The notes below the pieces were generated by a model. It saw only the letters and a program-made list of their open reading frames with translations, did not search any database and was not told where the DNA came from. DNA of 38,768 nt from Nautiliaceae bacterium (GTDB lineage: Bacteria > Campylobacterota > Campylobacteria > Campylobacterales > Nautiliaceae): assembly GCA_027062625.1 (NCBI GenBank), contig JAMOSZ010000019.1:1-38768 (forward strand). The letters run 5' to 3'. This document shows, in pieces, positions 1-38,768 of this stretch (position 1 is its first letter; each line of letters begins with the position of its first letter). Made by a program: the position numbers and the translations under genes.

Positions 1-787
1 TTGTTTTAGTTATTTCTTGTTGTGGCTTTGATTTTTGTTTTTGGGTTGGAGTTTGTTTATTTGATTTTTGTTGGATATTTTTTTGGATTTTAGTTTCTGT
101 TTTTTGTTTATTTTCTTTTTTGATTTTTGTTTTATTTTCTTTTTGATGTGTAGGTTTATTTTGGTTAGTTTGAGATTGTTGTTTTGATTTTTGATTTTTT
201 TCTTGTTTAATTTTGCTTTTTGGAAGTTCTTTTTGTTGAAGTGTTTGGTTAGTTTTTAGATTAAAAATTTGAGGAGTAGTTACATTTTCTTCTTTTTTTG
301 TTTCTTTTTTATGGGTTAAGTTATTATCTGTTAAGTTTATCTCTTTTGTTGTTTCTTTTGAAGTATTTATTGGGGTTTGGTAAGTTGGTTTTGTTAATTG
401 GGTAGTATAAGGTGGTTTTGTTAATTGAGTAGTATTTGATTGCTTGGGTTTTTGAAGGATATAGAGTATTCCACCTCCTATTATCAAAGCTACTACTGCA
501 AGGATTTTAAAATAGATATTTTTATTTTCTTGAATCTCTTTTTTTGGCTCTTCCTGTTTTGGAGCTTGTGATTGGTAATACTCTTCATATTCTTTCATAA
601 CATCATCTAACAAAGAGACTTTAAATTCTCTTTCAATTAATTTAATAAAACCTTTTAGTTTTACTTTATTTAACTTATCAAATTCTCTATTTTTTATGTA
701 ATTTAGAGAAATTGGGGAGATTTTTGTTCTTTTTGATATTTCATCAATAGAATATTTTTTGAAAAATTCATCTAATTTAGCACTCAT
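1..787 (-). CDS. RodZ-like HTH/membrane protein, 3' end outside window
   Basis: About 262 codons are visible, from an ATG at 787 to the window edge, so the C-terminus is missing. The N-terminal ~60 residues look like a small helix-turn-helix (EISKRTKISPISLNYIKN), followed by a charged stretch and one membrane segment at about residues 95-110 (YFKILAVVALIIGGGILYIL). The rest is very rich in K, Q, N and T, as expected for a disordered periplasmic tail, and holds a tandem 9-residue repeat (TTQLTKPPY/TTQLTKPTY). Cytoplasmic HTH plus one TM plus a periplasmic tail is the RodZ layout, a cell-shape protein that binds MreB. The start overlaps the end of the upstream methylase gene by 11 bases, so the two are probably cotranscribed. 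The same neighbour order is recalled from C. jejuni (Cj0152c-Cj0155c). RodZ function is inferred from architecture only. Confidence 0.6.
   Translation of the reverse strand, partial: MSAKLDEFFKKYSIDEISKRTKISPISLNYIKNREFDKLNKVKLKGFIKLIEREFKVSLLDDVMKEYEEYYQSQAPKQEEPKKEIQENKNIYFKILAVVALIIGGGILYILQKPKQSNTTQLTKPPYTTQLTKPTYQTPINTSKETTKEINLTDNNLTHKKETKKEENVTTPQIFNLKTNQTLQQKELPKSKIKQEKNQKSKQQSQTNQNKPTHQKENKTKIKKENKQKTETKIQKNIQQKSNKQTPTQKQKSKPQQEITKT
387..435. repeat. 27-bp-period tandem repeat in the RodZ-like tail
   Basis: Two 22-base copies at 387-408 and 414-435 differ at one base and lie 27 bases (nine codons) apart. They encode the tandem TTQLTKPPY / TTQLTKPTY just after the membrane segment. 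This looks like a recent in-frame duplication in a low-complexity region. Confidence 0.75.
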
Positions 788-1442
788 TGACAATCCTATC
801 TATTAAAATTCCAGCTGCAACTGATACATTTAATGAGTCAAAATCTCTTTTCATTTCAATTGTAATTATCTCATCAAGTTTTTCTTTTACCCTTTTACTA
901 AGTCCTTCCCCTTCATTCCCCATAATTAAGGCAATTTTTTCTTTTTTTGAAGGGCGGCATTTACCTCCAAAGTCAGCTCCTACTATATAATATCCTTTTG
1001 TTTTTAGGATATTTATAAGTTCAAGAATATTTTTATGCACAATAATTCTCATATCAAGAGCTGCTCCTGCACTTGTGCGTATGACTCTATCCCATTTTAG
1101 TTCTTTAATTCCTGTTAATACAATTAAATCAACTCCAAGTGCATATGCACTTCTAATAATTGCTCCAATATTTCCCATATCTGTTACATTTTCTAAAACT
1201 AATACAAAACTCCCACTAATATCCCACTCTTGGGGTGTAAAGTTTATTTTTGCAAAAAAGCCTTGGTGGTTTTGGTTTTTGCTTAATTTTTGAGCTGTTT
1301 TATTATCAATGAATTTTATTTTAAAATTTTTAAATTTTTTAAGTTCATCTTTACTTAGCTTTTTTGCAATTAAAATTTCTTCAACAATTTTAGGGTGTTT
1401 TTTAATTATGTATTCAATTACTCTTTTTCCATAAACTATCAT
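777..1442 (-). CDS. TrmH-family (SpoU) 23S rRNA 2'-O-methyltransferase, RlmB-like
   Basis: A 221-residue SPOUT methyltransferase that uses S-adenosylmethionine to methylate a ribose 2'-OH in RNA, most likely 23S rRNA. The three family motifs are in order: motif 1 around residues 85-97 (N85, N91, G93, R97 in ENVTDMGNIGAIIR), motif 2 at 171-181 (ALIMGNEGEGL) and motif 3 at 203-210 (SLNVSVAA). The N-terminal ~70 residues match the small substrate-binding domain of RlmB/TrmH proteins. It lies between rsmI and the RodZ-like gene on the same strand. There is no clear Shine-Dalgarno before the ATG at 1442, and a -10-like element lies only 7 bases upstream (see findings). The exact target nucleotide cannot be read from sequence; RlmB (G2251) is the nearest guess. 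Confidence 0.88.
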   Translation of the reverse strand: MIVYGKRVIEYIIKKHPKIVEEILIAKKLSKDELKKFKNFKIKFIDNKTAQKLSKNQNHQGFFAKINFTPQEWDISGSFVLVLENVTDMGNIGAIIRSAYALGVDLIVLTGIKELKWDRVIRTSAGAALDMRIIVHKNILELINILKTKGYYIVGADFGGKCRPSKKEKIALIMGNEGEGLSKRVKEKLDEIITIEMKRDFDSLNVSVAAGILIDRIVNEC

Positions 1443-1449
1443 AAGTAGT

Positions 1450-1458
1450 ATTTTATCA
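1450..1458 (-). promoter_or_regulatory. Extended -10 element before the TrmH gene
   Basis: On the minus strand TGA-TAAAAT lies 7 bases upstream of the ATG at 1442, in the gap after rsmI. If used, transcription would start at or next to the start codon. Confidence 0.35.
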
Positions 1459-1485
1459 AAAAAAGTTTCAATTAAAAGTTAATTT

Positions 1486-2274
1486 TTATTTTTCTTGGAG
1501 TTCTTTGTATATTTCTTTTGCTGATTTATCGCTAATTTTTGCAAGAAGTTTTGACTTTTCTTTTAAAGGAAGTGGTAAATTTAAAATATCTTCATAGTTT
1601 AAGCTTAATTTATTTTCTTTTTTTGCTTTATCAATTACAACAACCCACTCCCCTTTTGTATTTTCAAGTTCTATATCCTTTACTTTTCCTTTTATAAAGG
1701 TTTCATGGATTTTGCTTATCTCTTTTGCCAAGAATATTTCTTTGTTTGGGATAAGTTTTTTTAATTCGTTTATTAATTTTTCAATCCTATGGGGGCTTTC
1801 ATAAAGAATTGATACTTTTTTTGAGTTTATAACTTCTTTTAGCTTATTTTCTCTCTCTTTTCCTTTGTGAGGCAAAAATCCAATAAAACAAAATTCTCCC
1901 TCAAATCCACTTGCTACGAATGCGGTAAGTGCAGCGTTTGCTCCTGGTATTACGCTATATGGGATTTTATTTTGTTGAGCAAATTGGATGAGTTTGCTTC
2001 CAGGGTCACTAATTCCTGGCATTCCAGCATCGCTTACATATACACATTTTTTAGTTATAAGTTCATTTTTATCAATATTTTTGATAACTTTATCTTCATT
2101 ATGAGAATGCATAGAGATAAATTTTTTATTAAGAGGAATGTTTAAAAGATTTAGGAGTTTTTTGGTAACCCTTGTATCTTCACAAAAAATTACTTCTGCT
2201 TCGTTTAGGGCTAAAAGAGCCCTTTTAGAAATATCGTCTAAATTGCCAATTGGAGTTGGGACAAATAAAAGCAA
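1486..2274 (-). CDS. rsmI: 16S rRNA (cytidine1402-2'-O)-methyltransferase RsmI
   Basis: A 262-residue tetrapyrrole-methylase-fold enzyme that 2'-O-methylates C1402 in the decoding centre of 16S rRNA using SAM. Diagnostic motifs are VPTPIGNLDDIS near the N-terminus, FCEDTRVTKKLL, the glycine-rich VSDAGMPGISDPG near residues 79-92, and VIPGANAALTAFVASGF. The only start giving the normal N-terminus is a TTG at 2274, immediately after the TAA stop of rpmE (TAA|TTG), so translation is probably coupled to rpmE termination. The rpmE-rsmI-TrmH order is conserved in Campylobacter as far as I recall. Length matches the family. Confidence 0.93.
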   Translation of the reverse strand: MLLFVPTPIGNLDDISKRALLALNEAEVIFCEDTRVTKKLLNLLNIPLNKKFISMHSHNEDKVIKNIDKNELITKKCVYVSDAGMPGISDPGSKLIQFAQQNKIPYSVIPGANAALTAFVASGFEGEFCFIGFLPHKGKERENKLKEVINSKKVSILYESPHRIEKLINELKKLIPNKEIFLAKEISKIHETFIKGKVKDIELENTKGEWVVVIDKAKKENKLSLNYEDILNLPLPLKEKSKLLAKISDKSAKEIYKELQEK

Positions 2275-2475
2275 TTAAGCAAGTCCGTATTTTTTCTTAA
2301 ATTTATCTACTTTACCACCAACATTTAAGTTTCTCTCTTTACCTGTATAAAATGGGTGGCATTTGTCACAAACTTCAATTCTAAGAGTTGGTCTATCTGA
2401 GAATACAACAAAGCTATGTCCGCAAGTGCAAGTTACTTGGCATTCCATAATTTCTGGATGAATTCCTTTTTTCAT
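2275..2475 (-). CDS. rpmE: 50S ribosomal protein L31 (zinc-binding type)
   Basis: A 66-residue ribosomal protein of the large subunit. MKKGIHPE at the N-terminus, the C-x-C pair in VTCTCGHSF and the CxxC in EVCDKCHPFYTG mark the zinc-containing (C+) form of L31; HPFYTGKE is the family signature. An AAGGAT Shine-Dalgarno precedes the ATG at 2475. It is the first gene of the rpmE-rsmI-TrmH-RodZ-like run on the minus strand. The zinc-binding form can act as a zinc store in other bacteria; no zinc-free paralogue is seen here. Confidence 0.97.
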   Translation of the reverse strand: MKKGIHPEIMECQVTCTCGHSFVVFSDRPTLRIEVCDKCHPFYTGKERNLNVGGKVDKFKKKYGLA

Positions 2476-2599
2476 TATTAATCCTTTTGTAGCTTTTTTG
2501 AGTTTGAAATTTTACTTTCTTTTTCTTAAATATTGCTTAATTTAAGTTTTTTTTAAGGATAGTAGATGTCTAATAAAAGTGATTGGCACTATTTTTGCG

Positions 2600-2626
2600 A
2601 AAAACCAAGAGAATTAAGCTCTTGGT
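2600..2626 (-). terminator. Rho-independent terminator of the RRM gene
   Basis: An 8-bp perfect inverted repeat (ACCAAGAG / CTCTTGGT, 2604-2611 and 2619-2626) with a 7-base loop, followed on the minus strand by a T-run. It overlaps the last codons and stop of the RRM gene and separates it from rpmE. Confidence 0.75.
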
Positions 2627-2856
2627 CTTGCTTCGTTTACTCTAAGTCTTCTTCCTTGAAACTCTTTTCCATCGAGTTCTTCAATTGCACTCTCAGCTCC
2701 GCTTTCCATATCTATAAATCCAAAACCTTTGCTTCTTCCTGTTTCTCTATCTATAATGATTTTTGCTGATAAAACTTCTCCATATTGAGAGAAAAGTTCT
2801 TTTAGCTCATCAGCAGTTGCGTTATAGTTAATGTTTCCTACATAAATTGTTTTCAT
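2614..2856 (-). CDS. Small single-RRM RNA-binding protein
   Basis: An 80-residue protein made of one RNA recognition motif and almost nothing else. RNP2 is at residues 4-9 (IYVGNI) and RNP1 at 43-50 (KGFGFIDM), and the beta-alpha-beta spacing is intact; the tail is short and basic (RRLRVNEARPRA). Such small RRM proteins bind single-stranded RNA and are known from cyanobacteria and Campylobacterota; in cyanobacteria several are cold-induced. No glycine-rich tail is present. It has its own TATAAT promoter, an AGGAAA Shine-Dalgarno and its own terminator, so it is a monocistronic unit. The RNA targets are unknown. Confidence 0.92.
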   Translation of the reverse strand: MKTIYVGNINYNATADELKELFSQYGEVLSAKIIIDRETGRSKGFGFIDMESGAESAIEELDGKEFQGRRLRVNEARPRA

Positions 2857-2886
2857 TTGTTTTCCTAAAAATTAATTTGCACTGAC

Positions 2887-2892
2887 ATTATA
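2887..2892 (-). promoter_or_regulatory. -10 box of the RRM gene
   Basis: A perfect TATAAT on the minus strand 30 bases upstream of the ATG at 2856, with an AGGAAA Shine-Dalgarno at 2861-2866. No -35 consensus is evident. Confidence 0.6.
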
Positions 2893-2921
2893 TCCATAAA
2901 ATTCAAAAAAAGCAAATAAAA

Positions 2922-2930
2922 TGGTAAAAT
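2922..2930 (+). promoter_or_regulatory. Extended -10 of the 144-residue gene
   Basis: TGG-TAAAAT ends about 19 bases before the ATG at 2950 and is followed by an AGGAAG Shine-Dalgarno. It is back to back with the RRM promoter. Confidence 0.45.
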
Positions 2931-2949
2931 TTTATAAAAAAGGAAGAAA

Positions 2950-3384
2950 ATGAGTATAAAAAAACATTATGTAGAATTTAGAAATGCGTTAAGTAAAGGT
3001 GATATTCAAAAAGCAACTGAGGAGTTTGAGAAAGCTTTTAATGAAGCTTTTATTTTATATCAGCATAAACTTACAAACAATGAAAAATTTAATCTTAGCG
3101 ATGAAGAGGAGCTTTTTGCGGTTGTAACTCTTTTTGATAATATGATAGGCTTTTATAAAGAGGGGATGATTGATGAGGGGGTTGCGTTTGCTGAGTCTAT
3201 GGTTGAGCTTGTTGATTCTCCTAAATTAAAGGAGATGTTTAAAAGCTTTTCGCTTGGAATGCAAGCTGGAATTCCTCTTGATGAATTTATGAGAGAGTAT
3301 GTTGATTTGAGTAAAGTTGATGAAGAGTATCCTCAATTTTTATGCAACTTTAAAGAGAAGATAAAAGAACTTATTCAAGAGTAG
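2950..3384 (+). CDS. Uncharacterised acidic helical protein
   Basis: A 144-residue protein I do not recognise. It starts MSIKKHYVEFRNALSKGDI and is predicted almost wholly alpha-helical and acidic, with alternating short helices (KGDIQKATEEFEKAFNEAF, EEELFAVVTLFDNMIGFYKEG) that resemble TPR-type helical pairs, though no clean TPR consensus is met. There is no signal peptide or membrane segment, so it is probably cytoplasmic. A good Shine-Dalgarno (AGGAAG) precedes the ATG. It is transcribed alone towards dnaE, and the last 14 bases of the two genes overlap tail to tail. Codon usage looks like its neighbours, so it is likely a real gene. Confidence 0.75.
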   Translation: MSIKKHYVEFRNALSKGDIQKATEEFEKAFNEAFILYQHKLTNNEKFNLSDEEELFAVVTLFDNMIGFYKEGMIDEGVAFAESMVELVDSPKLKEMFKSFSLGMQAGIPLDEFMREYVDLSKVDEEYPQFLCNFKEKIKELIQE

Positions 3385-6300
3385 TTAGTGAAGTTTTTAT
3401 TCTTGTATCAATTTGTAAGATGAATCCAAAAGGCGTTTTTAGTTGAAGTATGGCTTTTTTGTTACCCGGGTGTTTAGTTAGAAGATTGTAGATTTGAATA
3501 AGTTCTTCTTCATAATTTTTTGAGAGGGTTTTTGTTAGGATTATACTCTCTTCTTTAATTGCTCCTTTTTCACTCTCTGCTTCTTTTAGGGTTAGAATTT
3601 TTCTTGCACTAAGCCTTATAAACTCTCCGTTTTTATCAACAAATGCTTTAATGGCAATTGGACTCTCTTTTAGGGCTTCAAGTTTTTCTAAATCTCTAAA
3701 TACCATAATGCTAATTTTACCGTGATAGTCCATAAGAGTTATAATTGCAAATTTATTACCTTTTTTTGAGATTTTGTATTGAATTTTGTCAATTTTTCCA
3801 ACAAATAGTGCTTCTTTTCCGATTAAACCTTCTAAATCGCTTGATAGGTTGTAGTTTAGTTTTTCAATTTGTTCTTTATAAGGGTCAAGCGGATGAGCTG
3901 ATACATAAAATCCAAGAGTTTGAAACTCTTTTTCTAAGAGCGTTTGGGTATCAAACTCTTCAAAAGGCATAATTTGAAGTTTCTCTTTTATCTCCTCTTC
4001 ATCGGCAATTGTAGCAAACAAAGAGTTTTTGTGCTTTATTGCGTTTTTTCTCTCTTCTACTCTTCTTTTAAAGTCAAGCATTGCTTCTAAGTTATTAAGA
4101 AGAGTTTTTCTATTATATCCAAAGCTATCAAGAGCTCCTGCTTTTATTAATTGTTCTAAAACTTTTTTGTTTACTTTGCTTGTGTCAATTTTTAAGATAA
4201 AATCTTCTAAATTTTTAAAAGGTCTATTTTGAATAATGGACTCAATTGCTTTAATTCCAACTCCTTTAATTGCACTAAGTCCAAATAAAATTTTATTATC
4301 AAGTGGGGTAAATTCTGCATTTGATTTTTGAATGTCTGGTGGTAAAATCTCAATTCCAAGTGATTTTGCTTCATCAATATATTTTGCGATTTTGTCTGTA
4401 TTATCAGCATCGTATGTAAGAAGAGAAGCAAAAAACTCAGTTGGATAGTAAGTTTTTAAGTAAGTTGTTTGATATGTAATCATAGCATAAGCGGCTGAGT
4501 GAGATTTGTTAAATCCATATCCTGCAAATTTTTCAATCAGGTTAAAAAGGGCTTTTGCATTCTCATACGAAAATCCCCTCTCACTTGCCCTTTTTGCAAA
4601 CTCTTCGGCATATTTTGCCATAAGGTCGGCTTTTTTCTTACCCATAGCCCTTCTTATAATATCAGCTTCACCTAAGCTAAATCCTCCAATTGCTTGAACT
4701 ATTTGCATAACTTGCTCTTGATAGACAATTACTCCATAAGTTGGTTCTAAGATAGGTTTTAGTACTTCTTCAAACTCTTCATAAAAGTAGCTAATTGGTT
4801 TTCTTCCGTGTTTTCTTTCAATGTAATCATCAAGCATCCCTGCATCCATAGGACCTGGGCGATAGAGGGCTAGCATAGCGATAATATCTTCAAAATTTGT
4901 AGGCTTTAATCTTTTTGCTAAATCTCTCATCCCATCTGATTCAATTTGGAAAAGCCCAAGGGTTTTTCCGCTTTGGATTAATTCGAAAACTTTTTTATCA
5001 TCAAGGGTTAAATCATCAATATTTATCTTTTTATTTTTGTTGAATTTTATAAATTTAACCGCTTTATCAATTACTGAGAGAGTTTTTAATCCAAGAAAGT
5101 CAAATTTAATCAAATCAACCGGTTCAAGATAGTTTAAAGAGTATTGAGTAGTGTGGAAATTGTCTTTTTGATGTTGTTTATATAGGGGTGATTTTTCCCA
5201 AAGTTTTGTATCGCTTATTACAACTCCTGCTGCGTGTTTTCCTGTGTTTCTTTTTACCCCTTCAAGCGCCTCTCCAAAAGAGTAAAGTCTCTCATAAAGA
5301 GGGTCCTCTTTTATTATTTGATTAATCTTCTCTTCAATCTCTTTTGCTTCATTTAGAGTAATTCCAAGTTTATCTGGGATTAATTTTACAAATCTATCAG
5401 CTTCACTATAATCAATTCCAAAAATTCTTGCAACATCTCTTAATACTCCTTTTGCAAGTAATGAACCAAAGGTAATAACTTGGGCTACATTTTCGTTTCC
5501 ATATTTTTGTTGCACATACTCAATAACTTCATCTCTTCTATCTTGGCAAAAATCTACATCAATATCTGGCATAGAAACTCTCTGTGGATTTAAAAACCTC
5601 TCAAACAAAAGCCCATATTTTATTGGGTCAATGTTTGTAATTTCAAGTGCATATGCTACTAAACTCCCAGCAGCACTCCCTCTCCCAGGACCAACTGGGA
5701 TAGGGTTTCCATCTCCTCTTAAATGGCGACTTGGGTCTTTTGCGTAGTTGATAAAATCCCACACTATTAGCATATATCCTGGGAATTTCATCTTTTTAAT
5801 AATATCCATCTCATACTCTAATCTTTTTTTATACTTATCGTGAAGGTTTGGGGGGATTTTTTTTAGTCTTTTTTTAAGCCCTTCTTTACATTTGTACTCA
5901 AAGTATTCAACATCATTTGTAATATCAAGCCCCTCAGCTTTTGCATACTCTTTTGTAAATTTAAAAGTTGGAGGAGTTGGATTATTTAGAGGGATTTGTA
6001 TATCTATATTTTCAAATAGGCTTTTATTATTTTCTAAGGCGTCTTTTACATCTTTAAAAATTTCTTCATACTCTTCTTTATTTTTTAGATAATATTTTCC
6101 TATGTCAAATTCTCTGTGGATATCATCAAATTGTTTATTCTCTTCAATACATTCAAGTGCGTCTTTGTAGATGTAATCAAGTTTATTGAGGTAGTAGATA
6201 TTGCTTGAAGCAATTAAAGGGATATTGCACTCTTTGCTAAGATTTATTAAATCGTTTTCAATTAAGCTCTCTTTAAAATTATCTCTTCTAAATTCTAAGT

Positions 6301-6802
6301 AAAGCTCTTTTAAATCTTTTTTTAAACTATTTAAAATCTCTTTTGCTCTCTCATATCCAGCTGCTCCTTTTAAAATATTTTTTTCATCCGTAATATTTAA
6401 GTGAAATCCAATCTCACTCTCTAACATTGGCAAGATAATTGCAATATTGTCTTGATTTTTTATAAGCTCTTCATAAGGTAAAATTGGTTTTTCATTTTCC
6501 ATGTGATAAAGATAGCTAATTGAGCTTAAATACATTAAATTTTTATATCCTTGGTAATTTTTAGCAGTTAGAATCATTCTGTGAGTTGAATTATCCTTTT
6601 TTACCCAAACCTCAGTTGAAATTATTGGCTTAATCTCTTCTTTTTTGCAACTCTCATAAAATTCAATTGCACTAAACATATTATCAAGCTCACAAATCCC
6701 AAGACTTTTATACCCAAGCTCTTTTGCCTTTTTTACAAGGTCTTTAATTTTTAAAGGAGAGTGAAGCAAAGAGTAATCGCTATGGATATGAAAAGGTATC
6801 AC
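3371..6802 (-). CDS. dnaE: DNA polymerase III alpha subunit (DnaE)
   Basis: The 1143-residue replicative polymerase catalytic subunit. The N-terminal PHP domain starts at once (FHIHSDYSLLHSP, with H5, H7 and D9). The polymerase palm has GPGRGSAAGS at 371-380 and the catalytic aspartates in MPDIDVDF at 411-418, with the third acidic residue in the IKFDFLGLKTL motif. Fingers and helix-hairpin-helix regions follow, then an OB fold around residues 970-1040 (LFVGKIDKIQ...KISIMVF). Length is normal for DnaE1. It is convergent with the 144-residue gene (14-base overlap) and follows the restriction-modification pair on the same strand with a 26-base gap. Confidence 0.98.
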   Translation of the reverse strand: MIPFHIHSDYSLLHSPLKIKDLVKKAKELGYKSLGICELDNMFSAIEFYESCKKEEIKPIISTEVWVKKDNSTHRMILTAKNYQGYKNLMYLSSISYLYHMENEKPILPYEELIKNQDNIAIILPMLESEIGFHLNITDEKNILKGAAGYERAKEILNSLKKDLKELYLEFRRDNFKESLIENDLINLSKECNIPLIASSNIYYLNKLDYIYKDALECIEENKQFDDIHREFDIGKYYLKNKEEYEEIFKDVKDALENNKSLFENIDIQIPLNNPTPPTFKFTKEYAKAEGLDITNDVEYFEYKCKEGLKKRLKKIPPNLHDKYKKRLEYEMDIIKKMKFPGYMLIVWDFINYAKDPSRHLRGDGNPIPVGPGRGSAAGSLVAYALEITNIDPIKYGLLFERFLNPQRVSMPDIDVDFCQDRRDEVIEYVQQKYGNENVAQVITFGSLLAKGVLRDVARIFGIDYSEADRFVKLIPDKLGITLNEAKEIEEKINQIIKEDPLYERLYSFGEALEGVKRNTGKHAAGVVISDTKLWEKSPLYKQHQKDNFHTTQYSLNYLEPVDLIKFDFLGLKTLSVIDKAVKFIKFNKNKKINIDDLTLDDKKVFELIQSGKTLGLFQIESDGMRDLAKRLKPTNFEDIIAMLALYRPGPMDAGMLDDYIERKHGRKPISYFYEEFEEVLKPILEPTYGVIVYQEQVMQIVQAIGGFSLGEADIIRRAMGKKKADLMAKYAEEFAKRASERGFSYENAKALFNLIEKFAGYGFNKSHSAAYAMITYQTTYLKTYYPTEFFASLLTYDADNTDKIAKYIDEAKSLGIEILPPDIQKSNAEFTPLDNKILFGLSAIKGVGIKAIESIIQNRPFKNLEDFILKIDTSKVNKKVLEQLIKAGALDSFGYNRKTLLNNLEAMLDFKRRVEERKNAIKHKNSLFATIADEEEIKEKLQIMPFEEFDTQTLLEKEFQTLGFYVSAHPLDPYKEQIEKLNYNLSSDLEGLIGKEALFVGKIDKIQYKISKKGNKFAIITLMDYHGKISIMVFRDLEKLEALKESPIAIKAFVDKNGEFIRLSARKILTLKEAESEKGAIKEESIILTKTLSKNYEEELIQIYNLLTKHPGNKKAILQLKTPFGFILQIDTRIKTSLTTLE

Positions 6803-6828
6803 ACTTATCCTTTTTTGTGAAATTGTAA

Positions 6829-7665
6829 CTAAAAAAGAGTGGTTTTAGGTTTATGTTTACCTGTAAACTCACCTCTTGCTTTTCTCTCTTTAAAGCTTTT
6901 TTTTACTTGATGCTTTTTTAATTCTTCTTTTATTTTTGGAAGTTCTTGTTGATAGTTTTTTAATCTCTCTTTTGCAAAGTCTGCATACTCTTTTACTTTT
7001 TCAATTCCAATATAATTGTGATTTAGGGCTTTTGCAGCTACAAGGGTTGTGCCGCTTCCAGCAAATGGGTCAAGTATTATTTTGTTTTTTTCTTCATCAA
7101 AAATTGAATAAATTATTCTGGTTGGAATTTCTATTGGGAAAGGGGCTGGGTGGGGATTGTTTTTTTCTGGTGGAATTTTCCAAATTGAAGTTAAAAGAGC
7201 GTGCTTGGATAAAAGTTCATCTCCGATTAAATCTTTTTTATCTCTTGGTTTGTAAAGCCAGTATATTCTCTCTTCTACTTGCCAAAATCTCCAACCTCTT
7301 ATATTAGCTGCAATTCCTCTATCCCAAATTATCTCTTGACGGATATGCCAATTTGATTTGCTAATCCACTCTATTGGATGGAGCATAATACCTTTTTCCC
7401 AACGTATTTTGTGATTATAAAAAAAACTACTTCCTGGTTTTATTACTCTGTATACTTCATTTAAAACTTCTATTTGCCATTTTTGATACTCTTCTTCTTT
7501 TATTTTATCACTTATACCTTTATATTTTACATTTTTAACAAGCCACCCTTTTTTATTTTCGCCTTTGTTATAAGGAGGAGAAGTAATTGCTAAATCTATG
7601 CTGTTATCAGGAAGTGATTTTAAAACTTCTAAAACATCTCCAATGTAGATTTTATTTAGCTCCAT
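6829..7665 (-). CDS. Type II DNA methyltransferase (N4-cytosine/N6-adenine, beta class)
   Basis: A 278-residue amino-DNA methyltransferase. The catalytic motif IV (TSPPYN, 28-33) lies at the N-terminus and the SAM-binding motif I (DPFAGSGTT, 199-207) near the C-terminus, which is the beta-class order. SPPY is common in N4-cytosine methylases but also occurs in N6-adenine ones, so the modified base is uncertain. The lysine-rich tail (KKSFKERKARGEFTGKHKPK) may help bind DNA. Its start overlaps the end of the upstream gene by 14 bases, a layout typical of a modification gene coupled to its restriction gene. Recognition sequence not determinable by reading. Confidence 0.9.
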   Translation of the reverse strand: MELNKIYIGDVLEVLKSLPDNSIDLAITSPPYNKGENKKGWLVKNVKYKGISDKIKEEEYQKWQIEVLNEVYRVIKPGSSFFYNHKIRWEKGIMLHPIEWISKSNWHIRQEIIWDRGIAANIRGWRFWQVEERIYWLYKPRDKKDLIGDELLSKHALLTSIWKIPPEKNNPHPAPFPIEIPTRIIYSIFDEEKNKIILDPFAGSGTTLVAAKALNHNYIGIEKVKEYADFAKERLKNYQQELPKIKEELKKHQVKKSFKERKARGEFTGKHKPKTTLF

Positions 7666-8299
7666 TTTTCTCCTTTAAAAAATTAAAAAGTTCTTTGGTT
7701 ATATATTTTTCATAGTTTGTTAGATTTTTTCTTTTAAAAATAGCTTTTGGATTGTCGTTTTTGTAGTGTTTGAAACTAAAAGAGAGACTTCTTAAATATT
7801 CTCCTTTTTTATCTCCATTTGGAAATCTTTGTTTTAGTTTTTCTTCTAAGTGGGAGAGGAAATTTTTACTATTAAAGGGAAATTCTATAATGTAAATTAA
7901 CTCTCCATCTATAAATCCACTTATTAACATGTTGGGATTTGCTTTTTTATCTTTTTTAAATCTTTCCCAAGTATAGTCTGTAAAGTTTCCTCCTCCGTTT
8001 AATTTTTTATTGGATTTTGAAAAGATGTTTTTTGGTTTTACTTCACAATAGATTGGTTTTTTATAACTTGATTGTTTGTATCCGTTATAACCTATTTTAT
8101 CTTCTAAATGGGTATATCCGGCAATAGAGGTTGTTAAAAATTCTCTAAGAGTTGAGGAATTTTTATCGTTGATATACATTGTAATTAAATCGCTTAACAT
8201 TCCGATAAGGTTATCTTTTGATTTATCAAGTAAGTGTGAGTGGAATTCTTTATGTGAGAGAGAGTATTTTTTAATTGCTTCTTGGAGTTCTTTATTCAA
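7652..8299 (-). CDS. Probable type II restriction endonuclease
   Basis: A 215-residue protein overlapping the methyltransferase gene by 14 bases on the same strand. No close family is recognised, but a PD-(D/E)xK-like arrangement is visible: D67 in HLEDKIGYNG, then E86-x-K88 in IYCEVKPKN about 18 residues later on a predicted beta strand. The remainder is lysine-rich with no signal peptide. Position next to a solitary beta-class methylase makes a cognate endonuclease the best explanation. The start is a TTG at 8299 preceded by AAAGGA, inside a short divergent promoter region shared with thrC. Other roles, such as a different DNA-binding partner, cannot be excluded. Confidence 0.7.
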   Translation of the reverse strand: MNKELQEAIKKYSLSHKEFHSHLLDKSKDNLIGMLSDLITMYINDKNSSTLREFLTTSIAGYTHLEDKIGYNGYKQSSYKKPIYCEVKPKNIFSKSNKKLNGGGNFTDYTWERFKKDKKANPNMLISGFIDGELIYIIEFPFNSKNFLSHLEEKLKQRFPNGDKKGEYLRSLSFSFKHYKNDNPKAIFKRKNLTNYEKYITKELFNFLKEKNGAK

Positions 8300-8326
8300 G
8301 GATAATCCTTTTTTGTGAAATTTTAC

Positions 8327-8332
8327 TATAAT
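8327..8332 (+). promoter_or_regulatory. -10 box of thrC (divergent promoter region)
   Basis: TATAAT sits 20 bases before the thrC ATG at 8353. On the opposite strand the same bases give TATAGT, which could serve the restriction gene starting at 8299, so the ~50-base gap is probably a bidirectional promoter. Confidence 0.55.
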
Positions 8333-8352
8333 TTCAATAAAAAGGGTTTAAA

Positions 8353-9873
8353 ATGAAGTTTATTGGAACACGTGGAAGTGAAGGTGAGAGGAGATTTAGT
8401 GAGGTTATTTTAAATCCAGCCGCACCAAATGGAGGGCTTTATGTTCCAAAAAAGCTTCCAAAAGTTGATGAGAGATTTTTGATTAGATTTTTAAGTGATA
8501 ATGAAGAGAAGAGTTATAAATCTCTTGCAAAAGGGGTTTTAGGACTTTTTAAAATTGATATTGATAAAGATTTGATTAATAAAGCTCTTTATACCTATCT
8601 TAGAAATTTTGATGATGATGAGGTTGTGCCGGTTGTTAAAGTAAAAAGTGATTTGAGTGTGGCTGAGCTTTGGCACGGACCAACGAGGGCTTTTAAGGAT
8701 ATGGCACTCCAACCTTTTGGAGTGATTTTGTCTGAGCTTGCGAAAAAAAAGGATGAAAAGTATCTTATTATGGCTGCAACTTCTGGGGATACTGGACCTG
8801 CTACTTTAAAAACTTTTGAGAATAAAGAGAATATCAAGGTAGTTTGTATCTATCCTCATAATGGCACTAGTGAAGTTCAAAAACTTCAAATGGTTACAAC
8901 TACTGCCAAGAATGAAAAAGTGCTTGGAATTTTGGGGGATTTTGACGATGCCCAAAGTGCACTTAAAAATCTTTTAAAGAATAAAGATTTTAAAAAAAGT
9001 CTTAGTGAAGCTGGATTAAAACTCTCAGCCGCAAACAGTGTAAACTTTGGAAGGATTATATTTCAGATAATTTATCATTTTTGGAGCTATTTGAAGTTGG
9101 TTGAAAATGGTGAGATTAATTTAGGTGATAAGATTGATTTAATTATTCCAAGCGGAAACTTTGGAAATGCACTTGGGGCTTATTATGCAAAAAAAATGGG
9201 ACTTTTTGTTGATAAGATTATTATTGCCTCAAATAAAAACAATGTTCTTTATGAGATGATAAAATTTGGAAGGTATGATTTAAGGGATAAAAGGCTTATA
9301 AAAACAATCTCTCCGGCTATGGATATTTTAAAATCAAGCAATGTTGAGAGGATGCTTTTTGATAAGTTTGGAGAAGAGAGGACAAAAGAGTTAATGGAGA
9401 GTTTGGAGAGGGATGGATATTTTGTATTAACCCCTGATGAGTTAAAAGAAATTCAAAAAGATTTTGACGCTGATTTTGCAACGGATGGGGAGTGTGAAGA
9501 GATTATAAGAAGGTATGCAAATAAAGAGAATTATCTAATGGATCCACATACAGCCACAGCTATAAAAGCTTATGAAAATCTAAAAGAAAAAGGCAAAATT
9601 AAAAATTATGTTGTAGCTTATTCTACGGCTGAGTGGACGAAGTTTGCTCCAAGTATCTATTATGCGCTAACTGGCGAGGATGTTGAGAGGGAGATTGTAG
9701 AAAATGAAGAGGTTACAATTTCAGATAAAGATGCAATTGCTTACATTGAAACTCACTATGATGTAAAGGCTCCTGATGTTATAAGAGAGCTTTTTGAAAA
9801 AGAGATTGTTAATGAGAACATAATAAATAAAAATGCAATAAAAGAAGAGATTTTAAAATTTATTAAGGAATAG
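8353..9873 (+). CDS. thrC: Threonine synthase
   Basis: A 506-residue PLP enzyme converting O-phospho-L-homoserine to threonine, the last step of threonine synthesis. The PLP lysine is K115 in HGPTRAFKDMALQ, and the SGDTGPAT loop follows about 35 residues later. The N-terminus (FIGTRGSEGERRFSEVILNPAAPNGGLY) and length fit the long thrC subfamily of proteobacteria and yeast rather than the short plant/Gram-positive form. It is first in a plus-strand run with the AEC permease and ModA-like genes. Its last seven codons and stop are duplicated just downstream (see repeat at 9852). Confidence 0.96.
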   Translation: MKFIGTRGSEGERRFSEVILNPAAPNGGLYVPKKLPKVDERFLIRFLSDNEEKSYKSLAKGVLGLFKIDIDKDLINKALYTYLRNFDDDEVVPVVKVKSDLSVAELWHGPTRAFKDMALQPFGVILSELAKKKDEKYLIMAATSGDTGPATLKTFENKENIKVVCIYPHNGTSEVQKLQMVTTTAKNEKVLGILGDFDDAQSALKNLLKNKDFKKSLSEAGLKLSAANSVNFGRIIFQIIYHFWSYLKLVENGEINLGDKIDLIIPSGNFGNALGAYYAKKMGLFVDKIIIASNKNNVLYEMIKFGRYDLRDKRLIKTISPAMDILKSSNVERMLFDKFGEERTKELMESLERDGYFVLTPDELKEIQKDFDADFATDGECEEIIRRYANKENYLMDPHTATAIKAYENLKEKGKIKNYVVAYSTAEWTKFAPSIYYALTGEDVEREIVENEEVTISDKDAIAYIETHYDVKAPDVIRELFEKEIVNENIINKNAIKEEILKFIKE

Positions 9874-9895
9874 TTTAAAATTTATTAAGGGATAG
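9852..9895. repeat. 22-bp tandem duplication spanning the thrC stop codon
   Basis: Copies at 9852-9873 and 9874-9895 differ at a single base (GGAATAG versus GGGATAG). The first is the end of thrC including TAG. The second is non-coding and supplies the AAGGG Shine-Dalgarno for the next gene's GTG start at 9898. Confidence 0.9.
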
Positions 9896-9897
9896 TT

Positions 9898-10767
9898 GTG
9901 TTAGCTATTATTGGAGTTTATGTTTTTATTTTAGTGGGGTTTTTAGCAAAAAAGTTTTTTAAAGAGATTGAAGCAAAGACATTGGTTATCTTATCTACTT
10001 ATTTTTTTCAGCCGTTTTTGGTTTTGTGGGGGATTATGCTTGTGCCTTTAAACAAAGATTTAATCCTCTCTCCAATTTTTTATTTTATTGCAATTTTTGT
10101 AAGTTTAATTTTTACTTATTTTACTGCCCGCATTTTAGAAGATAAAAAGGAAAGAATTATTGCTTCAATTACTGCTTTGATTGCAAATACTGGTAATATT
10201 GGGGTGCCTGTTTGTTATGCTTTGTTTGGAGATGTTGGAGCGAGTGTTGCTACTTTGATAAATCTTGCGAATATGTTTTTTGTTTATAGTTTTGGAATCT
10301 TCTTTTTTGCAAAAGGGGAATACTCTTTTAAAAATGCCATTATTAAAGTGGCTAAAATTCCTATTATGTGGTTTGGGATACTTGCTTTGGTTTTGAACTA
10401 TTTTCATGTAACTTTTCCAAAAGAAGTTATGAAAATTTTACAAATGGGTGCTTTTGCTTCAATTGTTACTCAACTTGTTATTTTTGGGATTTATATAGCT
10501 GAGGTTAAGATAAGAGAAATCTCTTTAAAACTTGGAGTTATTACGATGGTAAATAAATTTATTATCTTTCCTTTGGTAACTTTTTTGGTGGTAAAAATTG
10601 CTGGATTAAAGCCTCCTTTTTCAAAGATTGTATTATTAGAATCTCTCTCACCTTTGGCAGTAACGAATGTAAATCTTGCATCATTATTTAATCTCTATCC
10701 AAGAAAAGTTGCATTTTTAATTATTGTAAGTTCTATTTTGTATATTTTTATCTTTTTTTTGATATAA
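9898..10767 (+). CDS. AEC-family (auxin efflux carrier) permease
   Basis: A 289-residue integral membrane protein with about 8-10 hydrophobic segments from the first residue to the end. The NTGNIGVPVCYALFG stretch in the middle is the best-conserved AEC signature, a helix break with Asn/Gly/Pro. Bacterial AEC proteins export or import small organic acids such as malate or malonate; the substrate here is not predictable. The start is a GTG at 9898, two bases after the second copy of the 22-bp duplication that provides its ribosome binding site. It lies 24 bases after thrC, so cotranscription is likely, and an amino-acid-related substrate is a tempting but unproven guess. Confidence 0.85.
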   Translation: MLAIIGVYVFILVGFLAKKFFKEIEAKTLVILSTYFFQPFLVLWGIMLVPLNKDLILSPIFYFIAIFVSLIFTYFTARILEDKKERIIASITALIANTGNIGVPVCYALFGDVGASVATLINLANMFFVYSFGIFFFAKGEYSFKNAIIKVAKIPIMWFGILALVLNYFHVTFPKEVMKILQMGAFASIVTQLVIFGIYIAEVKIREISLKLGVITMVNKFIIFPLVTFLVVKIAGLKPPFSKIVLLESLSPLAVTNVNLASLFNLYPRKVAFLIIVSSILYIFIFFLI

Positions 10768-10768
10768 T
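10760..10768 (+). promoter_or_regulatory. Extended -10 of the ModA-like gene
   Basis: TGA-TATAAT overlaps the stop codon of the AEC gene and lies 31 bases before the ATG at 10800; a GGAG Shine-Dalgarno follows. No -35 consensus. Confidence 0.6.
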
Positions 10769-10799
10769 AAAATTAGGACGCAATTAAAAAGGAGTAAAG

Positions 10800-11537
10800 A
10801 TGAAAAAAGTTGGGATGTTATCTTTTGTAGTAGCTTCTTTTCTCTCAGCTGCTACTCTTAATTTCTACTGCGGTGTTACTATGAGCAAAGCAATGAAAGA
10901 TATTATTAAAAAATTTCAAGAAAAACATCCAGATGTAAAAATTAGAATGATTACAGGTTCTTCTGGGATGCTTCTTAGAAAACTTGAAAATGCAAAAAGA
11001 GCTGATTTATATTTACCAGGGAGTGATGAGTTTATTAATAAAAAAAGTTATCTTTTCCCTTATAAAAAAGAGATAGGTTACAATCAGCTTAAAATTTTTG
11101 TGACAAAAGGTAATCCAAAAAATGTAAAAACTTTAAGAGATTTTATTAGAAATGATATTAAAGTTGGACTAGGAAGTGATAGAAGCTCAGTTGGAAAAAC
11201 TGCAAAAGAGGTTTTAATTCGCTATGGAGGAGATGAGTTTTATAAAAAAGTAAGAAAAAAAGCTCAAATTTTTTTAGCATCAAAATCCTTAATTTCAGCA
11301 CTTGCTGGGTTTGAGCCTGAAATTGATGCGGCTTTGAATTGGAGAGCTGTTTATTATTGGGGAAATAATAGAAAAAAAGTTGATTATATTGATATTCCAG
11401 AAAGATATGCACCAAAAAGGAAACTTATAATTGCAACAACAATTTATAGTAAGAATCAAGATTTGGCAAAAGAATTTGTTGATTTGTCTGCATCTCCTTG
11501 GGGACAAAAAGTTATGAAAAAGTGGGGACTTAAATAA
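10800..11537 (+). CDS. ModA-like periplasmic substrate-binding protein
   Basis: A 245-residue secreted binding protein. Residues 1-18 form a signal peptide (MKKVGMLSFVVASFLSAA). The mature part follows the type 2 periplasmic fold of molybdate/tungstate-binding proteins: a first strand with the ligand-loop YCGVTMSKAM, then ITGSSGMLLRKLENAKRADLYLPGS, which matches the ModA pattern of SG-x-L followed by -AD-. A later segment (EPEIDAALNWRAVYYWGN) resembles the hinge region. No ABC permease or ATPase genes are adjacent, so it either serves a distant transporter or binds another oxyanion. A molybdenum enzyme lies 2.7 kb downstream, which is suggestive but not evidence. It overlaps the convergent DUF218 gene by 8 bases. 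Confidence 0.75.
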   Translation: MKKVGMLSFVVASFLSAATLNFYCGVTMSKAMKDIIKKFQEKHPDVKIRMITGSSGMLLRKLENAKRADLYLPGSDEFINKKSYLFPYKKEIGYNQLKIFVTKGNPKNVKTLRDFIRNDIKVGLGSDRSSVGKTAKEVLIRYGGDEFYKKVRKKAQIFLASKSLISALAGFEPEIDAALNWRAVYYWGNNRKKVDYIDIPERYAPKRKLIIATTIYSKNQDLAKEFVDLSASPWGQKVMKKWGLK

Positions 11538-12240
11538 TTCCCCTTATTTTTAAGCTCAAAAGCCCAAAATATTCGTGGAGGGCTTTGTAACTTATGTAGA
11601 AATTATTTGCACTTGGAAGAAAGTCAATCCATTTATAATTGGGTGAATAGAAAAAGCCAACTGGTTTGGTGATTATTTTAAATCCAAAATGCTTAAAAAG
11701 ATAATAGCTTCTTTTCATATGGTAAGCACTTGTTACTAAGAAAATCTCTTTTTTTAATTTAAGTTTTTCAAATAATTTTGAAGTAAAAGAGGCATTTTGA
11801 TAAGTTGTAAGAGACTTATCTTCAAAGTAGCTTTTTATGTTGCAATTGCAAGTTGAAGTTATGAGTTGTATGGTTTTTTTTGTAAAATTTGCTTCATTTC
11901 CCGTAAAAATTAAAGGTAAGTTATATTTTTGTGCAAGTAATATTCCATAAACTTCTCTTTTAAAGGCATCTGGGCTTGATTTTAGAATATCTTTTGGATT
12001 TACGCCTCCACCTAAAACGACTACTGCTTTTGGAGTTATGTTCTCTTTATGAGAGAATTTTTCAAGTGGATAGATTAAAAGATTGCTTACAAATTTTATA
12101 GAAATTGCCCATAACATAATTGCACTAAAAAAGAAGAGCCACTTAAATCTTTTTGCAAAGACTCCTGCTAAAAATAAAATTATTATAAAAATGCCAGGAG
12201 GCAAAAGGGCGTTGAAGAGTTTTGAAATGACATAAATCAT
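11530..12240 (-). CDS. DUF218 (YdcF/ElyC/SanA-like) membrane protein
   Basis: A 236-residue protein with two N-terminal membrane helices (about residues 8-28 and 34-54) followed by a DUF218 domain: VVVLGGGV at 73-80, FTGNEANFT near 112-120, E-x-KSLTTYQNA at 139-150 and LVTSAYHMKR. ElyC and SanA members act in envelope integrity and peptidoglycan/lipid-carrier metabolism in E. coli; the specific role here is unknown. Its ATG overlaps the stop of the KamA-like gene by 4 bases (12237-12240), so the two are translationally coupled, although no functional link between these families is known to me. It is convergent with the ModA-like gene. Confidence 0.85.
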   Translation of the reverse strand: MIYVISKLFNALLPPGIFIIILFLAGVFAKRFKWLFFFSAIMLWAISIKFVSNLLIYPLEKFSHKENITPKAVVVLGGGVNPKDILKSSPDAFKREVYGILLAQKYNLPLIFTGNEANFTKKTIQLITSTCNCNIKSYFEDKSLTTYQNASFTSKLFEKLKLKKEIFLVTSAYHMKRSYYLFKHFGFKIITKPVGFFYSPNYKWIDFLPSANNFYISYKALHEYFGLLSLKIRGII

Positions 12241-13493
12241 TCAAATATAAATTTATTGGCAAAAGCCGGTTTTAATTCATCAATCCAGCTTGCTTTTTCA
12301 TCATACTTTGCAAAAAATGGGATATTTACAAGGGATGGATTTTTAGCTTGGAGCATATTTAAAACAAATACTTTTTTTCCGTTTATCTCACTAACTCCTG
12401 TAACTGCTATTTTTCCAGGAGCCGCACTCATACTCGGACCTCTAACCGTTCTTGCAAGTCCTGAAACTTTGCTTATTGCATCTTTATAGATTTTATAAGC
12501 TTTTGCAAGTGGTACATCAAAATACTCTTTTGCTCCTGTATCTCTTGGCATAAACATATAATAAGGCACCATTCCAAGTCTAACTTGCTCTTTCCACATC
12601 TTTTCCCAAACTTCGCTACTTGCATTAATGTGATTTAGTATAGGTGATTGAGTTCTAATGATTGCTCCTGTTTTTTGGATGTTTTTAATAGCTTCTTTTA
12701 CAGCATCAGTTTCTAATTCTTTATAGTGGCTAAAATGAGCCATAAATGCTAGATGATATCCACTATCTACTATTTTTTTGAATGTATCAAGAAGTTCTTG
12801 TGAGTCACTATCGCTTATGAATCTATATGGCCAAAATGCGAGTGCTTTTGAGCCTATTCTTATGTTTTGTAAGTGAGGAATTTTTGCATCAATTATTGCA
12901 TCAATGTAAGTTTTAAAAATTTTTGCGCTCATTACCATTGGGTCTCCACCGGTAAATAAAATATCAGTAATTGTTGGATGTGCTTTTATATACTCAATTA
13001 AAGCTTCTATCTCTTTCATTGCAAATTTTAATTCATTTATTCCTGTAAATTGAGGCCATCTAAAACAGAAACTACAATATGCGTGGCAAGTTTGTCCTTG
13101 TCTTGGGAAAAATAAAATTGTCTCTTTATACTTGTGTTGACTTCCTGCAAGTTTAATTCCATTAATTTCTGGAATATTCTCTTTTTGACCGGCTGGATGA
13201 GGATTTAGTTTCATTCTTATTTCATAAATGATTTTATCGACTTCATCTGGCGGAGCATTTTTTAATCTTTTAAAATCTTCTTCTTTTAACATCTCTTTTT
13301 GAGGGAATACGAGTCTAAAAATAGGGTCATCTTTATAATTTTTCCAGTCAATTAAGTCCAAAACATAATTACTCACTTTAAATGGGAAAATTTTTGCGGC
13401 AATTTCTATATTTTCAATCTCTTCTTTTGGTAGATTTTTTATTATTTGAGGTAATTTTTTGATGCTTTTGATATTATAAGCTTTGTAAGTCAT
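12237..13493 (-). CDS. KamA-family radical SAM enzyme (lysine 2,3-aminomutase-like)
   Basis: A 418-residue radical SAM protein. The [4Fe-4S] cysteines are C136, C140 and C143 (CHAYCSFC, CxxxCxxC), and the SAM-binding GGD motif is TGGDP at 181-185. The overall pattern (LNPHPAGQ, FRWPQFTG, VPYYMFMPRDTGAKEYFDVP) matches the KamA family, whose PLP-dependent members move an amino group from C2 to C3. The pair of acidic residues that hold the lysine side chain in true lysine 2,3-aminomutase is not obviously both present: one aspartate is in MPRDTG, but the second motif region reads RGPSMSAAPGK. The substrate is therefore open. It has its own extended -10 promoter and is cotranscribed with the DUF218 gene. 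Confidence 0.85.
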   Translation of the reverse strand: MTYKAYNIKSIKKLPQIIKNLPKEEIENIEIAAKIFPFKVSNYVLDLIDWKNYKDDPIFRLVFPQKEMLKEEDFKRLKNAPPDEVDKIIYEIRMKLNPHPAGQKENIPEINGIKLAGSQHKYKETILFFPRQGQTCHAYCSFCFRWPQFTGINELKFAMKEIEALIEYIKAHPTITDILFTGGDPMVMSAKIFKTYIDAIIDAKIPHLQNIRIGSKALAFWPYRFISDSDSQELLDTFKKIVDSGYHLAFMAHFSHYKELETDAVKEAIKNIQKTGAIIRTQSPILNHINASSEVWEKMWKEQVRLGMVPYYMFMPRDTGAKEYFDVPLAKAYKIYKDAISKVSGLARTVRGPSMSAAPGKIAVTGVSEINGKKVFVLNMLQAKNPSLVNIPFFAKYDEKASWIDELKPAFANKFIFE

Positions 13494-13513
13494 AATTCTC
13501 CTTTTTATTAGCT

Positions 13514-13522
13514 ATTATAACA
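13514..13522 (-). promoter_or_regulatory. Extended -10 of the KamA-like gene
   Basis: TGT-TATAAT on the minus strand, 20 bases before the ATG at 13493, with an AAGGAG Shine-Dalgarno between. It lies in a 55-base divergent gap shared with the SDR gene. Confidence 0.6.
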
Positions 13523-13548
13523 AATTATTATGTTAAGGAGAAATAATA

Positions 13549-14268
13549 ATGAGAGTTTTAATAACTGGTGCAAGTAGAGGAATTGGTAGGGAGCTTATTA
13601 GAAGATATTCTAAAAAAGCTAATAAGATTTATGCTATTGCAAGGGATAAAGAGAAATTAATGGAACTTGAAAGTGAATTTAGTAATGTTAAGGGAGTTGC
13701 TTTGGATTTGGCTGATTTAGAAAAAGTTAGGGAATTTGGAAGGGGGGTTGATGTTGATTTAGTTATTTGTAATGCTGGGATATCTCTTCCTCACTCTCCA
13801 AATTTTACCCCTTTTGAGGATTTTAAAAAGACTTTTGATATTAACTTTTTAAGTATCCACGCTTTGTTAGAGGGGATTGTGCCAAAGATGCAAAAGAGAA
13901 AAGATGGAAAAATTGTTTTAATCTCTTCTCTTGCAAGTTTAGTGGCTTCTCCTACTTCTTTGCCTTATAGTGCAAGCAAAAGAGCTTTAAATTCTTATGC
14001 CCAGTCTCTTAGGAATCTTCTTGCAAAAGATAATATAAAAGTAATAAACATTTTACCAGGGTTTATAAAAACGGATATGACTGCTAAAAATGATTTTTAT
14101 ATGCCATTTTTAATGGAGCTTAGTGATGGAGTTGATAGGATTGAGATGGCAATAGAGAGGGAGCTAAGAGAGTATGCTTTTCCAAAGAGATTTTATTACT
14201 TAATTAAACTTTTTACTCTTTTGCCACTTAAAATTCAAGATAATTTATTGCAAAAATTTGTAAAATAG
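13549..14268 (+). CDS. SDR-family oxidoreductase
   Basis: A 239-residue classical short-chain dehydrogenase/reductase. The NAD(P)-binding TGASRGIG is at residues 6-13, the NAG motif follows near residue 76 (VICNAGIS), and the catalytic Ser (SSLASL) and Tyr-x-x-x-Lys (YSASK) are present. The arginines in and just after the glycine motif are compatible with NADP. The C-terminal part (LIKLFTLLPLKIQDNLLQKF) is hydrophobic-basic and may touch the membrane. A good GGAG Shine-Dalgarno precedes the ATG. The formate dehydrogenase-like gene follows after 27 bases, so they may be cotranscribed. The substrate is unknown; this family covers sugars, fatty acids and steroids. Confidence 0.88.
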   Translation: MRVLITGASRGIGRELIRRYSKKANKIYAIARDKEKLMELESEFSNVKGVALDLADLEKVREFGRGVDVDLVICNAGISLPHSPNFTPFEDFKKTFDINFLSIHALLEGIVPKMQKRKDGKIVLISSLASLVASPTSLPYSASKRALNSYAQSLRNLLAKDNIKVINILPGFIKTDMTAKNDFYMPFLMELSDGVDRIEMAIERELREYAFPKRFYYLIKLFTLLPLKIQDNLLQKFVK

Positions 14269-14295
14269 GATATATTCTCTCAAAAAAGGGCTTTT

Positions 14296-16320
14296 ATGGT
14301 ATCTGTTTGCACTTATTGTGGGGTAGGGTGTGAGATTGATGTTGAGGTAAAAGATAACAAAATTGTAAAGATAAAACCTTTAAAAAATGGAATTTCAAGT
14401 GGAGGGGAGCTTTGTATTAAGGGTAGATATGGATATGAGTTTTTAAAGCATAGATTAAAAGAGCACTTAATAAGTTATGATTTTGTAGATAGAGAAGCTA
14501 AAAATATGCCTTTTTCGTTGCAAGTTAGACTTGCAAATTTAATGCCTTTTGATGAGAGATTTTATAAAGCTCCATTCTATTTGGCTTTGGATATTGCGGC
14601 GTGGAAAATTAAGGATATTGTAAAAAAATATACTCCAAAATCAATTGGAGTAATTGGAGGAGCAAGGAGTAATGTAGAGAGTGCTTGGATGTTGCAGCAT
14701 TTTGCAAGAGAAGTTATAAAGACTCCCCATATTGATAATTGTGCAAGAGTTTGTCACTCTCCAAGTTTAAGCGGACTTAAAATGAGTATAGGGGAGGGGG
14801 CAAGCAGTGTGGATTTTGATGCTATACTTGATGCTGAGACTATTTTTGTTATAGGTTCAAACACAACAGAGGCCCACCCTATGGTAGCAAATAGAATAAT
14901 AAAAGCCAAAAAAAGAGGTGCTAAGTTAATAGTTGTAGATGTAAGGGAAATTCCTTTAATGAAATTTGCCGATGTTGCAGTCGTTTTGCCGTTTGAAGCA
15001 AATTTACTCTTTTTAAATGCAATTGCAAAAGAGTTGATTCAAAAAGATTTAATTAATAAAGAGTTTGTAAAAAATAGGTGTGTGAGGTTTGAAGAATATA
15101 AAAATCTAATTTTAAAAGATAAGTATGATAAAAAGTTTTTTGAAAAATTAAAAGGATTTGAAAAAATTAAGGAGCAAATTGAAGAGATTGCAAAGCTTAT
15201 TACAAAAAAGACTATTTTTGCTTGGGGGCTTGGGGTTACTGAGCATATTGATGGGACTGAGAGCGTAAATGCGATAAGCAATCTTGCAATGCTTACTGGG
15301 AACTTTAAAAAAGGTGCTGGGGTGTTGCCGCTTCGTGGGCAAAATAATGTCCAAGGTGCTTGTGATGTTGGATGTTTACCTTATTATCTTCCAGATTATG
15401 TTCGCCCAAGTGAAGTTGGACTTATGACTCCTGATATGATTGATGAGATGTTAAGAGGAAAAATAAAAACAATTATTAATATGGGGGAGGATATTTTACA
15501 CATTCATCCAAACCAAAATAAAATTCACAAAGCTTTTAGAGAGCTTGAATTTTTGATGGTAATGGAAGTTATGGAAAATGAGATAGTAAAAAAAGCTGAT
15601 ATTGTATTTGCTACAAAAAGCGCTTATGAAAAAGAGGGAGTTTATGTAAATGCAGAAAGACGCCTTCATTTAAGTAAACCTCTTATAAAGAGTAGTTTAC
15701 CGGATGATTGGGAAGTTTTGAGTGAAATTTCAAAAAGGCTTGGAGTAGATAGAGGGTATGAAGATAGCGAAGAAGTTTTTGAAGCGTGTAAAAGAGAAGT
15801 TAGTAGATTTAGAGGAGCTACTTATGAGAGACTTGAAAAAAAACCTCTTCAATGGCCAATTAAAGAAGATGGGAGCGATTCGCCTATTTTACATCTTGAT
15901 AAGTTTAGCACTCCTGATGGAAAAGGGCATTTTCACTATCATAAGTATCATCTAAGAGGAGAGGTTAAAGATTTGCTTGAAGGAAAGAGAAAGTGGTATT
16001 TAAATACTGGAAGAGCACTTGCTCAATACAATAATGCAGCTCAGAGTGCAAAAAGTGAAAGACTTACAAAAAGATATGGGGATGATATTTTGTTAGTTAA
16101 TGAAATTCACAAAGGTGAAATAGGAGAAGTTGTTAGGTTAAAATCAGCTTATGGCATAAGTGGTCCTCTTAGAGTTAAATTTACAGATAAAGTAAGACCT
16201 TATACTTTTTTTACTACTTTTCATTTTGCAAAAAATAAAATTAATTACCTTTTTGGAGATGAGTCTGATCATAAAGTAAAAACGGCAAGGTTTAAATCAG
16301 TTGAAGTTACCCCTTTTTAA
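14296..16320 (+). CDS. Formate dehydrogenase-like molybdopterin catalytic subunit (Cys type)
   Basis: A 674-residue DMSO-reductase-family molybdo/tungsto-enzyme. The N-terminal [4Fe-4S] cysteines are C5, C8, C12 and C40, with the electron-relay lysine K42 (CIKGR). The metal ligand is C153 followed by H154 in DNCARVCHSPSLSGL, where E. coli FDH-H has selenocysteine, and R347 lies in LRGQNNVQGACD, equivalent to FDH-H R333. This Cys/His/Arg set marks a formate dehydrogenase rather than a nitrate reductase. The C-terminal dinucleotide-binding part is present (LNTGRALAQYNNAAQS). There is no Tat signal, so it is cytoplasmic, like FDH-H. No beta, gamma or accessory subunit gene is adjacent, so its electron partner is elsewhere. 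Confidence 0.88.
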   Translation: MVSVCTYCGVGCEIDVEVKDNKIVKIKPLKNGISSGGELCIKGRYGYEFLKHRLKEHLISYDFVDREAKNMPFSLQVRLANLMPFDERFYKAPFYLALDIAAWKIKDIVKKYTPKSIGVIGGARSNVESAWMLQHFAREVIKTPHIDNCARVCHSPSLSGLKMSIGEGASSVDFDAILDAETIFVIGSNTTEAHPMVANRIIKAKKRGAKLIVVDVREIPLMKFADVAVVLPFEANLLFLNAIAKELIQKDLINKEFVKNRCVRFEEYKNLILKDKYDKKFFEKLKGFEKIKEQIEEIAKLITKKTIFAWGLGVTEHIDGTESVNAISNLAMLTGNFKKGAGVLPLRGQNNVQGACDVGCLPYYLPDYVRPSEVGLMTPDMIDEMLRGKIKTIINMGEDILHIHPNQNKIHKAFRELEFLMVMEVMENEIVKKADIVFATKSAYEKEGVYVNAERRLHLSKPLIKSSLPDDWEVLSEISKRLGVDRGYEDSEEVFEACKREVSRFRGATYERLEKKPLQWPIKEDGSDSPILHLDKFSTPDGKGHFHYHKYHLRGEVKDLLEGKRKWYLNTGRALAQYNNAAQSAKSERLTKRYGDDILLVNEIHKGEIGEVVRLKSAYGISGPLRVKFTDKVRPYTFFTTFHFAKNKINYLFGDESDHKVKTARFKSVEVTPF

Positions 16321-16347
16321 TAGGGGGATTATTTAAAAGTGCCAGAG

Positions 16348-16372
16348 AGTTTGGTTATCAAACTATTTTTTT
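16348..16372 (+). terminator. Terminator after the formate dehydrogenase-like gene
   Basis: Perfect 6-bp stem AGTTTG / CAAACT with a 5-base loop, followed by ATTTTTTT. It isolates the upstream genes from the strong YfdX promoter. Confidence 0.8.
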
Positions 16373-16402
16373 AACTTTTTTAAAGAAAATATCTAAAAAA
16401 CC

Positions 16403-16431
16403 TTGACATAAGGTGGCTAAAATTATATAAT
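16403..16431 (+). promoter_or_regulatory. Perfect consensus sigma-70 promoter of the YfdX gene
   Basis: TTGACA at 16403-16408 and TATAAT at 16426-16431, separated by exactly 17 bases. Both boxes match the housekeeping consensus at all 12 positions. The gene then has an AAGGAGG Shine-Dalgarno, so both transcription and translation signals are maximal. Confidence 0.88.
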
Positions 16432-16455
16432 TATAAAAAATTTAAGGAGGGAAAA

Positions 16456-17340
16456 ATGGCAGAAGTTAAAACTGATGTAAGAATGGAAGAAAATAAAGAA
16501 GTTACTAACAAAGTAAATCAAGCACAAGAAAATTACATTGATGAGAGAGTGAAAAAAATCACACAAGAAGCAGTAGAAGCTATTAATTTAGTTACAAAAG
16601 TAATTGAGTTACTTGATAACAAAGAAAAAGATAAAGCTCTTGAAGAGATTGCAAATATTCTTGGAAAACTTGAAGTATTAATTGCAAGAGATCCAAATTT
16701 ACAAGTTGTACCTGTTGATGTTAAAGAGCAAGTTATTGATTTTCCAGGGACAATTGATGATGTAGAGTTTGCAAAAGCTGAGGTTGTAAGACTTATTAAA
16801 GAAGGTGAAGTTCAAGTTGCAAGAGATATTATGCTTCAACTTGCAAGTGAGCTTGATATTTATGTAACAGCACTTCCAATTGGAACATATCCAGTTGTAT
16901 TAAAAGCAATTATTCCATTAATTGAGCAAGAAAAATTTGAAGAAGCAAAAGCACTTTTAATTGAGGCTCTTGAAACATTGGTAATTCAAAAAATTGTGAT
17001 TCCATTGCCAATTCTAAGAGCAGAACAAACAATCATTAGAGCAAATGAGCTTGCAAATGGTGAAAATCCAAATAAAGATGAGTTAAAAGAGTTGCTTGCG
17101 TATGCAAAAGAACAAATTGCGCTTGCAGAAGCACTTGGATATAAAGTTGATTATAAAGACCTTTATGAAGAAATTGAAAAACTTGAAAAAATCCTTGAAG
17201 GTGAAGAGTCAACAAAAGATATCTTTGAAACTCTTAAAGAAAAACTTTCATCTCTTATGGTTAAATTCAACCAACCAAAAGCTCCAACTCAAATGCCAAA
17301 AGCTGAAAATAAAGAAGAAAATAAAGAGGAGTCTAAATAA
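16456..17340 (+). CDS. YfdX-family protein, cytoplasmic form
   Basis: A 294-residue all-helical protein of the YfdX family (Pfam YfdX). The family core is seen from about residue 75 (LIARDPNLQVVPVDVKEQVIDF) through EVQVARDIMLQLASELDIYVTALPIGTYP and LVIQKIVIPLPILRAEQTIIRA. Enterobacterial YfdX has a signal peptide and is linked to acid and antibiotic tolerance. Here there is none: the N-terminus is MAEVKTDVRMEENKE, and the C-terminus is a Lys/Glu-rich tail with a second helical segment before it. It is monocistronic between a terminator and the convergent rodA gene, and its promoter and Shine-Dalgarno are perfect, so it is probably one of the most abundant proteins encoded here. Biochemical function unknown. 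Confidence 0.82.
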   Translation: MAEVKTDVRMEENKEVTNKVNQAQENYIDERVKKITQEAVEAINLVTKVIELLDNKEKDKALEEIANILGKLEVLIARDPNLQVVPVDVKEQVIDFPGTIDDVEFAKAEVVRLIKEGEVQVARDIMLQLASELDIYVTALPIGTYPVVLKAIIPLIEQEKFEEAKALLIEALETLVIQKIVIPLPILRAEQTIIRANELANGENPNKDELKELLAYAKEQIALAEALGYKVDYKDLYEEIEKLEKILEGEESTKDIFETLKEKLSSLMVKFNQPKAPTQMPKAENKEENKEESK

Positions 17341-17345
17341 GGCTC

Positions 17346-18425
17346 CTACTTTACTCCATAGCTATGTAAAAACTCTTTTTTACTTATCAAATTCTCTAAA
17401 ATTGCAAATAAAATCATAAAATTGATAAAACTTGTGCCTCCGTGTGAAATCAAAGGCAAAGGGACTCCTACAACTGGTGCTAAGTTCATTGTCATTGCCA
17501 TATTTACGAATGCATAAATAAAAATCATAAGTCCAACTCCAATAAACATAACTTTTGCAAAGTAATCCTCTTTTAGTCTCTCAGCTTTTTTTAAAAGATA
17601 TGCAATTAAGGTAAAATAAAGCAAAATTACTAAACTAACTCCAATAAATCCAAATCTTTCGGCTAAGTAAGCAAATATAAAATCACTACTTGCAATGGGG
17701 AGGAATTTTAATTGAGTTTGAGTGGCTTCTTTTTCGCTTTTGCCAGTTAAGCCTCCGCTTCCAATAGCGATTAACGATTGTCTGACATGATAGCTTGGTT
17801 TTGTTAGGAATTGCTCAATTCTTTTTCTTTGGTAATCTTTTAAAAGATATTTATACGCAATTGGAGTGAAGATAATAGCTCCTATAAAAAGAGTAATCCA
17901 TATCTTTTTTTCAACTCCTATTACAAATAATACTCCAAATCCGACGATTAAAGTAATAAGAGCAGTTCCAAGGTCAGGTTCTTTTGCAATAAGCAAAAAT
18001 GGCAAAAGAATGTAAAAAGAGAGTTTTAAAAACTCTTTTAAATTGTAAAGGGGGCGAGGGGGATTGCGGTAGATTAAATATCCAAGCATTAAAAGAAGAG
18101 TTGTTTTCATAAATTCTGATGGTTGGATTGTAATGTTAAGAAGTGGGATTTTTAGCCATCTTCTGGCTCCAAGGATTTTAATTCCAAATAAATCTACCAT
18201 TATTAAAAGCAAAATGTTTGCCCAATATATTATGGGAATTATCCAAAGTAATTTTCTAAGAGGAAGCATATATATAATTATAAATATAACTCCTCCAATT
18301 CCAATGTAGGCTAACTCTTTTTTAAAAAGCATAGGTGAAATTTCTGAGACTAAAAAGAGGCTAATGCCAATAAATGGTAGGATTAATAAGATTAAAAAAA
18401 AGTCAAAATTTTTAAGATTTTTCAA
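17346..18425 (-). CDS. rodA: Rod-shape determining SEDS peptidoglycan polymerase RodA
   Basis: A 359-residue SEDS-family membrane protein with about 10 transmembrane helices, the glycosyltransferase that polymerises side-wall peptidoglycan together with a class B PBP. The signature IQPSEFMKTTLLL, the KEPDLGTALIT segment with the catalytic-loop Asp, and the C-terminal GVPLPLISHGGTSFINFMILFAILENL all match RodA/MrdB; its length is that of RodA rather than the longer FtsW. Its start overlaps the upstream unknown gene by 14 bases, making it the last gene of the rsmG operon. The convergent YfdX gene ends 5 bases away. Confidence 0.94.
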   Translation of the reverse strand: MKNLKNFDFFLILLILPFIGISLFLVSEISPMLFKKELAYIGIGGVIFIIIYMLPLRKLLWIIPIIYWANILLLIMVDLFGIKILGARRWLKIPLLNITIQPSEFMKTTLLLMLGYLIYRNPPRPLYNLKEFLKLSFYILLPFLLIAKEPDLGTALITLIVGFGVLFVIGVEKKIWITLFIGAIIFTPIAYKYLLKDYQRKRIEQFLTKPSYHVRQSLIAIGSGGLTGKSEKEATQTQLKFLPIASSDFIFAYLAERFGFIGVSLVILLYFTLIAYLLKKAERLKEDYFAKVMFIGVGLMIFIYAFVNMAMTMNLAPVVGVPLPLISHGGTSFINFMILFAILENLISKKEFLHSYGVK

Positions 18426-18786
18426 CTTTTATCCCATCAATTGAGTAAGATGCTACTTTTTCAATTTCGTCTAAGCTCTTTGCAAGATAGATTATTTTTG
18501 TATCCAGTAGGTAGTTTTCTGCAACTTCTTGGAGCTTTTTAGCAGTTGTTAAATCTTTGCAAAAGGCGTATTTTGCGTTGAGGTTTGAGATAAATATAAG
18601 CTCTTTTATATTTGATACCTCTACTGCATAAGGAATTGAGTTTATTTTGCAAAAGTTGTAAACTTCTAAGCTTGAATCGCAATATTTAAAGATTAAAGTT
18701 TTATTTGGCTTTGTTTTTTTTATATCTTCAATTGAATTTACTCTTACAAATTCTTCGTTGCTAAATGGTTTTTCAAGAATTATCAT
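18412..18786 (-). CDS. Uncharacterised protein between zinc-ribbon gene and rodA
   Basis: A 124-residue protein I do not recognise. I place the start at the ATG at 18786 (MIILEKPFSNEEF) because AAGGAG lies 5 bases upstream; a longer reading from 18813 lacks a ribosome binding site. The sequence alternates beta strands and helices (KTLIFKYCDSS, IPYAVEVSNIKELIFISNLNAKYAFCKD, TKIIYLAKSLDEIEKV), suggesting a small alpha/beta fold. It ends in SIDGIKVEKS. It overlaps the upstream gene by 14 bases and rodA by 14 bases, so all three are tightly coupled. The position suggests an envelope or RNA-maturation role, but nothing in the sequence shows it. Confidence 0.75.
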   Translation of the reverse strand: MIILEKPFSNEEFVRVNSIEDIKKTKPNKTLIFKYCDSSLEVYNFCKINSIPYAVEVSNIKELIFISNLNAKYAFCKDLTTAKKLQEVAENYLLDTKIIYLAKSLDEIEKVASYSIDGIKVEKS

Positions 18787-18973
18787 AACACTCCTTACAT
18801 ATGTTTTTTCCATTAATTTTTAAAATTTCGTTTTTCGTATAAAAAGTTTTGCACTTCTCGCACATTATTAAATCTTTTATGGGAGGTTCTTTATAGGTAG
18901 TCTTCTTTTTTTTGGATTTAAAAATAAAGTAAATAATCCCAACTATTATTAAAAATAGTATTAACTTTGCCAT
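18773..18973 (-). CDS. Small membrane-anchored zinc-ribbon protein (PP0621-like)
   Basis: A 66-residue protein with one N-terminal membrane helix (residues 3-18, KLILFLIIVGIIYFIF), a basic stretch KSKKKK, and a C-terminal four-cysteine knuckle C38xxC41 ... C59xxC62 (CEKCKTF, CKECYDN) that should bind one zinc. This layout resembles the PP0621 family of small membrane proteins, function unknown. It follows rsmG after one base and overlaps the next gene, and an rsmG-small-protein pair is recalled at the same place in C. jejuni (Cj0997-Cj0998c). Confidence 0.8.
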   Translation of the reverse strand: MAKLILFLIIVGIIYFIFKSKKKKTTYKEPPIKDLIMCEKCKTFYTKNEILKINGKNICKECYDNS

Positions 18974-18974
18974 T

Positions 18975-19502
18975 TTATTCCTTTATAAAGATATAATTTC
19001 TTTTATCTTTTGAGATTATTTTTGCGTCTACATTTGCTTCTTTTAACTCATCAAAGATATTTGACCCTTTATAAAGAAGTAAAGTTGAATTTTCGTGCAT
19101 AAAAGGTTTTGCTATTTTTAAAATATCTTTTACTCTCATAACTGCTCTACTTGTAATTAAATCTACTTTTTGAAGATTTGAATTTTCAAGTCTTGTTGGG
19201 ATTACTTTTACATTTTTTAAATTTAAAAGGGTTTTAATGTAGTTTAAAAAGCTATATCTTTTTTTTATTGGTTCTACCAGATACCAAGTTGTATTTGGCA
19301 TATTCATAGCTAAAATAAGCCCTGGAAATCCAGCTCCTGTGCCAATATCAATTGCACTTTTTGCATCTTTTAAAATAGGTTCTATTTTTAAAGGATACAG
19401 ACTATCTTCTATTTGCTTTTTTATCTCTTCGTATGAGGAATAGTTTGTTAGTTTGTGGGTTTTGTTCCATTTTAGTAATTCTTTTATAAACTTCTCTTCC
19501 AT
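18975..19502 (-). CDS. rsmG: 16S rRNA (guanine527-N7)-methyltransferase RsmG
   Basis: A 175-residue SAM-dependent methyltransferase that makes m7G527 in 16S rRNA; loss gives low-level streptomycin resistance in other bacteria. The SAM loop is DIGTGAGFPGLILA at residues 52-65, followed by LVEPIKKRYSFL and the conserved SRAVMRVKDIL. The N-terminus (KELLKWNKTHKLTNY) matches the family WNxxxNLT-type motif. It is slightly short but complete. Immediately upstream lies the decayed mobile element, so its promoter must lie in or beyond that remnant. It heads the rsmG-zinc ribbon-unknown-rodA run. Confidence 0.94.
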   Translation of the reverse strand: MEEKFIKELLKWNKTHKLTNYSSYEEIKKQIEDSLYPLKIEPILKDAKSAIDIGTGAGFPGLILAMNMPNTTWYLVEPIKKRYSFLNYIKTLLNLKNVKVIPTRLENSNLQKVDLITSRAVMRVKDILKIAKPFMHENSTLLLYKGSNIFDELKEANVDAKIISKDKRNYIFIKE

Positions 19503-19522
19503 ATTTTACCGCCATTACAGAT

Positions 19523-19973
19523 TTACAGATAGCTTCTATAAGCATATCTATAAGCCTGTGGTATCGTTTGCTCTTTTTGAGCTTTACTGTTGTGGCTATT
19601 CCAATAATAAAATTCGCCTGCATTTTTTAGTTTTAATTGATTGCATATCTTCCACATATAACTAATTAACCATTTAAACGATTTTTTAAAAGCAACTTTT
19701 ATATGATTTACCGCTCCATTTAAATTGGTATTCCATACTTTATTAAGAGTTTTATTCTTAAATAATCCTCTTTTAGTGGAATCATATTTCTCTTTTGGAG
19801 AATAGATATATCTCATTTTTTTATATAAATCAACTCCAAATTTGTAGATATAGTTTATAAAAAAGTTTTTGTCTTTTTGTGATTTTACTCTAATTTCAAA
19901 TATTTTCATTTAGTCTCTTTGCTATTTTCTTGTATTGCTTTCCTTGTTTTGCTAAATATAACTCTTTTTTAAA
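19523..19973 (-). pseudogene. tnpB remnant (IS607/IS605-type RNA-guided nuclease ancestor)
   Basis: Two frames carry TnpB-like pieces: a lysine-rich helical fragment (LAKQGKQYKKIAKRLNE) encoded down to about 19905, then from about 19909 a 128-codon frame ending at 19523. The latter includes STKRGLFKNK and NTNLNGAVNHIK, corresponding to the TnpB C-terminal motif usually written RGLF...NADxNGAxNI. The RuvC-III aspartate is replaced (N-T-N instead of N-A-D), the N-terminal and central nuclease regions are missing, and the zinc-knuckle cysteines are absent. It cannot be a working nuclease. A residual protein of 128 residues could still be translated from the ATG at 19909, but no Shine-Dalgarno is convincing. 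Confidence 0.68.
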
Positions 19974-20049
19974 TCATCTTCTTTTTGATGATTTGAACTA
20001 ATTCTTGCATATTAATTCTTTTTTTGTTTGTTTTTTTGAATATATTTCC
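19952..20049 (-). pseudogene. tnpA remnant (IS607 serine recombinase fragment)
   Basis: Reading the minus strand from 20011 gives YARISSNHQKEDDLKKS, the active-site block of IS607-type serine recombinases (family form YARVSS..QK.DL.RQ, with the catalytic serine). Just upstream, in a frame offset by one base, GNIFKKTNKKRI matches the basic linker that normally precedes this block, so a single-base indel has occurred near 20012. A TAG at 19952-19954 ends the fragment after 19 codons. The MerR-like DNA-binding N-terminus and the rest of the catalytic domain are gone. Confidence 0.7.
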
Positions 20050-20120
20050 TTATTTTTTAAATTTTATCAATTTTTCTATGATTTAGTCAATAGAAGGTAT
20101 TGCTTAAATCTTCTTAACCT

Positions 20121-20678
20121 TTATAGTTTGTGTCCAAGTTTTTCTTTTTTAGTTTTTAAATAATTTTCATTAAAAGGGTTTGGAGGCATTTTAATTGGCA
20201 CTCTTTTTACAACTTTAATCTCTTTAAATGCAAACTCTTTTTTAGGATTGTTTGTAAGAAGATATATTTTTTTGATGTTAAATTCTTTTAAAATCTCTTC
20301 TACTACACTAAAATCTCTAAGGTCTGCTTCAAATCCAAGTTGATGATTTGCTTCTACCGTATCAAGTCCTTTATCTTGGAGAGCATATGCGTTTACTTTA
20401 TTAAAAAGTCCAATGCCCCTGCCTTCTTGTCTAAGATAAATTACCATTCCGCCCTTTTTTGCTATTTTTCTTAGTGCGTATTCAAGTTGCTCTCCGCAAT
20501 CGCACTTTAAACTTCCAAGTGCATCTCCTGTTAAACATTCGCTATGAATTCTAATAAGAGGAATTTTTGGGAGATTTTCTGTAAAAATGACTAAGTGTTC
20601 TTTGTCTTTTTCTTTAAAAGATTGGATTTTAAATGTTCCAAACTTTGTAGGGAGGGTTGCTATTTGTGACTTTTCCAA
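20121..20678 (-). CDS. ribA: GTP cyclohydrolase II (RibA)
   Basis: A 185-residue enzyme opening GTP to 2,5-diamino-6-ribosylamino-pyrimidinone 5'-phosphate with release of formate and pyrophosphate, the first step of riboflavin synthesis. The zinc cysteines are C48, C59 and C61 in [29 protein letters not shown] and the final [11 protein letters not shown] segment are typical. It is the stand-alone form, not fused to RibB. The start is a TTG at 20678 with AAGGAG 7 bases upstream; no better ATG exists. It is divergent from argF across a 53-base gap. In C. jejuni ribA is recalled next to rsmG; here the mobile-element remnant separates them. Confidence 0.96.
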
Positions 20679-20699
20679 AAAAGCTCCTTTTTTGATAAA

Positions 20700-20705
20700 A
20701 TTATA
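20700..20705 (-). promoter_or_regulatory. -10 box of ribA
   Basis: TATAAT on the minus strand, 21 bases before the TTG start at 20678, in the divergent ribA-argF gap. No FMN riboswitch-sized leader is possible in this space. Confidence 0.55.
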
Positions 20706-20731
20706 ACCTAATAAATAATAAAGGATGGAAA

Positions 20732-21667
20732 TTGAGACATTTTTTATGGCTGATAGATTATAGCAAAAAAGAGATAAAAGAGATTATAGAGCTTGGGTTT
20801 AAGATAAAAAAAGAGACTAAAAATAAAATATTTAAGCCTTACTTAAAATATAAGCAACTTGCAATGATTTTTGAGAAATCTTCAACTCGTACAAGAGTAA
20901 GTTTTGAAGTTGGGATTAATCAGCTTGGGGGAAATGGTATTTTTCTTAGTAGTCGCGATATTCAACTTGGAAGAGGGGAGCCAGTAAAAGATACCGCAAG
21001 GGTTATAAGCTCAATGGTTGATTTGATAATGATAAGGACTTTTGGTCAAGATAGGCTTGAAGAGTTTGCAAAATATAGTAGAGTGCCTGTAATTAATGGA
21101 CTTACTGATTTGTGTCATCCTGTGCAGCTTCTTGCTGATTTGATGACGATGATAGAATTTAAAAAATTTGATTTTGAAAATCCTAAAAAAACTATTGTAG
21201 CGTATATTGGAGATGGGAATAATATGGCAAATTCTTGGGCTATTTTAGCAAGTAAGCTTGGGTTTGAGCTAAGGATTGCGACTCCAAAAGGGTATGAGAT
21301 TGATGAAGAGATAAAAAATAAAGCTCTTTTGATTGCAAAGGAGAGTGGAGCTAAACTTATCTTTACAAATGACCCAAAAGAGGCGGTAAAAGATGCAGAT
21401 GTAGTAACTACTGATACTTGGGTTAGTATGGGACAAGAAGATGAAAAAGAAAAAAGGGTTAGGGATTTTAAAGGATTTGAAGTTGATAGTGAGCTTATGA
21501 GCCTTGCAAAAAAAGATGCTTTATTTTTGCATTGTCTTCCAGCTTATAGAGGATATGAAGTAAGTGAAGAGGTTTTTGAGAAGCATTCAAAAGAGATTTT
21601 TCAAGAAGCAGAAAATAGACTCCATGCTCAAAAAGGATTGATGGTATGGCTAATGAGGAATTTGTAA
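20732..21667 (+). CDS. argF: Ornithine carbamoyltransferase
   Basis: A 311-residue enzyme joining carbamoyl phosphate and ornithine to give citrulline in arginine synthesis. The carbamoyl-phosphate loop is S51-T-R-T-R55, HPVQ is at 129-132, the ornithine SMGQ motif at 232-235, and HCLP at 267-270. The start is a TTG at 20732 behind AAGGATGG; the nearby ATG at 20725 is in another frame. Length is normal for the family. The last 22 bases overlap the UPF0763 gene, a coupling recalled also from Campylobacter, where that family sits after argF. Confidence 0.97.
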
Positions 21668-22005
21668 AAGTGGATGAAATTAAAAAAGTTATTGAGTGTT
21701 CTGATGTGGAGGCTAGGGATAGGTTTGTATTAATTAATTTTAAAGATACTCAAATGATAGGAATTGAAGCTTCTTTTTATAAAAAGCTTCAAGATAAGTT
21801 TAATAAACTTTTAGAGATGGAATTTAATTTAAATTTAGAAAGAGAAATTATTCCAGAATTTCCAATTGATTTAGAGGATGTTAAAGCAGTCGTTAAAGAG
21901 GAGATGAAAATTAATCCAGATGAAAAAGTTTCAAACATAGTAAAAAAAATAAAAAAAGAACATCCAAATCTTTTTATGGACTTGGATAAAATTTTTGAGG
22001 AATAA
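21646..22005 (+). CDS. UPF0763 (DUF2603) family protein
   Basis: A 119-residue acidic protein. The C-terminal [19 protein letters not shown] closely matches what I recall of the UPF0763 family ending (KIKQEHPNLFVDM), a family confined to Campylobacterota. It is shorter than the ~170-residue Campylobacter members, mainly at the N-terminus. It is mostly helical with no membrane segment, so probably cytoplasmic. It overlaps argF by 22 bases and must be cotranscribed with it. Function unknown. Confidence 0.8.
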
Positions 22006-22028
22006 TTTTTTTCCTTTGAAGTTTATTA

Positions 22029-22057
22029 TTGACAAAAAAAAATTTAATTGATATAAT
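22029..22057 (+). promoter_or_regulatory. Consensus promoter of ahpC with possible Per box
   Basis: TTGACA at 22029-22034, a 17-base spacer, and TATAAT at 22052-22057 preceded by TGA (an extended -10 as well). Bases 22051-22065 partly match the PerR operator pattern TTATAATnATTATAA (about 10 of 14 fixed positions, mostly in the left half), so PerR repression over the -10 is plausible but weakly supported. Confidence 0.82.
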
Positions 22058-22081
22058 TATTTTGCATATAAAGGAGTTTTT

Positions 22082-22804
22082 ATGGCTTGTGAAGATAAAA
22101 ACTTAAAACAGGAGGTAACAATGGAAGAAGTAAAAACACAAGAAGGGGTTTTAGTATTAAAACAGATGCCAGAATTTAAAATGGAAGCTTATAATGCTGA
22201 GAGCGGGCACTATACAGAAGTTAGCAGTAATGATTACAAAGGAAAATGGACAGTAATTTGTTTTTATCCAGCAGATTTTACATTTGTATGTCCAACTGAA
22301 ATTGCAGCAATGAATGCGGCACTTCCATATCTAAAAGAGCTTGGAGTAGAAGTACTTGCAGTTTCAACTGATACAAAATTTTCTCATAAAAGATTTGTAG
22401 AGACTGAGCCACTACTTAAAGACCTTAAACTTACAATTGCAGCTGACCCAACTGGGGAAGTTACAAGAAAATTTGGGGTAATGATTGAGGGTGCTGGACT
22501 TGCGCTAAGAGGTAGATTTTTAATCAATCCAGATGGACAAATTGTAGCAGAAGAAGTTCAAGCTCCACCAGTTGGAAGAAGTGTTAAAGAGTTTATTAGA
22601 CAAATTATTGCTCATCAACACGCTTATAAAACTGGTGAAGTTTGTCCAGCTAACTGGAAACCTGGTAAAAAAACGCTTCCGGTAAACAAAGAGATGGAAG
22701 AAATGACAGGAAATGTTGGAAAATATGTTAGCTTAGAAGATATTATTGATGAAAACGATTTAAAAGAGATGGAAGAGATGGTAAAAGCGTTTAAAAACGC
22801 TTAA
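22082..22804 (+). CDS. ahpC: 2-Cys peroxiredoxin (AhpC/TSA family)
   Basis: A 240-residue peroxiredoxin that reduces H2O2 and organic hydroperoxides. The peroxidatic cysteine is C70 in FTFVCPTE and the resolving cysteine C188 in EVCPANW, so it is a typical 2-Cys enzyme. Compared with ~190-200-residue AhpC it has about 25 extra residues at the N-terminus and an acidic helical tail (SLEDIIDENDLKEMEEMVKAF). Two in-frame starts each have a Shine-Dalgarno: ATG at 22082 (AAGGAG) and ATG at 22121 (AGGAGG), the latter giving 227 residues. It has a consensus promoter and is followed by perR. No AhpF is adjacent; the reductant is unknown. Confidence 0.93.
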   Translation: MACEDKNLKQEVTMEEVKTQEGVLVLKQMPEFKMEAYNAESGHYTEVSSNDYKGKWTVICFYPADFTFVCPTEIAAMNAALPYLKELGVEVLAVSTDTKFSHKRFVETEPLLKDLKLTIAADPTGEVTRKFGVMIEGAGLALRGRFLINPDGQIVAEEVQAPPVGRSVKEFIRQIIAHQHAYKTGEVCPANWKPGKKTLPVNKEMEEMTGNVGKYVSLEDIIDENDLKEMEEMVKAFKNA

Positions 22805-22831
22805 TTCTTTTCTTTTTTTTAGAGGCTTAGG

Positions 22832-23230
22832 ATGAAAGATTATAAATCTTTATTAGTAAATACTAGTTTAAAAATTACCCCACAAAGGCTTGCTCTTTTA
22901 AAAGAGATTGATAAAAAAGGGCACGCAAATATAGATGAGCTTTATAGAGAGATTCAAAAACAATTTCCTACTATTTCTCTTGCTACAATTTACAAAAATA
23001 TTACCTCTTTACAAGAAGCTGGCGTAATTAGTGAAATTTGCATTCATCAAAAGCCAAAATATGAAATCAAAAAACATCCTCACGCTCATTTTATTTGTAA
23101 AAATTGTGGGAAGATTATAGATGTTCCTTTTGATGAGTTAGTTAGCGAGGAGATAGAGAGGAGATATCCAAACTCTCAAAAAGAGCTCTATATTTATGGC
23201 CTTTGTAAAGAATGCAATGGTAATAGTTAG
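22832..23230 (+). CDS. perR: Fur-family peroxide-responsive regulator PerR
   Basis: A 132-residue Fur-superfamily repressor. The winged helix covers residues 1-70 (ITPQRLALLKEI, ISLATIYKNITSLQEAG). Zinc cysteines are C89xxC92 and C125xxC128. Regulatory metal ligands are H31, H84, H86 and D97 (GKIIDV); an Asp at that last position is the PerR-type residue, where Fur has Glu. At the position of B. subtilis Asp85 I read Glu78 (KYEIKK), a conservative change. Location 27 bases after ahpC supports peroxide sensing by histidine oxidation. It probably controls the ahpC promoter and hence itself. Confidence 0.88.
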   Translation: MKDYKSLLVNTSLKITPQRLALLKEIDKKGHANIDELYREIQKQFPTISLATIYKNITSLQEAGVISEICIHQKPKYEIKKHPHAHFICKNCGKIIDVPFDELVSEEIERRYPNSQKELYIYGLCKECNGNS

Positions 23231-23492
23231 TATAATTACAGATTTTAATCTTCCTTTTGTCTTCTCTTTAAAAGAGAGAAGAAAAATTTTAAATTCTATA
23301 AAAGATAAACTTAAAAAATTTAATGTAAGTGTGCTTGATATATCAGGAGAGTATCCCAAAGAGGCAAGCTTAGCTATTGCGTTTTTGGCTCATAATGAAA
23401 AGCAAGCAGAAGAAATTGCAAGGAAAATTGAGGACTTTTTGTATCGCAATTTTCCAGAGATTGAATTTTTCTTTGAGAAAGAGGTAATATGA
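23217..23492 (+). CDS. DUF503 family small protein (YlxP-like)
   Basis: A 91-residue protein with the DUF503 pattern: MVIVSIITDFNLPFVFSLKERRKILNSIKDKL, then FNVSVLDI and ASLAIAFLAHNEKQAEEI, a ferredoxin-like alpha/beta fold. I place the start at the ATG at 23217, which matches the family N-terminus; a reading from 23196 would add MAFVKNA. It overlaps the end of perR by 14 bases and the NYN gene by 4, so the run ahpC-perR-DUF503-NYN is tightly coupled. In Firmicutes DUF503 (YlxP) lies with nusA-infB-rbfA, suggesting a link to ribosome or RNA work; here that context is absent. Confidence 0.82.
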   Translation: MVIVSIITDFNLPFVFSLKERRKILNSIKDKLKKFNVSVLDISGEYPKEASLAIAFLAHNEKQAEEIARKIEDFLYRNFPEIEFFFEKEVI

Positions 23493-24055
23493 GCTTTAAA
23501 TTGAGTAACTACTTTAATAGGGCGATTTTGTTTATTGATAATTCAAATTTGTTGAATGTTTTAAAAGATGTTACTGGCAATATGGATTGTAATGGAGTGA
23601 GAGTTCATTATGGAAAATTAGTTGATTTTTTTGAGGAGTATTTAAGTAGTGAGAGAATTAAGATAAAAGAGGTGATTTTGTATGATGGAGAGGTTATAAG
23701 CGATGTTTGTAAAAGAGGTAAAAAAGAGAGATTTTTAAATAGTGTAAATTTAATTCTCTCAAAAAAAGGTATAAGTTTTATAGCAAAAATTTATCCAATT
23801 GATTTAACGCGTGAGAAGAATGTAAAGCAAGTTGATAGTGCGATAGTTGTTGATATTTTATCAAAAGCGGTAAGAAGAGAGATGGATGTAGTTATTTTAA
23901 TAAGTGGGGATAGGGATTTTGTTCCTTTGTTAAAGGAGGTAAAAGAGAATTTTAGATTACCGGTTATTGTTAGTTTTTTTGATAAAGGACTTAGTAAAGA
24001 ACTAAAAGAGGAGAGTTTTTTTATAAAATTGGAGCTTGATAAAATCTCTTTTTAA
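23489..24055 (+). CDS. NYN-domain (LabA/DUF88-like) putative RNase
   Basis: A 188-residue protein of the NYN/PIN-like nuclease superfamily. Conserved acidic positions typical of the metal site are D17 (LFIDNSNL), D116 and D122 (VDSAIVVDIL), and D141/D143 in ISGDRDFVPLL. Such proteins cut RNA in a metal-dependent way or have regulatory roles (LabA). It has no additional C-terminal domain. Its ATG overlaps the DUF503 stop by 4 bases, and it is convergent with pyk with a 4-base overlap. The target RNA is unknown. Confidence 0.85.
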   Translation: MSFKLSNYFNRAILFIDNSNLLNVLKDVTGNMDCNGVRVHYGKLVDFFEEYLSSERIKIKEVILYDGEVISDVCKRGKKERFLNSVNLILSKKGISFIAKIYPIDLTREKNVKQVDSAIVVDILSKAVRREMDVVILISGDRDFVPLLKEVKENFRLPVIVSFFDKGLSKELKEESFFIKLELDKISF

Positions 24056-25437
24056 ACTTCGATAATCCTTATCATATTTGTAGTTCCCTCTTTTCCGATT
24101 ATGCTTCCCATTGTAATAATTATCTTATCTCCTTTTGAGAGTTTTTCATTTTTTATAGCTTCATTTAAGAATCTATCTATCAATTTTTCTGGATGTTTGA
24201 TTTTTGGTACTTCAAAAATCTCTTCAACTCCCCATACGATTTTTAATTTTCTACTTGTTTCTCTATTATGAGTTACGGCAAAAATTGGTGGTTTTGGTCT
24301 ATACTTTGCAATTGATTTAACAGTTGTGCCCGAGCTTGTAAAACTTACAATTGCTTTTGGTTCAATTGATTTTGCCAAATCAGCCACGCTAAGAGCAATT
24401 GCATCATCATCATCAGTTTCGTATTTTTTGTAGTATGGATAAATTGTCTGAATTTCTTGGATTATTTTTACTAAAACTTCAACTGCTTTTATTGGATATT
24501 TACCCACGGTGGTTTCATCACTTAACATCACCGCATCACTTCCATCCATTACTGCATTTGCTACATCACTAACCTCAGCTCTGGTAGGGAAGGGCGAGTT
24601 TACCATAGAAAGGAGCATTTGAGTTGCGGTAATTACTGGTTTTTTTAGCTTATTTGCACGGCGAATTATCTTTTTTTGGATGACTGGAACTTTTTCAATT
24701 CCAATTTCAATTCCCAAATCTCCTCTTGCTACCATTACTCCATCGCTAACTTCAAGTATTTCATCAAGATTTTCAACCGCTTTTTTAGTTTCAATTTTTG
24801 CTATTACCCAAGGCATGTGGGAAGTGTAAGATTTTAATATCTCTTTTGCTTTTAAAATATCTTCTTTATTATTTACAAAAGAAATAGCTACAATATCTAC
24901 TCCATTTTTTGCTCCAAAAATTAAATCTTTTTCATCTTTCTTTGTAATTGCTGATATTTTTAAGTTTGAGTGAGGGAAATTTATCCCTTTCCTACTTGAT
25001 AAAACTCCTTCATTTTTTACTTCTAGTACTAAATAATCTGGTGTTTTTTCAATAACTTTTGTTCTAATTGAGCCGTCTGCAAAAAATACATACTCTCCAA
25101 CTTCTACTTGGTCGATAATTTCTGGATAACTTATTGTTAAGTCATATGCACTTTTTGGATTTTTTTTAACAAGTCTTATCTTATCTCCTCTTTTTACCTC
25201 CAAAATTCCGTTAATCTCTCCAATTCTAATTTTTGGTCCTGAGATATCTTGAAGAATTGCCGTTTTTGAGTTTAATTTCTTTGCGGCTTCTCTTATTTTT
25301 TTAATAGAATTTTTATGAGTTTTGTGGTTAGCGTGGGAAAAATTAAGGCGAAAAACATCAACCCCAGCTTTTATCATATCTTCAATTTTATCTTCACTGC
25401 TTGGACCAAGAGTTGCTACTATTTTTGCTTTTTTCAT
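24052..25437 (-). CDS. pyk: Pyruvate kinase
   Basis: A 461-residue enzyme making ATP and pyruvate from phosphoenolpyruvate and ADP. The N-terminus KIVATLGPSSE with RLNFSHANHKTH, the catalytic-loop VMVARGDLGIEIG, the ATQMLLSM segment and TSSGTTVKSIAKYRP are all typical. It lacks the extra C-terminal domain seen in some Gram-positive enzymes. Its ATG overlaps the stop of the HTH-regulator gene by 4 bases (25434-25437), so it is the third gene of the KaiC-like-HTH-pyk operon. This is an unusual setting for a glycolytic gene, particularly in a group that often relies on gluconeogenesis. Confidence 0.96.
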   Translation of the reverse strand: MKKAKIVATLGPSSEDKIEDMIKAGVDVFRLNFSHANHKTHKNSIKKIREAAKKLNSKTAILQDISGPKIRIGEINGILEVKRGDKIRLVKKNPKSAYDLTISYPEIIDQVEVGEYVFFADGSIRTKVIEKTPDYLVLEVKNEGVLSSRKGINFPHSNLKISAITKKDEKDLIFGAKNGVDIVAISFVNNKEDILKAKEILKSYTSHMPWVIAKIETKKAVENLDEILEVSDGVMVARGDLGIEIGIEKVPVIQKKIIRRANKLKKPVITATQMLLSMVNSPFPTRAEVSDVANAVMDGSDAVMLSDETTVGKYPIKAVEVLVKIIQEIQTIYPYYKKYETDDDDAIALSVADLAKSIEPKAIVSFTSSGTTVKSIAKYRPKPPIFAVTHNRETSRKLKIVWGVEEIFEVPKIKHPEKLIDRFLNEAIKNEKLSKGDKIIITMGSIIGKEGTTNMIRIIEV

Positions 25438-26081
25438 TTTATTCCTTTGCTAAGAAGATAATCTTTTATCTCTTTTAAAAGCTCTGCTGGGTTTTTGATT
25501 GGATAGTGGATATTTTTTACTATTTCAGTTGCTTTTATTCCTTTTATTTCAAGATGTTTAAATCTATCAATAATTTCATCTGCGCTTTTTATTGGATATT
25601 TTACTCCTTTTATACTTTTTAATACCAAATAAGTCCAAGGTGCATCACAATTTTGTGCAATCTTTTCTGCTATTGAGCGACAATATTCCATAAGTGTTTG
25701 AGAATCTTCACCGCTTTTTATGAGTTTAAAAGCAAGTTTTGCAATTCCTCCTGCTGTGTGTACTTTTAGGCTTTTTTTCTCTTCTTTTGTTAGCTCATCA
25801 AAGTGTTTGATTTTATAAAGCGCTAAGTTTGGGTCAGCTCTTAAAATTTGGCGGGTTGTAGTTTTTGTAATTCCTACAAATTTTGCAATCTCATCTTCTG
25901 TTTTTAAATACTCTTCTTTTAATACAATAACAAAAGCAGCTCTTGCAAGGCTTGGTAGCCAAGTTAGGGTTTTATATTTAGCTAAGTTATCAAGTCCTCC
26001 TAATAAGTCAATTGATTTAAAAAAGACTCTCTCTGTTATATATTTAAGTTCGTTATCATTAGTTTTAATCTCCAAAATCAT
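25434..26081 (-). CDS. HTH transcriptional regulator-like protein (archaeal type)
   Basis: A 215-residue protein with a helix-turn-helix at about residues 59-83 (KTEDEIAKFVGITKTTTRQILRADP), preceded by TWLPSLARAAFVIVLKEE and followed by VHTAGGIAKLAFKLIKSG. This combination resembles, from memory, a family of predicted archaeal regulators (COG1318). The C-terminal part has a repeated KYPIKSADEIIDRFKHL / HYPIKNPAELLKEIKDYL pattern, probably a duplicated helical unit. An AGGAGG Shine-Dalgarno lies inside the end of the upstream KaiC-like gene, which overlaps it by 17 bases. The tight coupling implies that the two proteins act together; its targets may include its own operon with pyk. Confidence 0.7.
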   Translation of the reverse strand: MILEIKTNDNELKYITERVFFKSIDLLGGLDNLAKYKTLTWLPSLARAAFVIVLKEEYLKTEDEIAKFVGITKTTTRQILRADPNLALYKIKHFDELTKEEKKSLKVHTAGGIAKLAFKLIKSGEDSQTLMEYCRSIAEKIAQNCDAPWTYLVLKSIKGVKYPIKSADEIIDRFKHLEIKGIKATEIVKNIHYPIKNPAELLKEIKDYLLSKGIK

Positions 26082-26910
26082 CGTCTCCTCCTATTGGTTT
26101 TAATATTTTTATAAGTCCAGTTTTTGTAATCTCAAAGAATCTAACGCGTGTATCGTGTCCACACATTCTACATCCATCAATTCTAAATAATCTTACAATC
26201 TCTCCAAGTGGCTTTTTATAAATTTTCGCTTTATAAGGGGTATCTATTATCTCTTTGCTAAGCACAATAGTTCCATCTACAATATGTCCAATCGCATATC
26301 CCCCAGCTGCTTCTGAGCTTAAAAGCTCATGCGAGCTTCTTTTTTGAGAGATTAAAAGGCTTGTTTGATACCACTTTTTTAAGAAGTTATAAACTCTTCT
26401 TACAATTACTCTTGCCATCATCTCTTTATTTTCAAATAGCCCAGTAATTGAGTCAATTATTGTAAATTCAATTTTGAACTCTTTTATTGCATAAGCTAAG
26501 GTATTTAAAAAAGCTATAATATCATCTCTTAATTGATAATGGCTTGTAGCATCAATAAAGATAATATTATCTACTATCTTTTCATCAAGCCCCATAGCTT
26601 TTGTCCTTAGTTTCATTGATGCTACTACAAAGTTTGCTGGGGTTTCAAGAGTTATAAAACACACTTTTTTGTTTAAATATGCTTGATATACGCTAAATTG
26701 CTCAGCCATTATGCTTTTTCCAGTATCGTTTACTCCTGTTATATTGCATACGCTATATTTTGGAATACCATTTAATTTTTTTAATTTATTATCTTCAATG
26801 GTAAAAAATAGCTCATCAAGTCCTTCTATGCCAGTTTTGACTCCTGTAATTTGAGGTGCTTTTTGCAAGGCTTCTTTTGCGGGAATTATGGCATCTTTTA
26901 TAAGTTCCAT
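26065..26910 (-). CDS. KaiC/RadA-like RecA-superfamily ATPase
   Basis: A 281-residue single-domain RecA-type ATPase. Walker A is G59-V-N-D-T-G64-K65-S66, a probable catalytic Glu is E89 in FITLETP, and Walker B is FTIIDS (D153). ISQKRSSHELLSSEAAGGYAIGHIVDGTIVL fits the L2/ATP-cap region of KaiC and RadA relatives. A late DGCRMCGHDTR with C247xxC250 may bind metal. There is no second KaiC domain and no RadA helix-hairpin-helix, so it is neither cyanobacterial KaiC nor a recombinase. I place the start at the ATG at 26910 (AAAAAGG upstream) rather than a longer reading from 26937. It looks archaeal or Aquificales-like. Such proteins act in signal transduction. Confidence 0.8.
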   Translation of the reverse strand: MELIKDAIIPAKEALQKAPQITGVKTGIEGLDELFFTIEDNKLKKLNGIPKYSVCNITGVNDTGKSIMAEQFSVYQAYLNKKVCFITLETPANFVVASMKLRTKAMGLDEKIVDNIIFIDATSHYQLRDDIIAFLNTLAYAIKEFKIEFTIIDSITGLFENKEMMARVIVRRVYNFLKKWYQTSLLISQKRSSHELLSSEAAGGYAIGHIVDGTIVLSKEIIDTPYKAKIYKKPLGEIVRLFRIDGCRMCGHDTRVRFFEITKTGLIKILKPIGGDDDFGD

Positions 26911-26927
26911 TATAAGCCTTTTTGACA

Positions 26928-26936
26928 ATTGTAGCA
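26928..26936 (-). promoter_or_regulatory. Extended -10 of the KaiC-like/HTH/pyk operon
   Basis: TGC-TACAAT on the minus strand, 17 bases before the ATG at 26910. Confidence 0.5.
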
Positions 26937-26978
26937 AATGTGAAGTTAAAAAGCAAGAGGAAAGGAAGTTGATATAAG

Positions 26979-28037
26979 TTATTTAACTTTTATGCAGTCT
27001 GTCTCTTTTTGTTTATCAAACTCCCACCACTCTTTTTGATTCCAAGGTTTAAGTTCTTTTAATTTTTTCATTAAATATTCAAAATCTCTTGGAAGTAAAG
27101 CTTGGTCTCCATCACTTAGTGCTTCTTTTGGGCAGTTGTGCATCTCAACGATTAATCCATCAGCCCCAGCTGCCATTCCTGCATAAGCTAATGCGCTTAC
27201 AAATTCTCTTTTTCCAGCTGCGTGGCTTGGGTCTACAATGATTGGTAGGTGAGTCATTTTTTGCATAATTGGAATTAATGTAACATCAAGAGTGTTTCTA
27301 ACGCTTGGTTCATAAGTTCTAGTACCTCTAAGACATAAAATTACTTTATCATTTCCTTCACTCATAATATATTCTGCACTCATTAAATGCTCTTTTACAG
27401 TTGAGCAAATTCCATTTTTAAGGATAACTGGTTTGTCAAGTTTTCCAATTTCTTTAAGAAGTGGGAAATTTTGCATATTTCTTGCCCCAATTTGGATAAC
27501 ATCTGCATACTTATATACATCATCAATATCTTTTATGCTCATAAGTTCAGTTACAATCGGAAGCCCTGTCTCTTTTTTAGCTTCTAAAAGCATTTTTAAT
27601 CCCTCAACTCCGTGACCTTGGAAAGTGTATGGAGAAGTTCTTGGTTTATATGCTCCTCCTCTTAGCATATGAGCGCCATTTGCTTTTGCTACTTTTGCTA
27701 AATACACTACATTTTCAACATTATCTACGCTACAAGGTCCAGCAATTACTACCTTATGTCCTCCACCAATTTTTACTCCATCTACTTCAATAATTGTATC
27801 TTCTGGATGGAATTCTCTACTTGCTCTTTTATATGGAGCTGAAACTTCAAGCACTTTTGCAACTCCTGGAAGGGTGCTAAGAGGTCTTCCAAGTAGATCT
27901 GTTTTATCTCCAATAATACCAATAACTACTTGTTTCTCTCCTGGTGCAATGCTAACATCATGTCCCCACTTTTTAATTTGATTGATAGTTTTTTGGATTT
28001 CCTCTTCGCTTGCACCAACTTTCATAACTAATACCAT
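26979..28037 (-). CDS. aroF: 3-deoxy-7-phosphoheptulonate synthase, class Ib (AroF type)
   Basis: A 352-residue enzyme condensing phosphoenolpyruvate with erythrose 4-phosphate, the first step of the shikimate pathway. The N-terminal ~70 residues form the ferredoxin-like regulatory domain (LVMKVGASEEEIQKTINQI ... VIGIIGD) seen in the Thermotoga enzyme. The barrel has VIAGPCSV, LRGGAYKPRTSPY, IQIGARNMQNF and PIIVDPSHAAG. The start is the ATG at 28037 with AAAAGGA upstream; a reading from 28091 runs through the promoter. The N-terminal domain suggests feedback inhibition by tyrosine or phenylalanine. It has its own promoter and lies upstream of the KaiC-like operon on the same strand. Confidence 0.95.
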   Translation of the reverse strand: MVLVMKVGASEEEIQKTINQIKKWGHDVSIAPGEKQVVIGIIGDKTDLLGRPLSTLPGVAKVLEVSAPYKRASREFHPEDTIIEVDGVKIGGGHKVVIAGPCSVDNVENVVYLAKVAKANGAHMLRGGAYKPRTSPYTFQGHGVEGLKMLLEAKKETGLPIVTELMSIKDIDDVYKYADVIQIGARNMQNFPLLKEIGKLDKPVILKNGICSTVKEHLMSAEYIMSEGNDKVILCLRGTRTYEPSVRNTLDVTLIPIMQKMTHLPIIVDPSHAAGKREFVSALAYAGMAAGADGLIVEMHNCPKEALSDGDQALLPRDFEYLMKKLKELKPWNQKEWWEFDKQKETDCIKVK

Positions 28038-28062
28038 TTTTATCCTTTTATTTTTTTGCAGT

Positions 28063-28071
28063 ATTATAGCA
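28063..28071 (-). promoter_or_regulatory. Extended -10 of aroF
   Basis: TGC-TATAAT on the minus strand, 25 bases before the ATG at 28037; no -35 consensus. This is one of the cleanest extended -10 elements here. Confidence 0.7.
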
Positions 28072-28141
28072 AGTTTAACTCCCTTTTTCAATGAAAAAAG
28101 ATATTAATGAATAATTTTTTTCCTTTTTAAGTCAATAATTT

Positions 28142-28150
28142 TGTTATAAT
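28142..28150 (+). promoter_or_regulatory. Extended -10 of the DnaQ-like gene
   Basis: TGT-TATAAT on the plus strand, 21 bases before the ATG at 28172. Confidence 0.65.
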
Positions 28151-28171
28151 TTTTTTAAAAAAAGATTGGAT

Positions 28172-28912
28172 ATGCAAAAGGTTATTGAGAGATTAAAAAG
28201 AGGGCTTAGTAAAGAGAAGTTTTTAAAACTTTTTAGTAAAGAGTATCCTGGATTTGACTTTGAGTCGTTGTATGATTTTTTAACTTTTCAAGGGCTTCCT
28301 TTGATAATAAAGAATAATTTAGTTTATCTAAAAACGGCACTTCTTCCTTATAAAGAGGTAGATTATGTGGTTTTGGATTTGGAGGTTAATAATTCAAAGC
28401 CAAAAGAGGGGCAAATTATTGAAATTGGCGCGGTTAAATTAAAAAATTTAGAACCAGTTGATGAGTTTTCGTTTTTGATTTATGCAAAAGATATTCCAAA
28501 GTATGTAACAAAAGTTACTGGGATTAATGAGAAAATGTTAAAAAATAAGAGTTCTCAAAAGGAGATTTTAAAAAAATTTAGACTATTTTTAGGTAATAGC
28601 GTTATTGTAGCTCATGCGGCTGATTTTGATGTTAACTTTTTGGCTAAGCAGTTTCAAAAGGAAAATTTAGGTGAGCTTTTAAATAGGTATCTTTGTACTA
28701 TCTCCCTCGCAAAAAAAACGATTGATGCCCAAAGGTATGGGCTTAGCTATCTTAAAGAGGAGCTAAAACTCTCAGATGAAGTTGACCATAGAGCCTTGGG
28801 AGATGCGAGGACTACTACAAAATTATTTTTAAAAGGAATCCAAAATCTTCCAAAAGAGATTGTAACGGCTGAGGATTTGATAGAGTTTGCAAAACCTGGG
28901 AAGAAGAATTAA
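28172..28912 (+). CDS. dnaQ: DnaQ-like 3'-5' exonuclease (DNA polymerase III epsilon type)
   Basis: A 246-residue DEDDh exonuclease, the likely proofreading subunit partner of DnaE. ExoI has D69-x-E71 (VLDLEVN), ExoII HAADFDVNFL with D152, and ExoIIIe H205 and D210 in HRALGDARTT. About 65 residues precede the exonuclease domain (KRGLSKEKFLKLFSKEYPG) and probably form a small winged-helix-like unit. I start at the ATG at 28172; a TTG two codons earlier is possible. It is a single gene behind its own promoter, convergent with the diguanylate cyclase gene by a 4-base overlap. A stand-alone repair exonuclease role remains possible. Confidence 0.85.
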   Translation: MQKVIERLKRGLSKEKFLKLFSKEYPGFDFESLYDFLTFQGLPLIIKNNLVYLKTALLPYKEVDYVVLDLEVNNSKPKEGQIIEIGAVKLKNLEPVDEFSFLIYAKDIPKYVTKVTGINEKMLKNKSSQKEILKKFRLFLGNSVIVAHAADFDVNFLAKQFQKENLGELLNRYLCTISLAKKTIDAQRYGLSYLKEELKLSDEVDHRALGDARTTTKLFLKGIQNLPKEIVTAEDLIEFAKPGKKN

Positions 28913-30510
28913 ATTATTACTATTGTATCTCTTGTCTCTTTTGCTTTATACAAAGCTTCATCGGCTTTTTTAATGCACTCTTGCTCATTCTCACAATCAT
29001 CAGGGAATAAAGCTCCGCCAATGCTTATTGTTTTTTTAATTGTTTGGTTTTTGTCTATTTTGAAGTTATGAGTTTTTATAGCATTTTTGATTTTTGTTGC
29101 AACTTTTAATAACTCCTCTTTGGTATTAAGTCCTGGGAGCAGGACTAAAAACTCTTCTCCTCCCATTCTTATTGCAACATCGCTTTTTCTTATTACTGAT
29201 AAGATAAGAGTTGAGAGTTGTTTTAATACCAAGTCCCCAGCGTCGTGTCCGTAAATGTCGTTTACTTTTTTAAAATAATCCATATCAAGCATCAAAAATC
29301 CAACTTTTCTTTCTTGTTTTTTATTCTGTTCTATAAGGGTTGGGAGGATTGTATTTAAATAGCGCCTATTATAAAGTCCGGTTAAAGAGTCTTTGATGGA
29401 TTCTTTGTGGAGTTTTTCTATGCTATATTTTGATTGGAGGATAGGAATTGCTTCATCAAAGTAGGCTTTAATGTAAGGGAGCTTTTTTTTGATATAAGCA
29501 TACTCTTTGATATCTTCAAACATAATTTTTAAAACTAGTGTAATATTTCCTTTAATATCAAATGGCAAGCATATGTAGTGGTTTTGACAAGTGTGCTTTA
29601 AGCAAATTTTTTCAAATTCAGCTTCATTTATAACTTTGTGGGTTCTTATGGCTCTGCACTCTTTGTAATTATTCTCTACATTGCAACAAGGGTTGGTTGT
29701 TTTTAGAGTTGTAACTTTTTCTTCTCTTTTGTCAATTACGAAAATTACGAAATTTTGGATATTAAACTCTTTAACAAGCTCATAAAGTCTTCTTAGAATA
29801 ATTTTATAATTTTCATCTTCTTCTATAATTTTTTTAAATTTATAAATGTTTGCAAGTTGTTCTATTGTTTCTTTTGCATCGTTTAGTGGGTCTTCGGTGC
29901 GTTCTTTTTCAATAAGGGAAGTATATTTTTGTTCTATAACTCCAAAACTCTCTTTTAATTTCTTTAAAAATTCATTGTATGATTTTACGAATGAATTCTC
30001 TTCTCCTTTTAGATATGTTTTTAGTTGGTATGAGAAATCTCCTTTTAAAATTTTTTTTGTAGAGATTTGGATTTCTTCTAATACATTAAGATAAGGAGTT
30101 ATGAAGTAATTAACAATTAAAATAATGATAATTAAAGATAAAATTGCAAAAATTATGATTAAAAACAGGGTTTTAAAAATCTCTTTGTAAAAGTATTGAG
30201 CTTTGTAGATAATTTTTAGGCTTTTGTGCTCTTTATAAGGAAGATATACGATAACTTGTTTGTTTATAAAGTCAAGCTGAATATTTGATTTTTCTTGATT
30301 TATTATTGATATATCTTTAATCTCTTTTATGTTGCTAATGATAGGGATTGTTTTTTCATCTGTTTTTTTGATTATTTCTTTTATTATGATTGATTGATTT
30401 GTTACTAATGCTTCTGCAAATTTGTAAAAAGTTCCAGTTATCAAGAATGTTTTTATAATGGTGCTAATTATCATAATAATTGCAATTATTATTAAAATCC
30501 TCTTTTTCAT
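28909..30510 (-). CDS. Membrane diguanylate cyclase with Cys-rich GAF-like domain
   Basis: A 533-residue sensor. TM helices lie at about residues 4-24 and 113-135, enclosing a small periplasmic domain, with a HAMP-like linker at ~138-190. A GAF-like domain at ~220-365 carries six clustered cysteines (C275, C276, C285, C303, C308, C314). The C-terminal GGDEF domain (372-533) has the intact active site GGEEF at 450-454 and the product-inhibition I-site R441-K-S-D444, so it should make c-di-GMP and be feedback-inhibited. The cysteines could bind a metal or Fe-S cluster or form redox disulfides. Its start overlaps the stop of glnD by 4 bases, linking it to nitrogen signalling by transcription. 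Confidence 0.9.
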   Translation of the reverse strand: MKKRILIIIAIIMIISTIIKTFLITGTFYKFAEALVTNQSIIIKEIIKKTDEKTIPIISNIKEIKDISIINQEKSNIQLDFINKQVIVYLPYKEHKSLKIIYKAQYFYKEIFKTLFLIIIFAILSLIIIILIVNYFITPYLNVLEEIQISTKKILKGDFSYQLKTYLKGEENSFVKSYNEFLKKLKESFGVIEQKYTSLIEKERTEDPLNDAKETIEQLANIYKFKKIIEEDENYKIILRRLYELVKEFNIQNFVIFVIDKREEKVTTLKTTNPCCNVENNYKECRAIRTHKVINEAEFEKICLKHTCQNHYICLPFDIKGNITLVLKIMFEDIKEYAYIKKKLPYIKAYFDEAIPILQSKYSIEKLHKESIKDSLTGLYNRRYLNTILPTLIEQNKKQERKVGFLMLDMDYFKKVNDIYGHDAGDLVLKQLSTLILSVIRKSDVAIRMGGEEFLVLLPGLNTKEELLKVATKIKNAIKTHNFKIDKNQTIKKTISIGGALFPDDCENEQECIKKADEALYKAKETRDTIVII

Positions 30511-32954
30511 TCTATAAGCCTTTTTATTATTTCCTCTTTTTTCTCACAAAAGTCACTCTCTTTTGGAATGATAAATAAATCTCTTGCTACATTTTTGTGG
30601 GTAGATACTTTTACATCTTCTACGCTAATATCGAATTTATCAAAAGTATCCATTAAGGTTGAAATAATACCTTTTTTATCTTTTATTTTCAATTTTAAAG
30701 AAGCGTAATTTTTTGAATGGTTACAATTTATCTCAAATTCCTTTTTTTTAAATTTAAGTTTTGTTTTTATCTCTTTTTTTTCTTTAAAAGCTTTGTCAAT
30801 AAACTTTTTTATTATCTCCAAGTCAAACTCTTCTACTGCTTTGTCAAACTCCATTTTAAAATACTTAATATATTCAATCTTATAGATTGAGAGGTGAAGA
30901 AGTGAGAGGTTGTTTAGTTTTTCTAAAAACCATCCAATTGAGAAGTTAAGATGCTCTTTTTTTGCAAGATGAATTATTAGGTGTTTTGAATTTTCAAATT
31001 TTACTTTATACTCTTTTGTATCTTTTATCCAATTTAAAAGATTTAAAATTTCGGTTGTTGAATTTTGTAAGAAGAGTTGATTTGATGGAGATTTTAAGAG
31101 TGCTTTTTGTAAAAGCTTTGGTAAGGCTTTAAATTCTTCTTTTGATAAAAGTAGTTTTTCTTTTCTTTTTCTTATACTAATTTCATCAATTAAGCTTTTG
31201 TTTTTTAAAGCTTCAAGAGTATTTTGATATAAAGTATTTAATAAATGAGCTTTGTAAGAGTTAAATACCCCTTTGCCAACGGCTTTTATATCAGCAATTG
31301 TAAGAAGGTAGAGATATTTTAAAAATTTTTCATCTTGCACAATTTCTGCAAAGGAGAGAATAACTTTATCATTAAAAATATCCTCTCTTTGAGCGATATT
31401 TGACATAAGTGTGTGGTGTTTTATTAATTTTTCAATAGTTTGAATAGAGTGAAAATTTATCTCACTTGCAAACTCTTTTGCAATTTTTGCTCCTATTATA
31501 GAGTGGTCTTCGCTTCTTCCTTTTCCAAGGTCGTGAAATAGTGCGGTAAATCTAAGTAGTGCTTTTTCTTTTTCGGAAAGTTTTTTAAACTCTTCAAGCT
31601 CTTCAATCTCTTTTAAAGTATAAAGTGAATGGATATCTACTGGGTATTGATGATAACCATCAAATTGAGCTAAGTGTTTTACTTTTTCAAATGGAGGAAT
31701 AATTTTGTCTAAAACATCAGTTCTATAAAGTCCAAACATGATTGGATAAAGATGAGTTGAATAAAAAAGCTCTTTTGAAGCGGTTTTAGAGAGAGGAGTA
31801 AATTTTGTTTTAAATGTATTTATAATAGAAATATCGCAATTTTTATGATTGATTTTGGAAATTGTTTTTAGTAATTCTTTAAAAGAGTAGTGGTTATTAA
31901 AAGTAGTAAATAGAATCTCATTACAAATATAAAGCTCTTTTTTTACTCTTTTTGATTTTGCTTCTTTGAAATTCATTGAGTAGAGATATTTTTTTATAAG
32001 TTTTTTTATTGTAATTTCGCAAAAAGTATTGACTCTCCAAAGAGACTTTAATAAATCCCTTATAAATTTTCTCTCAGCTCTTAGTCTTGGAGAATCTTCA
32101 TATCCCATTTTTAAAGCTATATCTCTTTGATATTCCAAATAAACCGTATCTACCTTTTTTTTAGCAACTAAGTGAAGATAAACTCTTGTTTTAAATAAAA
32201 ATTCAAGAGCACTTCTATATTCCCTAAACTCCTCTTCACTTACATATTTTGGGATAAGGTATGAGTTGTTTGGGTAGTTAAAGATTACTTTTGTAATCCA
32301 AAGTAGAGTGTTTGAGTCTCTAATTCCTCCAAATCCATCTTTAATGTTTGGCTCCATTAAGATTGGATATTTTTTGTGGCGGTTTTTCATTTCTTCATAT
32401 TTAGCTAGTATATATTCTTTTTTGTTGTAATTTCTTATTTTGTTTAATTCGTTTTGAGTTTCATACCATAAAAATTTGCTTCCTATTACAAATCTACTCT
32501 CTAACATTGCGGTTTTTATTGTAATATCTTCATTACTTGCTTTAAATAAGTCACTTATTTCATGGACTCTATGACCTATTTTAAGCCCTAAATCCCAAAG
32601 CATTGTTATAAAGTCTTCAATTAACTCTTTTAAGTTAAATCCTTTTATATTTTTATAAACTATCATAATATCAATGTCTGAATAGATTGAGAGTTGTTCT
32701 CTTCCATAACTTCCAAGAGCTATTATTGTAATTGGGATATTATTTATTGGAGGTAAGAATGCTTTGAAGTTTTTTTTGAGTAAATATTTGTAAATAAGAG
32801 TTATGAAATAATCCATCTGTTTTGTGTGTTTAACAAAAAAGTCTTTTCCACCAGTTATTGTTATATTATTTAAATATTTTTTAATCTCTTCTTTAAAAGC
32901 TTTGGTAATTTCTAAATTATCATTGCTTTTATAAATTAACTCTTGTAGTTGCAT
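30507..32954 (-). CDS. glnD: GlnD: [protein-PII] uridylyltransferase/uridylyl-removing enzyme
   Basis: An 815-residue bifunctional nitrogen sensor that uridylylates PII at low glutamine and removes UMP at high glutamine. The nucleotidyltransferase core is G81-S82-YGREQLSIYSDID with D93 and D95; EPNIKDGFGGIRD at 201-213 is a family signature. The HD hydrolase domain has H442 and H474-D475 (FHDLGKG). The C-terminus has one clear ACT domain (~741-812, LKIKDKKGIISTLMDTF); the first ACT region is degenerate by eye, though length is only slightly below the usual ~850-890. It has its own promoter. No PII gene is in the window. It is followed, with a 4-base overlap, by the diguanylate cyclase gene. 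Confidence 0.92.
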   Translation of the reverse strand: MQLQELIYKSNDNLEITKAFKEEIKKYLNNITITGGKDFFVKHTKQMDYFITLIYKYLLKKNFKAFLPPINNIPITIIALGSYGREQLSIYSDIDIMIVYKNIKGFNLKELIEDFITMLWDLGLKIGHRVHEISDLFKASNEDITIKTAMLESRFVIGSKFLWYETQNELNKIRNYNKKEYILAKYEEMKNRHKKYPILMEPNIKDGFGGIRDSNTLLWITKVIFNYPNNSYLIPKYVSEEEFREYRSALEFLFKTRVYLHLVAKKKVDTVYLEYQRDIALKMGYEDSPRLRAERKFIRDLLKSLWRVNTFCEITIKKLIKKYLYSMNFKEAKSKRVKKELYICNEILFTTFNNHYSFKELLKTISKINHKNCDISIINTFKTKFTPLSKTASKELFYSTHLYPIMFGLYRTDVLDKIIPPFEKVKHLAQFDGYHQYPVDIHSLYTLKEIEELEEFKKLSEKEKALLRFTALFHDLGKGRSEDHSIIGAKIAKEFASEINFHSIQTIEKLIKHHTLMSNIAQREDIFNDKVILSFAEIVQDEKFLKYLYLLTIADIKAVGKGVFNSYKAHLLNTLYQNTLEALKNKSLIDEISIRKRKEKLLLSKEEFKALPKLLQKALLKSPSNQLFLQNSTTEILNLLNWIKDTKEYKVKFENSKHLIIHLAKKEHLNFSIGWFLEKLNNLSLLHLSIYKIEYIKYFKMEFDKAVEEFDLEIIKKFIDKAFKEKKEIKTKLKFKKKEFEINCNHSKNYASLKLKIKDKKGIISTLMDTFDKFDISVEDVKVSTHKNVARDLFIIPKESDFCEKKEEIIKRLIE

Positions 32955-32972
32955 TTTCCCTCTTTTTGTGTT

Positions 32973-32981
32973 ATTTTATCA
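32973..32981 (-). promoter_or_regulatory. Extended -10 of glnD
   Basis: TGA-TAAAAT on the minus strand, 18 bases before the ATG at 32954 and followed by an AGAGGG Shine-Dalgarno. Confidence 0.5.
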
Positions 32982-33000
32982 AAAAAAGTTAGGAGGCAGT

Positions 33001-34011
33001 ATGGAGAACTTGTTTGATAAGTCGTTATTTGAGCTGGGAGAGAGGGCTTATGAGATAAGAGAAAAATTGTATGGAAGAGATATGTTTTTTAATATAAATC
33101 GCCATATCAATCCTACAAACATTTGCAAAGATGTTTGTAAATTTTGTGCCTTCTCAGCTCATAGAAAAAATCCAAATCCATATGTTATGAGTATTCAAGA
33201 GTGTGTAGATGTGGCAAAAGATGCTTATAATAAGGGAGCAGATGAAGTGCATATAGTATCAGCTCATAATCCAGAGGTTGGGTATGATTATTATATGAAT
33301 ATTATAAAAGAGATAAGAAAAGCTTTGCCTTTAATTCATATTAAAGCTTTTACTGCGGCTGAGGTTAATTTTTTAAGTGAGCTTAGTGGAAAAAAATATG
33401 AAGAGGTTTTGGATGATATGATTGAGGCTGGGGTTGATTCTATGCCAGGAGGTGGAGCTGAGATTTTTGATGAGAAGATAAGAGCTAAAATTTGTAAAGG
33501 AAAAGTTAGTAGCAATAATTGGTTAAAAATTCATGAGCTTTGGCACAAGCGTGGTAAAAAAAGTAATGCTACAATGCTTTTTGGACATATAGAATCTCCT
33601 CTTCATAGAATTGAGCATATGCTAAGGCTTAAAAGACTTCAAGATAAAACGGGTGGGTTTAATGCTTTTATTCCTCTTGTGTATCAAAGAAAAAATAATT
33701 ATTTAAAAGTAAAAAACTTTTTAACTGGAAATGAAATTTTAAAAACGGTTGCAGTAAGTAGAATTATTTTGGATAATATTCCTCATATTAAGGCTTATTG
33801 GCCAACTTTTACTTTAAATTTAGCCTTAGTAGCGGGAGAATATGGGGCTGATGATATTGATGGGACAATTCAAAAAGAGTCAATCCAATCATCAGCTGGT
33901 GCTAACTCTAAGAATGGGCTTAATTTGGATGAATTAATTTTTCAAATAAAGGATGCTGGATTTAATCCTATAAGAAGAGATAGTCTTTATAATATACTTC
34001 AAAGGTTCTAA
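33001..34011 (+). CDS. mqnE: Aminofutalosine synthase MqnE
   Basis: A 336-residue radical SAM enzyme of the futalosine route to menaquinone, joining the chorismate-derived enolpyruvyl product of MqnA to adenosine from SAM. The cluster cysteines are C42, C46 and C49 (CKDVCKFC). NRHINPTN before them, HIKAFTAAEV, and MLFGHIESPLHRIEHM fit MqnE rather than MqnC. The start is the ATG at 33001, behind a strong AGGAGG 5 bases upstream; a GTG at 32968 has no ribosome binding site. It is divergent from glnD and convergent with the receiver gene. Aromatic synthesis (aroF) lies 5 kb away on the other strand. Confidence 0.93.
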   Translation: MENLFDKSLFELGERAYEIREKLYGRDMFFNINRHINPTNICKDVCKFCAFSAHRKNPNPYVMSIQECVDVAKDAYNKGADEVHIVSAHNPEVGYDYYMNIIKEIRKALPLIHIKAFTAAEVNFLSELSGKKYEEVLDDMIEAGVDSMPGGGAEIFDEKIRAKICKGKVSSNNWLKIHELWHKRGKKSNATMLFGHIESPLHRIEHMLRLKRLQDKTGGFNAFIPLVYQRKNNYLKVKNFLTGNEILKTVAVSRIILDNIPHIKAYWPTFTLNLALVAGEYGADDIDGTIQKESIQSSAGANSKNGLNLDELIFQIKDAGFNPIRRDSLYNILQRF

Positions 34012-34031
34012 AAACCGCCATTTTGGCGGTT
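34011..34031. terminator. Bidirectional-type terminator between mqnE and the receiver gene
   Basis: GC-rich stem AACCGCC / GGCGGTT (34013-34019 and 34025-34031) with a short loop. On the minus strand it is followed by TTTTT, making a good terminator for the phosphorelay operon. On the plus strand the following T content is weaker. Confidence 0.8.
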
Positions 34032-34392
34032 AATCTTCTAAATAAGTTGCGATTTTTTCCATAATTTCAACTGGATTAATTGGTTTAATAATTACCTCTT
34101 TTGCACCTAAGTTTTTAGCTTCAATTTTTTTAGAGTCATCAGTAGTTAAGACTAAAATTGGTACATTTGCACATTCTGGTTTTTCAATTCTATATCTTTG
34201 TAAAAATGTAAGTCCATCCATTACTGGCATAATTAAATCTAAAAGCACCAAAGCGGTATCAGGAGTGAGCTTACTTAAAGCTTCAACTCCATTTTGAGCT
34301 TCCTCTACTACATACCCTTTTTGTTTTGATAACATTGTTGCTAATAATTTTCTATTAATTTGGTCATCATCCACAATTAAAATTTTTTTCAT
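34030..34392 (-). CDS. Stand-alone CheY-like response regulator
   Basis: A 120-residue single receiver domain with no output domain. Acidic pocket D8-D9-D10 region (ILIVDDDQIN), phosphoacceptor D52 (LLDLIMPVMDG), the Thr/Ser switch in LVLTTDD and the conserved lysine in EVIIKPI are all present, so it should be phosphorylatable. It follows the hybrid kinase after 3 bases with its Shine-Dalgarno (AAAGG) inside that gene. It is the last gene of the operon and a likely terminal phosphate acceptor or shuttle of the kinase/HPt system. A role in chemotaxis is possible, but no che genes are near. Confidence 0.93.
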   Translation of the reverse strand: MKKILIVDDDQINRKLLATMLSKQKGYVVEEAQNGVEALSKLTPDTALVLLDLIMPVMDGLTFLQRYRIEKPECANVPILVLTTDDSKKIEAKNLGAKEVIIKPINPVEIMEKIATYLED

Positions 34393-34395
34393 TTA

Positions 34396-37300
34396 TCAAC
34401 CTTTCAATAGAGATATTGATTTTTCTAATGTTTCTTCATCTATTTTTGTTATAACCAAATCTGCACCTTGAATGTCACCTTCTCCAATAATTACTACTTT
34501 TGAATTTGGGAAGGCTTTTTTAATTAAAATTGCCAATTTGTTTGTATTAACATTTGCAAAATCTTTTTCTACTAAAAGCAAAATTTTTTTACCTTTATTT
34601 GCTTTTAATGCTGCATCGAGTTCTTTTACTGAATGAGCTACTATACCATTTGGCAATATGCTCTCAAACTCTTGAACTAACATACTACTCTCAGCTGCTA
34701 AAATTACAGCCGTGTTTTTATCTACTGAAATTGTAGCACTTTTTTTAGTAGTTTGAGTATCTTCTTGTTGTTGATTTTTAACATTTGGTTCATCTTTTTG
34801 AGTTTGTGTTACTTTTTCACTCTCTTGTTTAGTTTCTGTACTCTCTTGTTTAGTTTCTGGTGCTTTTTCTTCTTCAAGTTCCTCTGCAAGTCTCTCTTGC
34901 TCGTCAGCTGATACATATTTATGTCTAATTACTTTATCAATTACTTCAAGTAGTTTTTGTTTTTCAATAGGTTTTGAGATATAGTCATCCATTCCAGCTC
35001 CAAGGAATCTCTCTCTATCCCCTTTTAATACGTTTGCCGTAACGGCAATAATTGGGGTATGAGGTAATCCTTCCTCTTTTTCAAACTCTAAAATCTCGTG
35101 AGTTGCTTCAATTCCATCCATTACTGGCATTTGAACATCCATAAAGATTACGTCATATTTTTCTGGATTCATTGAGTATTTGTTGAACGCTTCAAGTCCA
35201 TTTGTTGCAGTATCAGCTTCAATTCCTAAGTTTTTAAGGGTTGTTTTTAATAGTTTCATATTAATTGGGTTATCTTCTGCAATTAATGCTTTTAGCTCGT
35301 AAATTGGTTTTTCTTTAACTTTTACTTTTCTTGTTGTATGAAGAACTTTTCTCTCTTCTGTTGCTGTTTTTACTGAGTTAAATGTTTTAGATGGAACATT
35401 TGGATCCCAAATTGTAATATCTGGGTCATATTTATCCACTTCTTCTTTATATGCGTATGATGATAAGAAGATTGTTGGAATATTTAGTTTTTGTAAGTTA
35501 GCAATTTCAAGTTTGTTGCTTTCTTCATAGAAGATTACAATACCTTCAATTTTTTCTTGTTTTTTAATTTTAAGCAACTCTTCTGCTGAATTGATACCAA
35601 TTTTTCCAACTCCAAAGTAATTTAAGTAATCAATTGTAATTGCTTTTCTTTCTGTATCTTTTTCAGTATTTAAGATAGCAAAAGTGATATGTTTGAATAC
35701 ATTTGATTTATATCTTGGAGTCTCATCTACAATTGGAAGTTCTAATGTAAAGAAGAATTTACTTCCTTTGTTTAATTCACTTTCAACTTCAATATGTCCG
35801 CCCATCATTTCAATGTATGATTTTACAATTGTAAGTCCAAGTCCAGTACCTCCATATTTTCTTGTAACTGACTCATCAGCTTGGGCAAAAGCTTCAAAGA
35901 TTTTATTTTTTTGCTCTTCACTCATTCCAATACCAGTATCTTTAACTTCAAAGTAAATTTTTGCTTTGTTATCCGGAGTTTTTTCAAGGTATTGGATTTT
36001 TACGCTAATTGTCCCTTTTTCTGGTGTAAATTTAATGGCATTATTGATTAAGTTTGTAAGAATTTCTTTTAATTTTAAAATGTCCCCTTTTAGGGTTGTT
36101 GGCATATTTGGAGATAAGTTTGCAACAAATTGAATTTGTTTATTTGCTGCTGGTGTTGCAAAAATTTCAAGAGTATTTTCAAATTCATCAAGAGCTTTAA
36201 AGTCAATAATTTCAAGAGTAATTTTTTGAGATTCAATTTTTGATACATCAAGAATGTTATTAACAATTTGAAGAAGGTTTTTTGCACTCTGTTCAATTGT
36301 ATTGATATAATCTTCTTGGTCTGGTGTTAATTCTGTTGTTTTTAATAATTCTAAGAACCCTAAAATACCATTTAGAGGTGTTCTAATCTCGTGTGACATA
36401 TTTGCAAGGAATAGAGATTTTGCTTTTGTTGCTTCTTCTGCTTTTTTAACCGCTTGTTGAGTTTTTTCAATTGCTTCGGCAACAATCTCAACTGCTTTGT
36501 GCATACCCTCAGCTGTTCCGATGTTGATGTTAACTTTATGACCTGTAATAGGTGTAAGTTGTGTAATAAGTTTTGAGAGTTCTTTGATGTGGGTTGTAAT
36601 TTGTCTTTCAATGTAATAACCAATAATAAGCATAATAATTGAGATAATTTGCACAATAATGTTGACTAAAAGTGCGATTGTTGCTTCTTGGGTTGTTTCG
36701 TGTAGTTTTTGGTTAATTTGTTGGTTAATTAATTTAATAACTTTATCAAAGTAACTGATTCTATTTGTAAAGATGTGGAAATAGTCAGTCGCATCCACTG
36801 GGTATCCGTTAAATTCATCGTTTAAGTAGTATTCAATATTTGCTTGTGCCATATAAAACAAAATATCTTTTAAGTTACTTTCAAGAGTTTTGAATTTTTC
36901 ATCTTCTAAAATTTTTCTTGCTTTCTCATCAATTAATTCAATTGGAAGTAAATTGATATCGTGGTAATATTTAAGATATACTTTTTTAAATGTATCTTCG
37001 TCCATTGGGATATCTGCTGTAATGTAATAAGCTCCAATACCTCTAACAATTCCAGAAAATGCCATTATTTTTTCAAATAAAAATTTTGATTCGTATTGTT
37101 TTTTTAGTGTAACTGGGAAGTGTTTAAATAATTGAGCTTCTGTTTTTAATAGCAATGCTTCAAGCTTTGTATAAAAACTAAAAAATGTAGTTTTAATAAA
37201 TGACTTTTTAAAACTATCAATCTCTTTTCTAACAGCTGGTAAAGTATTGATTATTTTAATCATCTCTTTAACTTGTGGATAAAACTCTGGGTTTTTTGTA

Positions 37301-37605
37301 AGAAAGGCTTTAAAGTCAGTGATTGCTTTATCCATTTTTTTACGTTTTTCTTTTAAAATTTTTCTTGAATTTGGATATTGTCCTTTTGATACGGCATAAA
37401 CTGATGTAATACCCCTCTCTTGTCCAAGAGCAACAAGTATTTCTTCAAGTCGCTTTGCAAGTTCTAAATATTTAACGCTTTTTTGAACTTCAATATAAGT
37501 TTTGGCGTTTTTGTATAAGCTAATACCGCTAATCGTCATCAAAATCAGCGTTGGGACGAATATTGCCGCGGCAATTAATTTGGTTAATGAACCTTTAACT
37601 TTCAT
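34396..37605 (-). CDS. NIT-domain hybrid histidine kinase
   Basis: A 1069-residue membrane sensor. TM1 is at ~9-30. The periplasmic part (~31-305) has the nitrate/nitrite-sensing (NIT) signature [21 protein letters not shown]2 is at ~309-333. HisKA has H405 in [13 protein letters not shown]; HATPase_c is at ~505-625 with [11 protein letters not shown] and GGTGLGL. A degenerate receiver follows (~638-745), then a full receiver with D823 ([11 protein letters not shown]) and K878 (YISKPI). A disordered Glu/Gln/Thr/Lys linker (~905-958) leads to a second degenerate receiver-like domain (~965-1069). It lies in an operon with HPt and receiver genes. Ligand nitrate/nitrite is inferred from the domain. 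Confidence 0.92.
34819..34860. repeat. 21-bp tandem repeat in the hybrid kinase linker
   Basis: Two copies (34819-34839 and 34840-34860) differ only at the last base. They encode the repeated ETKQES unit of the disordered linker before the last receiver-like domain; the in-frame period of 7 codons preserves reading frame. Confidence 0.85.
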
Positions 37606-37620
37606 AATGTCTCCTTTAAA

Positions 37621-38070
37621 TTAATGATTGATAATTTTCATTTTTTGTGCATCTATGTCTGTGCAATATATTCTAACTCCTGGGTTAGATAGAGCTATTG
37701 CCAAATATTTTTTTGCTTTATTAAGCTCTCCCGTTTTTATATAAAGTCTTGCTAAGCAGCAAGTTGCTCTTTGGTTTCCAAGTGAGAGGGCTTTTAGAAA
37801 ATATTTTTCAGCCTTTTTATAATCAACTTTTGTTCCTTCTCCATTACAATACATTCTACCTAAAAAGAAATAAGTTTGAGAAGAAGCTTTATTTTCTTTT
37901 ACCAATTTTTTAAATAGTTTCAATGACTCTTCAAAATAAACCCGAGCTTTTGGAGGGTCTGATTTTAATAGTTTTAATCCTTTTTTATAATTGTTGAATG
38001 CTTTGGTAAAAGTTAAATCAAGTCCAAATACTAAAACTCCAACTGCTAATAAAAAAATACCCTTTTTCAT
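37621..38070 (-). CDS. Secreted Sel1/TPR-repeat protein
   Basis: A 149-residue protein with an N-terminal signal sequence (MKKGIFLLAVGVLVFGL). The mature part is helical repeats: FNNYKKGLKLLKSDPPKARVYFEESLKLF, and a Sel1-like unit YFLGRMYCNGEGTKVDYKKAEKYFLKALSLGN followed by a TPR-like unit (CLARLYIKTGELNKAKKYLAIAL). Four cysteines lie in or after the Sel1 unit, consistent with disulfides in the periplasm. It is between the HPt gene (2-base gap) and the kinase gene (15-base gap), so it may interact with the kinase's periplasmic NIT domain as a sensor partner; this is inferred from location only. Confidence 0.82.
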   Translation of the reverse strand: MKKGIFLLAVGVLVFGLDLTFTKAFNNYKKGLKLLKSDPPKARVYFEESLKLFKKLVKENKASSQTYFFLGRMYCNGEGTKVDYKKAEKYFLKALSLGNQRATCCLARLYIKTGELNKAKKYLAIALSNPGVRIYCTDIDAQKMKIINH

Positions 38071-38072
38071 CT

Positions 38073-38768
38073 TTATTCCTTACCAATCAATCTTTTTAAA
38101 TCGTTAAGCGAATTTAATTGAATGTTTAAAAATCTTCCTATATATTTTAAATCTTTTTGAAGTTTTCTTTCGTTTTTTGTTTTTTCATAGTGATTTATTG
38201 TGTTTTCAATCAAATCTCTTATTGGTTTTGGAAGGTCTTTTGTTTCTTCTTGATTATTGCTTTGAGTGTTATTATTTGATAGCTTATCCAATAAATCGTA
38301 AAATTTATTTACCAAGTATTCAATCTTATCAATATCTTCGTGAGCTTTTGATTTTTCGTCAATAAGTTTTAAAACTCCTGCAAGAGTACTTAATCTTAAA
38401 TTTAATGCTGCTCCTTTTAGTTTGTGAGCTACTCTATGAAGCTTTTCATAATCTTTATCTTTTATGGCCTTTTCAAATGCTGGCTTTTCGCTTTTAATCA
38501 TTTCAAATAATTCATCTTTTAACTCTTTAATTTCATCAATATCCATTGAAAGTTCTTCTGCGGCAGTTTTCATCTCTTCTTCGAGCTCTTTTTCGGCTTC
38601 TTCTTTACTTAATTGCAAAAATCTCTCAATATCACTAAATTCATCTTCAAATGATAAGCTAATCTCCATTCCTTCTGGAATCTGAATTTCATCTGAGCTT
38701 AATAATTCATCAAGTGATAACTCTTCAAGTCCACCAAGTTCATTTTCTTTTTGTTTAGGTTCTTCTTT
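38073..38768 (-). CDS. HPt phosphotransfer protein, 5' end outside window
   Basis: The C-terminal 231 residues of a longer protein: the frame stays open to the window end, upstream of a methionine at 38669, so that methionine is not necessarily the start. The visible N-terminal part is acidic (ELGGLEELSLDELLSSDE). An HPt domain follows, with the phosphoacceptor histidine encoded at 38424-38426 in LHRVAHKLKGAALNL and the helix LAGVLKLIDEKSK. A Ser/Asn/Gln-rich hinge (LSNNNTQSNNQEE) leads to a C-terminal helical region. It is the upstream member of the NIT hybrid kinase operon and most likely accepts phosphate from the kinase receiver. Other domains may lie beyond the window. Confidence 0.88.
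   Translation of the reverse strand, partial: KEEPKQKENELGGLEELSLDELLSSDEIQIPEGMEISLSFEDEFSDIERFLQLSKEEAEKELEEEMKTAAEELSMDIDEIKELKDELFEMIKSEKPAFEKAIKDKDYEKLHRVAHKLKGAALNLRLSTLAGVLKLIDEKSKAHEDIDKIEYLVNKFYDLLDKLSNNNTQSNNQEETKDLPKPIRDLIENTINHYEKTKNERKLQKDLKYIGRFLNIQLNSLNDLKRLIGKE

Follow-up and report, generated by a model that had tools for sequence, protein, structure and literature searches.

A consensus promoter with a HAIR-like inverted repeat in its -35 box and spacer, a probable HspR-repressed heat-shock promoter, precedes a cytoplasmic-type yfdX gene of Nautiliaceae

In the window, that is, the whole stretch of 38,768 nucleotides analyzed here from a Nautiliaceae bacterium (contig JAMOSZ010000019.1), a cytoplasmic-type yfdX gene is preceded by a perfect consensus promoter in which a HAIR-like inverted repeat lies over the -35 hexamer and spacer (Table 1). 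The element is conserved and specific to a small set of genes, and the source genome encodes HspR. From these sequences we infer HspR binding, repression and heat induction at this promoter and a chaperone activity of its product; we hold it probable that this is a heat-shock promoter, repressed by HspR through the HAIR-like operator, and that YfdX is chaperone-like. A consensus promoter can then be a repressed promoter, its -35 box and spacer doubling as the operator.

Table 1. Features of the yfdX promoter, ribosome site and gene in the window
Feature	Position	Strand	Remark
-35 hexamer TTGACA	16403-16408	+	doubles as the left-arm core of the HAIR-like operator
-10 hexamer TATAAT	16426-16431	+	17-nt spacer after TTGACA
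Shine-Dalgarno AAGGAGG	16444-16450	+	5 nt ahead of the ATG at 16456
HAIR-like inverted repeat CTTGACA-TAAGGTG-GCTAAAA	16402-16422	+	candidate HspR operator
yfdX, cytoplasmic type, 294 aa	16456-17340	+	PF10938

The original prediction had described an ideal promoter and a perfect Shine-Dalgarno sequence ahead of a YfdX gene lacking a signal peptide, and each of these points was borne out. The sequence at 16403-16431 matches TTGACA-N17-TATAAT at 12 of 12 positions with a spacer of 17, and AAGGAGG, surveyed with starts from a mechanical ORF list, is a 7/7 match within 20 nt of the start for yfdX alone among the 36 ORFs of the window. The encoded protein matches PF10938 with 103.8 bits (cut-off, 26.6; 1.1e-29), and its N terminus, judged by reading, is charged, has no hydrophobic stretch and thus lacks a periplasmic export signal of the enterobacterial style. 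From base composition, 0.047 exact 12/12 promoters with N17 are expected per window and 1.8 per genome; the window contains two perfect promoters, the second of them (22029-22057) ahead of the AhpC/TSA gene ahpC. This 12/12 ahpC promoter is without the HAIR-like element.

A genome scan for further 12/12 promoters, which had been proposed as a check, showed that the yfdX promoter is not unique: the source genome has 14 perfect promoters with spacers of N15 to N19 (13 of them N17), compared with 2 for the reversed pattern. The genes behind them include both yfdX paralogs, clpB, groES, ahpC, a UPF0128 gene and two tRNA operons (groES and the tRNA operons were named by reading; YfdX, UPF0128, clpB and AhpC by searches). 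Four of these 14 promoters share TTGACA-N8-CTAAA in the spacer, and the other 10 lack the element. Across 21 Nautiliaceae genomes, perfect promoters with N16 to N18 numbered 433 versus 39 reversed controls (sums of the tabulated counts), so that consensus promoters are common in Nautiliaceae and the scarcity of -35 boxes elsewhere, on which the original prediction had drawn, is a poor argument in this family.

The comparison of upstream regions in related species, likewise proposed earlier, brought out a second conserved feature. Promoters were anchored for 32 of the 33 Nautiliaceae yfdX genes, the upstream sequence of L099 ending at 44 nt. Besides the -10 box, the conserved blocks are C-TTGACA and (A)CTAAA: TTGACA is present in 30 of the 32 promoters and RCTMAA, in register within the spacer, in 22 (chance, about 0.0016 per promoter). 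The spacer measures 17 nt in 13 promoters and 18 nt in 19, and the bases between the two arms vary. An unregulated, maximal sigma-70 promoter, which would keep YfdX constantly among the most abundant proteins, could account for the 12/12 match with its ideal spacing and ribosome site, and perfect promoters do also stand ahead of tRNA operons and groES in the source genome. The spacer motif would, however, be superfluous in a plain promoter, and it is common to clpB and a few other genes. We consider an unregulated promoter quite unlikely, and in view of the conserved spacer element we did not retain a constitutive-only promoter.

Two further observations concern the surroundings of these blocks. 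A T-N-A-A block 5 to 8 nt before the -35 box (16393-16398 in the window) resembles a further half-site; across the 32 promoters its T, A and A are found in 30, 32 and 30, respectively. In L100 and L101, cytoplasmic yfdX genes of genus g5, TTGACA-N8-TGTCAA or a similar sequence replaces the ACTAAA arm, forming a different inverted repeat in the same place.

At yfdX of the window, CTTGACA-N7-GCTAAAA lies in register with the clpB and cbpA sites, and it is degenerate compared with the Streptomyces HAIR consensus. A matrix was built from 16 clpB and 17 cbpA sites, with no yfdX site included, and was run on 130-nt yfdX upstream regions with 300 dinucleotide shuffles each. It gave 17.5 bits to the repeat of the window, a score reached by none of the 300 shuffles. 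Among the 33 Nautiliaceae upstream regions, p was ≤0.003 in 27 and <0.05 in 31, the misses being the shortened L099 and L097, where promoter alignment did not find the element either; in L100 and L101 the match is on the opposite strand alone. Outside Nautiliaceae, p was ≤0.003 in 2 of 23 yfdX upstream regions (L078 and L096). Since the left arm CTTGACA doubles as the -35 box, high matrix scores are in part owed to that box, and a stricter pattern was therefore run. TTGACA-N7-RCTMAA-N3..6-TANNAT gave 59 matches in 20 of the 21 Nautiliaceae genomes and none for the reversed pattern. As assigned by position or downstream ORF, these matches precede clpB (18), exported yfdX (13), cytoplasmic yfdX (9), UPF0128 (9) and DUF1931 (7) genes and those of an exported 149-aa protein (2) and a coiled-coil protein (1). 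Because clpB and yfdX supplied the pattern, the 40 matches at these genes are partly circular; the other 19 are not circular and fall into four families, two of them recurrent. A model of the 21 bp alone returned 10 matches at E≤5 in the source genome (150 of 1,891 candidates scored), among them cbpA, clpB and the exported yfdX. The yfdX site of the window was absent from these 10, several of which are apparently unrelated, indicating that the model by itself is unspecific.

Both yfdX paralogs and clpB have the element, and so does, in a shifted position, the cbpA-hspR promoter. For clpB, it was found in all 16 Nautiliaceae loci read and, outside the family, in 8 of 9 readable loci (14 taken, 5 unreadable), L131 being without it; L139 clpB, read separately, is also without it. 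Some clpB promoters have ACTCAA as the right arm. At cbpA, all 17 Nautiliaceae promoters for which the start could be placed (in L171 it could not) have TTGATT-N7-RCTCAA, with a G in place of the second T in L188, an arrangement that would be expected for autoregulation. Outside Nautiliaceae, dnaK of three genomes (L237, L250 and L251) has TTGAGT-N7-RCTCAA. A CtsR-like direct repeat, TTGAC-N6-TGAC, was also considered and was dropped, as clpB and cbpA have ACTCAA right arms and a 7-nt center. That the element reflects common descent, or a preference of RNA polymerase for certain spacers, with no regulator, appears highly improbable: the two yfdX paralogs are related, at about 30% identity, but the element is also present at clpB, UPF0128, DUF1931 and cbpA, which have no such relationship, the bases between the arms are variable, and 10 of the 14 perfect promoters of the source genome do without it.

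The HAIR-like promoter stands before UPF0128 genes in nine Nautiliaceae genomes (L023, which is G000:C42 of the source genome, L201, L209, L271, L279 to L281, L294 and L295), which makes this uncharacterized family a candidate stress protein. DUF1931 genes have it in seven (L204, L273, L276, L292, L293, L296 and L297); their proteins are related to the solved Thermus TTHA1479 and Aquifex AQ_328. Both uncharacterized families are thereby indicated as probable stress proteins, and neither was found, among the matches listed, in open-access publications on these families or HspR. In L205 to L207, TTGAC...ACTCAA or ACTAAA stands, in the cbpA register, in the promoters of a 356-aa protein of the MGRIYGRVES type, for which a Pfam search gave no match.

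The operator of HspR, HAIR, has the consensus CTTGAGT-N7-ACTCAAG according to excerpts of two papers (PMC7464140, PMC6102357), and CTTGACA-N7-ACT(A/C)AA has the same layout, with two bases of the left arm differing. Promoters of Campylobacter jejuni with HAIR-like sites include Pclp, as stated in an excerpt of PMC7464140. HspR is encoded in the source genome (G000:C68), where it matches the NCBIfam equivalog NF047375 with 120.9 bits (cut-off, 105) and its gene adjoins that of a CbpA-like DnaJ protein; MerR_1 was not found in 3 of the 21 Nautiliaceae genomes, all three incomplete to some degree. This arrangement resembles the HspR/HAIR regulons of C. jejuni, Helicobacter pylori and Streptomyces in the association of HspR with cbpA and in the 7-nt-center repeat at clpB and cbpA; it differs from them in that the left arm is a perfect -35 TTGACA and in that the gene set adds the two yfdX genes, UPF0128 and DUF1931. 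The departure of the left arm from the HAIR consensus might instead point to the operator of a different stress regulator, such as HrcA or another protein. Among the 42 genomes searched, PF01628, a model that may miss HrcA of Campylobacterota, gave no match, and hrcA reads are reported in Nautiliales in an excerpt of PMC10696704. The 7-nt center and the right arm ACT(A/C)AA nevertheless fit HAIR, and the cbpA-hspR promoter itself bears the element. CIRCE (TTAGCACTC-N9-GAGTGCTAA), in turn, does not fit it, and no CIRCE was seen by eye in 16320-16456. A regulator other than HspR seems to us unlikely. The literature search, which covered open-access publications, found none that treats YfdX and HspR together.

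With HspR as the regulator, a HAIR-like operator placed over the -35 box and spacer would be expected to keep yfdX repressed in the absence of stress, which speaks against the earlier expectation that such a promoter makes YfdX extremely abundant. HspR, of the MerR family, would most likely occupy 16402-16422 in unstressed cells and block RNA polymerase. Upon heat or protein-misfolding stress, it would release the operator, and the freed consensus promoter, together with AAGGAGG, would drive a surge of YfdX synthesis; ClpB, the exported YfdX paralog and CbpA-HspR would be induced at the same time. Our best reading is that the strength of the promoter and of the ribosome site determines the maximum that YfdX reaches upon induction and not a constant abundance, YfdX being most likely made in bulk on heating.

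The other YfdX paralog of the source genome (C27) has a promoter of the same type and a signal-peptide-like N terminus, including a hydrophobic stretch. YfdX of any type occurs in 38 of the 60 genomes searched, the source genome included. The protein of the window is 54 to 86% identical to 15 homologs from relatives, and proteins of its cytoplasmic type occur in Nautiliaceae and, at 60 to 66% identity, in a small number of further Campylobacterota records (L218 to L220, L222 to L224 and L226). An AlphaFold model is all-helical at a weak pLDDT of 66; YfdX structures rank among its best PDB matches, 3dza first, but not significantly so (3dza: E, 0.07; TM, <0.5), and a PDB sequence search with the YfdX alignment gave no YfdX entry at E≤1. 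YfdX is probably a small helical chaperone of the holdase type, with one copy acting in the cytoplasm and the exported one in the periplasm.

Chaperone-like activity has been assayed for YfdX of Salmonella and Klebsiella, as excerpts of PMC4941729 and PMC6394985 describe, and, by analogy with these members of PF10938, a chaperone-like role for the cytoplasmic type is plausible. The proteins share the Pfam family, the link to stress and the reported chaperone-like activity; the enterobacterial ones are reported to be periplasmic and under EvgA/RcsB acid-stress control, whereas the copy in the window has no signal peptide and a promoter of the heat-shock type. Of the structural or chaperone-like stress role first suggested for YfdX, the chaperone-like stress part is strengthened by these assays and by the element shared with clpB and cbpA-hspR, and we found no evidence for the structural part. 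According to an excerpt of PMC8290217, heat resistance conferred by the tLST needs YfdX1/2. The tLST resembles the present case in that two YfdX proteins are associated with heat resistance alongside Clp and Hsp20 genes; in Nautiliaceae, by contrast, yfdX is linked to such genes by a shared operator and not by an island, and one copy is cytoplasmic. The poorly understood YfdX family would thus be placed in a defined heat-shock gene set of deep-branching vent bacteria, in agreement with its part in mobile heat-resistance islands. Among the matches listed, YfdX was not found in the literature on vent Campylobacterota.

Outside Nautiliaceae, 9 of 23 yfdX upstream regions contain a second palindrome, GC-N-AC-N4-GT-N-GC, at a distance of 73 to 97 nt from the start (shuffle mean, 0.012), and it was found in none of the 33 Nautiliaceae ones. 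The extended form TGCNACN4GTNGCAGA had 31 matches in 60 genomes versus 7 for the reversed pattern, with none in the 21 Nautiliaceae genomes. Thirty of these loci were inspected, and genes were named by reading protein starts: dnaK (4), yfdX (5), hsp20 (2), clpB (1), peroxiredoxin-like (2), rhodanese-like (1) and a shared uncharacterized protein (2), the remainder being other genes or sites inside genes. TGCWAC-N4-GTWGCAGA was seen upstream of dnaK, clpB, hsp20 and yfdX in L236, L237, L241 to L243, L245, L247, L250, L251, L253, L256 and L259 (match near 1501). Campylobacterota are not known to have a heat-shock sigma factor. Tentatively, YfdX may be a core heat-shock chaperone of Campylobacterota whose control has two layers, HspR/HAIR and, outside Nautiliaceae, a putative positive regulator that would bind TGCWAC-N4-GTWGCA at about -35 of dnaK, clpB, hsp20 and yfdX. 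This regulator would then stand in for the heat-shock sigma factor, and in Nautiliaceae the perfect -35 box would have taken the place of the palindrome. With the palindrome, positive heat-shock control in Campylobacterota becomes open to direct testing.

Some copies of the HAIR-like element lie in the opposite orientation. At groES (L029:1501-1519, G000:C52) the element is 27 nt upstream of the -35 box and at hsp20 (L169:1501-1519, G006) 5 nt upstream, positions that differ by about two helical turns. Finally, clpB of one genome (G013:C1:575834-578376) is split into two pieces, each open frame having a single internal stop, suggesting a broken gene or an assembly error.
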